Assembly (NCBI GenBank): GCA_002816585.1 | Contig: MUCT01000045.1 | Location: 1 to 64,000, forward strand | Direction of reading: 5' to 3' | From: SAR202 cluster bacterium Io17-Chloro-G6 | GTDB taxonomy: Bacteria > Chloroflexota > Dehalococcoidia > UBA3495 | DNA: 64,000 nucleotides | Shown: positions 1 through 64,000 of the stretch, piece by piece | Position numbering within the stretch: position 1 is the stretch's first letter | How the letters are laid out: the number at the start of each line of letters is the position of its first letter | Made by a program: the position numbers and the translations under genes | Notes under the pieces: generated by a model | Seen by the model: only the letters and a program-made list of their open reading frames with translations | Told to the model about the DNA's origin: nothing | The model's database searches: none

Positions 1-44
1 CTCACATACCACGACACTTTGACTCTCACACCGCGGCGTTTAGT

Positions 45-89
45 GGTACAGTTTCTCTCCGCCCTGCCGGTACAATTTCTCTCCGCCCT
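45..89. repeat. Two 21-bp direct repeats near the window edge
   Basis: Two copies of a 21-bp sequence beginning GGTACA and ending CCGCCCT lie at 45-65 and 69-89, differing at one base, with a 24-bp period. Short tandem repeats of this kind occur near the ends of some insertion sequences, but no transposase or clear terminus is visible before the window edge, so the origin is unknown. Confidence 0.45.
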
Positions 90-155
90 TGACACCTGGG
101 TACGTTCAGGGGATTTTCTCTTTGCTACGGGGCGGCGGGGGCCGTGGTTAAATAC

Positions 156-419
156 CTAGTTCTCGCGGTGCATCCGTTCCAGCAGAGATTTCTTCAAGGT
201 GGATGGGGTATTTATGCCGGGCAGTCGAGACAATGCGCCGATGGTGGACGACAGCGTGCCTACGAACGCTTGACATGGCCCACACTTGCTCAAGTGAGCC
301 TGAAACGCCGACCGCTTGTTTTCCTTGAGGTCATTGTCGAGGTATGCAGAAGAGTGGTCTGCGACGTCGCCGCAATCGAACTCACCTTTCCTGAAAAACC
401 TTTTTATTGTTCTAATCAC
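156..419 (-). CDS. Small zinc-finger (zf-HC2 type) anti-sigma-factor-like protein
   Basis: This 87-residue protein carries the ZAS signature of zinc-binding anti-sigma factors: Cys16, then His42-x3-Cys46-x2-Cys49. In that family the finger binds an ECF sigma factor and holds it off RNA polymerase. The start is GTG at 417-419, preceded by a G-rich stretch. There is no transmembrane segment, so it would be cytosolic. The usual neighbour is a sigma factor gene immediately upstream. Here the upstream side holds only about 190 bp and then the end of korB, so any partner would be encoded elsewhere or beyond the window edge. The domain call is fairly safe; the role is inference. Confidence 0.6.
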   Translation of the reverse strand: MIRTIKRFFRKGEFDCGDVADHSSAYLDNDLKENKRSAFQAHLSKCGPCQAFVGTLSSTIGALSRLPGINTPSTLKKSLLERMHREN

Positions 420-552
420 AATATTTGCCCCCGTTCCATTCTATGTTGACACACCAGGAATGGGCAACACCCTTACTTTAGGATCGTCTCACAATCGCCG
501 CCGTGGCATTGCTCTCGTTAAGTTAGATGCGCTAACCCTTCCTTTAGGATGC

Positions 553-583
553 AAAAACGCCCAGCAGTTCAGCCGGGCGTTTT
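553..583 (-). terminator. Rho-independent terminator of the kor operon
   Basis: An AAAACGCCC / GGGCGTTTT hairpin lies just past the korB stop. Read on the minus strand it ends in a T run, so it should terminate korAB transcription. The symmetric A/T flanks would let it work in both directions. Confidence 0.75.
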
Positions 584-612
584 GGTTCCCTAGTTGTCGG
601 TGCAGGCTGGTT

Positions 613-1479
613 CTAGAATTCGAAGGCTGACATCAACTGCTCTACGGTCTTGGGCTGGGCCTTTTCCCAAGTCTTCTGCACGTTCTCGTCCAGAGATATC
701 CGGTCGGTATCGTTGTAGATCACTCCGATGGGAACTCCACCCTGCTGCAGCAAATCATGGGCGGCTACCCTGTCCGACGTATCATGTTCCTCGGGGACGT
801 CCCAAATTGACGGCTGAATCCCGTTCTTGATATCGCCTTTCAACTCGATGAACGTGTCGTTATATGTAGTGCATGGCGATTGAACGTGCACGATGGAGAA
901 ACCAGAGTGGTCCATCCCCTGTTTGATGAGCTCTGCAAGGGGGCGGGGTTGACCGGAAAACCCGGAAGCCACGAAAGAAACACCCAGAGTCAGGTACAAC
1001 TCCAGGGGGTTTGTTTTGGTCTCCAGCTTGCCGAAGGGCGTGCTACTGGTGATTGCCCCTTCGAGCGTGGTCGGAGAGCTTTGTCCCTTGGTCAATCCGT
1101 AGACGCCGTTGTCCATGATCACAGCGCAGATGTTCAGGTTTCGTGCTGCCTGCGGACCAATATGCTCTCCCCCGATGCTGAGGAAGTCGCCGTCGCCGGC
1201 CACCACAACCACGTTGAGAGATGGCTGGGCCATCTTTACACCCAAAGCGATGGGAAGCGAACGTCCGTGGATTCCGTGGATACCATACGGCTGTTCCCCT
1301 TCCAACAGGTGAACCAGGTTTCCCGAGCAGCCAATGCCTGCCACCACCACGTTGTTATGCATGGACTCGCCAGTCATTTCCATGCGGTCGATCATGGCCA
1401 TTTCAAGCGCCCGCCGCACGCCGAAGTCCCCGCAGCCGGGGCACCATTTAAAATCGTATTCAGGGTTCTTCTTGCTCAT
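613..1479 (-). CDS. korB: 2-oxoacid:ferredoxin oxidoreductase, beta subunit (KorB-like)
   Basis: 288 residues, the usual length of the beta subunit. It binds thiamine pyrophosphate and a [4Fe-4S] cluster and, with KorA, oxidatively decarboxylates a 2-oxoacid (probably 2-oxoglutarate) to acyl-CoA, passing electrons to ferredoxin. The expected cluster cysteines are visible: Cys13 and Cys16 in WCPGCG, Cys51 in GIGCSGN, and a later one in SPCTTYND. The TPP/Mg motif is GDGDFLSIGG near residue 95. The start overlaps the korA stop by 4 bp, which implies translational coupling. No separate ferredoxin-type delta subunit is present, matching the two-subunit KorAB type. Substrate specificity cannot be read from sequence alone. 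Confidence 0.93.
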   Translation of the reverse strand: MSKKNPEYDFKWCPGCGDFGVRRALEMAMIDRMEMTGESMHNNVVVAGIGCSGNLVHLLEGEQPYGIHGIHGRSLPIALGVKMAQPSLNVVVVAGDGDFLSIGGEHIGPQAARNLNICAVIMDNGVYGLTKGQSSPTTLEGAITSSTPFGKLETKTNPLELYLTLGVSFVASGFSGQPRPLAELIKQGMDHSGFSIVHVQSPCTTYNDTFIELKGDIKNGIQPSIWDVPEEHDTSDRVAAHDLLQQGGVPIGVIYNDTDRISLDENVQKTWEKAQPKTVEQLMSAFEF

Positions 1480-3191
1480 ACCCTGACAGTCTCCTTAAGA
1501 CAAGCGTTGGTCATTTCCGTGATCTTTTCCACCAGAGTCCGGGCCTTGAATGGGAGACCCGTGTACTGGGTGATTGATTCCGCCTTAACGCCCATTGAGC
1601 GCAGTATGGTTGAGAACTGTCCCTGGTAGTTCAACTCGGGAACGATCACCAGGTCTTTTTGCTTCAACTCTTCCAGCATCTTGGGTGGCAGAGGGTTCAG
1701 GTTCATCGTATAGTACCAGCCCACAGGCAAACCGTCCTCTTTAAGCACGTTATAGGCTTCCCGGGACGGACCTTTGCTGCCGCCCCAAGTTACCACGGCT
1801 ACCGAGTGCTCGGGCTGGTCGCGTTCAAACTCGTCTTCTTCCAGCAATTTAATCTTGCCGAACCGCCTTTCGGTCATCTGCACGTGGCGCTCACCCAGGT
1901 GGGTCGTGTCTCCCATGTCGTCGTGTTCGCTGCCGTTTGCCACGTAGGAGCCGGGTGAACCAGGGATGGGCATGGGTGACATTTCACGCCCTGCGTAACG
2001 GAGGTATCCGTTGCTGCCGGTGTACACCTCTCGCTTCGCTTGCTTAACCTTGGAGAGATCCGGCTTTGGTATGTTCTGGGCCCGTTCGGCTAATGACATC
2101 TCGGTCATCAGAATGACAGGGCCCTGATATTTCTCCGCCCACTCAATGGCCTTGATAGCTCCGTAGAAGCACTCTTCGACGGTACCGACCGCGATTATAG
2201 GCAATCTAACATCGCCGTGGGCCGGATACATGCAGCTAAAAAGGTCGGACTGCTCGGTCTTGGTGGGTAGGCCAGTGGCCGGGCCACCGCGTTGTACGTC
2301 CACTACCACCAGGGGAATCTCGGCGATCCAAGCCAATCCCAGGCCCTCGCCCATCAAGGATAATCCAGGGCCAGCAGTGGCAGTCATGGCGCGTTTACCG
2401 GCGTACCCCGCGCCCAGAATGGCGGTAATCGATTCGATCTCGGAGCTCACTTGATAGGCGAACCGGTTGTTACCGACCAGGTTACGTTCCATATACAGAA
2501 GGATAGTAGTGGCCGGAGAGATGGGGTAGCCAACGTAGAAGTCGAGGCCGGCAGCCATCGCGCCGATGGAAACAGCATCGTTGCCTTTGATCATTAACTG
2601 GGGGTAATCAGGCGTCTCCGGGGGAGCCAACTGCCCAAGGGAGAAGCCGCTTTGCGCTATGTGGCTGCGGCCCAGGCTCATGGCTTCAATGTTGGACCTG
2701 ATTATCTCCGCGTCTTCGGCGCGTCCGCGGTTGAACCGTTCCTCAACGAAGCTCACCAGATTTTCTTGGGGCATATTTATCAGGTGGGCCAACGCACCGA
2801 TAATCACCATATTCGCGGCCCGGTTGTTGCCTGTGGATTTGGCCAGTTCTTCAAATGGCAAACCAAAACTTCGGTTGTCGCCCTCTAGTTCAAACTCGGC
2901 GGAATTGTAGATCACCACGCCGTCGTCACGGACATCGTCGTAGTGGGCGTCGTAGGCTTCCTTATTGAAAGCGACAAGGACGTTAACATCGTCGCCCGGG
3001 GCCAGTACGGGGTCTACTGAGATTCTGGCTTGGGTCCAGGTGGGCCCACCAAGAATCTGAGACGGAAATGTGGCAAAGGTCAAGGCGTGGTAGCCAACTT
3101 GCGTAGACGACTGGGCTAGGCCCTCTGCCGAAGTAACGACCCCTTGGCCGCCCTCGCCCGCGAAACGTACTACGAAGTCGCGCAACTGCAT
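1476..3191 (-). CDS. korA: 2-oxoacid:ferredoxin oxidoreductase, fused gamma-alpha subunit (KorA-like)
   Basis: 571 residues with two joined domains. The gamma domain (about 1-190) begins with the glycine-rich GEGGQGVV motif. The alpha pyrimidine-binding domain (about 200-571) carries YPISPAT at 222-228, corresponding to the YPITPS signature of this superfamily. The fused gamma-alpha layout is typical of archaeal-type and Chloroflexota KorA. It pairs with the overlapping korB downstream. Transcription probably starts at the strong minus-strand promoter near 3465-3493, leaving a leader of about 265 nt. A GAGG ribosome-binding site lies about 10 nt before the ATG. Specificity for 2-oxoglutarate rather than pyruvate is inferred from overall family resemblance. 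Confidence 0.93.
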   Translation of the reverse strand: MQLRDFVVRFAGEGGQGVVTSAEGLAQSSTQVGYHALTFATFPSQILGGPTWTQARISVDPVLAPGDDVNVLVAFNKEAYDAHYDDVRDDGVVIYNSAEFELEGDNRSFGLPFEELAKSTGNNRAANMVIIGALAHLINMPQENLVSFVEERFNRGRAEDAEIIRSNIEAMSLGRSHIAQSGFSLGQLAPPETPDYPQLMIKGNDAVSIGAMAAGLDFYVGYPISPATTILLYMERNLVGNNRFAYQVSSEIESITAILGAGYAGKRAMTATAGPGLSLMGEGLGLAWIAEIPLVVVDVQRGGPATGLPTKTEQSDLFSCMYPAHGDVRLPIIAVGTVEECFYGAIKAIEWAEKYQGPVILMTEMSLAERAQNIPKPDLSKVKQAKREVYTGSNGYLRYAGREMSPMPIPGSPGSYVANGSEHDDMGDTTHLGERHVQMTERRFGKIKLLEEDEFERDQPEHSVAVVTWGGSKGPSREAYNVLKEDGLPVGWYYTMNLNPLPPKMLEELKQKDLVIVPELNYQGQFSTILRSMGVKAESITQYTGLPFKARTLVEKITEMTNACLKETVRV

Positions 3192-3464
3192 GTTAAAAAG
3201 TCCTCAAGGCCTAGCGAGCTGGCCTATACGAAATGATCGCTTGGGTTGAAACGGCAAAACGCCATATGGATGGGTCGGAAATCAAAGATGAAAATTGGAA
3301 CGAGGTGCGCCGTGGGCGTGGCGATGTTGCCGTAGATGTCATGACGATCGTCGAATGCGTCCTCTGAGGCGGTCCAGCGTCCGCAGTCCAATGATTTTCG
3401 TTGGGCGGACACCAGTTATGATGACAACCTATCCGGTCGTGGTCACAGGCGTAGAAGCCAATAG
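3192..3464 (-). other. Long untranslated leader of korA
   Basis: This is the stretch between the korA promoter and its start. On the minus strand it contains a hairpin with a GTCCGC/GCGGAC stem enclosing a CCAA/TTGG stem at roughly 3370-3410. Open frames here (for example 3224-3412 minus) lack ribosome-binding sites and look random. I recognise no known riboswitch. Confidence 0.35.
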
Positions 3465-3493
3465 AATATATCATCCGTTGGTTTCTATTGTCA
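3465..3493 (-). promoter_or_regulatory. Promoter of korA-korB
   Basis: On the minus strand TTGACA (3488-3493), a 17-bp spacer and TATATT (3465-3470) form a near-consensus sigma-70 promoter pointing into korA. Confidence 0.7.
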
Positions 3494-3620
3494 ATTATGT
3501 GTAGCCAATTTTCTAGCTTGATTGCCATGCCTAGCATTTTAGCGGAAGCTCTGAACGGGAAGGAACCGTCCCCGTATCCCAGAGTTTCGACAATTGGCCC
3601 ATCATGTAGACGGGAGGCCG

Positions 3621-3650
3621 TTGTTTGCCGATTTTGGGGTATGCTAGAAT
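3621..3650 (+). promoter_or_regulatory. Promoter of dprA, implying a leaderless transcript
   Basis: TTGTTT (3621-3626), an 18-bp spacer and TAGAAT (3645-3650) precede the dprA ATG at 3658 by only 7 bp. Transcription would begin at or next to the start codon, and no ribosome-binding site is visible. Confidence 0.55.
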
Positions 3651-3657
3651 CCCCGAC

Positions 3658-4851
3658 ATGGAAGAGACCCCCGATTTGGAAGTGGCTGGGGAAGTGATCG
3701 TGTCCAAAGACACTAAGTTTTGGGTGGCATTGAGCCGGGTTCCGCAGTTGGGAACCGTGCGGTTCCGACGCCTGGAATCGCACTTTGGTACACTGGATAA
3801 CGCCTGGCGCGCCTCATTTAATGAACTGAGGGCTGCCGGACTTGAAGACCGGCCGGCCCGGGAAATCGTGGCCGCCAGGAATAATTCGTCTCCTGATGAA
3901 GAGATGGCTGCCCTTGAACGTGCAGAGGTTACGGCTGTAACCTGGAATGAGCCCGGATACCCGTCCCGGTTGAAAGAGATTGCTGATCCGCCGGCCGTTC
4001 TCTATTACAAAGGAACGTTGTTGCCCATCGACCAGCGGTCCGTGGCCGTTGTCGGCACCAGGAGTCCTACGACCTACGGGCGGGAAGCTGCCGCGATGCT
4101 TAGCCGTGGACTGGCTGAGACAGGGCTGACGGTGGTTAGCGGTCTGGCGTTGGGTATCGACGGTATAGCCCATCGGACGGCGCTGGAGAGCGGGGGCCGC
4201 ACTATTGCGGTCTTGGCCGGCGGGCTGGACAGCGTTTATCCTAAAGATCATACCGGCCTGTTCAGGCAGGTACAGGAGCGGGGAGCAGTAATCAGCGAGC
4301 AACCGCTAGGCGTAAGGCCCGATTCCCGGAGCTTCCCACGGCGCAACCGCCTCATCAGCGGGGTATCCTTGGGCTCGGTGGTGGTTGAGGCAGCCGAAGG
4401 CAGTGGGGCCCGCCATACGGTCTACCACGCTCTGGACCAAAACCGGGAGGTGTTCTGCGTACCGGGGAGTATCTTCTCTCCGGCCAGCGACTTCACCAAC
4501 CGGATGATCAAGGAAGGCGCGAAATTGGTGACCGGAATCACTGATATTTTGGAAGAGTTGAATATTGCCGAGGTCGCTCTAGGAGCAAAATCGGCGGAGA
4601 GGAAACCGGAACTAGCTCCGGAACAACTGCCGTTCATTGGGGGAGACGGTGACGAACCGGAGGAGGCGGCGCTTCTGAGTCAGCTAAATGAAGCTCCGGT
4701 GCACATTGATGACCTTCGGCGGAACACCGGTCTTCCCATCCCCTCGGTCAGTAGTACGCTAACAATGCTAGAGTTAAAGGGAAAGATTAAACAGGTCGGT
4801 TGCATGCACTACATCAGAATTAGAGAAGAAGCGGCGGTATATGACAACTAA
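3658..4851 (+). CDS. dprA: DNA processing protein DprA
   Basis: 397 residues from the ATG at 3658; an upstream ATG at 3625 would lie within the promoter. DprA binds incoming single-stranded DNA during natural transformation and loads RecA onto it. An N-terminal helical (SAM-like) region of about 80 residues is followed by the Rossmann-type DprA core. Core signatures include GTRSPTTYG, SGLALGIDGIAHRTAL, GGLDSVYP and FPRRNRLISG. The C-terminal winged-helix domain begins at EEAALLSQL. Its last 11 bp overlap topA, so the two are co-transcribed. The dprA-topA-xerC order is common in many bacteria. Presence of dprA is compatible with competence, but no uptake machinery lies in this window. Confidence 0.95.
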   Translation: MEETPDLEVAGEVIVSKDTKFWVALSRVPQLGTVRFRRLESHFGTLDNAWRASFNELRAAGLEDRPAREIVAARNNSSPDEEMAALERAEVTAVTWNEPGYPSRLKEIADPPAVLYYKGTLLPIDQRSVAVVGTRSPTTYGREAAAMLSRGLAETGLTVVSGLALGIDGIAHRTALESGGRTIAVLAGGLDSVYPKDHTGLFRQVQERGAVISEQPLGVRPDSRSFPRRNRLISGVSLGSVVVEAAEGSGARHTVYHALDQNREVFCVPGSIFSPASDFTNRMIKEGAKLVTGITDILEELNIAEVALGAKSAERKPELAPEQLPFIGGDGDEPEEAALLSQLNEAPVHIDDLRRNTGLPIPSVSSTLTMLELKGKIKQVGCMHYIRIREEAAVYDN

Positions 4852-7201
4852 AACCGGCGCATCGTCAAAGATAGCGGACAAGACCGCGGCGAAGAAGACC
4901 ACGGCCAAGCGAAAGACCACAAAAGCCAAAGGAGCCAAGGCCAAGTCGGCCGCCGTTAAGCTGCCAAGTTCAGCCGGCAAGAGCCTGGTGATTGTCGAGT
5001 CTCCAGCCAAAGCCAGAACGGTTGGGCAGATCTTGGGCAAGAAGTACGTCGTGACGGCGTCCCAGGGACACGTCCGCGATCTGCCCAAGAGCAAGATAGG
5101 CGTCGATGTAGAGCAGGACTTTGAGCCGTCTTACATCATCATGAAAGACAAGCGTAGCTTGCTGACTCAGATCAAGAAGGCAGGCAACGACGCTAAAGAA
5201 ATCTTCCTGGCCACTGACCCGGACCGGGAGGGCGAAGCAATCTCTTGGCACCTTCAGAGCGCGGCAGATTGGCAGGACCTCTCCACCCCCCCCAAGAGGG
5301 TGGTGTTCCACGAGATCACGAAAGAAGCGGTTGAGGAGGCCTTCCGGAACCCCCGGGAGATCGACATGCAGTTGGTCAACGCCCAGCAGGCGCGCCGCAT
5401 CTTAGACCGCCTGGTTGGCTACCAAATCAGCCCCTTGCTCTGGCGCCGGGTCCAGCGCGGAACGTCCGCGGGCCGGGTGCAGTCGGTATCTTTACGCATG
5501 GTGGTTGACCGGGAGCGGGAGATAGAAGCCTTCGTTCCGGTGGAGTCGTGGACCATTGATAACCTGCTCCGGAAGGCCGGCGAAGAACCGGTCGATAAGA
5601 ACCAGTTCTCAGCCACGTTGCACTCCGTTAAGGGTGAGCGTGCCCGGATAACCATCCCCAAAGAAGAAGACGCCCGGCGTTATGAAACCGAGTTGGTGGA
5701 CGCCGGCTACAAGGTTGCCGAGGTCCGCAAACGGGACGTGCGCCAGCGGCCTTCAGCGCCGTTCACCACCAGCACCATGCAGCAAGACGCAGGCCGGAAG
5801 CTGCGCTTCACCGCTCAGCGGACGATGTCGGTGGCCCAGCAACTGTACGAGGGACTTAATGTGGGTAGTGGCGGACCGATCGGCTTGATTACCTACATGC
5901 GTACCGACTCCACTCAGGTGGCGAGTTCGGCCATCGCCGAAGTGCGCGATTACATCAAAGACCGTTACGGCAAAGACCACTTGCCAGCCAAACCCAAGGT
6001 CTACACCCGGGCCGCGAAAGGCGCTCAGGAGGCCCACGAGGCCGTCCGTCCTACGTCGATCAAGCGGGACCCAGCGTCATTGAAGGATTTTCTATCGCTG
6101 GACCAGTTGAACCTCTACACCCTGATATGGGAGCGGATGCTGGCCAGCCAGATGGAGGATGCCAGGTCGGAGGCTACCACGTTGAACATCGATGCCACCT
6201 GCAAAGGCACAGGCAACGTGTACAACTTCCGTGCCACCGGCTCGGTCCTCAAATTCGCCGGGTTCCGAACCGTTTACATCGAAGGCCGGGACGACAGCAA
6301 CGAGAGCGACGACAAGAAAACCCTGCCGGCGCTGGCCGAAGGCGACGCCTTGGATTGCTCAAAGATCGAGGCGAACCAGCACTTCACCGAGCCGCCCCCC
6401 CGTTACACGGAAGCCACTCTGATCAAGGCCATGGAAGAGAAGGGCATCGGCCGCCCCAGCACCTATGCCCCGACCATCGGCACGCTGGTGGACCGGATGT
6501 ACGTGGAGCGGGAGCGGAACCGGTTGTCGCCCACGAAATTGGGAATCACCGTTACCGACCTGCTGACCGAGTATTTCTCAAACGTCATGGACCTAAACTT
6601 CACCGCGAAGATGGAAGAAGAACTGGACGATGTGTCCCGGGGCGAACGGGAGTGGATACCCATGTTGGGCGAGTTCTACGGTCCGTTCCAAAGTGCTTTG
6701 GCCAATGCCGATGAGAAAATGCCCAAGATTCGCATGGACGAGGAGACCGACGAGGTCTGCGACTGTGGCGGAAGCGCGAAGTGCGAGCACACGCAAGTAT
6801 GCGGCAAACCCATGGTCATCAAGTCCGGCCGATTTGGCCGGTTCATGGCGTGCACTGGATTCCCGGATTGCCGAAATACCAAGGCTATCCTGAACAAGAC
6901 CGGTGTCACCTGCCCCAAGCCGAATTGCGGGGGGGACATCGTAGAACGCCGCGCCAAAGGCCGGGGCCGCTCCTTCTTCGGCTGTTCCAAATACCCGGAA
7001 TGCGACCTTTTATTGAACCAGCGCCCGTTGCCCGCTCCATGCCCGGAGTGCGGCAGCATGATGGTCTTAAAAGGCCGTGACAATGGGGCGTGCACTTCCT
7101 GTTCATGGCAAGAGGCCATCTTAGAGAATCCTGATGGCCCAGACGCCGGCAATGCGGAAAACGCGGATAACCGTGAAGAGCTGGCGCCGGTTGGCGACTA
7201 G
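4841..7201 (+). CDS. topA: DNA topoisomerase I
   Basis: 786 residues. This type IA topoisomerase relaxes negative supercoils by single-strand passage. A Lys/Ala-rich basic N-terminal tail (about residues 1-45) precedes the Toprim domain, with VESPAKA at 52-58 and the metal-binding TDPDREG at 125-131. The catalytic tyrosine is Tyr352 in LITYMRTDS. The C-terminus carries three four-cysteine zinc ribbons of the topoisomerase I DNA-binding type. The lysine-rich N-terminal tail is an addition over the E. coli enzyme and probably aids DNA binding. It overlaps dprA at its start and the xerC reading frame at its end. Confidence 0.97.
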   Translation: MTTKTGASSKIADKTAAKKTTAKRKTTKAKGAKAKSAAVKLPSSAGKSLVIVESPAKARTVGQILGKKYVVTASQGHVRDLPKSKIGVDVEQDFEPSYIIMKDKRSLLTQIKKAGNDAKEIFLATDPDREGEAISWHLQSAADWQDLSTPPKRVVFHEITKEAVEEAFRNPREIDMQLVNAQQARRILDRLVGYQISPLLWRRVQRGTSAGRVQSVSLRMVVDREREIEAFVPVESWTIDNLLRKAGEEPVDKNQFSATLHSVKGERARITIPKEEDARRYETELVDAGYKVAEVRKRDVRQRPSAPFTTSTMQQDAGRKLRFTAQRTMSVAQQLYEGLNVGSGGPIGLITYMRTDSTQVASSAIAEVRDYIKDRYGKDHLPAKPKVYTRAAKGAQEAHEAVRPTSIKRDPASLKDFLSLDQLNLYTLIWERMLASQMEDARSEATTLNIDATCKGTGNVYNFRATGSVLKFAGFRTVYIEGRDDSNESDDKKTLPALAEGDALDCSKIEANQHFTEPPPRYTEATLIKAMEEKGIGRPSTYAPTIGTLVDRMYVERERNRLSPTKLGITVTDLLTEYFSNVMDLNFTAKMEEELDDVSRGEREWIPMLGEFYGPFQSALANADEKMPKIRMDEETDEVCDCGGSAKCEHTQVCGKPMVIKSGRFGRFMACTGFPDCRNTKAILNKTGVTCPKPNCGGDIVERRAKGRGRSFFGCSKYPECDLLLNQRPLPAPCPECGSMMVLKGRDNGACTSCSWQEAILENPDGPDAGNAENADNREELAPVGD

Positions 7202-8213
7202 CCTAAACAACCTCGGTCTTGAGGGTTTAGCCCAGTTCGACTACTACCTGGAGGCGTTTCCCCGTTACCTCCGAGGCCAGCGTGGTCTGTCAGAAAACAC
7301 TGAACGGGTCTACCTGGCTGACCTGCGGTCGTTTCGGCAGTATCTGGCCAAGGAAGATTTGGAGCTGACGGACATGGACCGGCACATCCTGCGTGCCTAC
7401 CTGGCATGGTTGGCGACTGAAGGCAGGGACGGTGAACGGGGGTTTGCCAGGGTTAGCGTGGCCCGTAAGCTGACTGTTTTGAGGACCTTTTACCGGTTCT
7501 TGGTCCAGGAGGGGTTATTTCGCTCTACCCCGGTACCATCGGGCCGCAGCTTCAAACTCAAGGTCCCTAAGACCCTCCCCAGTTTCTTAGGGCAGAGGGA
7601 GGTCTCCCGGCTGATGGACGCTCCGGATGAATCGACGGTTCACGGTATGCGGGACAAAGCCGTTCTAGAGACTTTATACGCCTGTGGCATCCGGCTGGCG
7701 GAGCTCCATGGGCTGGACCTGGCGGACATCAACTTCTCGAGCCGGGAGATATTGGTCCGGGGCAAAGGCTCCAAAGAGCGGATGGTGCTTTTCGGACAGC
7801 CCTCCCACGACGCTTTGCGGCGGTACATAGCTGAAGCCCGGCCCCGGTTGATGTCCAGGCCCACACAGGCGCTTTTCCTGAACCGGTACGGCGAACGGCT
7901 GTCCCGGCGCAGCTTAGAGAAACTGGTGCGCCGGTATTCTGCCGTGGCCGGCACGAGAGCCGATGTCCATCCCCATACCCTGAGGCATACCTTCGCCACC
8001 CACATGTTGGAAGGCGGCGCCGACCTCCGTGTGATCCAGGGGTTGTTGGGGCATTCCAGCGCCACCACCACCCAGATCTACACTCACGTGACCCAGCGGG
8101 AGGCCCTGACGGCCTACCTGTCCAGTCATCCCCGGGCTGACGAACCGGCGAACCGGGCGCCAGGAAAACCCTCCGTAGCGGGGGAACCACAATCCGCAGG
8201 CAAGGACACCTAG
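7134..8213 (+). CDS. xerC: Tyrosine recombinase XerC/XerD-like
   Basis: Up to 359 residues. The family resolves chromosome dimers at dif sites with FtsK. The N-terminal SAM-like DNA-binding domain spans about residues 35-125. The catalytic domain has the full set of active-site residues: Arg187, Lys211, His281, Arg284, His307 and the nucleophile Tyr316 in TQIYTHV. The start is uncertain. The ATG at 7134 gives a 68-bp overlap with topA, while an ATG at 7152 or GTG at 7173 would shorten it. It belongs to the dprA-topA run, so it is a housekeeping recombinase and not an integrase of a mobile element. The tail after residue 330 is variable and Pro/Ala-rich. Confidence 0.9.
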   Translation: MAQTPAMRKTRITVKSWRRLATSLNNLGLEGLAQFDYYLEAFPRYLRGQRGLSENTERVYLADLRSFRQYLAKEDLELTDMDRHILRAYLAWLATEGRDGERGFARVSVARKLTVLRTFYRFLVQEGLFRSTPVPSGRSFKLKVPKTLPSFLGQREVSRLMDAPDESTVHGMRDKAVLETLYACGIRLAELHGLDLADINFSSREILVRGKGSKERMVLFGQPSHDALRRYIAEARPRLMSRPTQALFLNRYGERLSRRSLEKLVRRYSAVAGTRADVHPHTLRHTFATHMLEGGADLRVIQGLLGHSSATTTQIYTHVTQREALTAYLSSHPRADEPANRAPGKPSVAGEPQSAGKDT

Positions 8214-8217
8214 ATCG

Positions 8218-8664
8218 ATGGCCAGTTTCTTGATATTGAACGGCCCCAACATCAACATGTTGGGACGGCGGGACACTTCGATCTATGGCTCCAAGACCCT
8301 GAATGAGGTCAACCAGGAAATCAGCCGGGTGGCCAAAGACCTGGACGTCGAAGTTGTCTTTTACCAGTCCAACGTTGAAGGGGAACTGGTCGATTGCATC
8401 CAGGAACATTGGGGCAAGGTCCAGGGAATAATCCTGAATCCCGGCGCTTTAACCCACTACGGCCTTAGTTTGAAAGACGCAGTCATCGATTGTCCGTTGC
8501 CCGTGATCGAGGTGCATTTGGGCAATCCATGGTCCCGGGAGCCCTGGCGCCGGGTGTCGGTTATCTCCGATATCGCCCGGGGCCAGATTGCCGGTTTTGG
8601 ATGGAGAAGCTATACTTCGGCCCTTCAGGTATTGGCCGCATTGGTTGAGGAGGAATCCAGATGA
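8218..8664 (+). CDS. aroQ: 3-dehydroquinate dehydratase, type II
   Basis: 148 residues, normal for the small type II enzyme that dehydrates 3-dehydroquinate to 3-dehydroshikimate in the shikimate pathway. Family signatures are present: LNGPNINMLG at 7-16, catalytic Tyr23 in SIYG, QSNVEGELVD at 50-59, NPGALTH with His80, and EVHLGN with catalytic His100. Two positions depart from the common consensus. Lys86 replaces the usual Arg in the helix after NPGA, and Gly replaces Ser in the VH-S-N motif. No other aromatic-pathway gene lies nearby; the aroQ-pepQ-efp order is conserved in several phyla. Its stop overlaps the pepQ start by 4 bp. Confidence 0.92.
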   Translation: MASFLILNGPNINMLGRRDTSIYGSKTLNEVNQEISRVAKDLDVEVVFYQSNVEGELVDCIQEHWGKVQGIILNPGALTHYGLSLKDAVIDCPLPVIEVHLGNPWSREPWRRVSVISDIARGQIAGFGWRSYTSALQVLAALVEEESR

Positions 8665-9728
8665 AAGAAAGAGTGGAGGGAATTGTCGCTCAGTTCCAGG
8701 ATCAGGAGCTGGACGGTGTCTTAATATCGGCTCCAGAGAACCGGCGCTACCTGTCCGGATTCAGCGGCTCGGCCGGCTATCTGTTCATCACCAAGGAAAA
8801 CGCATTGCTCGTCACAGATTCCCGTTACACCGAGCAAGCGACTAAGCAGTGCCCGGCTTTTCAGGTCAAGCAGGTGCGTGGTGGCTGGGATTGGCTTGTG
8901 GAGGAATTGAAGGCTTCTGGGGTCAAGAAGGTGGGCTTCGAAAGCCAAGACATGACGGTCTCCTCCTACAACAGCCTGGTCGACGCCGTCAAAGGCGATT
9001 CAAGTTTGGGCGGTGTATCACTGGTCCCCGCACCCGGACTGGCCGAGAACCAACGCATCATCAAAGACAAAGAAGAGCTGTCGATGTTGCAACTGGCCAT
9101 CGACGCCGCAGACAAGGCCATGGACCAAGTCTGCCCGGCGATCACCCCCGGCATGACGGAGAGAGAGGTGGCTTGGAAGATGGAAATGGCCATGCGCGAC
9201 GCCGGCGCCGACGCCATCAGCTTCGACACCATTGTGGCTGCCGGCCCCAATGGTGCGATGGCCCACCATCAACCCTCCGATTATGTGATTAAACAAAGCG
9301 ACCCCATCGTGATCGACATGGGCGCCAAGGTGGGTGGCTACTGCTCCGACCTTTCCCGGTCCATCGCCGTGGGTGAGCCCGACGAGACCTTTAAAAAGAT
9401 CTACGATATCGTTTTGGGCGCCCAATTAACGGCCATCAATACTGTGAAGGTGGGAATGACCGGCGAAGAAACCGACAGCCTTTCCCGGGACGTGATCGCC
9501 GAAGCTGGCTATGGCGACAATTTTGGCCACAGCCTGGGCCATGGCGTGGGATTGGTGATCCACGAGAACCCCAGGGTCGGACCCAGGTCTTCCGATATCT
9601 TGGAACTGAACACCGTGTTCACCGTCGAGCCGGGCATCTACCTGACCGGCTGGGGCGGCATCCGTATCGAAGATATTGTGATACTTCGGGAAGACGGCGC
9701 CGTGCCGCTGAGCAAAGCGTCAAAGTAA
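8661..9728 (+). CDS. pepQ: Xaa-Pro peptidase (M24 family, PepQ/aminopeptidase P-like)
   Basis: 355 residues in two domains: a creatinase-type N-terminal domain (about 1-130) and the pita-bread metallopeptidase domain (about 135-355). All five dinuclear metal ligands are present: Asp219, Asp230, His294, Glu323 and Glu337. The family cleaves bonds involving proline, either Xaa-Pro dipeptides or N-terminal Xaa-Pro residues; which of the two applies cannot be decided here. The ATGA overlap with aroQ indicates coupling. EF-P, which helps ribosomes through polyproline stretches, follows directly, a common arrangement. Confidence 0.92.
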   Translation: MKERVEGIVAQFQDQELDGVLISAPENRRYLSGFSGSAGYLFITKENALLVTDSRYTEQATKQCPAFQVKQVRGGWDWLVEELKASGVKKVGFESQDMTVSSYNSLVDAVKGDSSLGGVSLVPAPGLAENQRIIKDKEELSMLQLAIDAADKAMDQVCPAITPGMTEREVAWKMEMAMRDAGADAISFDTIVAAGPNGAMAHHQPSDYVIKQSDPIVIDMGAKVGGYCSDLSRSIAVGEPDETFKKIYDIVLGAQLTAINTVKVGMTGEETDSLSRDVIAEAGYGDNFGHSLGHGVGLVIHENPRVGPRSSDILELNTVFTVEPGIYLTGWGGIRIEDIVILREDGAVPLSKASK

Positions 9729-9866
9729 AACTCGGTCTGGCCTCCAGGCTGCCAGCGTTGTTTCGCCCCTTAGTGATAAACTATTTTTAGATATTGCGGA
9801 GTTTGATTTATTGGATTTCCGCATTTCCCTCACAAGGCCGTAGCCACATTCTCGGAGGATTCCTAG

Positions 9867-10433
9867 ATGTCCATAAATTTCAGTGATCTCAGCCGTGGGC
9901 TCGTCATTGAGCTGGACGGCCAGCCCTGGGAAGTGATGGATTACGAGCGCCACAAGATGCAGCAGAGGGCGCCCGTTACCCGCATAAAAATGAAGAATCT
10001 GCTGAGTGGGACCGTGGTGGAACGTACTTTTCAGCAATACAGCACTGGGTTTACCTTAGCCGACGTGGATAGCCGGCCCACTCAATACCTCTACACCGAC
10101 GGAACCTTCTATTACTTCATGGACCAGGAGACCTTTGACCAATATGACCTGACGAAAGAGATACTGGGGGGCGCGCTGGATTACCTGAAAGAGCAGGCCA
10201 TGGTAGAGGTGGTTCTTTACAACGGCGCACCGATCAGCGTCAAGTTGCCGACCCATGTCGAGCTTGAAGTCGTTGAAACGCCTCCGGCTTTCCGCGGCGA
10301 TACCGCCCAAGGCGGCAACAAACCGGCCACTCTGGATACCGGTCTCCGCGTCAACGTCCCCATGTTCATTACTCCCGGCACGGTGATCCGGGTGGACACC
10401 CGCACCGGAGACTACACCGAGCGCGTGAGCTAA
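9867..10433 (+). CDS. efp: Translation elongation factor P, atypical tip loop
   Basis: 188 residues, typical three-domain EF-P. It binds between the P and E sites and relieves stalling at consecutive prolines. A clear GGAGG ribosome-binding site precedes the ATG. The C-terminal OB domain is well conserved (LEVVETPPAFRGDT and TGLRVNVPMFI). The domain I tip loop, normally KPGKGQAF with a modified Lys34, here reads KMQQRAPV (30-37). Ungapped alignment puts Gln33 at the lysine position, with Arg34 beside it, and both flanking glycines are gone. EpmA-type lysylation at the usual site therefore seems impossible. The factor may act unmodified or use a different modification. Confidence 0.95.
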   Translation: MSINFSDLSRGLVIELDGQPWEVMDYERHKMQQRAPVTRIKMKNLLSGTVVERTFQQYSTGFTLADVDSRPTQYLYTDGTFYYFMDQETFDQYDLTKEILGGALDYLKEQAMVEVVLYNGAPISVKLPTHVELEVVETPPAFRGDTAQGGNKPATLDTGLRVNVPMFITPGTVIRVDTRTGDYTERVS

Positions 10434-10436
10434 GCC

Positions 10437-11717
10437 GTGGCTGTCTATACTGTCAGCCAGGTTTCATCGCATATCAAGGAGTCGCTTGAGTCCGACCCGT
10501 TGCTGATGGACCTGTGGGTCGTCGGCGAGGTCTCGGGCCTCCGGGCTTCATCCGCCGGACACACCTACTTCAGTCTCAAGGACCGGGAAAGTCTGCTGCG
10601 CTGCGTAATGTTCAGAGGCCAGCAGGGGGCAGAACTGCTTTCCGAAGGAGATTCCATCTCGGCCCACGGCAAGATCACCTTCTACCCCCGGGGGGGCACC
10701 ACCGACTTCATGGTGGACTTGGCCATGCCCGAGGGAGTGGGGGAACTGGCCTTGGAATTGGAGCGGTTGAAGCAGAAGCTGGCTGCCGAAGGGTTGTTCG
10801 AAGCCAGCCGCAAACGCGAACTTCCCAAGTTTCCCGAGAAAGTGGGAGTCGTTACATCCGCCACGGGCGCGGTGTTCCACGATATCCAAAACGTTATCCA
10901 GCGCCGCTATCCTTTGGCGGAGCTGGTGCTATCGCCCAGCTTGGTCCAGGGCCCCGAGGCCGCCCCCAAGATTGCGGCTGCCCTGGAGTTGCTGGACCGG
11001 GATGGCGGCTGCGACGTGATAATCGTCGGCCGCGGCGGCGGGTCCATGGAAGACCTCTGGCCGTTCAACGAAGAGGTAGTGGCCAGGGCCATTTATGCCT
11101 GTAAGACGCCGGTGGTCAGCGCGGTGGGCCATGAGACCGACGAGACCATTGCCGACTACGTAGCCGACGTCAGAGCACCGACACCGTCCGCCGCCGCCGA
11201 ATTGGTTGTGCCCGACGGTTTTGCGCTGCGGAGAAACCTGGATAGCGTCGCCAACATGTTCTACCGGATGTTGACGGACCAGACTGCCCGGTACCGTTCT
11301 GAGGTGAGGGTGGTCCGCCGCCGTATGGAAGTCAGCCTGCCCGACATCCAGACTTTGCGCCGGCGGGTCGATGATGTTGAGCGGGTCATGCAGTTGGCGT
11401 CCTCCAGATTGCTGACGGAGTACAAGATGAAAGTGGACGGGCTCGGTCAGCGGCTGCGCGCCCTCGACCCGCATGCGACGCTGAACCGGGGGTTCTCCAT
11501 CGTCCAACTGCCGGATACAGGACAAGTTGTGTCTAAGACCGGGCACGTCTCGGAAGGCGATGCTCTAGAAATCACGGTGACTGACGGTTCGGTCGCAGCG
11601 GTGGCAGGATCCAACAATGCCGTTCCGCCTTCTCGGCAAGATGCAAAACCCAGGGCGCCGAAGCGAAAATCCAAAGCCAAGACGGTTCAACCCAACGGAA
11701 TGGCCCCGCTCTTTTAG
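10437..11717 (+). CDS. xseA: Exodeoxyribonuclease VII large subunit
   Basis: 426 residues from a GTG start 3 bp after the efp stop. With XseB it degrades single-stranded DNA to oligonucleotides. The N-terminal OB fold (about 1-100) contains SGLRASSAGHTYFSLKD. The catalytic region has GRGGGSMEDLWPFNEE and SAVGHETDETIADYVADVR, both family signatures. A coiled-coil region follows and then a basic C-terminal tail. It is slightly shorter than E. coli XseA, within the normal range. xseB follows about 90 bp downstream. Confidence 0.95.
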   Translation: MAVYTVSQVSSHIKESLESDPLLMDLWVVGEVSGLRASSAGHTYFSLKDRESLLRCVMFRGQQGAELLSEGDSISAHGKITFYPRGGTTDFMVDLAMPEGVGELALELERLKQKLAAEGLFEASRKRELPKFPEKVGVVTSATGAVFHDIQNVIQRRYPLAELVLSPSLVQGPEAAPKIAAALELLDRDGGCDVIIVGRGGGSMEDLWPFNEEVVARAIYACKTPVVSAVGHETDETIADYVADVRAPTPSAAAELVVPDGFALRRNLDSVANMFYRMLTDQTARYRSEVRVVRRRMEVSLPDIQTLRRRVDDVERVMQLASSRLLTEYKMKVDGLGQRLRALDPHATLNRGFSIVQLPDTGQVVSKTGHVSEGDALEITVTDGSVAAVAGSNNAVPPSRQDAKPRAPKRKSKAKTVQPNGMAPLF

Positions 11718-11807
11718 CCATCCTCCCCTTGCGGATTCCGCCTCCGGCTGGCATGCTTGTGCCGCGAGAAGATCGCCTCTGACCCAGCGCCATCAGGAGT
11801 CTAGACC

Positions 11808-12095
11808 ATGGCCAAACCCAAGAGGTCCTCGCCCAATGGGAACACAGAATCGACGAACTTCGAGGGCTCATTCGCTCGTCTGCATGAGATGGCCGAGCAA
11901 TTGGAGGCCGGTGGTTTGACCCTGGCTGAGGCCACCGCTCGTTTCGAAGAGGGAATGAAGCTGGTGCAGCATTGCAACGAGCTTCTGAACACCGCAGAAT
12001 TGAAGATCACCGAGTTGAGAGAGGCATACCGTCCAGATGAATCTCAACCGGGTTTCGACGGCCTGGACGAGTTGGGAGAAGATCCGGAAGAGTAG
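11808..12095 (+). CDS. xseB: Exodeoxyribonuclease VII small subunit
   Basis: 95 residues, with the conserved helical hairpin of XseB: LHEMAEQLEAGGLTLAEA then FEEGMKLVQHCNELLNTAE. Several copies bind each XseA. The N-terminal tail is somewhat longer than usual and the C-terminus is acidic. It lies next to xseA, the standard pairing. Confidence 0.93.
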   Translation: MAKPKRSSPNGNTESTNFEGSFARLHEMAEQLEAGGLTLAEATARFEEGMKLVQHCNELLNTAELKITELREAYRPDESQPGFDGLDELGEDPEE

Positions 12096-12146
12096 TACCA
12101 GACCCATTTCACCGTCGAAAACGATAGTAGAGGTGTCGATTTAAGG

Positions 12147-12977
12147 ATGTTGAGTATCGGGTGGTTCTCCACGGGTCGTGGAGAGGGTTCGCGGGGGCTC
12201 CTTAACTTTGTGCAAAAGCGCCTAGTCGAAACTGGCGCCGGAGCCCGAATCGACTTTGTTTTCAGCAACCGGGAGCGAGGCGAGGCCGAAGGCTCCGACA
12301 GGTTTTTCAAGCTGGTAGACGACTACGGCATCCCGCTGATCACCCATTCTTCCTCGGCCTTTCGAAAGACTGTGGGAGGCCCTTTCTCTGCCCACCGCGA
12401 CGAGTTTGACCAAGAAGTGATGGACAAGTTGGCCGGTCGTGATGTCGACATCTGCGTGTTGGCCGGTTACATGCTGATAGTCGGCGGCAAGATGTGCCGT
12501 GAGTATCCCCTGCTGAACCTGCATCCCGCGCTTCCCGATGGCCCAACTGGCACTTGGCAAGAAGTAGTCTGGAGTCTGATCAACTCCCGGGCGTCCGAGA
12601 CGGGGGCCATGGTTCACCTGGCCACCGAAGAAGTCGACCGGGGACCCGTCATCTCGTACGTTACGGTGCCGATAACCGGTCCCGGGTTTGACCAGCACTG
12701 GAAGTCGCTGCTGACCGAAGACTTACGGAATATCAAGAAGACCCAGGGTGAGGACTTCGCCCTCTTCCAGACCATCCGCAGAGAGCAATACCGAAGGGAG
12801 CCGTATCTGTTGTTCGAGACACTAAGTGCCGTCAGTGATGGAGCGGTTGCCGTCCGGGGCGGACAGGTCTTTGACGCCTCCGGAGCGCCGCTATCCCGGT
12901 CCATGCCCAACGGCCTCTGCCTCGATCAGCGAGTCACGCGAGCAATGTTGGAAAACCCGGCGGAAACCGCCGGCTAG
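12147..12977 (+). CDS. Formyltransferase-fold protein, PurN-like
   Basis: 276 residues; PurN itself is about 190-210. The core resembles phosphoribosylglycinamide formyltransferase, which uses 10-formyl-THF in purine synthesis. The catalytic Asn/His pair sits in LLNLHPALPDG and the catalytic Asp in ATEEVDRGPVI. The N-terminus (MLSIGWFSTGRGEGSR) matches the family's first strand and glycine loop. Unusual points are the C-terminal extension of about 70 residues and the GTWQEV segment after the HP motif, where PurN normally has the formyl-binding G-x-x-A loop. It could be a divergent PurN or a formyltransferase for another substrate. It converges with clpX with a 4-bp overlap. Confidence 0.75.
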   Translation: MLSIGWFSTGRGEGSRGLLNFVQKRLVETGAGARIDFVFSNRERGEAEGSDRFFKLVDDYGIPLITHSSSAFRKTVGGPFSAHRDEFDQEVMDKLAGRDVDICVLAGYMLIVGGKMCREYPLLNLHPALPDGPTGTWQEVVWSLINSRASETGAMVHLATEEVDRGPVISYVTVPITGPGFDQHWKSLLTEDLRNIKKTQGEDFALFQTIRREQYRREPYLLFETLSAVSDGAVAVRGGQVFDASGAPLSRSMPNGLCLDQRVTRAMLENPAETAG

Positions 12978-14269
12978 GCAGTTTTCTGGACCGGATGGGG
13001 CGGCAACGTAACCTTGCCGCCGCCGTCACTGAAGAGACTTGGCTGGGCGTTGCCCTCTATCGAGTCCCGGTCTACTACGCAGCGGACGACTTCTTCCAGC
13101 GACGGCAGATCGTACATCACATCAAGCAGTGTGTCTTCGATGACGTATCGCAAACAGCGGGCGCCAGTTTGTTGTTCCAAGGCGCGCTCGGCCGCTGCCT
13201 CCAGGGCATCGGGGGTGAACTCCAGTTCCACGCCGTCCATACTGAACAGTTGATAATATTGTTTTATGATGGCGTTTTTGGGCTCGGTAAGCACGCGGAC
13301 CAATGACTCTTTGTCCAGAGATTCCAGTCCAACGGTGACAGGAAGCCTTCCGACCATCTCCGGAATGAAGCCGAATTGCAATAGGTCTTCGGGAACTACC
13401 TGGGTGAGTGCGCTTCCTTCCGATTCTGCAGCGGTGCGGCCACCGGCCAGGAATCCCAATTGGGAAGCTCCGGAACCGAGTCGCTTGGTAACGATTTCCT
13501 CAAGACCGTCGAAGGCGCCGCCGCAGATGAACAGGATGTTGCGGGTGTCAATCTGGAGGAACTCTTGGTGGGGGTGCTTGCGGCCGCCCTGCGGAGGCAC
13601 GTTGGCAACGCATCCCTCCACTATCTTCAGCAATTCTTGTTGCACGCCTTCGCCGGAAACGTCCCGGGTGATGGACCGGTTGACGCCTTCTTTGCGGGCG
13701 ATTTTGTCCAGTTCGTCGATGTAGATGATGCCGTGCTCGGCCCGGTTCACATCCCAGTCAGCCGCTTGAATCAGTCTTAGCAGGATGTTTTCCACGTCCT
13801 CGCCGACGTATCCGGACTCGGTGAGCGACGTGGCGTCGCAGACCGCGAACGGGACTTCAAGGGTCCGGGCTAGAGTTTCCGCCAAGAGGGTCTTGCCGCA
13901 ACCAGTGGGGCCGATGAGCAGGATGTTGGTCTTCTGGAGTTCTACTTCAGAATCGGAGCGCTGGTGTCTGTTCCAGATACGCTTGAAGTGATTGTAGACC
14001 GCGACGCTGAGAACCTTTTTAGCCTTTTCCTGGCCGACTACATAAGTGTCCAGGTTGGAGTAGATTTGCCGCGGCGCCAAGGGTTGGGCCGGTTCGAATT
14101 TCTTGGCCGGGGCGGAAGCTTCGTCTTCCGCCACCTGACCCAAGATTCGGATGCAATCGTAGCAAATCGCTGATCTGCCCTCTCCGGCGACCACCATGTC
14201 CGACCCGGGCTGGGACTTTTCACAAAAAGAACACCTTGGAAGCCTTGTTCCGCTCCTTCCGTTAGCCAC
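12974..14269 (-). CDS. clpX: ATP-dependent Clp protease ATP-binding subunit ClpX
   Basis: 431 residues. This AAA+ unfoldase feeds substrates to ClpP. A four-cysteine zinc-binding domain at about 14-45 (CSFCEK and CYDC) handles substrates and adaptors. Walker A is GPTGCGKT, Walker B is IIYIDELDKIA, and the sensor and substrate loops match ClpX (GRLPVTVGLESL). The gene ends the tig-clpP-clpX run, the classic order, and lies only about 40 bp after clpP. No lon gene follows; the convergent formyltransferase gene lies there instead. Confidence 0.96.
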   Translation of the reverse strand: MANGRSGTRLPRCSFCEKSQPGSDMVVAGEGRSAICYDCIRILGQVAEDEASAPAKKFEPAQPLAPRQIYSNLDTYVVGQEKAKKVLSVAVYNHFKRIWNRHQRSDSEVELQKTNILLIGPTGCGKTLLAETLARTLEVPFAVCDATSLTESGYVGEDVENILLRLIQAADWDVNRAEHGIIYIDELDKIARKEGVNRSITRDVSGEGVQQELLKIVEGCVANVPPQGGRKHPHQEFLQIDTRNILFICGGAFDGLEEIVTKRLGSGASQLGFLAGGRTAAESEGSALTQVVPEDLLQFGFIPEMVGRLPVTVGLESLDKESLVRVLTEPKNAIIKQYYQLFSMDGVELEFTPDALEAAAERALEQQTGARCLRYVIEDTLLDVMYDLPSLEEVVRCVVDRDSIEGNAQPSLFSDGGGKVTLPPHPVQKTA

Positions 14270-14306
14270 CCTTCACCTCACAACCATGCAACCCATTTGA
14301 GACCGC

Positions 14307-14948
14307 TTAGGAATTGTCGTCCTCCGACTTCTTGGCGCCAAGGATCTCGTCAACCAAGGAATACTCCACTGCTTGCTCGGCGGAAAGGTAATAGTCACGG
14401 TCGGTGTCTCTGGCTATCTTGTCGTAGCTCTGACCGGTGTTTTCCGACAGCATCGTCCGGATCTTGTCCTGCAGCCGGATGATCTCCCGGGCCGCAATCT
14501 CGATATCCGTTGCCTGACCTTGGGCCCCGCCCATGGGTTGGTGCATGTGGACCGTGGAATTGGGTAGAACATACCGCTTGCCCTTTTCTCCGCCCGACAG
14601 CAGAATCGTGGCCATGCTGGCCGCCATTCCCAAACAGATGGTAGAGACTTCAGGGCCAATCAAGTGCATGGTGTCGTATATAGCCAGTCCGGCGCTGATT
14701 ACGCCGCCAGGGCTATTGATGTAAAGGTTGATGCCCTTATCGGGGTCTTCCCTTTCAAGAAAGAGCAGTTGGGCGATGATCAGATTGGCTATATTGTCGT
14801 TGATGGGCGTACCGAGAAATACGATCCGCTCCTTTAGTAGAAGGGAATAAATGTCGAATGCCCGCTCACCCCTTGGGCTGGTCTCAATGACCATGGGCAC
14901 CATGTTTTGAGGGACAAATAATCCGCCGGTGTTGGGGACGTCTTGCAT
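14307..14948 (-). CDS. clpP: ATP-dependent Clp protease proteolytic subunit ClpP
   Basis: 213 residues from the ATG at 14946-14948, chosen because AAGGAG lies about 7 nt upstream and because longer versions would run into tig. The serine-protease triad is Ser111 (LGMAASM), His136 (MHQPMGG) and Asp181 (RDTDRD). It forms the tetradecameric barrel that degrades substrates unfolded by ClpX. The N-terminal propeptide is short. Spacing to tig (13 bp) and clpX (about 40 bp) indicates one transcript. Confidence 0.96.
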
Positions 14949-14961
14949 CGGAGTGTGCTCC

Positions 14962-16365
14962 TTATTCAGTTGCTTTTTCGGCCGTTGTTGATTCTTCTTC
15001 CGGCTCGGTTTCTCGATTGGATTCCGGGGAGTCCGCCGATTCATCGGTGGGCGGGGACTCTTCGACGGCGGGGCTGGCAGAGGCCTCTCCTTGTACTATT
15101 TCCAATAACCTGGCCATGATCTTACGGTTCATCAGGGATGTCCGGATGGATTCTTTGGCGTTTTCTGTGCTCAAGGCCTGCATCATGGATGCTTCTGATT
15201 CGCTCCCGGTGGAGGAGATCAGGTTGCTAATCTCCGCGTCTACGTCTTCCGGGGAAATGTCGATATTCTCCACATCCGCCAGTTTTCGCAGGAGCAGGAA
15301 TGTATTGAGCCGGTCTTCCGCTTGTGGCTTCATCTGCTCCCGGAGCTCTTCCTCGGTTTGGCCCACTAAACTGAGGTAGAGTTCCATGTCCATGCGCTGG
15401 TTACGCAGTGACCGTTCGCGCTCCTCGTACATTAAGTCTAATTCGCGCTGGTAGACCAGTTCTGAGGCGTCGATTTTAGCCAGTTTTTTGACCTCTTCAA
15501 GGCTGGATTGCTCCAGGCGGCGGGTCTCAGCTGCCTCGGATTCTTCATTGAGACGTTGACGAATGTGGTCGGATAGGGCGTCCAGGCTCTCAAAACCTTC
15601 CCGAACTCCCTTGGCGAATTCGTCGTCCAATTCCGGCAGATTCTTTTCCTTCACGGAGAGCGCTTCCACGTTGAAATGGCACTCTTTGCCGGAGTAGTCT
15701 TCTTGGGGGTAATCGTCGGGGACGGTCAGTGTGAATTCCTTGGACTGCCCTTCGTTCATGCCCTCCAGATAGACGGAGAAGCCCGGCAGCGGCAGGTTGT
15801 TGTCCAACTGGGGAATGAAGTCGATTCCCTCGTCGTTTATGGTTTGCTCGCCGCCGATTGTTCCTTTGACGTTGATGGTCACCAGGTCTCCAAAGGCCAC
15901 CGGGCGCTCTACTGGCTCCCATGGGGCTGATTCAAAGCGCAAGTCCTCAAGCACATGATCGACCTGTTCATCGGTAATTTCCACCTCTTCCCGCTCGAGG
16001 TGGATGGTGTGGAATTCTCCCAGGTCCACGATGGGTTCCAGTGGAACCACGGCCTTAAACGACACGGGCGCCATGTCAATCACTTCTAACTGGGGTTCCA
16101 TGAAGGCCTGGATGTCTTCATCCTTTAATACTTTGTCCAGCGATTCGGGGATCATGAACTCCAGCGCTTCATGGACCAGAGCTTCCCGGCCGAGGTGGTT
16201 TTCAATCACGGAACGAGGGGCTTTGCCAGGGCGGAAACCGGGGATGCGGACTCGGCTGGCCACTCTTCTAAAAGACCGGTTTAAGAACGGCTCCTCATCT
16301 TCAGCGTCCATAGAAATGGTGATGGTTACTTCTGTGGGTGTGACTGAGTCTTTTGTGACGTTCAA
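14962..16365 (-). CDS. tig: Trigger factor
   Basis: 467 residues from the TTG at 16363-16365. That start is chosen because the encoded N-terminus ([17 protein letters not shown]) matches the family's beginning and a strong GAGGGAAGG ribosome-binding site precedes it. The frame also runs back open to 16575 without meaning. The ribosome-binding signature GFRPGKAP is in the N-terminal domain, an FKBP-type isomerase domain lies near residues 150-240, and a long helical C-terminal chaperone domain follows. An acidic Ser/Glu/Pro tail of about 40 residues at the end is longer than in E. coli. It is a ribosome-associated chaperone, first gene of tig-clpP-clpX. Confidence 0.93.
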
Positions 16366-16474
16366 CGCCTTCCCTCTTCGTAGGCTGTAGAGGCCGCGGG
16401 TGAAACGGCCGATGGATTTGCCGCCCAAACGGCGGGCGCGAAGTTGGCCCTGCAGCGTGTTTGGGGTAGCCGCA

Positions 16475-16483
16475 ATTATAACA
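16475..16483 (-). promoter_or_regulatory. Extended -10 promoter element of tig
   Basis: The minus strand reads TGTTATAAT, an extended -10 (TG-N-TATAAT). No good -35 lies 17 bp further upstream. The leader to the TTG start is about 100 nt and includes a small GCCCGCC/GGGCGGC hairpin. Between this element and the rsmH promoter (16484-16726) I see nothing else. Confidence 0.55.
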
Positions 16484-16726
16484 TACCTTCCGTTTGGCCT
16501 TTCACCAATAATTCCTGACTGGACCGCCCTGCTCCACCCATGCTCCGGGCCCGGCATTCCATCCCCGGCATTCAATCCATTGTTGCCCGCCGGTTGCCCG
16601 CCCTAATGATAGGGTTGTACAGCGTCATATCAGGCGCTTAGAGGTAATTGAGGGCCGGTCTCTCTTAGATTTTGACCAAAATTGATATCAGTTTAAGAAT
16701 TAATCGAAATTCACCCCAATATTCCA

Positions 16727-16755
16727 TTGACAGTTATGTTTACAAATTGGTAATT
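16727..16755 (+). promoter_or_regulatory. Probable promoter of rsmH-ftsA-ftsZ
   Basis: TTGACA (16727-16732) is followed 16 bp later by GGTAAT, a good -35 with a moderate -10. A second candidate lies upstream (TTGACC at 16672, AAGAAT at 16695). Confidence 0.45.
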
Positions 16756-16759
16756 TCAC

Positions 16760-16990
16760 AAGGCATCCTATCGGCGCGGGGAAAGTTGGGCGGCGGGTCT
16801 ACTGGATATCCTCATAGGACCCTTCTTGGATCTCTAACCCCGTCTCCCCGGGAATTTTTCAGGACACTTGCTGGAGTTGCCAGCAAAAGTGATGTGGCCG
16901 CCAGAGCAAACCTGGCGGACGGGAGCGGCGGTGGCGCTGGAAACCCTGACACGAACAGCAGGAAGATCAGACTCTTGGCTTGCGGAGTGT
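16760..16990 (+). other. Structured leader upstream of rsmH
   Basis: This leader of about 230 nt holds two consecutive perfect hairpins. The first pairs TTGCTGG with CCAGCAA (16868-16886). The second pairs CCGCCAG with CTGGCGG (16898-16918) around a 7-nt loop. No T run follows either. Actinobacteria have a described mraW RNA motif in the same position; whether this is related is unknown. Confidence 0.4.
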
Positions 16991-17947
16991 ATGGACCGCA
17001 CCAATCGCGATTCCCAAGGCCGTCTCGAAGTTTCTCACCGGCCCGTGCTTGCGGCGGAGTCGGTCAATCAGCTTATGCTGCAAGATGATGGAATCTACGT
17101 GGATGGCACCACCGGAGAAGGTGGCCACTCTGAGGCCATTCTTCAGGCTGAGCCACCAGTCCGGATCGTCTTGGGCATCGAACTGGACCCCAGGTCCCTG
17201 GACACGGGCCTCTCCCGGTTGAGCCGGTTTGGCGGCCGTTTCATATCCGCCCAAGGCAACTATGCCGACATGGCAGAGCTTGCCGCAGGACGGGGAATCA
17301 CCAGCGTTCACGGAGTGTTGTTGGATCTGGGGTTCTCTTCCCGCCAGGTCGAAAGCCCCGGGTACGGTCTGAGTTTCCAGGTGGACGAGCCTCTGGACAT
17401 GCGATATGACCCTCACGGAGCCTTGACCGCCGAAGAGATCGTCAATACCTATGGCGAAAGGGAACTGGGACAACTCATCCGCCGCTACGGAGAAGAGCCC
17501 CGGGGAATGAGTATCGCCAGGGCGATTACTGATGGCAGGCCCGTCGCCACGACTGGTCAATTGGCTTCTATAATCGGTGCGGTTCTGGGACGCCGGCCTG
17601 GTCAACGGGTCAATCCGGCCACCAAAACCTTCCAAGCGCTACGAATCGCCGTCAATGATGAGTTCTCCAATATCGAGAGAGGTTTGGACGCGGCTGTGGG
17701 CCTCCTTGCCCCGGGCGGCCGGTTGGCGGTGATCAGCTACCACAGCCTGGAAGACCGGATCGTTAAATCATTCTTCAACCAAGAAGCAGCCACCTGCGTA
17801 TGCCCTCAAGCATTGCCGGTATGCGTCTGCGGTCAGACTCCGCGCTTGAAGATCATCAACCGGCGGGTAATAAAACCGTCAAGCGAAGAGGTCCAGTCCA
17901 ACCCGCGGAGCCGCAGCGCCAAACTGCGGGCTGCCCAGCGGATCTAG
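16991..17947 (+). CDS. rsmH: 16S rRNA (cytosine(1402)-N(4))-methyltransferase RsmH
   Basis: 318 residues from the ATG at 16991, which has GGAG close upstream; the frame is open back to 16868. It methylates N4 of C1402 in the ribosomal P site using S-adenosylmethionine. Signatures are SHRPVLAAE near the start, the SAM-binding DGTTGEGGHSEAIL, LLDLGFSSRQVESPGYGLSF, KTFQALRIAVNDE and ISYHSLEDRIVKSFF. A small Cys cluster (TCVCPQALPVCVC) near the C-terminus matches the family's zinc-finger-like segment. It heads a shortened division cluster; mraZ, ftsL, ftsI and all mur genes are absent between it and ftsA. Confidence 0.95.
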   Translation: MDRTNRDSQGRLEVSHRPVLAAESVNQLMLQDDGIYVDGTTGEGGHSEAILQAEPPVRIVLGIELDPRSLDTGLSRLSRFGGRFISAQGNYADMAELAAGRGITSVHGVLLDLGFSSRQVESPGYGLSFQVDEPLDMRYDPHGALTAEEIVNTYGERELGQLIRRYGEEPRGMSIARAITDGRPVATTGQLASIIGAVLGRRPGQRVNPATKTFQALRIAVNDEFSNIERGLDAAVGLLAPGGRLAVISYHSLEDRIVKSFFNQEAATCVCPQALPVCVCGQTPRLKIINRRVIKPSSEEVQSNPRSRSAKLRAAQRI

Positions 17948-18011
17948 CTGCACCACTGCCGGATGAATAAGGTTTTGGGAAAGATACGGCACAGATAAGG
18001 AAGGTGACAGA

Positions 18012-19256
18012 TTGGCAAAGGATAATTTTTATACTGCGGTAGACATCGGCACCGATAAAGTTACCTCCATTATGGCCCGTGTGGGCAGCGAAGGCGAACT
18101 TAAAGTGCTGGGCACCGGTGTCGTGACATCCCAAGGGATTCAAAAGGGCCAGATCGAGAATATTGAAGAGGTCCAAGAAGCAGTTGGGGCCTCCCTGGAG
18201 GAAGCTCAACGATACATCGGAAAAGGAGTGCCAACCGGGGTTTACGCCAGTGTCACCGGTACGCACCTGACATGCCTCAACACTAAAGACGTGGTTGGTA
18301 ATCCAGACGACGTGGGCGACATCACGACGCGTTTGTTGGACCGATTACTCCGGGGTTCCTTCCCCGATGTCGGACCAAACCAGGAGGTTCTCCACGTTAT
18401 TCCCATCGGATACCACGTCGACGGCCTGTCGGGTATTCGCAATCCGGTGGGACTCCACGGCAATCTGGTGGAGGTGGAGGCCCACGTGGTGATCGGAGAC
18501 GCCGTCACCTTGAAGAACACCGTAAAGGTGATTGAGTCCAATAAGGCTTCCATGAAAAGCTTGGTGCTTCATTCTTTGGCTTCCGCTGAGGCGACCCTCA
18601 ACGGCGACGAGCGTGAGATGGGTGTTGTGTTGGCCGATATCGGCGGCGGCACCACCGACATCGCCATCTACCGCCAGGGCCAACCGTGGTATTCGGCAGT
18701 CATCCCGGTGGGCGGCAGCCAGTTGACCAAAGATCTTTCGGTCGCCCTTAAGACGCCGATGTACCTGACCGAAGAGATGAAGATAAAGTGGGGCAGCGTG
18801 ATGCCCGAGGCCATCCCAGCCGACGAAGAAGTAGTGATACCCAGCTTCCAGGGGCAGCCCAAGCATTCGCTGCCGCGCCGTATCTTGAGCGAACCATTGC
18901 ACGCCAGGATGTTGGAATTGATAAAGATGATTGTCTTGAAGGTAAGGCAGTCCGGACTGAGGGAATTTCCCCCTGGCGGTATCGTGCTGACCGGCGGAGG
19001 GGCAGAGATGACCGGATTAGCGGAACTGGTCCGAAAGACCCTTGGAGGGCAGGTGCGGATCGCCTACCCGGAGGGTATCGCCGGTCTGCCGGCCCAGCTA
19101 AGGAAACCGGCCTTCTCGGCTTCCGTCGGGCTGCTCTTGTGGGGAATAAAGCACCAGGACGAAACACGGGCATCCTTGAACGGAGGGCGGTCGATGAATG
19201 GAAACAAATCTTGGGGATGGGGGTTGGGCAAAAAAATAGCAGCCGCGGTGAAATAG
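18012..19256 (+). CDS. ftsA: Cell division protein FtsA
   Basis: 414 residues from a TTG start with AAGGTGA about 5 nt upstream. FtsA is an actin-like ATPase that tethers FtsZ to the membrane. Actin-fold phosphate loops are visible at AVDIGTDKV and ADIGGGTTDIAIY, with the adenosine motif VLTGGGAEMTGL. The C-terminus ends in a short amphipathic Trp/Lys helix (KSWGWGLGKKIAAAVK), the expected membrane anchor, after a linker. It is followed by ftsZ about 180 bp later. The protein is fairly divergent, but position and motifs agree. Confidence 0.9.
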   Translation: MAKDNFYTAVDIGTDKVTSIMARVGSEGELKVLGTGVVTSQGIQKGQIENIEEVQEAVGASLEEAQRYIGKGVPTGVYASVTGTHLTCLNTKDVVGNPDDVGDITTRLLDRLLRGSFPDVGPNQEVLHVIPIGYHVDGLSGIRNPVGLHGNLVEVEAHVVIGDAVTLKNTVKVIESNKASMKSLVLHSLASAEATLNGDEREMGVVLADIGGGTTDIAIYRQGQPWYSAVIPVGGSQLTKDLSVALKTPMYLTEEMKIKWGSVMPEAIPADEEVVIPSFQGQPKHSLPRRILSEPLHARMLELIKMIVLKVRQSGLREFPPGGIVLTGGGAEMTGLAELVRKTLGGQVRIAYPEGIAGLPAQLRKPAFSASVGLLLWGIKHQDETRASLNGGRSMNGNKSWGWGLGKKIAAAVK

Positions 19257-19342
19257 CAACAGCAAAGCCGCCGGCGCAGAATGACCGCGCTGACGCTCTG
19301 GTGAATCGCCCGGATAGGGGACTTAGTGAAACCAAACAAAAG

Positions 19343-19375
19343 CATAGCGGACCCATAGCGGACCCATAGCAGACC
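19343..19375 (+). repeat. Three tandem 11-bp repeats between ftsA and ftsZ
   Basis: CATAGCGGACC occurs at 19343-19353 and 19354-19364, with a one-base variant at 19365-19375. The 11-bp period places the copies on one helical face. The repeat sits about 60 bp before the ftsZ start and could be a protein site or neutral slippage. Confidence 0.6.
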
Positions 19376-19436
19376 AATGAGGAGCCAAGCATTGGCCTCC
19401 GAAAAAATTCGATGATGACGATGTGGAGGATCTAGC

Positions 19437-20591
19437 ATGGTACAAGACAACTCGGCAGCCTGGGAACCTAGCGCGGAAGTAGACAAGACTTTCGAAATGG
19501 TTACGGAGATCAACGCCGGTGCGCCCAATATCAAGGTGGTGGGAGTGGGCGGCGGCGGCAGCAATGCCGTTAGCCGAATGTTCAAAGATAAACTTCCGGT
19601 CGTGGAGTATTTCAGCGTCAATACCGATGCCCAGCACCTTTTCCGCTGCGACGTCTCCCACAGACTGGCCATCGGTCAGAACTTGACCAGAGGCCTGGGT
19701 TCCGGCGCTAATCCCGATCTGGGCCGGCAGGCAGCCGAAGAGAGCCGCCACGATATTGAGAAAGCGATGGAAGGCGCAGACATGGTCTTCCTGGCCGTGG
19801 GCATGGGTGGCGGCACCGGTACAGGAGCCGCTCCGGTGATCGCCCAGGTCGCCAAAGAGTCCGGCGCTCTGACCGTGGCCGTGGTCAGCAAGCCGTTCTC
19901 CTTCGAAGCCAATGCGCGTAAGAAGAACGCTGAGGAAGGCATTGCCCGGCTTAGGGACAACGTGGACACTCTGATCGTCATCCACAATGACCGGTTGTTG
20001 CAGCTGAACTCCCAAGGCGAACAGACCTACACTTGGGAAGATGCTTTGAAGATGGCCGACTCGGTCTTGCAACAAGGCATCCAAGCCATAGCGGAAGTGG
20101 TAACGGTGCCCGGTGAGATCAACGTTGACTTCGCCGATGTCCGCACCATCTTGAGCAACGCCGGCCCAGCGTGGTTGGCCATCGGCCGGGGCAAAGGCGA
20201 GAACCGGGCAGTGGATGCGGCGCGCATGGCCACCAAGAGTCCTCTGCTGGACATCTCCATGGACGGCGCTCGCCGGATTCTGTTCGTGATCACCGGCGGA
20301 CCATCCCTCACCCTTCAAGAAGTGCAGGATTCCGCCCGGGTGATTCAGGACCTTTCCGACCCGGATGCCAATATCATATTTGGCACCTGCCGGGACCCCA
20401 AATTGGACGACGAATTAAAAATCACCATGGTTGCCGCATCCTTCCCGGTTGCCGCGGAGAATCAACAGCTACGAGAGGACGAACTAGAACGGTTGTTGCA
20501 GGATGTCATTCCCCAGTCGGAAGAAGAACTGGACGTGCCAAGTTTCCTGCGCAAGCAGGCCGGAAACAAAAACCGCGGCTTTTTCCGTTAA
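19437..20591 (+). CDS. ftsZ: Cell division protein FtsZ
   Basis: 384 residues with GGAGG before the ATG. This tubulin-like GTPase polymerises into the division ring. The N-terminal GVGGGGSNAV loop, the tubulin signature GGGTGTGAAPV and the T7 synergy loop PGEINVDFADVR are all present. After a short linker the C-terminal conserved peptide reads ELDVPSFLRKQ, the segment that binds FtsA. A 30-residue N-terminal extension precedes the core. It is the last gene of the rsmH-ftsA-ftsZ set. Division without neighbouring peptidoglycan genes fits a lineage with no wall or with dispersed mur genes. Confidence 0.97.
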   Translation: MVQDNSAAWEPSAEVDKTFEMVTEINAGAPNIKVVGVGGGGSNAVSRMFKDKLPVVEYFSVNTDAQHLFRCDVSHRLAIGQNLTRGLGSGANPDLGRQAAEESRHDIEKAMEGADMVFLAVGMGGGTGTGAAPVIAQVAKESGALTVAVVSKPFSFEANARKKNAEEGIARLRDNVDTLIVIHNDRLLQLNSQGEQTYTWEDALKMADSVLQQGIQAIAEVVTVPGEINVDFADVRTILSNAGPAWLAIGRGKGENRAVDAARMATKSPLLDISMDGARRILFVITGGPSLTLQEVQDSARVIQDLSDPDANIIFGTCRDPKLDDELKITMVAASFPVAAENQQLREDELERLLQDVIPQSEEELDVPSFLRKQAGNKNRGFFR

Positions 20592-20610
20592 AATACGTCA
20601 CCGAAGCAAA

Positions 20611-20691
20611 GGCTCCCGGTTTCACCAGTAATGCTAATATGTATCTGCGAAAAGGCTACATCAGAGCCAGATTTCCCCGGGGCCGGGAGCC
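20611..20691 (+). other. Candidate structured RNA element downstream of ftsZ
   Basis: A perfect 9-bp GC-rich stem (GGCTCCCGG at 20611-20619 with CCGGGAGCC at 20683-20691) encloses 63 nt that contain a smaller GGCT/AGCC hairpin at 20654-20668. It lies 20 bp past the ftsZ stop and is not followed by a T run. It does not match a tRNA. Confidence 0.35.
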
Positions 20692-20781
20692 CTTGAAAAA
20701 TTGAGTAATGTTCTCGGAGGCCTAAGCGCACTAATCACCCCTACATAAGGCACCCTAATCAGGCGCCGGGAATCATCTTTC

Positions 20782-20816
20782 GACCGCTCTTCTTAATTGG
20801 AGGGCGGTCTTTTTTT
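20782..20816 (+). terminator. Rho-independent terminator after ftsZ
   Basis: GACCGC (20782-20787) pairs with GCGGTC (20804-20809), followed directly by seven T residues. It separates the division genes from nrdR. Confidence 0.8.
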
Positions 20817-20884
20817 GTGTCTTGATGATCCGGCGGCCCTAAGCTAAAACCGGTCAGTAGGCGCGATACGATTTTCGTAATGGT

Positions 20885-20913
20885 TTGACAAAAATATTGG
20901 CGGTATATAGAAT
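20885..20913 (+). promoter_or_regulatory. Promoter of nrdR
   Basis: TTGACA (20885-20890), a 17-bp spacer and TAGAAT (20908-20913) form a near-consensus promoter in an A+T-rich stretch. Paired NrdR-like boxes begin 6 bp after the -10. Confidence 0.75.
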
Positions 20914-20918
20914 AATAG

Positions 20919-20965
20919 ACACTATAGATAGTAGTATTAGTTAACAATAACACTATATATGGTAA
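20919..20965 (+). promoter_or_regulatory. Tandem NrdR boxes at the nrdR promoter
   Basis: ACACTATAGATAGTAG (20919-20934) and ACACTATATATGGTAA (20950-20965) resemble the published NrdR box (roughly ACACAATATATTGTGT). They start exactly 31 bp apart, three helical turns, the spacing usual for NrdR box pairs. Binding here would block transcription initiation, so NrdR probably represses its own gene. Confidence 0.7.
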
Positions 20966-21005
20966 TTATACGAATTTAAGAATAATCTAAAAAAGCAACC
21001 AAGTA

Positions 21006-21614
21006 ATGCACTGTCCATATTGTGGCCACGCCCATTCAAAGGTCACCGACTCCCGGGTGGCCGAGAGTGGGATCCGCCGCCGTCGCGAGTGCCAAAGTTG
21101 TGAACTCCGGTTCACCACCTATGAGCGTGTTCAGGCCGCTCCCTTGATGGTGTCGAAGCAGGACAATCGAAGAGAGGAATTCAACCGTGAAAAACTCATC
21201 TCAGGAATCAGAAAAGCCTGCGCCAAAAGGCCGGTTGCCTCTCGCACCATCGACAAAATGGTCGAAGATATTGAGGCCGAATTACAACACATGGGTAACA
21301 TGGAGGTTTCAACCACCGTCGTTGGCACGTTGGTAATGGAAAGACTCCGGGAATTGGACCGGGTGGCTTACATCCGTTATGCCAGCGTCTACCGGGCTTT
21401 CCAAGATATTGAAAGTTTCGAAGAAGTGGTCCGGGACCTACGGGACGATTCACAGCTTCCCCTCCTAGACATGCCGCCGCCCCTGCCCACCAAACGGCGC
21501 CGGCGGCCGGTGGAACGGGAAGCGCCATTCCGGCCGGCCCCGGTGAAAAAGTCCAGGAAGAAAAATCCGGGCAGCCAGCAAGATGTTGGTTCCCAGCGCG
21601 GCCTCATCGAATAG
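21006..21614 (+). CDS. nrdR: Transcriptional repressor NrdR
   Basis: 202 residues; the family is usually about 150-160. NrdR senses dATP/ATP through an ATP-cone and represses ribonucleotide reductase genes. The N-terminal zinc ribbon has Cys3, Cys6, Cys29 and Cys32, and the basic stretch GIRRRREC contacts DNA. The ATP-cone spans about 45-145 (VSKQDNRREEFNREKL onward). The extra C-terminal region of about 50 residues is Pro/Arg/Lys-rich and looks disordered and basic, possibly aiding DNA binding. No ribosome-binding site is visible before the ATG. Its target nrdJ lies 1 kb downstream with matching operator boxes. Confidence 0.95.
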   Translation: MHCPYCGHAHSKVTDSRVAESGIRRRRECQSCELRFTTYERVQAAPLMVSKQDNRREEFNREKLISGIRKACAKRPVASRTIDKMVEDIEAELQHMGNMEVSTTVVGTLVMERLRELDRVAYIRYASVYRAFQDIESFEEVVRDLRDDSQLPLLDMPPPLPTKRRRRPVEREAPFRPAPVKKSRKKNPGSQQDVGSQRGLIE

Positions 21615-21690
21615 AAAATTTTCAGACCACCGATCAATCGACCGAAAATCAGCAGCATTATTCAATCATTCATCCAAGGAGACCCCTATC

Positions 21691-21942
21691 ATGAACGGCA
21701 GCTTGCAGTACTCAGCTCTAACCAGGCTTTTGTCCCTTAACAACCAGGTCCACGATCTGGAGAATCAAATGATGGGCGAGACGGTTCCCATCGTGCCGCT
21801 GGGTTCGGAACTAATGGACCGGATGTTCTCGGGCAACCGCATAGCTGAAATCCAAGATGAGATTGACCAGGCCGCCAGGGCAAGTCTGACTACCTGCTGG
21901 TTGGGCAACTCAAACGACGAGGAAGAGGAATACGGGCTCTAG
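21691..21942 (+). CDS. Hypothetical 83-residue protein between nrdR and nrdJ
   Basis: The start ATG at 21691 follows an excellent AAGGAG site, which rules out the longer open frame beginning at 21583. The protein is mostly helical, with a central amphipathic region and an acidic C-terminal tail (NDEEEEYGL). There is one cysteine near the end and no signal peptide or membrane segment. I do not recognise the family. It lies 76 bp after nrdR in the same direction and may share its transcript. nrdJ has its own promoter downstream. A role in RNR regulation is possible only by position. Confidence 0.6.
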   Translation: MNGSLQYSALTRLLSLNNQVHDLENQMMGETVPIVPLGSELMDRMFSGNRIAEIQDEIDQAARASLTTCWLGNSNDEEEEYGL

Positions 21943-22178
21943 ACTCCGCCGTTTTCCTAACTTGGTTTTCTCGAAATTGCTAGATTGATGCAGGGCGGGC
22001 CCAAGACCGGCCCTGCATTGTCGAATAATTTCCAGATAGTTGGGTCCAGCCGCCAGTCTATCCCGAAAATTCTGCCGCAGTTCTCCTGCGTTCCTCCCCG
22101 TTCACCGGCCTCTCGATCGCCCTCCGTGTATCCACCCCCAACAGCCGATTTTAGTTCACAAGATTCCCCAAATCTCTC

Positions 22179-22208
22179 TTGACTTCCCTCGAATTGCAGG
22201 GATAGAAT
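22179..22208 (+). promoter_or_regulatory. Promoter of nrdJ
   Basis: TTGACT (22179-22184), an 18-bp spacer and TAGAAT (22203-22208). The architecture mirrors the nrdR promoter, with box-like dyads starting 5-6 bp after the -10. The untranslated leader to the nrdJ ATG would be about 390 nt. Confidence 0.65.
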
Positions 22209-22212
22209 TCGC

Positions 22213-22259
22213 CTACTACTTTTTGTAGTTTCTAGGACACGAACCACAGCATGTTGTGG
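22213..22259 (+). promoter_or_regulatory. Tandem NrdR-box-like dyads at the nrdJ promoter
   Basis: CTACTACTTTTTGTAG (22213-22228) and CCACAGCATGTTGTGG (22244-22259) are imperfect palindromes whose starts are again 31 bp apart. The second keeps the CACA...TGTG ends of the NrdR box. The first shares ACT and GTAG positions with the nrdR boxes but is weaker. Confidence 0.55.
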
Positions 22260-22606
22260 TACACAACATAAAATCAACTCAGAAGTCTGGTATGCTGTAG
22301 GCAGTGTTTTGAACCGGGATTGCTTCGCCTGATCGTCTCCGCCAACACCCGGCAGGCCTGACATTCCGGCGGCGAAAATCCGGAGCTTCGATGCTACCAA
22401 TGATGGACCCGGGAGAGTGCCTTGAATCCGGCCTTCGCCAGAAATACGGAGGCAGAGACGTGAAACTCTTCCAATCCGCTCACGGTTAGCCTGTCGAAGG
22501 ACGGGGTCCGCCCATGGTTCGACAAGCTAACCATGAGCGGAGGGATAGAGACCCTGGCAACTTGGATTCCGGGAAAAGCCGGAATGTTACTAAGAGGAAC
22601 ACTGAA
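22260..22606 (+). other. Long leader of nrdJ
   Basis: About 350 nt of untranslated leader. It contains a TATGCT motif near 22291 that could be a second -10, a small CCGG-based hairpin near 22364-22381, and the palindromic repeat described separately. I searched for the B12-box core of a cobalamin riboswitch and did not find it. The stretch 21943-22178 before the promoter holds no gene. Confidence 0.4.
22477..22540. repeat. REP-like 23-bp inverted repeat in the nrdJ leader
   Basis: Positions 22477-22499 and 22518-22540 are reverse complements over 23 bp with two mismatches, separated by 18 bp. The outer ends are CCGCTCA and TGAGCGG, and the inner core contains TTCGACAAGCT. Very similar palindromes are, from memory, scattered in many copies in diverse bacterial genomes, so this is probably a dispersed REP/MITE-type element. 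It lies within the transcribed leader. Confidence 0.7.
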
Positions 22607-25024
22607 ATGACCGCGACTCATCAAGGGCCCGGAACCCAAACAGACATACCAGAAAGACGCCGGCGCATATCAGCGGCACTAGAGGCCGCTGGAATAGCCC
22701 AACAGACCAACGACCGGTCCACCCAGTTGACTGAAAATGCCAGTGTCGTGCTGGAAAGAAGGTACCTATCCAAGGACCGGGAGGGCAATATCCTGGAAGA
22801 TTCGGTGGGCATGTTCCGCCGGGTAGCCAAGAACTTATCTGAGGCCGACCTCAACTACGGCGCCACCGAAGAGGAACGCCAGGCCACTGAAGATAAGTTC
22901 CACCAGGCGATGCAGCGTTTGGAACTTCTGCCCAATTCTCCGACGCTGATGAACGCAGGCCGGGAACTCCAGCAATTGTCGGCGTGCTTCGTTCTGCCCG
23001 TCGACGATGCTCTGGACTCAATCTTCGACAGGGTTAAGCAGACCGCCCTGATACACAAGAGCGGCGGCGGCACCGGGTTCTCATTCAGCCGTCTGCGGCC
23101 GGAGGGCGATGTGGTCGGCTCCACCGGCGGCATCGCCAGTGGTCCGGTCAGCTTCATCCGCGCCTTTGACGCCGCGACCGACGTGGTGAAACAGGGCGGT
23201 ACCCGCCGCGGCGCCAACATGGGCATCTTGAACGTTAACCATCCGGACGTAGAGAAGTTCATAAAGGCGAAGGAAGACGGCCTGAACCTGAGCAACTTCA
23301 ATATCTCGGTTGCCGTCAGCCGCGACTTCATGGAGCGGGTCAAGGCTGGCCAGGAATACGATCTGGTCAACCCCCGCACCGGGCAGGTCACCGGCCAGCG
23401 CAACGCCAAAGAGGTGTTCGACCTGTTGACCAACATGGCCTGGAAAACCGGCGATCCAGGACTGATTTTCCTGGACCTGATCAACCAGGACAACCCCAAT
23501 CCGCAGTTGGGCGAGATTGAGAGCACCAACCCGTGCGGCGAACAACCCCTGCTGCCCTTCGAGTCCTGCAACCTGGCGTCGATCAACGTGGCCCGGATGG
23601 TGACCATCACCGATGGTGACACGGTGATCAACTGGGAGAGATTGGATGAGACCATCGAAATCGCCGTCCATTTGCTGGACAACGTCATCGACATGAACAA
23701 ATACCCCATCCCTGAGATTGAGGAGATGAGCAAGAAGACCAGGCGCATCGGTCTCGGTGTGATGGGCTTTTCCGATCTGCTGATACAATTGGGCATCCGC
23801 TATGACTCCGAAGAAGCCCTGCAGATGGCGGAAGATCTGTTGCGCCGTATTCAAGAGAAGACCCATCAGGCATCTTCGGACCTTGCCCTTGCCCGAGGTT
23901 CATTCCCGGCTTGGGAGGGCAGCATCTACAGCCGTCCTGGACCGGGCCGGCCTATGCGCAACTCAGCCCCAACCACCATTGCGCCTACCGGCACCATCAG
24001 CATCATCGCCGGGGCCTCCAGCGGCATCGAGCCACTGTTCGCCTTGAGCTATGTGCGTAACGTCATGGACAACACGAGGCTGGTCGAGGGCAACCCCTAC
24101 TTCGAGGCCGTGGCCCGCCAGGAAGGCTTCTACTCCGAAGAACTGATGGAAGACCTGGCCAGGACCGGCAGCCTAGAAACCCTGGACATACCCCGATGGG
24201 TGAAAGAGGTCTTCCGGGTTTCCCACGACATCGCTCCCGAATGGCACGTAAAGATGCAGGGCGCAGTGCAGAAGTATATCGACAACTCGGTCTCAAAGAC
24301 CATTAACTTCCCCAACAGCGCCACGGAGGAAGAGGTGGCGGGCGCCTACATGCTTGCCTATGAGTTGGGCTGTAAAGGCATCACGGTCTACCGTGACGGC
24401 AGCAAGGCTGGTCAGGTGCTCAGCACCGGCGAGACCGGAGAGAAATCCTCGGATCAGGTCGATTCCGAAGAAGTCATGGTCCCTCGCCAGCGGCCACAGT
24501 CCATACGCGGAGTCACCGAGCGGGTGCGCACCGGCCACGGCAACATGTACGTAACCATAAACTTCGACGAGGCGGACACGCCCTTCGAAGTGTTTGGAAA
24601 CTTGGGGAAGGCCGGCGGTTGTGACTCGGCTCAGTTGGAGGCGATATCCCGGTTGGTCTCCCTGGCTCTGCGCTCGGGCATCGAGCCCAGCACGGTCATC
24701 GAGCAATTGCGGGGCATCACCTGCTGTCCGGCATGGGATGAAGGCACTTTGGTCCGCTCCGGCCCAGACGCCGTGGCCCTAGCTATGGAACGCCACACCT
24801 CCGGCGGACATGAGCAAAGGGAAACCAGCGATTCCGGTAGTTCCAGCGAAGTGCAGTTGAAATTCACGCCCCAACTAGCGCCCAACGGCAACGGGAATGG
24901 CAACGGCAATGGGCATGCTAAAAAGATACTCAATGCCCGCAAGTGCCCAGATTGCAACACCCCGGTCATCTTTGAAGAAGGATGCATGAAATGCGTCGCC
25001 TGCGGCTGGAACAAGTGTGAATAA
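22607..25024 (+). CDS. nrdJ: Adenosylcobalamin-dependent ribonucleotide reductase (class II)
   Basis: 805 residues from the ATG at 22607 (AGAGGAAC upstream); the frame is open to 22514 but that part overlaps the palindrome. It reduces ribonucleotides to deoxyribonucleotides with B12, independent of oxygen. Core signatures are LPNSPTLMNAGRELQQLSAC, TGFSFSRLRP, ESTNPCGEQPLLPFESCNL (active-site cysteine) and NSAPTTIAPTGTISIIAGAS. Near the C-terminus a (Asn-Gly)n linker precedes a cysteine ribbon, CPDCNTP and GCMKCVACGWNKCE, which re-reduces the active site. No N-terminal ATP-cone is evident. Regulation by NrdR is indicated by promoter boxes. No intein or frameshift seen. Confidence 0.97.
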   Translation: MTATHQGPGTQTDIPERRRRISAALEAAGIAQQTNDRSTQLTENASVVLERRYLSKDREGNILEDSVGMFRRVAKNLSEADLNYGATEEERQATEDKFHQAMQRLELLPNSPTLMNAGRELQQLSACFVLPVDDALDSIFDRVKQTALIHKSGGGTGFSFSRLRPEGDVVGSTGGIASGPVSFIRAFDAATDVVKQGGTRRGANMGILNVNHPDVEKFIKAKEDGLNLSNFNISVAVSRDFMERVKAGQEYDLVNPRTGQVTGQRNAKEVFDLLTNMAWKTGDPGLIFLDLINQDNPNPQLGEIESTNPCGEQPLLPFESCNLASINVARMVTITDGDTVINWERLDETIEIAVHLLDNVIDMNKYPIPEIEEMSKKTRRIGLGVMGFSDLLIQLGIRYDSEEALQMAEDLLRRIQEKTHQASSDLALARGSFPAWEGSIYSRPGPGRPMRNSAPTTIAPTGTISIIAGASSGIEPLFALSYVRNVMDNTRLVEGNPYFEAVARQEGFYSEELMEDLARTGSLETLDIPRWVKEVFRVSHDIAPEWHVKMQGAVQKYIDNSVSKTINFPNSATEEEVAGAYMLAYELGCKGITVYRDGSKAGQVLSTGETGEKSSDQVDSEEVMVPRQRPQSIRGVTERVRTGHGNMYVTINFDEADTPFEVFGNLGKAGGCDSAQLEAISRLVSLALRSGIEPSTVIEQLRGITCCPAWDEGTLVRSGPDAVALAMERHTSGGHEQRETSDSGSSSEVQLKFTPQLAPNGNGNGNGNGHAKKILNARKCPDCNTPVIFEEGCMKCVACGWNKCE

Positions 25025-25204
25025 CGGCGATCGCCCCAGCGCAATCAATTACAGGGAGAGAAGTAGATAAAGGGGAACATCATTAAATAGTCTTTACGGG
25101 CGGGCCTAGCTGGTGCAGGATGGGTGGTGTGGAGGCCGACTGCTGCTGCGGCTAATCGAGTCTCATGTGCGGTGCGGTTTCTGCGCCAGCCAGGCTGCCT
25201 TCCC
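25025..25204 (+). other. Region between nrdJ and its terminator
   Basis: About 180 bp of 3' untranslated sequence. It holds a GGTGCGG...GCGCC hairpin near 25176-25192 and an isolated GC-rich stretch. Nothing specific is recognised. It could conceal a small RNA ending at the following terminator, but no convincing promoter is visible. Confidence 0.25.
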
Positions 25205-25239
25205 AGAGCCCCCGGCGGCCAATGCCGGGGGCTCTTTTT
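25205..25239 (+). terminator. Rho-independent terminator after nrdJ
   Basis: A perfect 12-bp stem (AGAGCCCCCGGC with GCCGGGGGCTCT) around a 7-nt loop ends in a run of T residues. Confidence 0.85.
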
Positions 25240-25291
25240 CTTAAGGCGAGTCAACCATACCATACAAATCCGGGGGCGAAAACCTGGGCCA

Positions 25292-25300
25292 TGCTATAAT
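25292..25300 (+). promoter_or_regulatory. Extended -10 promoter element of pdxA
   Basis: TGCTATAAT is a consensus extended -10. No clear -35 is present. The leader to the pdxA ATG is about 105 nt. Confidence 0.6.
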
Positions 25301-25413
25301 TTCGGCGCGTCTGGGGCCCGCCATTACATAACCATTCAAAACCCAACGAAAATCGTCAGATAGCGCCCACAGCGGCCATCTTCGACCTCCGGTCTAAGCA
25401 GGAGAAATACGTC

Positions 25414-26448
25414 ATGTCCACGGATCAAAAACCCGCCGTTGGTCAAAAACCAGCCATAGCCATAACCATGGGCGACCCCTGTGGCATCGGCCCGGAAGTG
25501 GTGGTGAAAGCCATGGCCGACCCCCAGGTCTACCGAACCTGCCGCCCCTTGGTGGTGGGCAATGTTTACGCCATGGAGCAGGCGGTGTCCCTAACGGGCG
25601 TGTCGGCCAAGATCAACGAGACCAGTGACCCCGCCGCCGCCGGACTGGAGCCGGGGGTCATCGACGTTGTGGACATCCACAACCTGAACCCCGAGGACAT
25701 CACCGTAGGACAAATCAACCCCATCTGCGGGAAGGCGGCCATGGAGTGGGTCACCAAGGCCGGAGAGTTGGCTCTGGCCGGTGTGGTCGATGCCTTGGCC
25801 ACCGCTCCTCTAAATAAAGAGGCGGCTAGCCTGGCGGGTTACAAGTCCATCGGCCACATGGAGCTATTACAGGAATTGTCCATGACCAAATTGGTGGCCA
25901 CCATGCTGATGTCCAAGAACCTGCGGGTCGTTCATCTAAGCACTCACCGCTCGCTCCGCCTGGCCTGCGACCTAGTCAAGAAGGAACGGATACTAGACTA
26001 CTTGCGGCTAACTCACGAGAGCTTCGTCAAGTTTGGATTCAAGAACCCGAGGATTGCGGCGGCGGCACTGAACCCCCATGCCAGCGACGGCGGTTTGATG
26101 GGTGACGAAGAGGCAGGCGAGATCGCCCCGGCAGTCGAGGCTGCCAAAGAAGAGGGCATCGACGCCACCGGCCCGGTCCCGGCAGACATCATTTTTCACC
26201 AGGCGATCCAGAACCAGTACGATGCGGTGCTGTGCATGTACCACGACCAGGGGCACATCCCCGTCAAGGTTTACGGCTTCGAAGAGAGTATCACCGCCAA
26301 CCTTGGCCTGCCGTTTGTGCGGACGTCCGTGGACCACGGCACCGCTTTCGATATCGCGGGCAAAGGAGTGGCCAGCCACGAGAGCATGTTGGAGTCCATT
26401 CGGCTGGCGGTGGCCCTCGCCCAAGGCAACGGTCTAGCCGATTTCTGA
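25414..26448 (+). CDS. pdxA: PdxA-family dehydrogenase (4-hydroxythreonine-4-phosphate or related)
   Basis: 344 residues with AGGAG about 9 nt before the ATG. PdxA oxidises 4-phosphohydroxy-L-threonine in pyridoxal phosphate synthesis; the PdxA2 branch oxidises 4-phospho-D-threonate or erythronate. Family motifs are AITMGDPCGIGPEVVVKAM, TAPLNKEA, SIGHMELL, HLSTHRSLR, the metal-site MYHDQGHIPVKVYGF and FVRTSVDHGTAFDIAGKG. The GHTELL motif reads GHMELL here, a Thr-to-Met change near the substrate phosphate. No other B6 genes are nearby, so I cannot choose between PdxA and PdxA2. It is a single gene with its own promoter. Confidence 0.85.
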   Translation: MSTDQKPAVGQKPAIAITMGDPCGIGPEVVVKAMADPQVYRTCRPLVVGNVYAMEQAVSLTGVSAKINETSDPAAAGLEPGVIDVVDIHNLNPEDITVGQINPICGKAAMEWVTKAGELALAGVVDALATAPLNKEAASLAGYKSIGHMELLQELSMTKLVATMLMSKNLRVVHLSTHRSLRLACDLVKKERILDYLRLTHESFVKFGFKNPRIAAAALNPHASDGGLMGDEEAGEIAPAVEAAKEEGIDATGPVPADIIFHQAIQNQYDAVLCMYHDQGHIPVKVYGFEESITANLGLPFVRTSVDHGTAFDIAGKGVASHESMLESIRLAVALAQGNGLADF

Positions 26449-26490
26449 GCGGCAGACCAGGACCAATCAAAGGCCGCGCACCAGCTACGG

Positions 26491-26499
26491 TGATATAAT
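26491..26499 (+). promoter_or_regulatory. Extended -10 promoter element of proC
   Basis: TGATATAAT matches TG-N-TATAAT, about 70 bp before the proC ATG. No -35 is obvious. Confidence 0.55.
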
Positions 26500-26568
26500 G
26501 GTGCCCGGCGTTTCCCGGTTACTCCCTTGCGCCACAAACTTATCCCCTGAGAGTGACGGACCTATCCA

Positions 26569-27372
26569 ATGAAAGTGACGTTCATCGGTGGAGGCAAGAT
26601 GGCGGAAGCCATTCTCCACGGCGTTCTGTCCGGCAAACTGGCGGCTCCCGAGGATATTAGCGTTGGCGAGCCGGTGGCCGAGCGACGCGAGTACCTTTCC
26701 AGCCAGTTCGGTGTGGCAACGGACGCCGACAACCTGAAGTCGGCCCAACAAGCCAACCTGGTGGTGTTGGCCGTGAAACCCCAAGACTTGGGTCCCGTGA
26801 TGGGACAGTTAAAGGGCCACTTGGATTCCCAACAGGCTGCTCTCTCCATCGTTGCCGGGGCTAAGATGGAAACCCTCTCTGATGGATTGGGCCACAAGTC
26901 GGTCATACGCGTGATGCCCAACACCCCTGCCCAAATAGGGGCAGGCATGACGCTCTGGACCTGCTCCGAGGGTGTGGACGCCCCACAGAGGGAGATGGCC
27001 AAGTCGGTCTTGGGAACCATCGGCCAGGAGATCTACGTCTCCGACGAAAAATACATGGACATGGCCACCGCCCTCAGCGCCAGCGGCCCGGCCTACGTGT
27101 TCTTGTTCATCGAAGCGCTGATCGACGCCGGCGTCTACGTCGGGATGCCAAGAGACATGGCCCGCACGTTGGCCCTGCAGACCGTATACGGCAGCACCAA
27201 ATTGGTCATGGAAACTGGGATGCACCCGGCTGAGGCGAAAGACATCGTCGTTTCTCCGGCGGGCACCACTGCCGAGGCCCTTCGTGTTTTGGAAGACCGG
27301 GGTGTTCCCGCGGCCATCGTCAGCGCCGTGGACGCCGCCTACCGAAAATCGATCCAATTGGGCCAAGGGTAA
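26569..27372 (+). CDS. proC: Pyrroline-5-carboxylate reductase
   Basis: 267 residues, normal size. It reduces 1-pyrroline-5-carboxylate to proline with NAD(P)H. The N-terminal Rossmann motif is VTFIGGGKMAEAI, the central region has LAVKPQDLGPV and RVMPNTPAQIGAGM, and the C-terminal dimer domain has the ProC signature (DIVVSPAGTTAEALRVLE). The ribosome-binding site is weak. yggT follows 12 bp later, a pairing common in many bacteria. Confidence 0.95.
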   Translation: MKVTFIGGGKMAEAILHGVLSGKLAAPEDISVGEPVAERREYLSSQFGVATDADNLKSAQQANLVVLAVKPQDLGPVMGQLKGHLDSQQAALSIVAGAKMETLSDGLGHKSVIRVMPNTPAQIGAGMTLWTCSEGVDAPQREMAKSVLGTIGQEIYVSDEKYMDMATALSASGPAYVFLFIEALIDAGVYVGMPRDMARTLALQTVYGSTKLVMETGMHPAEAKDIVVSPAGTTAEALRVLEDRGVPAAIVSAVDAAYRKSIQLGQG

Positions 27373-27384
27373 AGGGGCTCGGAT

Positions 27385-27648
27385 TTGGCGGGACTGATTG
27401 ACACGATCTTAACTCTATTCACGATTGCCATCTTTGCGCGGGTCATTCTCTCATTCATCGTGCCCTTGATCGGCGGCAGGCCCCATCCAGCCATCGTCAC
27501 CATCAATAGCTTCGTGAACCAGGTCACCGAACCTATCCTCGGGCCCATCCGTCGTAGTCTGCCGAGTTTCGGCGGTTTCGACTTCAGCCCCATGGCGGTG
27601 TTGATAATAATCTGGGTGTTGCGCGCATTAATAGTATCCAGGCTTTAG
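27385..27648 (+). CDS. YggT family membrane protein
   Basis: 87 residues from a TTG start with AAAGGGG upstream. Two hydrophobic segments (about 5-28 and 65-85) flank a loop containing VNQVTEPILGPIRRSLP, the YggT signature. Such proteins sit next to proC or division genes and have been linked to osmotic tolerance and septal organisation, but the molecular role is not established. It is probably co-transcribed with proC. Confidence 0.88.
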   Translation: MAGLIDTILTLFTIAIFARVILSFIVPLIGGRPHPAIVTINSFVNQVTEPILGPIRRSLPSFGGFDFSPMAVLIIIWVLRALIVSRL

Positions 27649-27738
27649 TTCGCGGCGTTCGTTCGACCTTCTCAGCCTTGACCCTGCTCCTCCCTGTTCT
27701 TAAAATGGCCGCATATAATCCGATAAAATTCCAGTGTT

Positions 27739-27751
27739 GATAATTAATATC
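27739..27751 (+). promoter_or_regulatory. Possible operator dyad before the PadR gene
   Basis: GATAATTAATATC is a short dyad (GATA/TATC) about 20 bp before the padR start, with TATAAT at 27714-27719 upstream. PadR regulators commonly bind their own promoter. This is a weak prediction. Confidence 0.3.
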
Positions 27752-27771
27752 GATTCTGGACCTGAACCGAG

Positions 27772-28116
27772 ATGCATCAACAAGAAATGCTGAAAGGCAA
27801 CACTGAGACCTTGCTCCTGGCCCTTCTAGAGGAAGAAACCATGTACGGCTACCAGATCGTGAAGGAAGTGGACCAGCGCAGCAGCGGTTACTTCGCCTTC
27901 AAGGAGGGCACCTTGTATCCAGCCCTCCACCGCTTGGAGAAGGCCAAGTTGATCGAAGGCCGGTGGGAAGACACTCCAAACAACGTGCGCCGGCGTTACT
28001 ACTTAATTACCGCCAAGGGTCAACAGGCCTTGGCCGACCGGCTAACTGAATGGCAGCGCTTCAGCAGCGCCATGAATCGGATCATGCTACCCGGTGCGAA
28101 TCCAGAGCCACAGTAG
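27772..28116 (+). CDS. PadR family transcriptional regulator
   Basis: 114 residues with the winged-helix PadR fold. Typical sequence includes LLALLEEETMYGYQIVKEV, the wing/recognition part FKEGTLYPALHRLEKAKLIE, and RRYYLITAKGQQAL. The C-terminal dimerisation helix is short, placing it in the small PadR-s2 group. The next gene, 9 bp downstream, encodes a membrane protein with a permease-prefix domain, a recurring partnership in which PadR controls the neighbouring membrane gene. The ligand is unknown. Confidence 0.9.
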   Translation: MHQQEMLKGNTETLLLALLEEETMYGYQIVKEVDQRSSGYFAFKEGTLYPALHRLEKAKLIEGRWEDTPNNVRRRYYLITAKGQQALADRLTEWQRFSSAMNRIMLPGANPEPQ

Positions 28117-28125
28117 GCAAATGCC

Positions 28126-29127
28126 ATGCCATTTGAAGTCACAAATTACCTCCACACACTGGCCCGTAGGCTCCATCTCGATCCCGCCGAAAAGGCCGAG
28201 ATTATCCATGAGTTGGAGACCCACCTGGAAGACAAAGCCGCTGAATTAGAGGCCCAGGGAGTGGACCACGACACTGCGGTAGCCCGTGCCGTCCAAGAGA
28301 TGGGCGCCCCAAACGCGGTTGCCCGGGGCATGTACGAGGTGCATAGCCCCGGCGTGTGGCGGGACGTTCTATTGGCGACGATTCCCCACTTCTTATTGGC
28401 GTCGCTTTTCGCCCTCCACCTGTGGAGCCAATACTTTCTGGTCAGCCTGCTGCTGATTGCTATGGCGTTCGTTACCTGGCGCAATTGGCGGGCCGGCAAC
28501 CCCAGCAAATGGTCGTATTCCTGGATGGGGTATTCTCTGGCGGCGCCCGCGCTGTCGTGGCTATTGTCCCTGATTACCCTAGGTTATGGCGCTTGGACCC
28601 TCATCACCACCGGGCAGTTGCCCTTCAATGTCGTGTTCTTTGTCCTGCTCATCGGATACGTGCCTTTCTCTATGTGGATCATGGCCAACGTCATCTTCAA
28701 GATGGTCAAGAGAGACTGGCTATTGGCTTCGCTTACCGCGTTGCCATTTCCCTTCCTAACCTCGTGGGTCCTGTTCCTGAACTGGCAGGGAGGGCTCTGG
28801 AGCGACCACGCGGAGAGGATGCAGGACTCTGACACTGCCAGGGCCTTGATCTTCCTGGCTATGGCTGTGACCACCGCGGTCTTCTTGAAGGTGGGCCCCC
28901 GCTTGCTCCGTATTGGATTGCTCACCGTTACCACTTCAATCCTCGTGATCATCACGGCCGCCTCTCTGCCGGTGGACTTGAACGCATTGGCCGTGATTCT
29001 GATGATTGTCGCTTCCTTGGCGTTCCTGCTCAGTCCCGCCATGTTGGAGTCCAAGATGCAACAACGGCGGCTGGAGGCTGAGGGGTTCGGAGAAGTGTCT
29101 GAAGACTGGCCACCGGACAAAACTTAG
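28126..29127 (+). CDS. Membrane protein with permease-prefix (HAAS-like) domain
   Basis: 333 residues. The N-terminal 80 residues are a soluble helical domain (YLHTLARRLHLDPAEK... then HELETHLEDKAAEL) like that found before permeases and DUF1700-type proteins next to PadR genes. About eight hydrophobic segments follow between residues 85 and 320. There is no recognisable catalytic or transport motif. It is co-transcribed with the PadR gene, 9 bp away, and is probably its regulatory target or a partner in envelope-stress sensing; function unknown. Confidence 0.75.
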   Translation: MPFEVTNYLHTLARRLHLDPAEKAEIIHELETHLEDKAAELEAQGVDHDTAVARAVQEMGAPNAVARGMYEVHSPGVWRDVLLATIPHFLLASLFALHLWSQYFLVSLLLIAMAFVTWRNWRAGNPSKWSYSWMGYSLAAPALSWLLSLITLGYGAWTLITTGQLPFNVVFFVLLIGYVPFSMWIMANVIFKMVKRDWLLASLTALPFPFLTSWVLFLNWQGGLWSDHAERMQDSDTARALIFLAMAVTTAVFLKVGPRLLRIGLLTVTTSILVIITAASLPVDLNALAVILMIVASLAFLLSPAMLESKMQQRRLEAEGFGEVSEDWPPDKT

Positions 29128-29162
29128 CCGGCCGGAACCTAGCCATCAAGACCTTCCGAACG

Positions 29163-30056
29163 GTGGCCATCGGGAAAGTAGCCATTCAGAATTTAGCGAT
29201 AGTAGTCGACAGTAGTTGCTGTCTTCCCCAGGATTTGGTCCGGACATGGCATATCACTGTCGTACCCCATGAATTGGTCGTAGGCGACCGGACCTACTTG
29301 GACGGCGTAGACATCCAGCCCGCTGAATTCTACCGGTTGCTCAGTTCGGGGCGGGACCGCATCACCACCGCCGCCCCATCTCCACAGCGCTTTGCGGAGG
29401 GGTTTGCCGCAGCGGCCGAGATCGCGCCGATAGTACTGTGCCTTACTCTCTCCGCCAATTTCAGTATGACCCATGGGTCTGCCGTCGCGGCGGCTAATTC
29501 CACCGGTGGAGCTAATGTAACAGTGGTGGACACAGGGGCCGCCGCCGGTTCCCTGGGATTGATCGCGCTGGCCGCCGCACGCAGCAGTGCGTCGAACCAG
29601 CCATTGGACGTAGTGCTGGAACAGGTTTACGTGCTTGCTGCCAAAGTGGAGCTCGTGGCATTTCTGGATACTCTCAAGTACCTAGGGCGGGGCGGAAGGA
29701 TCGGCCCCCTGCAGGGTTGGGCAGGATCAATGCTGGGCATCAAGCCAGTCACCGGACTTCGTATGGGGGAGGCCCGGTTGCTGGGTAGGCCACGCAGCCG
29801 AGCCAGGGCCACCCAGCGTCTATTGGACATCATGGGCGAGAGAGCCCGGGGTGAGCCCCTGGTAGTCAACGTTCTGGAGGCGGGCGCTGCCGAGGAAGCC
29901 CAGGAATTAGGGGACGCCGTGGCAACGAACTTTGATTGCCGCGAGTTGATAGTGAGCAAATTCACGCCGGTGATGGGCGCGCACACCGGCCCAGGGCTAT
30001 TGGGACTAGCCTTCCATACCGACTATAATAGTCCAGTCGACGAAAAGGGCGATTAA
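29163..30056 (+). CDS. DegV family fatty-acid-binding protein
   Basis: 297 residues from GTG at 29163; the start is uncertain because the family match begins at LAIVVDSSCCLPQ (about residue 11). DegV/FakB proteins hold a fatty acid in a deep pocket and present it to the kinase FakA. Motifs include VVDSSCCLP, TTAAPSP, CLTLSANFSMTHGSA and LDTLKYLGRGGRIG, the last being a hallmark. No FakA (DAK-type kinase) is visible in this window. A P-loop kinase gene follows 1 bp later but is of a different family. Confidence 0.88.
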   Translation: MAIGKVAIQNLAIVVDSSCCLPQDLVRTWHITVVPHELVVGDRTYLDGVDIQPAEFYRLLSSGRDRITTAAPSPQRFAEGFAAAAEIAPIVLCLTLSANFSMTHGSAVAAANSTGGANVTVVDTGAAAGSLGLIALAAARSSASNQPLDVVLEQVYVLAAKVELVAFLDTLKYLGRGGRIGPLQGWAGSMLGIKPVTGLRMGEARLLGRPRSRARATQRLLDIMGERARGEPLVVNVLEAGAAEEAQELGDAVATNFDCRELIVSKFTPVMGAHTGPGLLGLAFHTDYNSPVDEKGD

Positions 30057-30057
30057 C

Positions 30058-30693
30058 TTGGCTGAGCGGGATCGATTGGACGACCAACTAAATAAAGACG
30101 TGAACTCACTGCGCCAGGTATTGGATCAGGACCTGTTCATTGCCCAGCCGCGCATGCCGAAACAACCGCTGCTGGTCGCGATGTGCGGCCTCCCCGGAAC
30201 TGGCAAGTCCCACTTCGCAGCCAAGTTGACCGAACAGGTCCCCTTCCTGGTCCTGGAGACTGACCGGTTGCGCAAGGTGTTGGTCGAACATCCCAAATAC
30301 ACCACCAACGAGCACCGCCGGGTATTCCGTTCCTGTTACCAACTCATCGAGGAATATCTCTTCCAGGGATACAGCGTTTTGTTTGACGCCACCAACCTCA
30401 ACGAAGAGTTCCGAACTTATCTCTACAACATTTCAGAGTCCACCGGCGCGCCACTGGCTCTGGTGCACGTCACCGCGCCCCCCGACACAGTGCGCCGCCG
30501 CTTGAAGCAGCGCAAAGCGGAACGCCACGCCAATACCTACTCGGATGCCGGTTGGCTGATTTACACCCGGCTGGCCCCGGTGGAAGAACCGGTGCAGCGG
30601 GACCACTACGCCGTGGACAGTTCAAAGAACATCGCTCCGGTCGTTGAGCAGGTGATTGCCTGGGCCCAGTCCGGCGGCCAGACCGGTCAATAA
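30058..30693 (+). CDS. P-loop ATPase/kinase (AAA_33 / zeta-toxin-like)
   Basis: 211 residues from a TTG 1 bp after the degV stop. Walker A is CGLPGTGKSHF near residue 48, followed by ETDRLRKVL, FDATNLNEEFR and HVTAPPDTVRRRLKQRK, the layout of small phosphotransferases of the polynucleotide-kinase/zeta/shikimate-kinase-like group. A lid-type Arg-rich segment follows. The substrate is unknown. No antitoxin gene is adjacent, so a toxin role is unlikely; a sugar or nucleoside kinase or RNA repair kinase is equally possible. Confidence 0.75.
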   Translation: MAERDRLDDQLNKDVNSLRQVLDQDLFIAQPRMPKQPLLVAMCGLPGTGKSHFAAKLTEQVPFLVLETDRLRKVLVEHPKYTTNEHRRVFRSCYQLIEEYLFQGYSVLFDATNLNEEFRTYLYNISESTGAPLALVHVTAPPDTVRRRLKQRKAERHANTYSDAGWLIYTRLAPVEEPVQRDHYAVDSSKNIAPVVEQVIAWAQSGGQTGQ

Positions 30694-30716
30694 TCAGAAG
30701 CAGGTGCATAGCCTTC

Positions 30717-32336
30717 ATGACAACAACGCAGACGTCCGCGAAAAATCCTACGCCCCCCAAAGCCGCCAAGACTCCCAAGAATCAGCCACTTGAGATCAAA
30801 GTAGAGTCCGCCGACATAACGGGCATCGATACTCCGGCCCTGGTGGTAAACCTGTTTCGTGGTGTGAAGAAGCCCGGCGGCGCAACCGGTGTGGTGGACG
30901 AAGCCCTGGGAGGGGCCATAACCCAGTTGATCAAAGAGGGGGAGATCAAAGGTACTGCCGGGGAGACCACGCTGATCCACACCCTGGGCAAGATCAAGCC
31001 CAGCCGTGTGCTGGTGGCCGGGCTGGGGCCTCAGGACAAGTTCGACGCCCAAGTCGTCCGCCGGGTGTCGGCTGAAGTCGTCCGGTTCCTGCGCCGTAAG
31101 GCGATCTCCCGCGCCGCCACCATCGCCCACGGAGCGGGGATAGGCGGCCTGGACCCTCAGCTATCCGGCCAGGCCATCGCCGAGGGTACCCACCTAGGCC
31201 TCTATAAGTTCGGGGGCTATCGTACGAATCACGGCGAATCTGCCACCGAGTTCGAGAAATTGACCGTCGTGGAGTTGGACAAAAAGAGGGCCAAAGCCAT
31301 TGGCGCCGGAGTGGAGCTGGGTTGCGCTGCGGCCCAGGCGTCCATCGTGGCCCGTGACATGGTGAACGAACCGGCCAACCACATGACCCCAACTCGCATG
31401 GCCGAGGCCGCCCAGAAGGTGGCGAAAGAGCAGGGTCTTAAGATCCAAGTGCTGGACAATCCGGAGATGAAGAAGATGGGCATGGGCGCGTTCATGGGCG
31501 TGGCTCAAGGCACCGACGAGCCGGCCAAGCTCATCGTGCTCAGATACGAGGGAGACCCCGCCAACCCCAAGAACAACCTGGGTCTCATCGGTAAAGGGAT
31601 TACCTTCGACACCGGTGGAATATCCCTCAAGCCTCCTGGCGGCATGGAGGCCATGAAGGGCGACATGGCCGGAGGGGCGTCGGTCATCGCCGCCATGCAG
31701 ATCATCGGCCAGGTCAAACCCAAGATAAATGTCCTCGCGGTGATCGCGGCCACTGAGAACATGCCTGGAGCATCCGCCCAGCGTCCGGGTGACGTGGTGC
31801 GCGCCATGAACGGCAAGACCATCGAGGTCATAAACACCGACGCCGAGGGCCGGCTAGTACTGGCCGACGCCCTGTGCTACGCCCGGGAGCAGGGCATCAC
31901 CCGGCTGGTGGACGTGGCGACACTTACCGGGGCCATGGTTACTACCCTGGGGAAGGCCTGCACCGGAGTGATGGGCAACGACGACAAACTGGTCCAGCAG
32001 ACAATCGACGCCGGGAAAAAAACCGGCGAGAAATTCTGGGAACTGCCTATGTTTGATGAATACAAGGACCTGATTAAGAGCGATGTCGCCGACATGAAGA
32101 ACAGCGGCGGACGGCAGGCCGGCTCAATCAGCGCCGCCCTTCTGCTGGCGGAATTTGTGGACGGCGCAGCTTGGGTCCACTTGGACATCGCCGGCACTTC
32201 GACCTCGGACAAGGCCTCTGGCTACCTGGTAAAAGGGGCCACCGGAGTGCCCGTCCGCACCCTGGCCCAATTGGCCATGGACCTTGCTGAAGAGGGCGGG
32301 CCCAAGAAATCCAAGAGCAAGGCTAAGGCCAAATAG
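30717..32336 (+). CDS. pepA: Leucyl aminopeptidase (M17)
   Basis: 539 residues with a Lys/Pro/Thr-rich N-terminal tail of about 25 residues. Two-metal M17 aminopeptidase releasing N-terminal residues. Signatures are LIGKGITFDTGGISLKPP, MKGDMAGGASV, and NTDAEGRLVLADAL with the metal ligands. The macro-like N-terminal domain spans about 25-200. The C-terminus ends in an Ala/Lys-rich tail (KSKSKAKAK). The last 29 codons and stop lie within the 102-bp copy A of a direct repeat. A diverged copy lies 2.5 kb downstream, so this 3' end was probably replaced when the following island was acquired. Confidence 0.95.
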   Translation: MTTTQTSAKNPTPPKAAKTPKNQPLEIKVESADITGIDTPALVVNLFRGVKKPGGATGVVDEALGGAITQLIKEGEIKGTAGETTLIHTLGKIKPSRVLVAGLGPQDKFDAQVVRRVSAEVVRFLRRKAISRAATIAHGAGIGGLDPQLSGQAIAEGTHLGLYKFGGYRTNHGESATEFEKLTVVELDKKRAKAIGAGVELGCAAAQASIVARDMVNEPANHMTPTRMAEAAQKVAKEQGLKIQVLDNPEMKKMGMGAFMGVAQGTDEPAKLIVLRYEGDPANPKNNLGLIGKGITFDTGGISLKPPGGMEAMKGDMAGGASVIAAMQIIGQVKPKINVLAVIAATENMPGASAQRPGDVVRAMNGKTIEVINTDAEGRLVLADALCYAREQGITRLVDVATLTGAMVTTLGKACTGVMGNDDKLVQQTIDAGKKTGEKFWELPMFDEYKDLIKSDVADMKNSGGRQAGSISAALLLAEFVDGAAWVHLDIAGTSTSDKASGYLVKGATGVPVRTLAQLAMDLAEEGGPKKSKSKAKAK

Positions 32337-32350
32337 GGGTGGCCGGGCCT
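32249..32350 (+). repeat. Direct repeat copy A: current 3' end of pepA
   Basis: 102 bp covering the last 29 codons of pepA, its stop codon and 14 bp beyond (ending GGCCGGGCCT). It is about 90% identical to 34798-34898. Together the two copies bracket the A+T-rich HEPN/STAND insert. Confidence 0.85.
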
Positions 32351-32396
32351 CGATTTCAATGCTTCCGAATTCGCCGTTGGTTGCTAAGGAGTTCTA

Positions 32397-32924
32397 ATGA
32401 GCTACCAAAACGAATGTCAACAAATCCTTGATGTGTTTGAGACAGAACTGCGCGGTTTTGTTTGTAAACAACTAGAGACGCTGATTGGAGCAGGCTGGTG
32501 GAAAACGCGCGTTCCAGGTCCGATAAAGCAATCGTGCAGACAGAGGAGAATACAAGACCAGAACCGGCCGTTTCCTCCTCTACCTACTGGGGAAGATGTC
32601 GACTATATTCACATCGGCGAATTGAAAGACATAATTGTTAGGGCAGACAATTACAAAGAGGTGTTTTCCGAGTTCTTTGGCAGCAACTCGAACGGAATAA
32701 CGACGAAACTTGAAGAGCTCATTGCAACCCGCGACGCTGTGAGGCATGTTCGTCCTGGAATTGGTGCTCGTGAACACGAGCGATTAATCGTTACATGTCG
32801 GGATGTTTTTGATGCCATGATTCTCGATATAGATACGAAGCCTAATCTGAAAATATTTTCAATGGGTACCGGCGAATCTCAACCGGGAGATGAAAACGAT
32901 CCGATAATGAAAACGATCCGATAA
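32397..32924 (+). CDS. HEPN domain (Swt1-like) protein; N-terminal part of a split defence gene
   Basis: 175 residues with TAAGGAG 5 nt before the ATG. The sequence looks like a Swt1-type HEPN domain: all-helical, with the HEPN RNase signature Arg112-x4-His117 in TRDAVRHVRP after a long polar helix. HEPN proteins with intact R-x4-6-H are metal-independent RNases in toxin-antitoxin and abortive-infection systems. The last six codons (IMKTIR) and stop are created by a 17-bp tandem duplication. Removing one copy joins this frame directly to the downstream STAND frame. Base composition differs from the flanking genes. The family call is from pattern, not from a search. Confidence 0.7.
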   Translation: MSYQNECQQILDVFETELRGFVCKQLETLIGAGWWKTRVPGPIKQSCRQRRIQDQNRPFPPLPTGEDVDYIHIGELKDIIVRADNYKEVFSEFFGSNSNGITTKLEELIATRDAVRHVRPGIGAREHERLIVTCRDVFDAMILDIDTKPNLKIFSMGTGESQPGDENDPIMKTIR

Positions 32925-32925
32925 T
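32892..32925 (+). repeat. Perfect 17-bp tandem duplication that splits the gene
   Basis: GAAAACGATCCGATAAT occurs at 32892-32908 and again at 32909-32925. Because 17 is not a multiple of three, the duplication shifts the frame and creates the stop at 32922-32924. Without one copy the reading frame continues as DENDPIIDELIIGPRC into the NB-ARC region. Slipped-strand mispairing could restore it. Confidence 0.9.
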
Positions 32926-32962
32926 AGATGAACTAATAATAGGACCACGTTGCTTTGATAAC

Positions 32963-34702
32963 TTGCCACGACCAGATTATTCGACATTTTTCGGTCGCGA
33001 AGAGGAGCGCTCAACGATTCTAGAGTATTTGGAACATCCCCGAGCATGGGTGGTTTCTGTCGACGGAATCGGAGGCGTTGGGAAGACTGCTTTGGCCGTC
33101 AATACAGCTTATAAAGTCAGAGAACAATCGCTGGCGGGAGAACGGGACTTCGAATACATAATTTGGGCCAGCGCGAAAATTGAGCGCCTAACTCCTAGAG
33201 GTATAGCCAAAGTTTTGCCGAGTTTCTCAGATCTACCAAGCTTGGTGGATGTGATTTTAGAAGTAACGGGGTTTGTCGACGAGTCTAAATCTGAGACAGA
33301 ACGCCTTGAACTTGTACTTGAAATATTGGGCATAGCTAAATGTCTGGTAGTCCTTGATAACCTTGAAACCGTTCGAGACACGAAAATTTCGTACTTTTTA
33401 GCCAACGTGCCAGCACCGAGTAAGGTGCTCATAACTACACGCGAACGAATAGAAGAGAGTCAACGCAATTTAAGATTGACGGCATTGTCGCACGAAGGCG
33501 CAAGAGATCTACTGAGCGAGCTAGGAATTGAACTAGACGCATCGGAACTTTTGAACGCTAAACCCGAAGAATTGGATCGATTCATAGAAAGAGTAGGCGG
33601 GATACCTCTGGCGATGAAGCTTGCAGCAGGAAGGCTTGCGACCGGGGTACCTCTTCCGTCATATATCAATCGATTAGAAAGCGGTGTAGCACAACAAGAT
33701 ATTCTGGAGTTTTGTTTCGATGAATCGTGGACTGATTTAGACCCCGACAGTAAACTTGTGCTTATGGCGACAACGCTTTTTGCGGAACCACCGTCTGAAG
33801 AGGAGTTGAGGCGTGTCACTGACCTCCCCGAATTGAGAGTAAGGGACGCGATAGGGGCTCTGACGAGAAGAGCGTTCCTCAATTCTGAAGATGATTCCGC
33901 GCATGAAACATATCGGTATTCCTTATTGCCTCTTACCGCTGACTTCGTCCGCCGCCAATTATCGGCGGACACTCTTCAGGAAACCCAATTGAGAGACAAT
34001 CACAGTGCGTATTTAGTCGAGAGAGGTAGGTATCAAGAGGCGTTAGGACAAACGAGCCAATTGCTGAGGTCGGAAGGCTCCATCCCAGATGCTGAGCTAT
34101 TGTCAAACATGCTGGTTGATGCTGCTTTTAGGACCTACCAAAGCGGCGATTATCAAGGGGCTTTAAGCCGTCTCCAAAATGCGCAAACATACCGCGAGAC
34201 GGGGTATTTGAATCATACCTGGGGGGTAATTGAAAGGGATGAAGGGGCATATAGCAGATCTCGCGAGAAATTTAGGAAATCGGTTTCTCTCCAAAAAGAC
34301 CGCCTACCAACTTGGAGAAGTTGGGGCAGAATGGAGCAACGACTCGAAAACTGGGACCAAGCGGTGGAGTGTTTCTTCAGGGCTTCTGAATTACCGAGGA
34401 GTGATCCCCAAGATTTCCATGGTCTGGGAGTGTGCTTATCTCGTCTGTCAGGAAAAAAGGGGGCTCAGGAACGTCAATCATTGCTGCAGCAGGCTGAGCA
34501 GGCGTTGAAAAGGGGGTTTTACCGGGATCCGGTAGGCTATAGAGAAACCCATCACAACGTAGTTAATAGCCATTCCCTAGCGCTCGTCTTTGAACGACTA
34601 GGACGTGTCAAAGAGGCTCTAATTCAATGCCGCAATGGCCTTCGTTTAGAGCCAAATAATGAGCGGCTAATTGACCTGAATCTGTCTCTGAACAACCGCT
34701 AA
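32963..34702 (+). CDS. NB-ARC/STAND ATPase with TPR-like repeats; C-terminal part of the split gene
   Basis: 579 residues counted from TTG at 32963, but the frame is open back to 32894 and no ribosome-binding site fits, so this is probably not an independent start. Just before the NTPase it reads RPDYSTFFGREEE. Walker A is GIGGVGKT (35-42), Walker B CLVVLD (127-132), the sensor ITTR (157-160) and the STAND GIPLA motif (213-217). A winged-helix region follows to about 345. The last 200 residues are helical, TPR-like repeats (YQEALGQ, YQGALSRL, WDQAVECFFRA, VKEALIQCRNGLRLEP). In the family, the repeats sense a trigger and the NTPase oligomerises the effector, here the HEPN domain. Confidence 0.8.
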   Translation: MPRPDYSTFFGREEERSTILEYLEHPRAWVVSVDGIGGVGKTALAVNTAYKVREQSLAGERDFEYIIWASAKIERLTPRGIAKVLPSFSDLPSLVDVILEVTGFVDESKSETERLELVLEILGIAKCLVVLDNLETVRDTKISYFLANVPAPSKVLITTRERIEESQRNLRLTALSHEGARDLLSELGIELDASELLNAKPEELDRFIERVGGIPLAMKLAAGRLATGVPLPSYINRLESGVAQQDILEFCFDESWTDLDPDSKLVLMATTLFAEPPSEEELRRVTDLPELRVRDAIGALTRRAFLNSEDDSAHETYRYSLLPLTADFVRRQLSADTLQETQLRDNHSAYLVERGRYQEALGQTSQLLRSEGSIPDAELLSNMLVDAAFRTYQSGDYQGALSRLQNAQTYRETGYLNHTWGVIERDEGAYSRSREKFRKSVSLQKDRLPTWRSWGRMEQRLENWDQAVECFFRASELPRSDPQDFHGLGVCLSRLSGKKGAQERQSLLQQAEQALKRGFYRDPVGYRETHHNVVNSHSLALVFERLGRVKEALIQCRNGLRLEPNNERLIDLNLSLNNR

Positions 34703-34797
34703 ACGGCAACTTGCTTAATCGTTATTGCGTGAATACATCGAATGGTTCCGCAGAAGAGTAGGATCATTATGACCAGTTCGTATCAGACGATCTGACG

Positions 34798-34898
34798 GCC
34801 CGTGCGCACCCTGGCCCAACTGGCCATGGACCTGGCTGAAGAGGGCGGCCCCAAGAAGACCAGGAGCAAGGCTAAGGCCAAGTAGGGAGGCCGGGCCT
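34798..34898 (+). repeat. Direct repeat copy B: relic of the ancestral pepA 3' end
   Basis: 101 bp about 90% identical to 32249-32350. It keeps the pepA reading frame and stop (encoding LAQLAMDLAEEGG and ending RSKAKAK), followed by GGCCGGGCCT, but is cut off from the rest of pepA. The break at its left side, about 34797, marks the right end of the inserted segment. The stretch from the end of the STAND gene to the next gene (34703-35031) otherwise holds a TATAAT at 34975-34980, a likely -10 for the VOC gene. Confidence 0.85.
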
Positions 34899-35031
34899 GC
34901 TGGAGATTAATATAAGTTCGGCGAAGCCGCTCAGGGAAATTCTGCATGGGCACACCGGCCCATAATCCGTGGTGTATAATTTTATTTATTAACCACCAGG
35001 CACTTCCAATAGATTATGGAGGATGACAACT

Positions 35032-35511
35032 ATGCCAACGATCGAATCCCTGGGACACGTTGGGATCTACGCCGAGGACCTGATGAAGCAGCGGGATTTT
35101 TACACCCGTGTGTTGGGCCTCCAAATAGCAGACGAAGAATTAGAAGAACGCGGAATGACCTTCCTCAGCGCCGACCCGGAACGGGAGCACCATGAATTCG
35201 TGCTGATGAAGGGCCGCGTGACCAATGAGGGCGACAAAGTAATTCAGCAGATCTCCTTCATCGTCCCATCGTTAGACGATCTGAAAGAGTTCCACGTCCG
35301 TCTTCTCGAAGAGGGTATCCAGATTGACCGGATTGTCAGTCACGGCATCGCCTTCGGTATGTATTTCTTCGACCCAGAAGGCAACCGCATCGAGCTGTAT
35401 GTCAGGACCCCTTACAAAGTTCCTCAGCCTCTAGGAGATGTCATCGACCTATCTATGTCCAACGAAGAGCTCGAAGAGATTGCCAAGGCCCGTATCCCAG
35501 CCGCACACTAG
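35032..35511 (+). CDS. VOC family protein (glyoxalase / extradiol-dioxygenase fold)
   Basis: 159 residues from the ATG at 35032, since GGAGG at 35018-35022 gives correct spacing to it and none to the ATG at 35023. The fold's three metal ligands can be assigned to the His of LGHVGIYAED, a His in EREHHEFVL and the Glu of GNRIELYV, as in extradiol dioxygenases. A C-terminal tail of about 25 residues contains DVIDLSMSNEELEEIA. The protein may be a catechol-type dioxygenase or other VOC enzyme; the substrate is unknown. Next to a transporter and a dienelactone-hydrolase-like gene, aromatic degradation is a reasonable guess. Confidence 0.8.
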   Translation: MPTIESLGHVGIYAEDLMKQRDFYTRVLGLQIADEELEERGMTFLSADPEREHHEFVLMKGRVTNEGDKVIQQISFIVPSLDDLKEFHVRLLEEGIQIDRIVSHGIAFGMYFFDPEGNRIELYVRTPYKVPQPLGDVIDLSMSNEELEEIAKARIPAAH

Positions 35512-35541
35512 TCTTTTAGGGGCGCCCTATTGTCCCATTAG

Positions 35542-35597
35542 AAGGCCGAAAGGCGCACTGCTTTCTTAGAAAACAGCGAGTCCGCCTCTCGGCCTTT
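35542..35597 (+). terminator. Probable terminator hairpin after the VOC gene
   Basis: A 14-bp stem with one mismatch (AAGGCCGAAAGGCG with CGCCTCTCGGCCTT) followed by TTTA. The T run is short, so efficiency is uncertain. Confidence 0.5.
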
Positions 35598-35688
35598 ACG
35601 TTTAATCAGAACGTACCCAATGGTTTAGAAGATAGATGAATAGCCATTTGCCGTGTCAGCTTGGCCGTTCCCCAGTGGTGCGGCCGCG

Positions 35689-36957
35689 ATGAGCACTCCC
35701 GAGGCTAGGCCCTACGCCGACCTCCCCCGTAGCTACCACGTCTTCAAGTGGCGGATCCTCCTGGCCTTTGCCGGCTTCTATCTGTTCCTCTATCTGGGCC
35801 GCTTCAACTTCTGGCCCGTGGCCCCTTTGGTCAAAGAGGACCTGGGACTCAGCCATTTTGAGATCGGCCTGATCAACGCCCTGCTGCTCTGGGGGTTCGG
35901 CCTAGGCGATCTGGTACACGGGCGACTCAGCGAAGCCTACGGTCTGCGCCTTTGGGTGTTGATCGGCGCGGTACTCACCACCGTTTTCAATTGGATTACC
36001 AGCTTTGCCACGTCGGCCGTCACCATGGCCATACCTTGGGGCATCGCCGGATTTGTCAACGCCGCCTGTTGGGCTCCCGGCATCAGCATGGTCTCCCAGT
36101 GGTGGCCCCGCCGGAACCGTGGCATGGCCATGGGAATCGTGGGCACAGCGGCCGGGGGCGCCATGGTGATGATGTGGTGGATCTCTGGCTACGTGGGAGC
36201 GGAGTGGGGCTGGCGGGCGTCTTTCCGGTATCCCCCACTGATAATCGCGGTGCTGGGTATAGCTTTCTACTTCATCGCCCGGGACCGGCCCTCCGACGTT
36301 GACCTGCCCGAGTACGTGGAAGAAGACGAGGTCTCGGCTACTCCTGAATCTCTGGACCCCCAGCGCCTCAAGGGTTTCGGCCCCTACAAAGAACTGCTTT
36401 CCAACCCCAGGTTTCTGTTGGCCAGCCACGTAAAAGGCCTGGAGAACGTGGTCCGCTATGGCCTTACCACATGGGTGCCCATCTACTACTTTGAAGAGGG
36501 TGGGTTGTCCATCGAGTCCACCGTCTTGTTGACCATCCTGCTGCCCGTTGGGTACCTGATCGCCCCTCCGGTCGCGGGAATTATCTCAGACCGCTATTTG
36601 GGCAGCCGCCGCCAACCCATGGTCATTTTTTCCTGCGCAGTGAGCGCCCTGGTACTGGTGGGAATCGCATTGGCGCCGCCCGTCAATGTGACATTGGGGG
36701 CATTGTTGCTGCTCGTCGGTGGCCTGTCTATGGGCATGTCTCCCATGTCGACAGTGGCTGTCGATATTGCCGGAAGACATATGTCTGGCACCTCCTCGGG
36801 CCTGTTGGACGCCCACGGTTACGCTTACGCCGGGGCCCAGGCCCTCATTTTCGCTGCGGTACTCGACATGGCCGGCAGCCCCTGGCCGATCGTGTTCCTG
36901 GTCATGGCCGCCACCAGGGTAGTTTCCGGAATAATGATCTCCGCCGTCAAGGTTTGA
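35689..36957 (+). CDS. MFS transporter, organophosphate/sugar-phosphate antiporter (OPA)-like
   Basis: 422 residues from the ATG at 35689; an in-frame GTG at 35653 would add 12 residues and neither has a good ribosome-binding site. About 12 membrane segments in two halves are split by a hydrophilic loop at residues 195-235. The first helix region, YLGRFNFWPVAPLVKEDLGL, resembles the Y-x-x-R motif of the GlpT/UhpT/UhpC branch, as does SMVSQWWPRRNRGMAMGI. The substrate is not predictable. It sits between VOC and dienelactone-hydrolase-like genes on the same strand. Confidence 0.8.
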   Translation: MSTPEARPYADLPRSYHVFKWRILLAFAGFYLFLYLGRFNFWPVAPLVKEDLGLSHFEIGLINALLLWGFGLGDLVHGRLSEAYGLRLWVLIGAVLTTVFNWITSFATSAVTMAIPWGIAGFVNAACWAPGISMVSQWWPRRNRGMAMGIVGTAAGGAMVMMWWISGYVGAEWGWRASFRYPPLIIAVLGIAFYFIARDRPSDVDLPEYVEEDEVSATPESLDPQRLKGFGPYKELLSNPRFLLASHVKGLENVVRYGLTTWVPIYYFEEGGLSIESTVLLTILLPVGYLIAPPVAGIISDRYLGSRRQPMVIFSCAVSALVLVGIALAPPVNVTLGALLLLVGGLSMGMSPMSTVAVDIAGRHMSGTSSGLLDAHGYAYAGAQALIFAAVLDMAGSPWPIVFLVMAATRVVSGIMISAVKV

Positions 36958-36987
36958 GGAGCCCCGCTGGATCTGCGGGAACGCGAT

Positions 36988-38148
36988 ATGAGGGCAGTGC
37001 TGAGAAGATCCGTGTTGGTGAGGGTGGGGCGGGTTCTCTTGGCGATGGCGCTGCTTGCCGCCGCCCTAATCATCTTTTTCACGGCGACGCCCCAGGGAAA
37101 GGCCGCGTTCAGGGCCGCCTTGTTTGTCGCCCAAATATTGGACGTGCCCATCAAACCACAGCCTTGGTTCACCGGCGACCCGGTCCGCCATGAAGTGACT
37201 TACCGCCAGGATATCGGAACGGGTGTGGCCGACATCTACCGCATCCCCGACGGCAAACGCCGGGCAGCCGTGCTTTTGTTTCTAGGCGCCAATGCGGCCG
37301 GGCGGGACGATGAAGACGTGGTCAACTTAGGCGAAGCCCTGGCTCGCAGCGGTTTTGTTACCATGATCTATTGGTCGCCCACCATGGCTCTGCAGAACAA
37401 CATAGACCCAGCTGAAATTGATAACTTGGTCCAGGCGTTTCAGTTCCTTGAACAGCAACAATGGGTTGAAGCAGATCGTGTCGGGATTGGCGGGTTCTGC
37501 GTCGGGGCTTCGTTCTCTTTGGTGGCCGCCGCGGACCCACGGATCAGCGACAGAGTTCAGTTTGTAAACGCCTTCGGCCCCTACTTCGACGCTAAAGACC
37601 TACTAATCCAGGTATCCTCCCGCTCCCGTCTCGACCGGGGAGAGCGGACTCCTTGGGAACCTGACCCGTTGACTCTCAAGGTCTTCGCCAACGAACTCAT
37701 CGAAGCTCTGGACGACCCGGCGGACAAAGAACTGTTAACCAAGGTCTACATTACCGGAGAACTGGTCGACCTGAGTACTCTCACTTCCGCTGGGCAGACC
37801 GTCGCGCGATTGATTGGTGGCGCGCCTCCACCGGAGGAAGCAGCTGAATTGTACGTTACTCTGCCCAAGGATTTCAGGGACGCGATGGACCGCATCTCCC
37901 CTAGCCGGTACGTCAATGATCTGCAGGCTAAATTGCTGATTCTGCACGACCGCGATGATCGGCTGGTACCGTCGGCCGAGTCCAGGAGGCTCGCCGCAGC
38001 CATGGAAGAACGGGGAGATGTCCGCTATACCGAATTGTTGTCTTTCGATCACGTGCGGCCCACCAGCGGCACGGGAATTTGGCGGGGCATCAAAGAGGGA
38101 TTCAAGCTGTACGGCCACATGTACAAAGTGATGCGCGCTGGGACCTGA
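36988..38148 (+). CDS. Dienelactone-hydrolase-like alpha/beta hydrolase with N-terminal membrane anchor
   Basis: 386 residues. An N-terminal hydrophobic helix (about 12-32) suggests a membrane anchor with the catalytic domain outside. The nucleophile elbow is GFCVGAS, with Cys in place of Ser as in dienelactone hydrolases. The acid and base are likely the Asp of HDRDDRLVP and the His of FDHVRP. An inserted helical region of about 90 residues lies between the nucleophile and the acid, longer than in classic 240-residue enzymes. It is the third gene in line after the VOC and MFS genes. Substrate unknown. Confidence 0.7.
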   Translation: MRAVLRRSVLVRVGRVLLAMALLAAALIIFFTATPQGKAAFRAALFVAQILDVPIKPQPWFTGDPVRHEVTYRQDIGTGVADIYRIPDGKRRAAVLLFLGANAAGRDDEDVVNLGEALARSGFVTMIYWSPTMALQNNIDPAEIDNLVQAFQFLEQQQWVEADRVGIGGFCVGASFSLVAAADPRISDRVQFVNAFGPYFDAKDLLIQVSSRSRLDRGERTPWEPDPLTLKVFANELIEALDDPADKELLTKVYITGELVDLSTLTSAGQTVARLIGGAPPPEEAAELYVTLPKDFRDAMDRISPSRYVNDLQAKLLILHDRDDRLVPSAESRRLAAAMEERGDVRYTELLSFDHVRPTSGTGIWRGIKEGFKLYGHMYKVMRAGT

Positions 38149-38205
38149 CACATTCAGGGCGTGGCCCCCGTCTGCTATAGTCCTTCCTTATACCCGTTAC
38201 CCGTC

Positions 38206-38233
38206 TTGACAACCCACGCCTTAATGCTAGAAT
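38206..38233 (+). promoter_or_regulatory. Promoter of the fur/znu locus
   Basis: TTGACA (38206-38211), a 16-bp spacer and TAGAAT (38228-38233), followed within 10 bp by overlapping dyads. Confidence 0.65.
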
Positions 38234-38241
38234 TAGTAATC

Positions 38242-38270
38242 GCAAACGGTTGCAATAACATGCAATAGCA
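38242..38270 (+). promoter_or_regulatory. Probable Fur/Zur operator
   Basis: Two overlapping dyads lie just after the expected transcription start: GCAAACGGTTGC (38242-38253) and TTGCAATAACATGCAA (38250-38265). The same stretch also reads as two 10-bp direct repeats, TGCAATAACA and TGCAATAGCA. Placement next to a Fur-family gene suggests autoregulation. The motif is not the classical Fur or Zur consensus. Confidence 0.5.
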
Positions 38271-38309
38271 CATTTTTTCATCCGGTCTAAACCGTCAGGA
38301 CAGGCAACG

Positions 38310-38765
38310 ATGATCGAGCACGAAAAAGCCATCGAGACCCTCCGTCTCAAGGGACACCGGCTGACCCCCCAAAGGCTGATAGTGCTGTCCATAATTGCTG
38401 GCGCTTCGGGCGGTGGACATATGGGTGTTGACGAGGTCTACCAAGCGGCCAAGAAAGCCTACCCCTACATGGACATTGCTACCGTTTATCGCACCCTGCA
38501 CCTGTTCAAAGGATTGGGCGTTGTGACCGAGGTTGCCATCGGAGACCGGCTGCACTTTGAGCTCACCGACCCAGACGGCCACCACCACCACATGGTTTGC
38601 CGGACTTGCAACGGCGCGTTCAACCTCAGCCCTCACTATCTGGCGGAGTTCCGTGACACCCTGAACAAAGAGTTCGGGTTTGAGCCAGACCTAGAACATT
38701 TTGCCGTGAGCGGCGTATGCGCAAAATGCCAAGGGGCCAACAAAGAGGACGAGATCCGAATCTAA
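38310..38765 (+). CDS. Fur family regulator, probably zinc-responsive (Zur-like)
   Basis: 151 residues. The winged-helix domain (about 1-85) has LTPQRLIVLSII and TVYRTLHLFKGLGVV. The metal-sensing dimerisation domain has a HHHHMVC segment and two Cys pairs, CRTC and CAKC, the structural zinc site. Its stop precedes the znuA start without overlap, and a ZnuABC-like uptake system follows, so zinc (Zur) or manganese sensing is more likely than iron. An operator-like dyad lies 40-70 bp upstream of its start. Confidence 0.88.
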   Translation: MIEHEKAIETLRLKGHRLTPQRLIVLSIIAGASGGGHMGVDEVYQAAKKAYPYMDIATVYRTLHLFKGLGVVTEVAIGDRLHFELTDPDGHHHHMVCRTCNGAFNLSPHYLAEFRDTLNKEFGFEPDLEHFAVSGVCAKCQGANKEDEIRI

Positions 38766-39794
38766 ATGCAGCGTATCTTTCGCCGCCCCGGATTATGGGC
38801 GCTCCTGCTTGCCGCGTTGGCAACGGGCGCTTGTGGCGGTGGAACGGCAGACCGATCTGAAAATGAAATTTTGGCGGACAATCGACTAAAGGTGGTTACC
38901 ACGGTATCGCCTATCACCAGCATTGTAGAAAACATCGGTGGCTCACGAATCCGATTGGAAGGCGTGGTTCCCGAGGGCGTAAATTCCCACACCTTTGAGC
39001 CGGCACCATCCATGGCCAAACTCATGGCCCAAGCTGACCTAATAATATTTAACGGGCTTTTCCTGGAGGAGCCGACTTTGGCGTTGGCCAAAGCCAACAA
39101 GCAAGACGAAACCGTGATACTGTCCTTGGGCGAGCAGGCGGTCACTCGCGACGCATGGCAGTTTGATTTTACGTTCCCGGAGACTGCGGGTCATCCCAAC
39201 CCCCATCTGTGGCCGGACCCGAACCTGGGTCTAAGGTACGCCGAGTTGGTCCACGACCAGCTAGCCGCGATGGACCCTGACAACGCCGCATACTACGCCA
39301 AGAATTTGGAGCGGTTTCGCTCTAGGGTAACCTTGATGGACCAGGCCATCAGGACGGCGGTAACGACTGTGCCGGAACAGAACCGGAGATTGCTGACCTA
39401 CCATGATTCCTGGGCCTACTTCGCCAAGCAGTACGGAATGGAGGTCATTGGCGCGGTCCAGCCCTCCAATTTTTCCCAGCCTTCCGTTAGAGAAGTAGCC
39501 CGGCTGATCGACCAGGTGAAGGCTCTCGGACTGCCGGCTGTGTTCGGTTCCGAAGTCTTTCCCAGCGATGTGTTGGAAGCCATTGCCAGCGAGGCCAATG
39601 CCCAGTTCATCGATGATCTGGCCGACGACGATCTACCGGGGAAGCCCGGCGATCCGGAACATTCCTACCTCGGGTTGATGCGGCAAAATCTGCTTGTGAT
39701 GATTCCAGCATTAGGCGGAGATGCCGGCGGGATGGCCGGCTTAGATACCACCAACGTGTTCGATGGCCCCAGCGGGGCCATCTACCCACAATAG
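38766..39794 (+). CDS. znuA: Metal ABC transporter substrate-binding lipoprotein (ZnuA-like)
   Basis: 342 residues. A signal peptide with lipobox ATGAC (Cys23) makes it a lipoprotein. The cluster A-I metal-binding fold shows His75 (NSHTFEP), His147 (NPHLWPDP) and His213 (LTYHDSWAYF), the three histidines of zinc/manganese binders. A Glu or Asp in FGSEVFPSD is the probable fourth ligand. The His-rich loop of many ZnuA proteins is absent, but His-rich segments occur in the next two proteins. It directly follows the Fur-family gene. Confidence 0.9.
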   Translation: MQRIFRRPGLWALLLAALATGACGGGTADRSENEILADNRLKVVTTVSPITSIVENIGGSRIRLEGVVPEGVNSHTFEPAPSMAKLMAQADLIIFNGLFLEEPTLALAKANKQDETVILSLGEQAVTRDAWQFDFTFPETAGHPNPHLWPDPNLGLRYAELVHDQLAAMDPDNAAYYAKNLERFRSRVTLMDQAIRTAVTTVPEQNRRLLTYHDSWAYFAKQYGMEVIGAVQPSNFSQPSVREVARLIDQVKALGLPAVFGSEVFPSDVLEAIASEANAQFIDDLADDDLPGKPGDPEHSYLGLMRQNLLVMIPALGGDAGGMAGLDTTNVFDGPSGAIYPQ

Positions 39795-39840
39795 GGGCCT
39801 TGTGCCCACAATAAGGGACCTCGTGCCCATAATAGGGGGA
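39785..39840 (+). repeat. Imperfect 20-21-bp tandem repeats spanning the znuA stop
   Basis: Copies start at 39785 (20 bp), 39805 (21 bp) and 39826 (partial, 15 bp), each beginning CCCACAATA or a variant. The first contains the znuA stop codon; the last supplies the G-rich ribosome-binding site of the following gene. Confidence 0.6.
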
Positions 39841-39849
39841 CAATAAAGA

Positions 39850-42800
39850 ATGTATCTGCATCCACGATTACTGGCTCTGGCCAAAGGCGTCAGGTGGCGG
39901 ATCCTTCTGGCTGCTCTGGTAGGCATGCTGGCTGTGGTCGCCGGTGTCGCACGGCTGGCGGTCGCCGCGGTGGTCATATTCAGGATCATCCGTGAAGATG
40001 CGGAGTTCTCGACTCTGCTTTGGCCCCTGGTGATTATGGTCGGTCTGATTCTGGCGCGGAGCGGGCTGCAATACCTTCAGGAGGTCATCAGTCACCACAC
40101 CGCCAGCATCATTAAGGTGGCGCTGCGGGAAAGGCTGTACCGGCATTGCCTGGCTTTGGGGCCAGGCTATTTCGACCAGAGCCGCACCGGAGACGTACTC
40201 ATGTCCCTGGCGGAAGGCGTGGAGCGGTTGGAGGCCTTCTTCGGACGTTACCTGCCCCAGATGATCGTGGCTGCCCTAGCCCCCATCGCGATCTTCGTTT
40301 TCATGGCCATCATCGACCTGCGGACCGGTCTGGTGTTCTTGGCATTTGCTCTTTTGACCCTGGTCCTGCCAAACATTTTCCATCGCTGGACCCGCAACAG
40401 CAGTATGGCCCGGAGGGACGCCTACGGAGCTTTGGGCGCCGACTTTCTAGACGCGGTACAAGGTCTGCCCACGTTAAAGGCGTTCGGTCAAAGCAAGGCC
40501 CGAGGCCAGTTGCTGGCAGAACGGGCCAGAACGTTGTTCCGCACCACAATGGGCGTGCTGGCCGCCAACAGCGCTACCAGCGCCCTGACCATTCTTGGCA
40601 TGTCCGCCGGGGCCGCGGTGGCTCTGGGCTGGGGAGCGGTGCGGGTCAGCGACGGCGACTTGGAGCTCCGCTCGCTGCTAATCGTGCTCATGTTGGGCGT
40701 TGAGATCTTCCGGCCTCTGCGCGAGTTGGTGCAGCTATACCACGATGGCATGATCGCCATGTCATCCGCTGAAGGCATCTTCGACATTATGGATGCCGAA
40801 GTTGAAGTGGCCGACGCCGTGGCAGGCTCGTCTCCCCTGGACCTTGCTCCCGAAGTGACCTTCGAGGGCGTCAACTACGCCTACAGCGGCGGCCGGCGTC
40901 CTGCCCTTCACGATTTGTCCTTTACCCTGAACGCCGGAGAAACTCTGGGCTTGGTTGGGCCAAGCGGCGCGGGCAAATCGACCGTTGTCTGGTCCATACT
41001 GCGGTTTTTCGACCCCCAGAGCGGGCGGATTCTACTGGGTGGGACCGACATCCGGGAGATTCCCCTCAGCCAATTGCGGGATCACGTGGCGGTGGTGACC
41101 CAAGATACCTATCTGTTCCATGGCACCGTGGCGGAGAACCTGCGCTTCGGCGGGCCCGGCGCGACCCAGGAGCAATTGGAGGGGGCGGCCAGGGCGGCCA
41201 ACGCCCACGATTTCATCAGCCATCTGCCCCACGGATACGACACTATCGTGGGAGAGCGGGCGGTGCGGCTGTCTGGCGGACAGAAACAACGCATCGCCAT
41301 TGCCAGGGCCCTGCTGAAAGACGCACCCATCCTCATGCTGGACGAGGCGCTTTCCAGCGTTGACGCCGAAAACGAGGCGGTTATCCAGGAAGCCCTGGAC
41401 CGTTTGATGGTGGGCCGCACCACATTGATAATCGCTCACCGGCTCTCCAGCGTGGTCAGGGTGGACCGGATAATTGTGCTGGAGGATGGCCGCCTGGTGG
41501 AGTCGGGGAGCCACGCGGATTTGGTTGCCGCCGGCGGGGTCTACTCCGAATTGATGGCCCAGCAACAAGAGATCGACGACGAACAGGTGGGTGACGCCGG
41601 AGAGGCCCATGGCCACGAAGACGCCTCCCACCGTCCGGCCCATGACGCCGAAGCGTTCGTCCCCCGGCCTGCCCATCAGGGCGACGGGCACCATCACCAC
41701 GCCGTCCCAGCCGGTGGGGCCGCCGTTGCCCCTGCATCCGCCATCGGCATTTTCACGGTGTGGCGCAGACTACTGGAATTGGTCCGGCCCTGGTGGGGCG
41801 AATTGGCGTTGACCTTCGTCCTTGGACTGGCCCATCACAGTTCCATCATCGGACTGAGCGTTATCAGCGCCCTCCTGGTCGGCCAGGTAATCACCGGTGG
41901 CGACCTCACGGTGTTGCTGTGGCTGCTGGCGGCGTTCGTGCCGGTGGCCGCTTTCTTCACCTGGGCGGAGTCCTGGGTGGCCCACGACATGGCCTACCGC
42001 CTGTTGGCCGAGATGCGGGTGGATGTCTACAACAAGCTGGACCCCTTGACCCCGGCCTACATGGTGCGCCGCCGATCGGGCGACCTGGTTAGCATCGTGG
42101 GCGGCGATGTCGAGTTGGTGGAGTTCTTCTTCGCCCATACCATCACGCCGGCCTTTGTCGCTGTACTGGTGCCGGCGGGTGTGCTGGCGACCCTGGCCTT
42201 TGTCGCCTGGCCCATCGCTCTGGTGTTGTCGCCTTTCTTATTGGCGGTGGCCATCAGCCCGTTCATCGCCCAGAAGCGTTCCGAGGGACTGGGTGAGGAG
42301 CTGAGGAGCCAGTTGGGCGACGTTCACGCTCACATGGTGGACAGCATCCAGGGGATCAGAGAGATCTCCGCCTTCGGCCAAGGGCGTGCCCGCACTGCCG
42401 AGATGGTGGACAACAGTTGGCGCTTCGCCCACTTCCAACTGCGATTCCTGAAAGAGAGAGCTTTCCAGATTGGTTTCATCGAGGGTATGACGGCGCTGGG
42501 CGGGCTGGCCGTGCTGACCATGGGCGTCTGGCTCATGACCCAGGGAGACATCTCCCGGCCCCAGTTGATCCTGTCTGTGATCCTCTCAGTGGCGGCCTTC
42601 GCCCCCATCTCGGACATCGCCAGGACCATCAAGCAACTGATGGAAACCCTGGCCGCGGCCCGGCGGCTGTTCGTCGTGCATGATGAGCCAGTGCCGGTGT
42701 TGGATGGCCCCGGCGTTCCCTCTCATCAAGCCGGAGAGAACGGGCATAACGGCGCGAGCCTATCACCGGCCATCAGCTTCGACCACGTTGGGTTCTCCTA

Positions 42801-43641
42801 CGATGTTGGCGAGGCCCAAGCGTTGCACGGAGTGAGTTTTGACGTCGAGCAGGGCCAGACCGTGGCTCTGGTCGGCCGGTCCGGCGCCGGGAAGACCACC
42901 TGCGCCAACCTGGTCATGCGGTTCTGGGACCCGTCGGAGGGCCTCGTCCGTCTCAGCGGCCACGACCTTCGGGACTTCGAATTGGACGACCTGCGCCGGA
43001 ACATCGCGTTGGTGTCCCAGGACACTTATCTCTTCAACGCCAGCATTCGGGACAACCTGCGGCTGGGTAAGATCGACGCCTCGGACGGCGAGATAGAAGA
43101 AGCGGCCCGCCAGGCCAACGCCCACGAATTTATCGATGCTTTCCCCGATCGTTACGACACCATGGTCGGCGAGCGGGGGATGCAACTATCCGGCGGCCAA
43201 CGCCAGAGGATTTCCATCGCCAGGGCGCTGCTGAAGAACGCCCCGCTGTTGATCTTGGACGAGGCCACCTCCCACCTGGACGCGGTCAACGAACGCCAGG
43301 TGCGCCAGGCCTTGGAGGCTTTGATGGAAGGCCGGACCACGGTGGTGATCGCCCACCGGCTCTCTACCATCAGGGACGCAGACCAGATCGTCGTGCTGGA
43401 TAACGGTCACGCCGTGGAACAAGGGAACCACCAAGACCTGTTGGCGCGCCATGGCTTGTATTCCCAGTTGGTGTCAACCCAGCTCGTCGGGGTTGCCGCT
43501 GGGGCAGAGCATTCCGGGCATCACGATGGACACCAAGAACACCCAGGTGGCCATCACGGAGAACAACACGATGGCCACTCGGAACACCGGAGTGAGCCGC
43601 TTCCCGGCATGCCGGACGTGAACCCGCACCATCACCACTAA
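39850..43641 (+). CDS. Fused double ABC exporter with histidine-rich linker and tail
   Basis: 1263 residues carrying two complete exporter halves (membrane domain then ATPase) in one chain. Half 1 spans about 1-575, with Walker A GPSGAGKS near 370, LSGGQKQR and LMLDEALSS. Half 2 spans about 635-1215, with Walker A near 1010, LSGGQRQR and LILDEATSH. Both ATPases keep the catalytic Glu. The linker (about 580-625) and the last 45 residues are rich in His, including runs of four His, ending HHHH. The halves resemble CydD/CydC-type and multidrug-type exporters. Its place between znuA and znuC, and the His segments, suggest a zinc-related role; export of a metal, metallophore or thiol is possible. 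Confidence 0.85.
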   Translation: MYLHPRLLALAKGVRWRILLAALVGMLAVVAGVARLAVAAVVIFRIIREDAEFSTLLWPLVIMVGLILARSGLQYLQEVISHHTASIIKVALRERLYRHCLALGPGYFDQSRTGDVLMSLAEGVERLEAFFGRYLPQMIVAALAPIAIFVFMAIIDLRTGLVFLAFALLTLVLPNIFHRWTRNSSMARRDAYGALGADFLDAVQGLPTLKAFGQSKARGQLLAERARTLFRTTMGVLAANSATSALTILGMSAGAAVALGWGAVRVSDGDLELRSLLIVLMLGVEIFRPLRELVQLYHDGMIAMSSAEGIFDIMDAEVEVADAVAGSSPLDLAPEVTFEGVNYAYSGGRRPALHDLSFTLNAGETLGLVGPSGAGKSTVVWSILRFFDPQSGRILLGGTDIREIPLSQLRDHVAVVTQDTYLFHGTVAENLRFGGPGATQEQLEGAARAANAHDFISHLPHGYDTIVGERAVRLSGGQKQRIAIARALLKDAPILMLDEALSSVDAENEAVIQEALDRLMVGRTTLIIAHRLSSVVRVDRIIVLEDGRLVESGSHADLVAAGGVYSELMAQQQEIDDEQVGDAGEAHGHEDASHRPAHDAEAFVPRPAHQGDGHHHHAVPAGGAAVAPASAIGIFTVWRRLLELVRPWWGELALTFVLGLAHHSSIIGLSVISALLVGQVITGGDLTVLLWLLAAFVPVAAFFTWAESWVAHDMAYRLLAEMRVDVYNKLDPLTPAYMVRRRSGDLVSIVGGDVELVEFFFAHTITPAFVAVLVPAGVLATLAFVAWPIALVLSPFLLAVAISPFIAQKRSEGLGEELRSQLGDVHAHMVDSIQGIREISAFGQGRARTAEMVDNSWRFAHFQLRFLKERAFQIGFIEGMTALGGLAVLTMGVWLMTQGDISRPQLILSVILSVAAFAPISDIARTIKQLMETLAAARRLFVVHDEPVPVLDGPGVPSHQAGENGHNGASLSPAISFDHVGFSYDVGEAQALHGVSFDVEQGQTVALVGRSGAGKTTCANLVMRFWDPSEGLVRLSGHDLRDFELDDLRRNIALVSQDTYLFNASIRDNLRLGKIDASDGEIEEAARQANAHEFIDAFPDRYDTMVGERGMQLSGGQRQRISIARALLKNAPLLILDEATSHLDAVNERQVRQALEALMEGRTTVVIAHRLSTIRDADQIVVLDNGHAVEQGNHQDLLARHGLYSQLVSTQLVGVAAGAEHSGHHDGHQEHPGGHHGEQHDGHSEHRSEPLPGMPDVNPHHHH

Positions 43642-43735
43642 CCGGCGATACGCATCAAAAGGCGCCAGACCAGAGGGTTCGGCGCACGAATACCAAAGCG
43701 GACCTGGTGTCTGCTGAAAAACAAAAAGGAAGACA

Positions 43736-44701
43736 ATGCTACATCCCCTGCCACACCAACGAGGGCCCGGAGAGCCCATTGTTGAACTAAAAGGCGTAAC
43801 CTGCGGCTACGAGAAACAGAGGGTCTTGTTCGACGTTAGCCTGCGCATCATGCCGGGAGACTTCGTGGGGCTTCTGGGTCCCAGCGGCTCGGGTAAAACC
43901 ACGGTGTTGCGTACCGTTCTCGGGGCGGTCGACCTCTATGAAGGCGAGGTCCTTGTCAACGGCGTCGCCACCTCCCGGAAGCGGCCTAGGGTCGGCTACG
44001 TGCCCCAATTGGAGACCATCGACTGGAACTTCCCCGTGACGGTTCAAGAAGTGGTGATGATGGGCCGCACCATGGAGAACCGGTTATTCCCCTGGTACCG
44101 CAAAGAAGAGAAGGAACTGGCCGCGGAGATGATGGGCCGGCTGGGTATCCTGGAACTGGCAGAGCGGCACATCCGGGAGTTGTCTGGCGGACAGCAGCAG
44201 CGAGTGTTTCTGGCCCGCGCCCTGGTCAGCAGTCCGGAACTTCTGTTGCTGGACGAGCCGACGTCTGGAGTGGATATCAAGACGAGGGACGACGTGATGC
44301 ACCTGCTTCACGACCTTAATCACGAAGGCGTGACCATCATCATCACCACCCACGAAATCAACGCCGTGGCCGTGCATCTGCCATGGGTTGTGTGTCTGGC
44401 GGGGCGGGTTTTGGCTGAGGGGCCGCCGTCGGAGGTGATCACCACCGAGGTCTTGAAGCTCACCTACGGCGCCGAGATGCCGGTGATCCACTACGACGGC
44501 ATGACGATTGTGGCGGAGAGTCCCCATTCGTATGGCAGTAACGGAAAAAAGGTGATGCCCCCAGTCCACGTCCACCAGCCCGGCGGCGATCCGGGCGAAG
44601 AGGCTAGTCATGTGGGCGATCAGCGGGTCGATTTAGAAACAGAGGCCAGTCACTTCCACGAGCAAGACGGCGGATCCGAACATGAGGCTAGCCATGTTTG
44701 A
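43736..44701 (+). CDS. znuC: Metal ABC transporter ATP-binding protein (ZnuC-like) with His-rich tail
   Basis: 321 residues with AAGGAAG before the ATG. Walker A is GPSGSGKT, the signature LSGGQQQR and Walker B LLLLDEPTSGVD, all intact. It drives uptake through the ZnuB-like permease encoded just downstream. After about residue 265 a tail not needed for ATPase function carries repeated His (VHVHQ, ASHV, SHFHEQ), probably binding zinc. The gene overlaps znuB by 20 bp, or 8 bp if the second ATG of znuB is used. Confidence 0.92.
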   Translation: MLHPLPHQRGPGEPIVELKGVTCGYEKQRVLFDVSLRIMPGDFVGLLGPSGSGKTTVLRTVLGAVDLYEGEVLVNGVATSRKRPRVGYVPQLETIDWNFPVTVQEVVMMGRTMENRLFPWYRKEEKELAAEMMGRLGILELAERHIRELSGGQQQRVFLARALVSSPELLLLDEPTSGVDIKTRDDVMHLLHDLNHEGVTIIITTHEINAVAVHLPWVVCLAGRVLAEGPPSEVITTEVLKLTYGAEMPVIHYDGMTIVAESPHSYGSNGKKVMPPVHVHQPGGDPGEEASHVGDQRVDLETEASHFHEQDGGSEHEASHV

Positions 44702-45569
44702 GCCCTTTGACTATCAGTTTTTCGTTCGGGGTTTGATTGCCGCCACCTTGGTCGGTGGGCTGTGTGGCATGATCGGCGTATACATCGTCCTCAAGCGGAT
44801 GGCCTACATCGGCCATGGCCTGTCCCACGCCGTGTTGGGCGGGGCGGTAGTCAGCTTTGTGCTGTCCATCAACTTCTTGGTCGGCGCCACGGTTTGGGGC
44901 TTTTTCTGCGCCCAGTTGATCACACTCACCGCCAAGAAGCGCAAGATAGCCGCCGACGCGGCGATTGGCGTCATCACGACCGCCAGCTTCGCCCTGGGCA
45001 TCGTGATAATTAGTCGTTACAAGTCGTTTACCAGGGATTTCGAGGCCGCCCTCTTCGGCAACATTCTGGGTGTGAGCGTGGGCGACCTGTTGGCGATATT
45101 AGTCGTCACTTTGGCAACAATCGCCGTGCTGTTCGTGGCCTACAAGTATTTCTTGTTCGCCACATTCGACGGGGAGGTCGCCGAGTTTTACGGTGTGCCC
45201 ACCGGCTGGATTGAGACACTTTTCTCCTTGGTGCTGGCGGCGACCATCGTGGTCTCCATGCAGGTTTTGGGCGTGCTGCTCATTGCCGGGGCCACAGTAA
45301 TACCACCCGTTGCCGCACGGATGCTGAGCGACCGGTTCCGGACGGTACTGCTGGTCTCCACCGGCCTGGGTGCAGCCTGCGGTTTCGTGGGCATCTACGT
45401 CAGCTATTTCATCGACGTTTCGTCAGGGGCCAGCGTGGTTTTGGTCGAGGCTGTGGTGTTTGCCTTGGTCATGGCCTACACCAATCTCAGGCCGCGCCGG
45501 GTGCCCAACCCGTTGCAGAACGCCCATCCGGCCTCTGTCGGCCAGCCCACTCCGGGCGAAACGGATTAG
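44682..45569 (+). CDS. znuB: Metal ABC transporter permease (ZnuB-like)
   Basis: 295 residues with about eight membrane helices; ABC-3 family. Characteristic segments are MIGVYIVLKRMAYIGHGLSHAVLGG near the start and VSMQVLGVLLIAGATVIPPVAARMLSDRF in the second half. It completes the znuA/znuC/znuB importer. The start may be the ATG at 44682 or that at 44694 (MFEPF). Zinc or manganese specificity is inferred from the neighbouring Zur-like regulator. Confidence 0.92.
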   Translation: MRLAMFEPFDYQFFVRGLIAATLVGGLCGMIGVYIVLKRMAYIGHGLSHAVLGGAVVSFVLSINFLVGATVWGFFCAQLITLTAKKRKIAADAAIGVITTASFALGIVIISRYKSFTRDFEAALFGNILGVSVGDLLAILVVTLATIAVLFVAYKYFLFATFDGEVAEFYGVPTGWIETLFSLVLAATIVVSMQVLGVLLIAGATVIPPVAARMLSDRFRTVLLVSTGLGAACGFVGIYVSYFIDVSSGASVVLVEAVVFALVMAYTNLRPRRVPNPLQNAHPASVGQPTPGETD

Positions 45570-45624
45570 TAGATACAATAGAGACAGGTTTATACTGATA
45601 GGTGATAGTGAAAGGGGGTCTGTG

Positions 45625-45993
45625 ATGTGCTACGCCGCCCTGACCAAGGGCACCACCGCCCCGCAGGCCGAACTGCTAATCGCGGCTGAGAAACTGGGCC
45701 TGATTGAGGAACTGATGGCCGAATTCAGCGGAAGTCAGCCGGCGGCGGCCAAGCGCATGGAGTATGGGATACCCGGTATGCCCGCCAAGCCTCGCCGTTG
45801 GGTTGGCGAGATGGGAGAGATTGGGGCGACCTTTCGCGATCTTGGCCTAACCCCCAACATCTTCAAGGGCGTGGCCGACAAGTACCGCATGATCGGCGAT
45901 TCCCCCTTGGGCGATGAGAACCCGGAGAGCCGGGACACCGAAAGGGGCCTTGGCGAGACCATCCGAATCATCGCCGAGTCCACCGGCGACTGA
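45625..45993 (+). CDS. Stand-alone DUF1932-type C-terminal domain of a dehydrogenase family
   Basis: 122 residues from the ATG at 45625, preceded by AGGGGG at good spacing. The sequence (CYAALTKGTTAPQAELLIAA and RRWVGEMGEIGATFRDLGL) matches the helical C-terminal DUF1932 domain of 6-phosphogluconate-dehydrogenase-like oxidoreductases. In those proteins it follows an NAD-binding Rossmann domain, which is entirely missing here. The upstream frame overlaps znuB and is not coding. Either this is a free-standing domain or the remnant of a truncated dehydrogenase gene. The ribosome-binding site favours expression. Confidence 0.65.
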   Translation: MCYAALTKGTTAPQAELLIAAEKLGLIEELMAEFSGSQPAAAKRMEYGIPGMPAKPRRWVGEMGEIGATFRDLGLTPNIFKGVADKYRMIGDSPLGDENPESRDTERGLGETIRIIAESTGD

Positions 45994-46026
45994 CCCGGCT
46001 CCTCACAACCCGGGAACATACAAAGA

Positions 46027-46056
46027 AACCCGGAGACGAATTACATCTCCGGGTTT
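46027..46056. terminator. Bidirectional terminator between convergent genes
   Basis: An AACCCGGAGA / TCTCCGGGTTT stem with T-rich flanks on both strands separates the plus-strand metal locus from the minus-strand cupin gene. Confidence 0.75.
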
Positions 46057-46102
46057 CCTTCTTCCGCCTGCCCGAATGGGGCTTCTGCCTGCCCGAAGAG
46101 GG

Positions 46103-46474
46103 CTAGGCTTCGGTTTGTTCCGTTTGGCTGCCCTTCACGGTGATGGTGATGTGGGCCATGGAAGTGGCGTCGGGAGCGCCGTGCCAATGGTTCTCGCCGG
46201 CGGGGATCACGACCACGTCGCCCTCGGTGACGGTCAGCGACTCATTGTCATTGGCTACCGTGCCGGTGCCATCGGTGATCACTAGAATCTGGTCGCCGGA
46301 ATGCTTGTGGAACTTGTTTCTCGAACCGGCGTCGAACGCGACGATGGCGAAGTTGAAATTATTGCTGTCATCGGGGTTCAAGATGGACTGACGCCATACC
46401 TGGGTGCCGGTCATGAGACCGCCGGTCATCTCGGCTTTGGTCCTTTCCACGCTGCTCATAGTAACTTTCTTCAT
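46103..46474 (-). CDS. Small cupin-domain protein
   Basis: 123 residues from the ATG at 46472-46474 with AGGAGG upstream; the frame is open further but without a start signal. It is a single beta-barrel cupin. Motif 1 holds FHKHSGDQILVITDGTG and motif 2 VVVIPAGENHWHG, giving the usual His/His/His metal site. Such proteins include quercetinase-like and sugar-binding members; substrate unknown. It is transcribed alone toward a shared terminator. Confidence 0.88.
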   Translation of the reverse strand: MKKVTMSSVERTKAEMTGGLMTGTQVWRQSILNPDDSNNFNFAIVAFDAGSRNKFHKHSGDQILVITDGTGTVANDNESLTVTEGDVVVIPAGENHWHGAPDATSMAHITITVKGSQTEQTEA

Positions 46475-46585
46475 AATACCCTCCTGCTGCTGGTCCACCC
46501 GAAGTGGACGATTTTGCCGCACATAATAATACAATCCGGTCTGAGGTAAGTCCACCAACATGCGTCTGGCGGCCGTCCGGTCAGC

Positions 46586-46960
46586 TCAACCGGAATTTCG
46601 CAGATCATCCAGGGTTTTAGCGATGGTCCGGGCCAGGTCGCTGGGGCGGCCGGCGAATTCCGGCGTTGGATACCACTCATAATCGAAACTCCGGAGTACA
46701 TTGCCTTCAATACTGCACCGAAGGTTGGAAACGATCACTTTGAACCCCAACTTTTGGGTCGCCCGCTCAGCCAGCATCTCTAGCACCACCTCCGGGCAAT
46801 CGAAGACCACCAGGAACCCCCCTTCTTTCTTGCCATCGGTAACCCGGCTTCGGAATACATGGCCAAGCCGCTGGATCTCCACGATGGTGTACTCCCGTTC
46901 CGGCACGTCGTGGTCCGGCCAGCCGATGCTGATGGGCCCGCCTTTCTCCCAATGATGCAT
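46586..46960 (-). CDS. Hypothetical 124-residue protein
   Basis: The likely start is the ATG at 46958-46960 (MHHWEKGGPI), 5 bp after the amidohydrolase stop. The sequence suggests an alpha/beta fold, with two Cys (FDCPE and NLRCS), and no signal or membrane segment. I do not recognise it. Co-direction and close spacing with the amidohydrolase gene suggest a shared transcript. Confidence 0.55.
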   Translation of the reverse strand: MHHWEKGGPISIGWPDHDVPEREYTIVEIQRLGHVFRSRVTDGKKEGGFLVVFDCPEVVLEMLAERATQKLGFKVIVSNLRCSIEGNVLRSFDYEWYPTPEFAGRPSDLARTIAKTLDDLRNSG

Positions 46961-46965
46961 AACGG

Positions 46966-48252
46966 CTAGCCTAGGCTCTTGCGTTCTTTTGCTGTAGGAA
47001 TCCTGGCTCCGCCTTTGAACACGGCCGCTACGTCCCGCAGACATTCCAGGTCCTGGCTGGGATCGCCGTTCACCACCAACAGGTCGGCCTCTTTACCCGG
47101 CTCCACGGTCCCAATGGAGTCCTCAATGCCCAAGGCTGAAGCCGGGCTTCGGGTTCCCGCGTAGATCGCCTCAAGGGGTGATAGACCGGCACTGTGGAGA
47201 GCCAGAATCTCTCCCTGGAAGTCACCGAATGGGTAACTGCCCCAACCGCAGTCCGAGCCGCCGACGAGCTTCACGCCGGCCTTAATCAGGGCGCCGAATT
47301 GGTTGGCTGAATTCTCTCCGGACTTGGTGGAGCGATCGAACCTGTCTTGCTCGAATGGTGTGAGCGCCCGCAGTTCCTTAATTTCGGCTAATCGGGCCCG
47401 GCTGACCCGGCCCAGGTACATGGTGGGGTTAAGCCATGTTTCGGAGGCCGCCAACCGGTCGGCCGTCTTCTGGTCGAACCGGTAGCTGCCGTCGCTGTCA
47501 TAGAAGGAGCAATGCAGGATGGCATCCACACCCGCGTCAAGGGCGGAATTGATGGCGTCCGTGCAGCGGCAGTGGGCCAGGACCGAGCGGCCCCGATTGT
47601 GGGCCTCGTCCACGATGGCGGTCAACTCAGGAACTGAATAGGATGCCCGGTAGGGATCGCTGGTGGATGTGCTGCCACCTGAGGCAGCGATCTTGATGAA
47701 GTCGGCCCCCTGCTTTACCAGGTTCCGCACCTGCTTCCTAACTTCCGCCACACCGTCGGCTTCTCCGCCCATGTACCAAAGATGACCGCCCGTCACAGTG
47801 AGCGGCGGTCCAGCTACCAGTACCCTGGGTCCTTCCACCAAACCTTCGGCCAGACCTTCTTTCAGAGCAAAGGCGGTACGGTTCCAGGAGCCGCAATCGC
47901 ACATGGTGGTGACGCCGGAAGCCACGGCCGAGGTGGCGTTCCGGGCCGACCGGAGCAGGCGTATCTCGTCGTTATCGTCCTGGTTGACCTGTTCGCCGGT
48001 CCGTCCGTCACCGGGCATGTTGGTGTGAGTGTGAATGTCGAATAATCCCGCCACCAACGTTCCGCCGGGAAACTCAAGTATCTCCCGTCCGGCCCCGCCG
48101 CTGTCCAGGTTCTCGGCCTGTGACGCCGGGCCAACCCATTTGATGGAACTTCCTTGTATGGCGACGGCCGTACCTTCCATCACATTGTCATGGACGCCGT
48201 CGATCAGCTTGCCGGGCAAGATAACCCTGAGGGTGTTGTCAACCTTTGGCAA
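46966..48252 (-). CDS. Metal-dependent amidohydrolase (imidazolonepropionase / prolidase-like)
   Basis: 428 residues of the amidohydrolase superfamily. Metal ligands are visible at GLFDIHTHT (near residue 75), the Lys of DFIKIAASGG, His in VLAHCRC, His in ILHCSF and Asp in GGSDCGWG. The N- and C-terminal parts form the small beta-sandwich (LIDGVHDNVMEG and PGKEADLLVVNGDP). Related enzymes hydrolyse imidazolones, Xaa-Pro dipeptides or triazines; the substrate here is open. It lies downstream of fbpB on the same strand, 95 bp away, without obvious functional link. Confidence 0.85.
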   Translation of the reverse strand: MPKVDNTLRVILPGKLIDGVHDNVMEGTAVAIQGSSIKWVGPASQAENLDSGGAGREILEFPGGTLVAGLFDIHTHTNMPGDGRTGEQVNQDDNDEIRLLRSARNATSAVASGVTTMCDCGSWNRTAFALKEGLAEGLVEGPRVLVAGPPLTVTGGHLWYMGGEADGVAEVRKQVRNLVKQGADFIKIAASGGSTSTSDPYRASYSVPELTAIVDEAHNRGRSVLAHCRCTDAINSALDAGVDAILHCSFYDSDGSYRFDQKTADRLAASETWLNPTMYLGRVSRARLAEIKELRALTPFEQDRFDRSTKSGENSANQFGALIKAGVKLVGGSDCGWGSYPFGDFQGEILALHSAGLSPLEAIYAGTRSPASALGIEDSIGTVEPGKEADLLVVNGDPSQDLECLRDVAAVFKGGARIPTAKERKSLG

Positions 48253-48347
48253 CGCGGTCCTCCCGAATTTCCGGAAACGATTGACCGGCCTTGAATCACG
48301 AGTGGGCCAGAGTGGGCGTGGATGGGCCGGGCGGGGTAGATTATAGC

Positions 48348-49961
48348 CTACCGGCGTTCCCGCAGCATCAGGAAGGTCAGGGGCACCGCCGATGCAGCGA
48401 TGAGCAGCAGCGCAGGCAACGCCGCCCGGGCGAAAAACGCCTCAGAGGCCGCCGACCAGATGGAGGTGGCCAGCGTGTTGAAACCGATGGGGCTCAGTAT
48501 CAACGTGGCGGGCAGCTCTTTCATGACCAGCAGGAACACCAAGGCCCAGCCGGCCAGCATCCCCGGCCGGGCGACTGGCAGGGTTACCGAAGAGAACGCG
48601 CGCAAAGGACTGTTTCCCAGGCCTCGAGCCGCCTCTTCGATCCGGGGGCTGATCTGCAAGAGTGAGGTGCGTACCGCGCCCAATGCCGGCGAAAGGAAAA
48701 GCACCACGTAGGCCAACAGCAATAGCCCAGTAGTTTGGTACAGAGGTGGTGCGTATCTGGCCCCAAAGAACACCAATGCCAGCGCTATGGCAATCCCTGG
48801 CAGGGCGAATCCCACATAGCTGAGGCGTTCCAGTAACCCACTCAAGATGCCAGGATAGCGCACCGAGAGGGCCGCCACCGGCAGGGCGGCTATCACCGCT
48901 GCAGTCGCCGCCAAAGCCGCGATGTAGACCGAATTTCCCACGGCCTCCCAAACCAAGTTGAGCGGCTCGCCGACGGAGATACCCCGGGCAACCCAGTAAC
49001 CCAGAATCGACATGGGCGCGGCCAGGGAAATGGCCACGATCGTTGCGCAGAACGCCAGCGCCGGCCATCGCCATCGGCCAAGACGGACCGTCGAAGACGG
49101 GCGGGATGCCGATGAGGAAATGCTGTGATAGCGGGCCCGGCCCCGGCTGAACACCTCCAACCCGACGATGGCCAGGGCCAACACGACCAAAGACAAAGAC
49201 AGACCGGCCCCAAGTGTCCGGTCCAAGGCCGACTCGTACTGGACGAAGATGGCCCAAGTAAAAGTTTCATACTGCAGCAGCGAAACGGCTCCGAAGTCGG
49301 AGAGAGCGTATAGGGCCACCAACAGCCCCCCAGCCGCGATCCCCGGTCGTAGCAAGGGCAGGGTTACGAAGAAAAATGTGGACCAGCCGCCGCGGCCCAG
49401 GCTTCTGGATGACTCTTCCATTGAGGGGTCGATGCGGAGCAGGGCCGCCCGGACAGGGAGGGCCACATAGGGGAAACTAAGGAAGGTCAGTGTCAGCATC
49501 GCGCCCGCGAACCCATGGATGTCGGGAATTCGGTCGATGCTGAAAGGTCCGTCCAGAGCCTGCTGGAGCATCCCCCTTGGGCCGAGGGCGGCGATCACGA
49601 TAAATCCGGCCACGTAACTGGGTATGACCAACGGCAGAGCGGATAACACCACCCAGGCGCGTCGGAACGGTAGGTCTGTGTGCGTTGTGAGCCAGGCAAG
49701 GGGCAGAGCCAGGACGACCGATGCCGCCGTGACGGTGAGCACCAGTAAAATGGTCCGGCCCAGTATCGCGGCCACGCGTTGGCGGAAGAGCAGGTCCCAG
49801 ACATCGCCCCCCGCGTCAAAGGTCCGGATGACCAGGTAGACCAACGGCAACAGGAGTGCGGCCCCCACGACAACCGCCGGGACCCAGATCACTGCCGGAG
49901 GGACGTTCCGGCCTCCGGCCAATGACCTCAACCCAGCCGCCGTGGCCGAAGATAGGCTCAC
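48348..49961 (-). CDS. fbpB: Iron(III) ABC transporter permease (FbpB-like)
   Basis: 537 residues with about twelve membrane segments and two binding-protein-dependent permease domains in one chain, as in FbpB/SfuB. EAA-like loops occur in each half (ESSRSLGRGGWSTFF near 190 and EAARGLGNSPLRAFS near 445). The start overlaps the fbpA stop by 4 bp. With fbpA and the divergently encoded ATPase fbpC it forms a complete ferric-iron importer. Confidence 0.92.
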   Translation of the reverse strand: MSLSSATAAGLRSLAGGRNVPPAVIWVPAVVVGAALLLPLVYLVIRTFDAGGDVWDLLFRQRVAAILGRTILLVLTVTAASVVLALPLAWLTTHTDLPFRRAWVVLSALPLVIPSYVAGFIVIAALGPRGMLQQALDGPFSIDRIPDIHGFAGAMLTLTFLSFPYVALPVRAALLRIDPSMEESSRSLGRGGWSTFFFVTLPLLRPGIAAGGLLVALYALSDFGAVSLLQYETFTWAIFVQYESALDRTLGAGLSLSLVVLALAIVGLEVFSRGRARYHSISSSASRPSSTVRLGRWRWPALAFCATIVAISLAAPMSILGYWVARGISVGEPLNLVWEAVGNSVYIAALAATAAVIAALPVAALSVRYPGILSGLLERLSYVGFALPGIAIALALVFFGARYAPPLYQTTGLLLLAYVVLFLSPALGAVRTSLLQISPRIEEAARGLGNSPLRAFSSVTLPVARPGMLAGWALVFLLVMKELPATLILSPIGFNTLATSIWSAASEAFFARAALPALLLIAASAVPLTFLMLRERR

Positions 49962-50983
49962 GGAATAACGCCCGCCTCGCGGAGCAATTTCTGGGTTCCT
50001 TCCAGATCGGCCAGGTCCGCAGAGGAGAGGTCGGGGTTGTTAATTTCAGACAATGGAGCAACGCCATCCACTACGGGTATGCCGGCGGCCAGTGGGTACT
50101 CAAATGTCTCGTCCGCGAAGTATCGCTGGGATTCCTCTGACAACAGGAAGTCGACGAACCTCTGGGCGTTGTTCTCGTTTTCCGACGCAGATAGGATGCC
50201 GACACCCGAGACCATCACGATGCCCCCCGGACCTCCCGCTGCCGGATGGTAGTTGCGGGCGCCGAATGAATCGCCCTCTTCGGCCAGGAAGCGGTGCAAA
50301 TAATAATGGTTCACCAAGCCAACGTCGATCTCGCCCGCCGCCGCCGCGGAGACGATGGGGGTATTCTTGGGGTAGACCTTGGGGTCGTTGGCCTGGATGT
50401 CCTTCAGCCATTGAACGGTCTTAGCCTCGCCCCACATTGCGCGCATTGCCGTGACCATGGTCTGGAACGAAGCGTTGGTTGGCGCCCACCCGATGCGGCC
50501 CTGCCACTTGGGGTCGGCAAAACCAGTCAGGTCTTCGGGCAAGTCCTCCGGGGTCAGCCGTTCGGTGTTGTAGACCACGGTCCGGGCCCGGCCGGAGACG
50601 CCGACCCACACACCGGTGGGAGAGACCGCCCATTCGGGAACCAGATCTAAGGAGGCGTCCGCCAAGGGCTCCAAAAGCTCCGATACCGCGCTGAGTCCGC
50701 CCGGGTCCTGGGCGAAGAATATATCGGCTGGAGTTTTTCCACCCTCCTCCAATAGTGTGGCGGCTAGCTGCGGAGTTCCTGCGTATTTGACCGAGACATC
50801 TATCCCGGAGTCATCTTTGAACCGCTGGATCAACGGACCGACCAGGGTTTCGCTGCGGCCCGAGTACACAGTTAGAGACCCTTCATCGCCATTGGAGCCG
50901 CCGCAGGCAGACAGCAACGCCGCCGACAACAGTAATGCCAGCACTGCCCAGACGCCTGCTGCCTTGTGTGTCCTTGCACCCAT
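49958..50983 (-). CDS. fbpA: Iron(III)-binding lipoprotein (FbpA-like)
   Basis: 341 residues. Signal peptide with lipobox LLSAC (Cys27). The mature protein has the class II periplasmic-binding fold, starting LTVYSGRSETLVGPLI. It contains the adjacent tyrosine pair NHYYLHRF that ligates Fe3+ in FbpA. The C-terminus holds YPLAAGIPVVDGV. It would capture ferric iron outside and pass it to FbpB. It is transcribed away from fbpC from a shared intergenic region. Confidence 0.92.
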   Translation of the reverse strand: MGARTHKAAGVWAVLALLLSAALLSACGGSNGDEGSLTVYSGRSETLVGPLIQRFKDDSGIDVSVKYAGTPQLAATLLEEGGKTPADIFFAQDPGGLSAVSELLEPLADASLDLVPEWAVSPTGVWVGVSGRARTVVYNTERLTPEDLPEDLTGFADPKWQGRIGWAPTNASFQTMVTAMRAMWGEAKTVQWLKDIQANDPKVYPKNTPIVSAAAAGEIDVGLVNHYYLHRFLAEEGDSFGARNYHPAAGGPGGIVMVSGVGILSASENENNAQRFVDFLLSEESQRYFADETFEYPLAAGIPVVDGVAPLSEINNPDLSSADLADLEGTQKLLREAGVIP

Positions 50984-51030
50984 GTCGAGTCCATAGTTCC
51001 TAGTTTAATATAGATATTCGTTTGGACAGT

Positions 51031-51060
51031 ATGTTAATTTATGTGTCTATTCATTGTCAA
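51031..51060 (-). promoter_or_regulatory. Probable promoter of fbpA-fbpB
   Basis: On the minus strand TTGACA (51055-51060), an 18-bp spacer and TAACAT (51031-51036), in A+T-rich DNA about 50 bp before the fbpA start. A half-site TTAGGTT at 51100-51106, like half of a DtxR/IdeR iron box, lies nearby but lacks a matching right half. Confidence 0.5.
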
Positions 51061-51142
51061 ACTATGTATGCACGAATAACAAACTGAGCGCGTACGAATT
51101 TAGGTTGCCAACGGATTCGATTTCAATGCAATCTACGCCTGG

Positions 51143-51382
51143 ATGGCCCGCGACGATCCATGGCCGGCTTCGTCTACTCTCCAACGACAATCGCAAGAGG
51201 CGAATGACTCTTTATGGCCGGAAATTCTTGTCTTGATAAGTACAGAGGTTGGGCCGATTGCGCCTGATGAGATACCGGCGTTATACATTGACATCGCGGA
51301 TCACTACGTCTACACTTACCTGGACTCCAAGGGGTGGCTTCAACGGGCGGTCTGGGTAGGTAGCAACTGGATTAGCGTTTAG
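51143..51382 (+). CDS. Doubtful small ORF before fbpC, possibly a gene remnant
   Basis: A 79-codon frame ends at the base before the fbpC start. Its C-terminal half (ALYIDIADHYVYTYLDSK and WVGSNWISV) looks like a short beta-rich repeat of the sort seen in phage or adhesin tails. The N-terminal half looks random, and there is no ribosome-binding site. The fbpC promoter lies inside it. I consider it a fragment or chance frame. Confidence 0.25.
   Translation: MARDDPWPASSTLQRQSQEANDSLWPEILVLISTEVGPIAPDEIPALYIDIADHYVYTYLDSKGWLQRAVWVGSNWISV
51288..51316 (+). promoter_or_regulatory. Probable promoter of fbpC
   Basis: TTGACA (51288-51293), a 17-bp spacer and TACACT (51311-51316), about 65 bp before the fbpC ATG. 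Confidence 0.5.
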
Positions 51383-52543
51383 ATGAAACTATCAGACTTG
51401 GAACAATCTGAGAAAAAGGAACTCACCGCTCCGGCGCTGGAATGCGTCGGCTTGGCGAAGCGTTTCGGCGGCGTAGCAGCGGTTGCTGGCCTCGATTTAA
51501 CCATTCCCAATGGCCAAGTCTTGGCTCTGCTCGGGCCCAGCGGCTGCGGCAAAACCACCGCTCTCAGACTCATCGCCGGTTTTGAAGAGCCCGACAAAGG
51601 TGTCATCGCCATCGCTGGCCGCACCGTCAGCGGAGCTGGCGAGAACGCACCTCCTGAGCGCCGGCGCGTCGGCATGGTATTTCAGGAAGGCGCGCTGTTC
51701 CCCCATTTATCCGTTGAACAGAATATTGCTTTCGGGCTGCCCAAAGGTCAAACCCGGGATGAACGAGTTGTCGAGATTCTCGATCTCATCGGCCTGAGCG
51801 CCCAGCGGGACCGAATGCCCCATGAACTCTCCGGCGGCCAGCAACAACGGGTTGCGCTGGGCCGTGCCCTGGCCCCCCAACCGGAAGTCTTGCTATTGGA
51901 TGAGCCTTTCTCAAACCTTGATCCCAAGTTGAGAGAACAGGTCAGGCGGGATGTTCTCGGTATCATCAGGGCCAGCAACACCACCGCGATTTTCGTCACC
52001 CACGACCAAGAAGAAGCCTTACTCGTCGGGGACGTGGTGGCGGTGATGAACGAGGGCCAAGTCGAGCAGACGGGCTCTCCGGAGGAAATCTTCCATCATC
52101 CGGCCACCAAATTTGTGGCCCAGTTTATCGGGATGGTCGACTTTCTCCCCGCCAACCACGACGACGGCAGGCTACACACAGAGGTCGGATCCATTCAATG
52201 GCCGGGTGGCGATTGGCCCGGGTTGCAGTTGGATGGCGTGGCCGCGGCGAACGGAAACGGCGATAATAAACTCGAAGTGATGGTCCGGCCGGACTGCCTG
52301 GACTGCCTGCCCGCCGAAGACGGCCCAGGCGTGGTGGTGGAAAGGGAGTTTCGCGGCGCCTTCTATCTATACCGGGTCCAACTGCCATCGGGCGCGACGG
52401 TCCGGTGTCTGCTTTCCCACACCGCCGAATATCCCCTGGGGGCCAACGTTTCAGTCAATCTGCGCAATGGACACCATCTGCGGCCCTTCATCGGAGACCG
52501 CCTGGTGGCCGTTCCTCACAACGGAAACGCCCCGGGTCATTAA
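51383..52543 (+). CDS. fbpC: Iron(III) ABC transporter ATP-binding protein (FbpC-like)
   Basis: 386 residues. Walker A GPSGCGKTT, signature LSGGQQQRVALGRAL and Walker B VLLLDEPFSNLD are intact, with FVTHDQEEAL as the switch His. The C-terminal 130 residues form a TOBE-type domain containing an Asn/Gly-rich insertion (NGNGDN). It supplies ATP hydrolysis for the FbpB permease. It is encoded divergently from fbpA-fbpB, so the importer is split over two transcripts. Confidence 0.9.
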   Translation: MKLSDLEQSEKKELTAPALECVGLAKRFGGVAAVAGLDLTIPNGQVLALLGPSGCGKTTALRLIAGFEEPDKGVIAIAGRTVSGAGENAPPERRRVGMVFQEGALFPHLSVEQNIAFGLPKGQTRDERVVEILDLIGLSAQRDRMPHELSGGQQQRVALGRALAPQPEVLLLDEPFSNLDPKLREQVRRDVLGIIRASNTTAIFVTHDQEEALLVGDVVAVMNEGQVEQTGSPEEIFHHPATKFVAQFIGMVDFLPANHDDGRLHTEVGSIQWPGGDWPGLQLDGVAAANGNGDNKLEVMVRPDCLDCLPAEDGPGVVVEREFRGAFYLYRVQLPSGATVRCLLSHTAEYPLGANVSVNLRNGHHLRPFIGDRLVAVPHNGNAPGH

Positions 52544-52677
52544 CCGTCGGATCTGTTCGGGCGTCGAATGCGGGCGGCTTTACCGCGGTTTCTGCCCGCA
52601 ATAGCCCGCCCCCTTAACCCCCATAGACGATTCACCGCGCCCGTTTCGACAGTGCGGTAAGGAATTCAAGGACTCCA

Positions 52678-53436
52678 ATGGCCCCATCAAGAAAACAGAA
52701 CGGAAACGGCCACGTAGACTCCAATGACGGCGACCCACGTCTGTCTCCCGGAACGGAGAACTATCTGCTGTGCCTATATAAGCTTTGGGAAGATGATGAG
52801 ACCCCCACGATCACACAGTTAACCGACACCTTGCGCCAGCTGCCTGAGACCGAGGGATTGGGCACCTCGGTCCCTTCAGTGGCCGGGATGATCCGCAGGA
52901 TGCAGCGGCAAAGCCTGGTGGACCTTGGCCCCGACAAACGGATCCGGTTGACAAAACAGGGGCTGGAAGGTGGCGAAGACATCGCCCGGCGGCATCGGTT
53001 GGCCGAGTGGTTGGTGGTCGAATTGTTGGGAATGGACCTGTACCAAGCCCACAACGAGGCCCACCGGCTGGAACATGGTATGTCCCAACACTTTCAAGAA
53101 AAGTTGATCGAGCGGCTTGGGTACCCCAAACGCTCCCCCTTCGGGCGTCCGATACCCGGCACGGGCGAGCCCAAAATGCCGGCCGGCGCCCTGACTCTGG
53201 ACACCGCCCAACCGGGCGAGACCTACGTGGTGGATAGAGTGCCTGAAGAAGATTCCCAGTTGCTGCGGTTCCTGGCTGATTCCATGATCATCCCGGAGCA
53301 GTCGATCACTGTGGCCGATGCCGCGCCGTATCTGGGAGTGATGGAAGTAGCTACCCAGCGCAACCGCGTGTCCATCGGTTACAACGTGGCCAGGCAAATC
53401 GTAGTGAGGCCGGATGGCGGGGCTTCGACTGACTAA
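52678..53436 (+). CDS. DtxR/MntR-family metal-dependent regulator
   Basis: 252 residues. After a polar N-terminal tail of about 20 residues, the winged helix includes VPSVAGMIRRMQRQSLVDL and IRLTKQGLEGGEDIARRHRL. The dimerisation/metal domain includes HNEAHRLEHGMSQHFQEKL, with the E-x-x-H metal ligands. An SH3-like FeoA domain ends the protein (about 170-250). IdeR/DtxR members repress iron uptake and MntR members manganese uptake. Location beside the fbp genes favours an iron-responsive role. It lies 134 bp after fbpC. Confidence 0.88.
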   Translation: MAPSRKQNGNGHVDSNDGDPRLSPGTENYLLCLYKLWEDDETPTITQLTDTLRQLPETEGLGTSVPSVAGMIRRMQRQSLVDLGPDKRIRLTKQGLEGGEDIARRHRLAEWLVVELLGMDLYQAHNEAHRLEHGMSQHFQEKLIERLGYPKRSPFGRPIPGTGEPKMPAGALTLDTAQPGETYVVDRVPEEDSQLLRFLADSMIIPEQSITVADAAPYLGVMEVATQRNRVSIGYNVARQIVVRPDGGASTD

Positions 53437-53489
53437 GCCCGACGAATGGACCCGCCGAATAGGACTGGCGAGATCCCCTAGAACAACCC

Positions 53490-54071
53490 TTAACCCGATT
53501 CATCACCACGGCCTTCCACCGAAGGATTCAGGTTTTTCCGCACTTCGGCCCAACCCTCGGCCATGGTCCGCTCCGGAAACGGCAGCTGGATCCCGTCGCG
53601 GAACACTTTCACACGGACGAACACCGGCCCAGTCTGGCGCATCACATCTTCCAGGCCGATCAATAATTCTTCCAGTTTGTCGAATTCGTAGGTCTTGGCG
53701 TAGCCCGAACTCTGGGCCATCTGCACTAAGTCTAGGTTGTCCAACTCTCTGATTGGGACACCTGAGGTGGACACGGCGGACACGTCGTCAAATACGAAAT
53801 GGACCAGATTCTCCGGATTGGACTCACCGATGGTCGCCAGGCCGCCAAGGTTGGTCCTCAGCGTGGAATCGCAGTCAAGCACCAACACCTTTCCTTCGGG
53901 CTGGGCCAGGGCCAGTCCCAGGCCCACAGCAGGCGCCCGGTCCATGCAGTCGGATAGGTCAACGTCCAGGTCACGGCGTTCCGAAACCTGGCTCCACTCG
54001 CGTAGCGCAGACGAGGTGGAAACCACCAACGAGTTTCTACGGTGGAAGTTGACCGCTTTGGTCGCTTCCAT
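53490..54071 (-). CDS. TPP-binding decarboxylase-like subunit with degenerate motif (sulfopyruvate decarboxylase beta-like)
   Basis: 193 residues from the ATG at 54069-54071; the frame continues into the tandem repeats. It corresponds to the C-terminal TPP/Mg-binding domain of sulfopyruvate or phosphonopyruvate decarboxylases: LGLALAQPEGKVLVLDCDS then NLGGLATIGESNPENLVHFVF, and GPVFVRVKV near the end. The normal GDG-x-N motif reads CDS...N, keeping the metal Asp and the Asn but losing both glycines, and the following DN is DD. No partner PYR-domain subunit is nearby. It may be an altered-function or decaying enzyme. A frameshifted paralogue lies at 54650-54835. Confidence 0.65.
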   Translation of the reverse strand: MEATKAVNFHRRNSLVVSTSSALREWSQVSERRDLDVDLSDCMDRAPAVGLGLALAQPEGKVLVLDCDSTLRTNLGGLATIGESNPENLVHFVFDDVSAVSTSGVPIRELDNLDLVQMAQSSGYAKTYEFDKLEELLIGLEDVMRQTGPVFVRVKVFRDGIQLPFPERTMAEGWAEVRKNLNPSVEGRGDESG

Positions 54072-54072
54072 A

Positions 54073-54264
54073 GATGGTATGACTGGACTTCCCGGTGGTG
54101 TCCGCCGGTCAGCTGCCACTTGGGTTTCTCTCCATTGATGGTATGACTGGACTTCCCCGTAGTGTCCGCCGGTCAGTTGCCACTTGGGATTCTCTCCAAT
54201 GATGGTATGACTGGACCCCCCGGTAGTGTCTGCCGGTCAGCTGTCACTCAGGTTTCTCTTCGTA
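54073..54264. repeat. Three 64-bp tandem repeats
   Basis: Copies at 54073-54136, 54137-54200 and 54201-54264 each begin GATGGTATGACTGGAC and share GTCCGCCGGTCAG or a variant. They differ at several positions, and the outer copies are the most diverged. The first copy begins next to the start of the decarboxylase-like gene. The third includes the stop codon of the small membrane-protein gene. They could be a multi-site regulatory region or expanded minisatellite. Confidence 0.85.
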
Positions 54265-54528
54265 CACGGGATCACGGGTCCCTTCGGTGTGTTCGTCTGG
54301 CGCATTGTCACTGGGTTTTTTCTGCTTCTGTATCCTAGGAGGCCCGCCAAACTTGTTGAAGGTGTCGCGCCAGACCCCGGTCATCAGATACATTCCAACT
54401 ATTATCAGCGCCCCGCCGAGGATTCCGGTCAGTATGTTGGACCGCTCGAACGCCTGGAACAGGAGCCAGAACCCCAGCGCCAGCACGGCGTAGGCTCCAA
54501 CCCGTGGGAAAAGTCCCCCTCTAAGCAT
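54244..54528 (-). CDS. Small membrane protein, two transmembrane helices
   Basis: 94 residues with hydrophobic segments at about 10-27 (VGAYAVLALGFWLLFQAF) and 32-50 (LTGILGGALIIVGMYLMTG). A charged cytosolic-looking tail follows, containing PPRIQKQKKPSDN and an acidic end. Its stop codon lies inside the third 64-bp repeat. Family not recognised. It is flanked by the decarboxylase-like gene and its decayed paralogue, on the same strand. Confidence 0.6.
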   Translation of the reverse strand: MLRGGLFPRVGAYAVLALGFWLLFQAFERSNILTGILGGALIIVGMYLMTGVWRDTFNKFGGPPRIQKQKKPSDNAPDEHTEGTRDPVYEEKPE

Positions 54529-54649
54529 ACCCCTCTTCGTTCCTGTTTTTCGATTACGTCTTGAGGCTGGCTATTAGCAGGCCGGTGCAAAAGTAAACCG
54601 GGGCGGCTTGGCCCCGGCTAATAGTCCCAATTGGCTTATTCCCGCTAGC

Positions 54650-54835
54650 CTAGCGGCTTACGCCCGAGGTCTCGGGTTTGACCAACAGGTGGATGAAGAC
54701 CGGTCCTACCGCAGACAGGGCTTCCTCGATGCCGTTGGTCATGTCCTCCAGGATTGTCGAAGGAGAACACTTTGGCCTGGCCGACCGAATCGGCCAGGCC
54801 TTCGCAGCCCCTGTCCACCTAAAACGATAGCGCGA
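54650..54835 (-). pseudogene. Decayed 3' fragment of a second TPP-binding decarboxylase subunit
   Basis: Two adjacent minus-strand frames encode pieces that line up with the C-terminus of the gene at 53490-54071. One frame gives GLADSVGQAKVFSFDN, and the next gives LEDMTNGIEEALSAVGP followed by VFIHLLVKPETS. Removing a single C after the AAT codon joins them as FDNLEDMTNG. An in-frame stop lies just upstream of the first piece, so the gene is truncated at the 5' end as well. The GGCCTGGCCGA hairpin at 54775-54801 is part of this old coding sequence. Confidence 0.6.
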
Positions 54836-54888
54836 TCCATTATATGAGGCTGCGGGAAATGGCGTCAAATGAAGCCGGGCTTGCCGCA

Positions 54889-56505
54889 CTAGTCGTTAGC
54901 CAACACCCTGACTTTAGATTTGGCCTCCGACCAAGAAAGATTTGGGGAGACCGGGCCGCCGGTTGATTCGAGCCTGGACCGCTGTTCTGGTCCTGTAATA
55001 AGCAAAGCGGCGCCTGGCCACACTTCCTCTAGGACGACCAACCGCCGACTGACAGAATTGTCCTCAGCCTCATCACCGGACATGACCATGGCCGCCCTTC
55101 CCTGCGGCTTGAGGTACATGGAGGAGCACATTTCAAACGGGGGGTTGAGGCCAGAGGCTACCAGCCGGTCAAACCTGCGGCGGGAGAAGGCCTCCGGGGC
55201 GGCGTTGTTTTGGACCATATGCAGCCAGAATGTGCCCTCGCCCCGGATGTGGAGTTTCACCAGGCTTCGTGCGGTCTCCAGCAAGATGTCTGCCTGTGTT
55301 GACGTGAGGGCTTCCGGAACTGGGGTGCGCGGCTTGGGGGCAGTCAGGTAGTTGTAATAGGCGTTCAACACTTCTTGGACCGCCTCATCCTCGGACTGCA
55401 CGTGCAGCCGCAACTGGGCCCCGTCCATATAGTTGGTCAGGCGTCCTAGCACCCAATCCAGCATCATGGGGTTGTCGATCATTGGTTCCGGCAGCGGGAA
55501 CTCGCCCCCCGGCGTTGACACTAAGACAGCCACATCGCGTGGCAAGGCCGGGTAGGATTCTGCGACTTGGACTGCGTCGGCCAGATAAACCGGCACCAAG
55601 ATCGGCGGGTGTTCTTGTTGGACCATGTCTCCCATGGCCAGCAAGTAATTAAGCCGGGCCAGAGCCACCGCCAGCGGATCGCGGTCCATCCCCTGGACCA
55701 ATTGGGGCATCCCAAATAGAATGTCAAACGGATCGCTGCCTTGCTCCATCATGGTCCGGGAGATAGTCTGGATAGACGCGGACATGAAAACGCCGGTGCC
55801 GCATGTCGGGTCCAGGAGTGACAACTCCGATTCTTTCGCCAGCCCCAACTCTTCTCCGACGATGTACTCCGCCAGCCAGCGCGGCGGTGGCGGCCAGGCC
55901 GGATCTGGGACCGTCTGCCAGTACAAGCCATCCATTATGCCGGGAGCCGCCTGGGCGAAGTCATAACGGGCCAGGGCCTCAGACAGCCCCTTCATGGTTT
56001 CCACGACCAGGCCCTCTAGGCCTAATTCCCAGCGCGGTTCCAGGGAGACCCAGGAAAAGATATCTCCTTCCCCAAAATTGGCCAAGCCTCGCCGGCTGAA
56101 ATAATCGCAGTTGATGATCTCCAGAAGCTCTTCAGCGCTGGAGTTTGTCCGGTTGGGCGCAAGGAAGCGTCGGGCGGTGAGACGCGCCAGCAATGCCACG
56201 TATGTCTGGCGGATGAATAACTCTTCGCCGGATGGGGTCCTGGCAGGGTCTTGGCCGTGGACGCTTTCCCAGGACCGCTGCCACTCCCGGAACCTGACCG
56301 CCACCGAAGGGGTTTGGCTTGCCTGGGCGAAGATGCGGTTGAGCCGCCCGGTGCTCTGGATGAAGATAGGGCTGCCGATGCCAAAGGCGGTTTCCATCGC
56401 ACCGGGAGAAATTGGTCCGGCGCCCGAAAGGGGTCCGTTATTGGGACTGGAAGGCGCCAGCCTAGAACTCCGCGCTATTGGGCGTTCTGGGGAAGGGGAT
56501 GACAT
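54889..56505 (-). CDS. Orphan N6-adenine DNA-methyltransferase-like protein
   Basis: Up to 538 residues; an ATG at 56397 would give 502. The middle looks like a class I SAM-binding domain of adenine methylases: motif [12 protein letters not shown] (230-240), motif [21 protein letters not shown] (272-290) and motif IV NPPF (454-457) within [16 protein letters not shown]. An N-terminal helical region ([20 protein letters not shown]) is typical of long Type IIG/ISP-like methylases. Those are commonly 900 residues or more, with a target-recognition domain. Here the chain ends about 80 residues after NPPF, so it may be truncated or a minimal form. No restriction gene is adjacent. Its start overlaps asnS by 44 bp. 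Confidence 0.6.
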
Positions 56506-57847
56506 CCCTGATGTTGGCGACTCCGGTCACAAACTGCACCGTGCGCTCAAACCCCAAGCCGAACCCCGAATGAGGCACCGTGCCGTAGCTTCTTAGGTCT
56601 AAATACCAGGAATATTCGTCGTGGGATATTCCGGCCTCGCTCATCCGGCCTTCGAGCACGTCGCGGCGTTCCTCGCGCTGGCTGCCTCCGATGATCTCGC
56701 CGATGCGTGGCACCAACACGTCCATGGCGCGGACGGTCTCTCCGTCGTCGTTCATCCTCATGTAAAAAGCCTTGATGCCCTTGGGATAGTCGGTGACGAT
56801 CACCGGCTTTTGAATTTTCTGCTCCGTCAGGTAGCGCTCGTGCTCGGACTGGAGGTCCGTGCCCCAAGTTACCGGGTATTCAAAATTCTGGCCCGACTTC
56901 TGTAGCAACTCCACGGCCTCAGTGTAAGTGATGCGCTCGAACTGGGAGTTGGCGATGCTCTCCAGGGTAGCGATGGTCGTTTTGTCGTGCCATTTGTTGA
57001 AAAACTCCATGTCGTCCTGGCAGTTCTCCAGCACGTGGCCACACAGGTGCTTCAAAAAGTCCTCCGCCAGTTCGGCCAAGCCATCCAACTGACAGAAGGC
57101 AACCTCCGGCTCAACCATCCAGAACTCGGCCAAGTGGCGGGAGGTGTTGGAATTCTCGGCTCTGAACGTCGGGCCGAAGGTATAGACGTCCGACAGCGCC
57201 ATCGCGAAAATCTCAGCCTCCAGTTGACCGCTAACGGTCAGGAAGGCGGGCTTGCCGAAAAAGTCTTCTTCGTCGTTCACCGCGCTGCCATTCTTGGGCA
57301 GATCGTTCAGGTCCAAGGTCGTAACCCGGAACATGGAACCTGCGCCTTCGGCGTCACTGGCGGTGATGATGGGGGTCTGGATAAACTGGAATCCCCGGTC
57401 TTGGAAGAAGGAGTGGATGGCGTAGGCTACGGAGTTCCGTACCCTGGCCATGGCGCCAAAGGTGTTGGTGCGGGGCCGCAAATGGGCTATCTCCCTGAGA
57501 AATTCGGGGGAGTGGCGTTTTTTCTGAAGGGGATAGGTCTCGGGGTCTGAGCCACCCACGACCTCCAAAGATTTGGCCTGAATCTCATACTTCTGGCCCT
57601 GGCCCGGAGAGTCGACTAGAACCCCCGCCACACTCACGCTGCATCCGGTGGTAAGGCCGGCCGCCTGGGCGTGGGTGGGGTTTGACTCGTCGATTACGAC
57701 CTGGAGGTCCTGCAGGGTTGAGCCGTCAGTGATTTGGATGAAGGTGACCGACTTGGACGTGCGCCGGGTCTTCACCCAGCCCTGGACCAAAACATCGCCT
57801 CCAGCTTGGGTGCGGTTAAAGATGTCTTTTATTTTGGAGCGCTGCAT
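56462..57847 (-). CDS. asnS: Asparaginyl-tRNA synthetase
   Basis: 461 residues. Class II synthetase charging tRNA-Asn. The N-terminal OB anticodon-binding domain (about 15-105) has [18 protein letters not shown]. Motif 2 is [19 protein letters not shown] and motif 3 [15 protein letters not shown]. The C-terminus VIPFPRTPN matches the family. GatCA is encoded just upstream on the same strand. A dedicated AsnRS beside GatCA suggests that amidotransferase mainly serves tRNA-Gln here, though gatB is not in the window. Confidence 0.96.
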
Positions 57848-58065
57848 CAGCCCCTCCCAACCTGAAATTTTGGCTTGAATCTAGAGGGGGCGACTTGACT
57901 ATCTGACCGCGGGCGGGCATCTAGGTAATGGCAGGCGCTTCGGCCCACTCCTGAATCGCTTCGCCGCCTCAGCCCAAGTATGGGCCGAAAAGTATGGTGA
58001 GCACAAGTATACCCAAACCGACTGGCGGGCGTTCCTCTATTAAACTCCGTCGCCGACCGAATTAT

Positions 58066-58091
58066 GGGCCTCAGGGAACTTCCCTGGGCCC
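58066..58091 (-). terminator. Possible terminator hairpin after gatA
   Basis: GGGCC(T)CAGGGAA pairs with TTCCCTGGGCC directly downstream of the gatA stop on the minus strand. The T run that should follow is weak (ATAATT), so this may be a pause or stability hairpin. The remaining gap to asnS (57848-58065) has a TATACT-like -10 but no clear -35. Confidence 0.4.
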
Positions 58092-58094
58092 TTG

Positions 58095-59552
58095 TTATAA
58101 CGGCGCGCGGGCATCGCTCCATCTGGTGGCCGTTTCGTAGGCATGGGCTGTCCGCAAGAGGGACTCTTCGGAGAAATGGGGGCCAATGAGCTGCATCCCC
58201 ACCGGCAAGCCGTCGGAGAAACCGCATGGCACCGACAAGCCGGGCAGCCCTGCGATGTTTACCGGCAGCGTGCAGACGTCGATCAGATACATCTGCACCG
58301 GGTCGCCGATCATTTCCCCAATCTTGAAGGCAGTAACCGGAGACGTTGGCGTGATCAACACGTCCACCTCTTGGAACACCCGGTCAAAGTCCTGTTTGAT
58401 CAACGTCCGCGCCTGCTGAGCCTTCAGGTAATAGGCGTCGTAATAACCGCTGGAGAGCGCATATGTCCCCAGCATCACCCGCCGGGTGACCTCCGGACCG
58501 AACCCATATTCCCGGGTCTTCTCCATGGCCTCCCACATGTCGCCGGTGTCCTGGTAGGAATAACCGTATTTGACACCGTCGTAGCGGGCCAGGTTCGCCG
58601 AGCATTCCGAGGGCGCGATGATGTAATAGCAGGCCAGAGCGTACCTTGTGGTGGGCAGGGAGACCGGTCGTATGGATGCTCCCAGCCCCTCCAAAGTGGC
58701 CACCGCCTCCTCCACGGCCTTCCGTGTGCCCGCTTCCATCCCCTCCACGAAGTACTCTTCCGGCACCCCCAGGCGCAGTCCCTTGATATCCTGGCCCAGG
58801 CTGGCGGTGTAGTCCTTGGGTACTTGGAGCACGGAAGTCGCGTCCCGCGGGTCGTGACCGGCGATGGCGTTCAGCACCAAAGCACAGTCCCCGACGCTCC
58901 GGGTCACCGGGCCGATCTGGTCCAAAGACGATGCAAAGGCAATGAGTCCATAGCGGCTGACCAGCCCGTAGGTGGGCTTCAGCCCCACCACACCGCATAG
59001 GGATGCCGGCTGCCTGACGCTTCCTCCGGTGTCCGAGCCCAATGAATAGATGGTCTCGCCGGATGCCACCGATGCCGCCGCTCCGCCGCTGCTGCCGCCG
59101 GGCACACGTTCCAAGTCCCAAGGATTCCGGGTTGGGTGAAAGGCAGAGTTCTCACAGGAAGAGCCCATGGCGAATTCGTCCATGTTTCCTTTACCCAGCA
59201 TCACTGCGCCTTGACCGAACAAGCCTTCCACGACGGTGGCGTTGTAGACCGGCACGTAATCTTCCAGCATGCGAGATGCACAGGTGGTGAGGACGCCCTC
59301 GGTGCACATCACGTCTTTTATCTGAACTGGAACCCCGGTCAGCGGTCCGCCCCCGCCTGCGGCCAACAACCGGTCAGCCTCATTTGCCTGATCCAATGCA
59401 ATCTCTGGGGTCAATGTCAGGAAAGACTGGACGCGATCTTCAACAGCGTCGATCCGGTCCAAGCAGGCCTGGGTGAGCTCTACGGAGCTGATCTGCCGTG
59501 ACTTCAGTTGAGCATGGGCGTCCTGGATGCTGAGCCAGTTGAGTTCAGCCAC
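58095..59552 (-). CDS. gatA: Asp-tRNA(Asn)/Glu-tRNA(Gln) amidotransferase subunit A
   Basis: 485 residues from GTG at 59550-59552. GGAGG lies 8 nt upstream, overlapping the end of gatC; the frame is open further upstream but without function. GatA releases ammonia from glutamine for transamidation of mischarged tRNA. The amidase-signature Ser-cisSer-Lys triad is visible: Lys in VQIKDVM, the serines of GGSSGGAAAS and GSDTGGSVRQPAS. Length is normal. GatB is absent from the window and must be encoded elsewhere. Confidence 0.96.
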   Translation of the reverse strand: MAELNWLSIQDAHAQLKSRQISSVELTQACLDRIDAVEDRVQSFLTLTPEIALDQANEADRLLAAGGGGPLTGVPVQIKDVMCTEGVLTTCASRMLEDYVPVYNATVVEGLFGQGAVMLGKGNMDEFAMGSSCENSAFHPTRNPWDLERVPGGSSGGAAASVASGETIYSLGSDTGGSVRQPASLCGVVGLKPTYGLVSRYGLIAFASSLDQIGPVTRSVGDCALVLNAIAGHDPRDATSVLQVPKDYTASLGQDIKGLRLGVPEEYFVEGMEAGTRKAVEEAVATLEGLGASIRPVSLPTTRYALACYYIIAPSECSANLARYDGVKYGYSYQDTGDMWEAMEKTREYGFGPEVTRRVMLGTYALSSGYYDAYYLKAQQARTLIKQDFDRVFQEVDVLITPTSPVTAFKIGEMIGDPVQMYLIDVCTLPVNIAGLPGLSVPCGFSDGLPVGMQLIGPHFSEESLLRTAHAYETATRWSDARAPL

Positions 59553-59556
59553 CGCC

Positions 59557-59847
59557 CTATTCCTCCAGGACCGCGTTGACCCGGAAGAACTCCCCCTCTC
59601 GGCGCGGCGCATTTCTCAGGACATCTTCCGAATCCAGTGAGTCCTCGGCGACGTCCTCGCGCATCACGGTCTGTAGCCCGCCGGCGTGGCCGGTGGGCGC
59701 CACGCCCGAAGTGTCCAGTTCATTAAGCACCTCGAACTGTTCCAAGATGTCTGACAGTTGTTCGCCGAACATCTGGATCTCCTCTTCGGTGAGACCGATG
59801 CGGGCCAACGCGGCGATATGTTCGACCTGGGACCGTTCAAGGGGCAT
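59557..59847 (-). CDS. gatC: Asp-tRNA(Asn)/Glu-tRNA(Gln) amidotransferase subunit C
   Basis: 96 residues from the ATG at 59845-59847, with GAGG about 7 nt upstream. GatC stabilises the GatA-GatB interface. Family features are VEHIAALARIGLTEEE and the C-terminal MREDVAEDSL...VLRNAP. The gene sits 4 bp before gatA and 43 bp after the CDF gene, indicating co-transcription. Confidence 0.95.
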   Translation of the reverse strand: MPLERSQVEHIAALARIGLTEEEIQMFGEQLSDILEQFEVLNELDTSGVAPTGHAGGLQTVMREDVAEDSLDSEDVLRNAPRREGEFFRVNAVLEE

Positions 59848-59890
59848 ACCTAAACCTCGTTCGATTAATTGCCGCACTGGACCGGGGCGA

Positions 59891-60919
59891 TCAATCGTGG
59901 GAATGGCCGTGGTCATGCTCGTGGCCGTCGCGGTCGGCAGGACCGTGTTCAGTGTTGCCTGGACCATGCCGGTGGTGCTCCTCCCCAACCAGGCCCACCG
60001 GGTCGACGTGGACCGTGGCGTTGGACAGATATTTCAGGTTATGGAGCAGCTGGTGGTGGACGTCTTCGGCGATGTCGTGCCCGCCTGCGACTGACAGACC
60101 AGGGTCCACGGCGATATTAACCTCCGCCAGCATCTTGTGCCCCAGCCACCGCACCCGGACCTCGGCAACTTCCCGCACGCCTTCGGTGACTGCAGCCAAG
60201 TTCCGGACCTCGTCTGGGACCTCGGGCTCCACGCCGTCTAGCAAGCGTGAGAACACGGATTTCGATGTCTCGATAACTATACGCAAAATGGCGGCGGATA
60301 TCACCAGCCCCACTATGGGGTCGGCCAGAGGGAAACCCAGCCAAACTCCGATGGCACCAAAGAGCACCGCCAGGCTGGTCAGGCCGTCGACCCGAGCATG
60401 GTGGCCGTCTGCGATCAATGCCGAGCTGCCAATTTCCTTGCCGATCTTGATCCGAAATAGAGCGACCGCTTCGTTGCCCGCGAACCCGATCACGGCAGCC
60501 AAGACTACGATCCAGAGGTACTCGATCTCCGGCGGGTCGCTCAAGCGGGTGATGGACTGGTAGGCGGCGATGACGCCGGAAGCCAAGATGACCAACACGA
60601 TCAACAACCCAGCCAGGTCTTCGGCCCTGCCGTAGCCGTAGTTGAAACGTTTGGTTGGCAGTCTCCGCGACAAGGTGAAGGCCGCCCACAGCGGAATGGC
60701 GGTGGCGGCGTCGCCGAAATTGTGGATGGTGTCGGCCAGGAGGGCCACGCTGCCGGTGAACCACACGATCACCAACTGCACGGCGGCTGTCGCCAACAGC
60801 GCCGCCAGAGAGATCTTGGTGGCCCAGATCCCTCGGCCGCTGGCCAATATCTCGGCGTTAACCGCGCCGTGGGAATGGCCGTGGCTTACAGACCCGCTCT
60901 GTTCTTCATGGGTGTGCAT
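59891..60919 (-). CDS. Cation diffusion facilitator (zinc/cobalt-type exporter)
   Basis: 342 residues. Six membrane helices with the paired metal site: His66-x3-Asp70 in TIHNFGDA and HARVD in the second motif. N-terminal (HTHEEQ, HGHSHG) and C-terminal (HEHDHGHSHD) histidine-rich ends suggest zinc binding. The His-first site is typical of Zn/Cd or Zn/Co members. The cytosolic C-terminal domain (about 215-300) is the dimerisation module. It is the first gene of a CDF-gatC-gatA run, with no functional connection evident. It would complement the zinc uptake locus at 38-45 kb. Confidence 0.92.
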   Translation of the reverse strand: MHTHEEQSGSVSHGHSHGAVNAEILASGRGIWATKISLAALLATAAVQLVIVWFTGSVALLADTIHNFGDAATAIPLWAAFTLSRRLPTKRFNYGYGRAEDLAGLLIVLVILASGVIAAYQSITRLSDPPEIEYLWIVVLAAVIGFAGNEAVALFRIKIGKEIGSSALIADGHHARVDGLTSLAVLFGAIGVWLGFPLADPIVGLVISAAILRIVIETSKSVFSRLLDGVEPEVPDEVRNLAAVTEGVREVAEVRVRWLGHKMLAEVNIAVDPGLSVAGGHDIAEDVHHQLLHNLKYLSNATVHVDPVGLVGEEHHRHGPGNTEHGPADRDGHEHDHGHSHD

Positions 60920-61219
60920 CGATAGTTGCTCCGGCGGCTACACCCTAAATCTATCACCTGCCGGCCTGGCGCCCTAGCCGTGGGCGTGACCAAAGCTGGC
61001 CATTCTTGCGCCGGGGGCATCGGGCGCTTCCGGGGCTATTGGGACTTCTGGCAGGGTGGCCCGGGAGTCTAATAGCTGTCAGTATTTGATTGCTGTATCA
61101 TTCGATGGTGAAATTGACTGGGTTTGGGACGGCGAGCCTGACGAGGTCCGTTGACGAACCCTTGAGAATCCCGGGGCACATGCTTCGGGCCGTCAGGCTC
61201 CAACAATTCCCCGAGGAAG
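60920..61219. other. Intergenic region between divergent CDF and MFS genes
   Basis: About 300 bp. It contains an inverted repeat (GAGCCTGACG near 61134 and CGTCAGGCTC near 61190) that could form a long hairpin before the MFS gene, plus a GAGGAAG ribosome-binding site just before 61220. I see no convincing promoter or RNA gene. Confidence 0.35.
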
Positions 61220-62524
61220 ATGCTTCTATCCATACTTAACTGGCGTCTCCGGACGCCGTTCTATTACGGATGGCTGGTACTGGCCATCACCTCTTTGGCC
61301 ACCTTTGCCGCCAGCGGGCTCACGCAGGTGGTGTTGGGGGGCATCCAGGTCTACATCACTGACGAAAACGGATGGGATGATGGCAGCCTGGCCTTCGCCT
61401 CCACTCTGGGCACCTGGTTCTCAGGGATAGTGGCCCCCTTTATCGGCAGGTTGGCCGATAGGTTCGGTCCCCGGTGGCTCATGCCCTGCGGACTTGTCAT
61501 TGCTGGGCTCTGCTACTTCGTACTCGCGGGCGGCGACGCGGTCTGGCAGTTCTACGCCGGATTTGTGATCGGCCGAATGATGGTCAATTCGGTCCTGATC
61601 GGATTGGTTCCACGCACGGCTGCGGTCAACTTCTTCCGGCGGCGGCGCAACATGGCCCTGGCCATGGTCTCCATCTTCCGGCCCACGGCGGGCGCCATAA
61701 ACATCCAGATAATCTCGGTGATCGCCGTCCATCAGGGTTATCGGGCGGCTTATCGGTACATGGGTGTTTTGAGTCTGATCCTGATCCTGCCGGTGATGCT
61801 GTTGATGAGGCGGCGGCCCGAGGACATCGGCTTGTTGCCGGATGGGGCGAACCCAGAACCGGTCCAAGCGTCCGGCGGCGACAGGACTCGGCCCTTAACG
61901 CCGGAGTTCAGTTGGACGGCTAGAGAAGCCATTAGAACCCGCGCCTTTTGGCTTTTGGCGTCCATCACCTTCTTGGGGACAATGGCTTCTAGCGGCACGG
62001 GTTTCAGCTTGGTGCCCTATTTGGTGGAAGATGCCGGGTTGTCCATCGCCGCCGCCGCCGGGGTATTGAGTCTCGGCACTTTCCTGGCGGTGGCCAACCT
62101 GGTCTGGGGCTACCTGGCGGACCGAATTACGCCCCGCCGATGTCTGATTTTTATGATGGTTGGGGCAGGTGGGATGACGGCGTTCTTGATCGGGGTGAAT
62201 TCTCTGGCGGCCGCGCTGATTTTCGCCCTGGTTTGGGGAGTATTTTCCGGGGGTCTTGGGTCGCTGGAGAACATGGTGCTAGCCGAATATTTTGGCCGCG
62301 GTTCGTACGGCACGATCCTGGGTTACTTTTCGCCGATGCAGATGATTGCCTTGGGTCTGGGACCGGCCCTGGCCTCAACGGTCAGATCGGTGGCTGGCAA
62401 CTACGATGTTCTATACGGCGCCATGATGGCGGCCTATCTCATCTCGGCGGTACTGATGTACGTTGCCCGGCCTCCCCGGCGTCCGATACGCGAGCCCGCC
62501 GAATCCGTTTCCTCCAGCGGCTAG
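61220..62524 (+). CDS. MFS transporter (monocarboxylate / oxalate-formate type)
   Basis: 434 residues with about 12 membrane helices and a central hydrophilic loop (about 205-235). The N-terminal FYYGWLVLAITSLATFAASG and the IGRLADRFGPRWLM loop resemble the oxalate/formate and monocarboxylate porter branches, and the second-half YLADRITPRRCL loop fits. RBS GAGGAAG precedes the ATG. The substrate is unknown. No catabolic genes adjoin it. Confidence 0.85.
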   Translation: MLLSILNWRLRTPFYYGWLVLAITSLATFAASGLTQVVLGGIQVYITDENGWDDGSLAFASTLGTWFSGIVAPFIGRLADRFGPRWLMPCGLVIAGLCYFVLAGGDAVWQFYAGFVIGRMMVNSVLIGLVPRTAAVNFFRRRRNMALAMVSIFRPTAGAINIQIISVIAVHQGYRAAYRYMGVLSLILILPVMLLMRRRPEDIGLLPDGANPEPVQASGGDRTRPLTPEFSWTAREAIRTRAFWLLASITFLGTMASSGTGFSLVPYLVEDAGLSIAAAAGVLSLGTFLAVANLVWGYLADRITPRRCLIFMMVGAGGMTAFLIGVNSLAAALIFALVWGVFSGGLGSLENMVLAEYFGRGSYGTILGYFSPMQMIALGLGPALASTVRSVAGNYDVLYGAMMAAYLISAVLMYVARPPRRPIREPAESVSSSG

Positions 62525-62576
62525 AGCCAACCAAACGTCAGGCGTGTAAAATACACGCAACTGCCGAGACCGGGAG

Positions 62577-63432
62577 ATGGTTATCTTCATTGTGAGCCAG
62601 CCAATGTTGTTCCAGGTAATTGGGATCATCGTAGGCATTTTGGTCACAATTGTGGCTGGATATTTGGGAATAGCAGCTACTCGTGGTTTGCCGCCATTCT
62701 TGCCTGTGCCAATATCCAGTGTACCGGCGACAGTCATCCGGTCTGAACGTACGGCCCCGCCGACGCCAACGCCTGCAACAATCTTCATTCCAACCCTGGT
62801 TCTGACACCAGCTGCCACGTCCACTCTGCCGCCGACACCAACGCCTCCCCCTAAGGCGATACCGACGCCACCGGGAACTTCTATATCATCGAGATTAGTC
62901 ACATCAACGCCTGGACCTATCTGAGAATTTACCCACGCTGGTGCCACCGCCAACCCCCACATCAACGCCGGTACTCACGCCAACACCCGCGCCTGCCCCT
63001 ACGCCTTTACCCCCGCCGACCCCAATGTCAGTACTTCCGAACCCTAGTCCGACTCCAGCGGGTCTGCCCGACGGCACGGTGGCCAACGACATTCCTGGGA
63101 CGCCACTGGCCCTGGGGGCTAAGGTATCCTCAATGGTCGACGTAAACACCAAGCGGTGGGACGTGTACGCGTTGGGCCTGACCGCTGGGCAGGAGGTGCA
63201 ATTCCGTGTGAATGGGAGGGGCGGCTATGATGATTACGTGTGGCCCATCCTGGCCGATCCCGGCTCCACCTCCTTCTTGACGGACTCGACGACCCAGGCC
63301 TTCTCCGACAACACCAAATCTGACGATCCATGGGCACGGAACTTCGTGCCGGCGGTCTCGGGCACCTATTGCCTGGCAATCAAGGCGCGGAAGACCGGCC
63401 AGGCCTACACGCTTTTGGTCACCACCACCTAA
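62577..63432 (+). pseudogene. Anchored Thr/Pro-rich protein with PPC-like C-terminal domain, split by a frameshift
   Basis: Two frames appear to be one gene. The first (62577-62924) encodes an N-terminal hydrophobic segment (about residues 8-33) and the start of a Thr/Pro-rich linker. The second (open from before 62941 to 63432) continues the same kind of linker and then a C-terminal beta domain (LALGAKVSSMVDVNTKRWDV, LTAGQEVQFRVNG, GTYCLAIKA) resembling bacterial pre-peptidase C-terminal domains. A one-base insertion or two-base loss near 62922 would restore one frame of about 285 codons. The linker and domain suggest an extracellular, membrane-anchored protein. Sequencing error or natural slippage in the repetitive linker are both possible. 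Confidence 0.55.
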
Positions 63433-63463
63433 TGAGTTCGCTTGGTGGTTACCGTCCATTTTT

Positions 63464-63796
63464 TTGCCAGAGGCTATCAGGACCGAACGCGAGTCGCGGG
63501 GTATACGACCCCTGATGGAGCGGGTCATCGCTCTTCAGGAGCAAACCGATGCCCAGCCGGTTTCAGCGCCCGCTTACCCGGATGGGCTAACCCAACGAGA
63601 GGTGGAGGTGCTCCGCTTAGTGGCTACCCGAAAGACCTACCGGGAGACTGCCGAAGAGCTGTTCATTAGCGTGGCGACGGTGAGCACTTACGTGAGAAAT
63701 CTGCTCAATAAGACCGGAGTCGCCAACCGCACTGGGGCCACGGCCTACGCCGTCCGGCGGGGACTGGCGGGCGACGAGAGATCAGATGCTGGATAG
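63464..63796 (+). CDS. LuxR-type HTH protein, probably 5'-truncated
   Basis: 110 residues from a TTG start. The second half is a LuxR/GerE helix-turn-helix: LTQREVEVLRLVATRKTYRE, then ISVATVSTYVRNLLNKTGV. The N-terminal 25 residues (RGIRPLMERVIALQEQ) look like the segment that in large LuxR regulators joins a TPR or ATPase region to the HTH, so the upstream bulk is likely lost. The frame upstream is open but unrelated. It could act as a free DNA-binding domain or be a relic. It converges on the SDR gene. Confidence 0.6.
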   Translation: MPEAIRTERESRGIRPLMERVIALQEQTDAQPVSAPAYPDGLTQREVEVLRLVATRKTYRETAEELFISVATVSTYVRNLLNKTGVANRTGATAYAVRRGLAGDERSDAG

Positions 63797-63797
63797 C

Positions 63798-64000
63798 CTA
63801 GTTCATCTCCGAGCCGCCGGACACGCTGATGGACAGGCCGGTAACGTAGTCAGACTCGGCGGAGGCTAGGAATGCCGCCATCCGCGCGATGTCGTCGCCC
63901 TGAGCGATGCGGCCCATGGGTACCCGGAACGCCCGCTCCCGGACCATGTCGGCCCGGTACTCCTCCCCTGACTCTCCCTCAGGGGCCAAGGCCCTGGCGA
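63798..64000 (-). CDS. Short-chain dehydrogenase/reductase, C-terminal end only (cut by window edge)
   Basis: The visible 67 codons encode an SDR C-terminus: PMGRIAQGDDIARMAAFLAS, then YVTGLSISVSGGSEMN. These correspond to the last helix and strand of the Rossmann fold of 3-oxoacyl-ACP-reductase-like enzymes. The frame runs off the right edge, so start, cofactor loop and catalytic Tyr/Lys are not seen. Function beyond NAD(P)-dependent oxidoreductase cannot be stated. Confidence 0.8.
   Translation of the reverse strand, partial: ARALAPEGESGEEYRADMVRERAFRVPMGRIAQGDDIARMAAFLASAESDYVTGLSISVSGGSEMN

What the first reader, a model, noticed from the sequence alone, without database searches (positions are those of the whole stretch)
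32397..34702. HEPN-NB-ARC-TPR defence-like gene split by a perfect 17-bp tandem duplication
Seen: two frames in tandem, the first a HEPN-like domain with R-x4-H, the second a STAND ATPase with Walker A/B and TPR-like repeats. The 17-bp unit at 32892-32908 is repeated exactly at 32909-32925. Deleting one copy gives a continuous frame of 763 codons with no internal stop (DENDPIIDELIIGPRC across the joint). The second frame lacks a ribosome-binding site of its own. Known: STAND ATPases with RNase-type effectors act in abortive infection. Inference: this is a one-polypeptide suicide RNase switch held OFF or inactivated by a reversible duplication. A -1 slip on the AAAA run at 32910-32913 could also rejoin the frames.
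Basis: partly seen in the sequence, partly recalled or inferred. Interest (0 to 1): 0.82.

Follow-up and report, generated by a model that had tools for sequence, protein, structure and literature searches.

The report
Immune-like gene broken by short duplication
A SAR202-type Chloroflexota bacterium carries an acquired immune-receptor-like gene (RNA-cutting domain, ATP-driven switch, sensor repeats) that a 17-base repeat has split into two frames; relatives elsewhere mostly have it in one piece, so this copy is most likely just inactivated.

Summary
In detail: a perfect 17-bp tandem duplication (32890-32925) parts a HEPN frame (32397-32924) from an NB-ARC/TPR frame (TTG 32963-34702). It is the only perfect tandem repeat with a unit of 12 bp or more in the window. 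Homologues show what the gene was: 44 of 51 examined have the HEPN Rx4H motif and Walker A in one chain, and 33 are full length (749-773 aa). The lesion lies in the disordered linker between effector and switch. Residues conserved in the family are largely kept on both sides, so the break looks recent. The gene looks imported (GC3 0.44 against 0.77 for the adjoining pepA). It sits between two copies of the pepA 3' end, beside a probable fossil of the gene (xdh) that 9 of 16 relatives have there. No slippery heptamer, long homopolymer or good internal start was found. No intact conspecific allele was found, but sampling is about one contig. Two other STAND genes in the class are broken too, one at a perfect 40-bp tandem duplication. 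Best reading: recent, ordinary inactivation of a bacterial NLR-like protein of an architecture published in 2013. A reversible switch is not excluded but has no positive support.

The parts
32397..32924 (+). ORF1: HEPN (Swt1-like) effector domain, 175 aa, Pfam match over residues 9-140
   Evidence: (PADLOC PDC-M34B HEPN component E 2.7e-14)
32730..32747 (+). HEPN catalytic-type motif Rx4H (RDAVRH, residues 112-117)
   Evidence: R112 and H117 invariant or nearly so among homologues
32377..32399 (+). Shine-Dalgarno-like AAGGAG and ATG of ORF1
32890..32925 (+). Perfect 17-bp tandem duplication that shifts the frame; unit 32892-32908 repeated at 32909-32925; lies in the linker between HEPN and NB-ARC
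   Evidence: linker poorly predicted in natural homologue P0002, residues 151-176
32963..34702 (+). ORF2: NB-ARC STAND ATPase and TPR repeats, 579 aa from TTG, no good Shine-Dalgarno
33065..33088 (+). Walker A (GIGGVGKT)
33344..33361 (+). Walker B-like LVVLDN
   Evidence: motif name from general knowledge
34577..34660 (+). Best-scoring TPR repeat (TPR_2)
32249..32338 (+). 3' end of pepA (leucyl aminopeptidase), left copy of a direct repeat that flanks the acquired gene
34798..34887 (+). Second copy of the pepA 3' end (91% identical), right of the acquired gene
34769..34792 (+). Probable fossil of the first codons of the xdh gene that 9 of 16 inspected relatives have downstream of pepA; short match
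   Evidence: up to 20 of 23 bases alike

Best explanation
A horizontally acquired bacterial NLR-like gene (HEPN RNase-type effector, NB-ARC STAND switch, TPR sensor) stands between pepA and the next gene of a SAR202-type genome. In intact relatives the TPR part would sense an invader signal, the ATPase would oligomerise, and HEPN domains brought together would cleave RNA and stop the infected cell (all inferred by analogy). Here a 17-bp tandem duplication, probably from slipped-strand replication, shifts the frame in the flexible linker and uncouples effector from switch: ORF1 can make only a free HEPN domain, and ORF2 has no effector and no good start. The allele is most likely a recent loss of function (the frame split is shown; loss of function and its cause are inferred).
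Confidence: 0.8

Rival explanations
1. The duplication is a reversible OFF state (phase variation): cells that lose a unit by slippage regain the suicide RNase, so the population hedges its bets.
For: The tract is a perfect direct repeat of a length not divisible by 3, in a linker where length changes should be harmless. Both halves are otherwise well kept. A distant STAND gene of the class (L085) also has a perfect frame-shifting tandem duplication, 40 bp.
Against: Only two copies, whereas classical phase-variable tracts have many short units (general knowledge). No one-unit allele among 200 protein hits. L085 shows no recognisable TPR part downstream, so it looks dead. L117 is broken at the P-loop by another kind of lesion.
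Confidence: 0.06
2. The duplication is an assembly or sequencing artefact and the real gene is one frame.
For: No read evidence was available; frame breaks are frequent in metagenome proteins of this family, for example 7 of 51 examined lack Rx4H or Walker A.
Against: An exact 17-bp duplication is not a usual base-calling error, and the rest of the gene has no other shift.
Confidence: 0.09
3. The split is functional: two proteins, or one fused product through ribosomal frameshifting or re-initiation.
For: The frames overlap over about 32894-32924, where a -1 shift would join them.
Against: No X-XXY-YYZ heptamer in ORF1's frame, longest run 4 A, no convincing Shine-Dalgarno before TTG 32963 or TTG 33029. 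No free-standing HEPN family.
Confidence: 0.05

Closest known systems
Swt1-like HEPN fused to STAND-ATPase, TPR, S1 (Npun_F6454, MED222_16016, Desac_1927; Anantharaman et al. 2013, PMC3710099, Table 1, passages read)
   Same: Swt1-like HEPN with STAND ATPase and TPR; described there as mostly active
   Different: The window copy is split by a frame-shifting duplication; no direct sequence comparison with those three proteins was made
Bacterial NLR-like STAND defence proteins (Avs/AVAST, bNACHT, TIR-STAND-TPR of P4-like satellites, PMC9122126 passages)
   Same: N-terminal effector, central STAND NTPase, C-terminal repeats; Foldseek match of homologue P0002 to EfAvs5 (9jap, E 2e-6)
   Different: NB-ARC rather than NACHT by Pfam; HEPN effector; no PADLOC family matches ORF2 at E up to 1; no function tested
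AbiF and yeast Swt1 C-terminal domain
   Different: 8vz6 is titled AbiF dimer bound to ncRNA; neither entry's title mentions a STAND switch
Apaf-1, CED-4 and plant NLR resistosomes
   Same: STAND core fold of homologue P0002 (Foldseek E 6e-11 to 4e-11 for the best apoptosome and NRC3 rows)
   Different: Whole-length TM-scores are low (about 0.2-0.36), so domain order and core are alike, not the overall shape

Membership tests
HEPN(Swt1-like)-STAND-TPR proteins | Swt1-like HEPN domain | tested here: met
   PF18731 E 3.3e-6, 27.8 against 27.5 bits; fold look
HEPN(Swt1-like)-STAND-TPR proteins | Rx4-6H motif | tested here: met
   RDAVRH in ORF1; columns conserved in homologues
HEPN(Swt1-like)-STAND-TPR proteins | STAND ATPase with Walker A and B | tested here: met
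   NB-ARC E 1e-11; GIGGVGKT and LVVLDN
HEPN(Swt1-like)-STAND-TPR proteins | C-terminal TPR repeats | tested here: met
   TPR_2 E 2.1e-9
HEPN(Swt1-like)-STAND-TPR proteins | One continuous polypeptide | tested here: not met
   Frame split at 32890-32925; met in 44 of 51 homologues examined. So: a disrupted member, not a working one
Anti-phage defence system | Protection against phage | not testable with these tools
   No experiment; PADLOC matches only the HEPN part (PDC-M34B); partner PDC-M34A was not looked for
Repeat-mediated phase-variable gene | Alternative repeat numbers in population or relatives | tested here: inconclusive
   No conspecific allele besides the window's own entry among hits; no reads; metagenome scans not available
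Programmed -1 frameshift gene | X-XXY-YYZ slippery heptamer in the overlap | tested here: not met
   None in ORF1's frame

The most novel reading that the evidence does not exclude
STAND/NLR-type suicide genes in Dehalococcoidia are repeatedly put to sleep by short perfect tandem duplications near domain boundaries (17 bp here, 40 bp in L085), and the duplicated state can revert, so a population keeps a small armed fraction at low cost.
Probability: 0.05. Interest if true: 0.65.

Novelty: new member of a known kind. Interest (0 to 1): 0.27.

Why it matters
It documents a family of HEPN-NB-ARC-TPR proteins, mostly in unnamed metagenome entries, and an apparently fresh loss-of-function allele in an acquired copy: an example of rapid gain and loss of suicide-type defence genes. 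If the duplication proved reversible at a useful rate it would be a simple way to keep a costly suicide gene in reserve, which counting alleles in reads could show.

Tried and rejected
Tried without result: relatives of ORF2 in genome contigs with one sequence (29 pattern stretches, none confirmed); viral contigs with one sequence (no pattern match) and with alignment A1 (94 stretches, none confirmed); phage records by tblastn (no match), although PHROG phrog_24039 of unknown function matches ORF2 (E 8e-32); plasmid records (102 and 64 records, all under 60% identity); own genome (not held); Rfam over 31500-36000 (0 matches); promoter and terminator scan (counts near shuffled expectation); tRNAs in the window (0). 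Foldseek with the HEPN model had no match below E 0.001.

Considered and rejected: programmed -1 frameshift on AAAA; tRNA-targeted integration (no tRNA in the window; the repeat is a pepA 3' end); a normal two-gene operon (homologues fused); that the pepA site normally holds this gene (relatives have xdh, nothing, or a radical-SAM gene). Perfect tandems in L106 (14 bp) and L107 (71 bp) lie outside the STAND alignments and were not counted; the one in L085 was.

Papers: search listings; passages only of PMC8195603, PMC7159879, PMC9122126, PMC3710099, PMC13092281, PMC11868660; no paper read whole.

Rows chosen: of 120 listed homologues (200 found) I examined 51 for motifs (P0002-P0050, P0052, P0055); P0051, P0053, P0054 and P0056-P0120 were left out. 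The conserved-residue count used 35 of 36 homologue rows of A1. The pepA site was inspected in 16 of the 80 loci; Pfam was run on 3 of the 9 xdh-like genes there.

Full report
Observation. The 17-bp unit at 32892-32908 is repeated exactly at 32909-32925; the perfect tract is 32890-32925. It is the only perfect tandem repeat with a unit of 12 bp or more in the window. In 1,056,944 bases of 80 pepA-relative loci I counted 10 such repeats (units 12-59), 3 not a multiple of three. So it is real and uncommon, not extraordinary as a mutation. ORF1 (32397-32924) has AAGGAG before its ATG; the second frame has TTG starts without a convincing Shine-Dalgarno.

What the gene is. ORF1 matches HEPN_Swt1 (E 3.3e-6), ORF2 NB-ARC (1e-11) and TPR (2e-9). 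A protein search with ORF2 found 200 proteins (from 7999 scored candidates; 120 listed). After the window's own 557-aa entry, the best nine are 62-63% identical and 733-760 aa long. Of 51 examined, 44 have Rx4H followed by Walker A in one chain; 33 are full length, 749-773 aa, median 760; 7 lack one motif, and among these P0015, P0016, P0039 and P0045 begin in the linker. ORF1 alone finds itself and one 298-aa protein on a 1,747-base contig. The intact form is one polypeptide and the window copy is its broken version. In natural homologue P0002 (pLDDT 85.2, pTM 0.50) the stretch 151-176 between HEPN and NB-ARC is below pLDDT 50; the duplication falls in the matching linker.

Age of the break. 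Where at least 90% of 35 homologues agree, the window keeps 26 of 31 HEPN and 223 of 237 STAND positions. The medians are higher (0.97, 0.98), but P0035, P0029 and P0040 keep less. There is no other stop or shift. The break looks recent; dN/dS could not be measured because DNA of close relatives was not available.

Surroundings. GC3 is 0.44-0.45 in the gene, 0.77 in pepA, 0.65 in the next gene (VOC) and 0.76 in the MFS gene after it. A 90-nt copy of the pepA 3' end, 91% identical, stands on either side. Before the right-hand copy, about 24 bases resemble the first codons of a molybdopterin dehydrogenase gene (xdh); the match is short (up to 20 of 23). Of 16 relatives inspected at this site, 9 have a 748-756-codon gene between pepA and VOC (xdh by Pfam in the 3 tested), 6 have VOC directly, and 1 (L011) a radical-SAM gene. 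No full homologue was found in 12 relatives' genomes (weak partial matches in 2). The gene therefore looks imported into a variable spot where xdh was lost. The pepA relatives are mostly SAR202/Dehalococcoidia MAGs; L021 is labelled Planctomycetota, perhaps mis-binned.

Other broken copies. In the order of L001's genome, 1 of 250 genomes has a strong homologue (L117, 52% to P0005). Its frame is broken at the P-loop by a lesion without a tandem repeat, and the contig ends before the HEPN part. In the class sample 3 of 393 genomes match at E up to 1e-30: L084 (open, 854 aa), L086 (open frame of 781 codons, not further examined) and L085. In L085 a 414-codon NB-ARC frame ends just after a perfect 40-bp tandem duplication, and no TPR part is recognisable downstream. 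With the window, 3 of these 5 copies are broken, 2 with a perfect frame-shifting duplication. L085 is a distant relative (about 30%), and five copies are few.

Mechanism. Shown: domains, motifs, folds and the frame split. Inferred: TPR sensing, ATP-driven oligomerisation, proximity activation of HEPN RNase dimers, cell arrest. With effector and switch on separate chains, triggering should fail. No canonical frameshift signal exists. A reversible switch cannot be excluded, since no reads or conspecific alleles were accessible, but beyond the nature of the lesion nothing speaks for it.

Known or new. Anantharaman et al. 2013 (PMC3710099; passages) list Swt1-like HEPN with STAND-ATPase, TPR and S1, 'mostly active'. 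Four HEPN-bearing systems were among those validated against phage in PMC13092281 (passages). In the listings I recognised no experimental work on HEPN-NB-ARC-TPR proteins; most of the listed papers were not opened. Verdict: a disrupted new member of a known kind.

Noticed in passing
32249-32350 and 34798-34898: The pepA 3' end is duplicated (91% identical over 90 nt) on both sides of the low-GC gene, with a probable fossil of the xdh start at 34769-34792; the pepA-VOC interval is a variable spot in SAR202 relatives.
   Followed up: yes
L085:2086-2168: A related NB-ARC gene in another Dehalococcoidia genome carries a perfect 40-bp tandem duplication, after which its frame ends.
   Followed up: partly
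L117:3099-3147: The nearest homologue found in the order of the pepA relatives is broken at its P-loop by a lesion without a tandem repeat.
   Followed up: partly
L020:9600-9700: The pepA end and xdh start appear partly duplicated in tandem in this relative, resembling the window's right-hand remnant.
   Followed up: no
54067-54259: A 64-bp tandem array of 3.0 copies, 88% matches.
   Followed up: no
39774-39838: A 20/21-bp imperfect repeat just before the large ABC-transporter gene.
   Followed up: no
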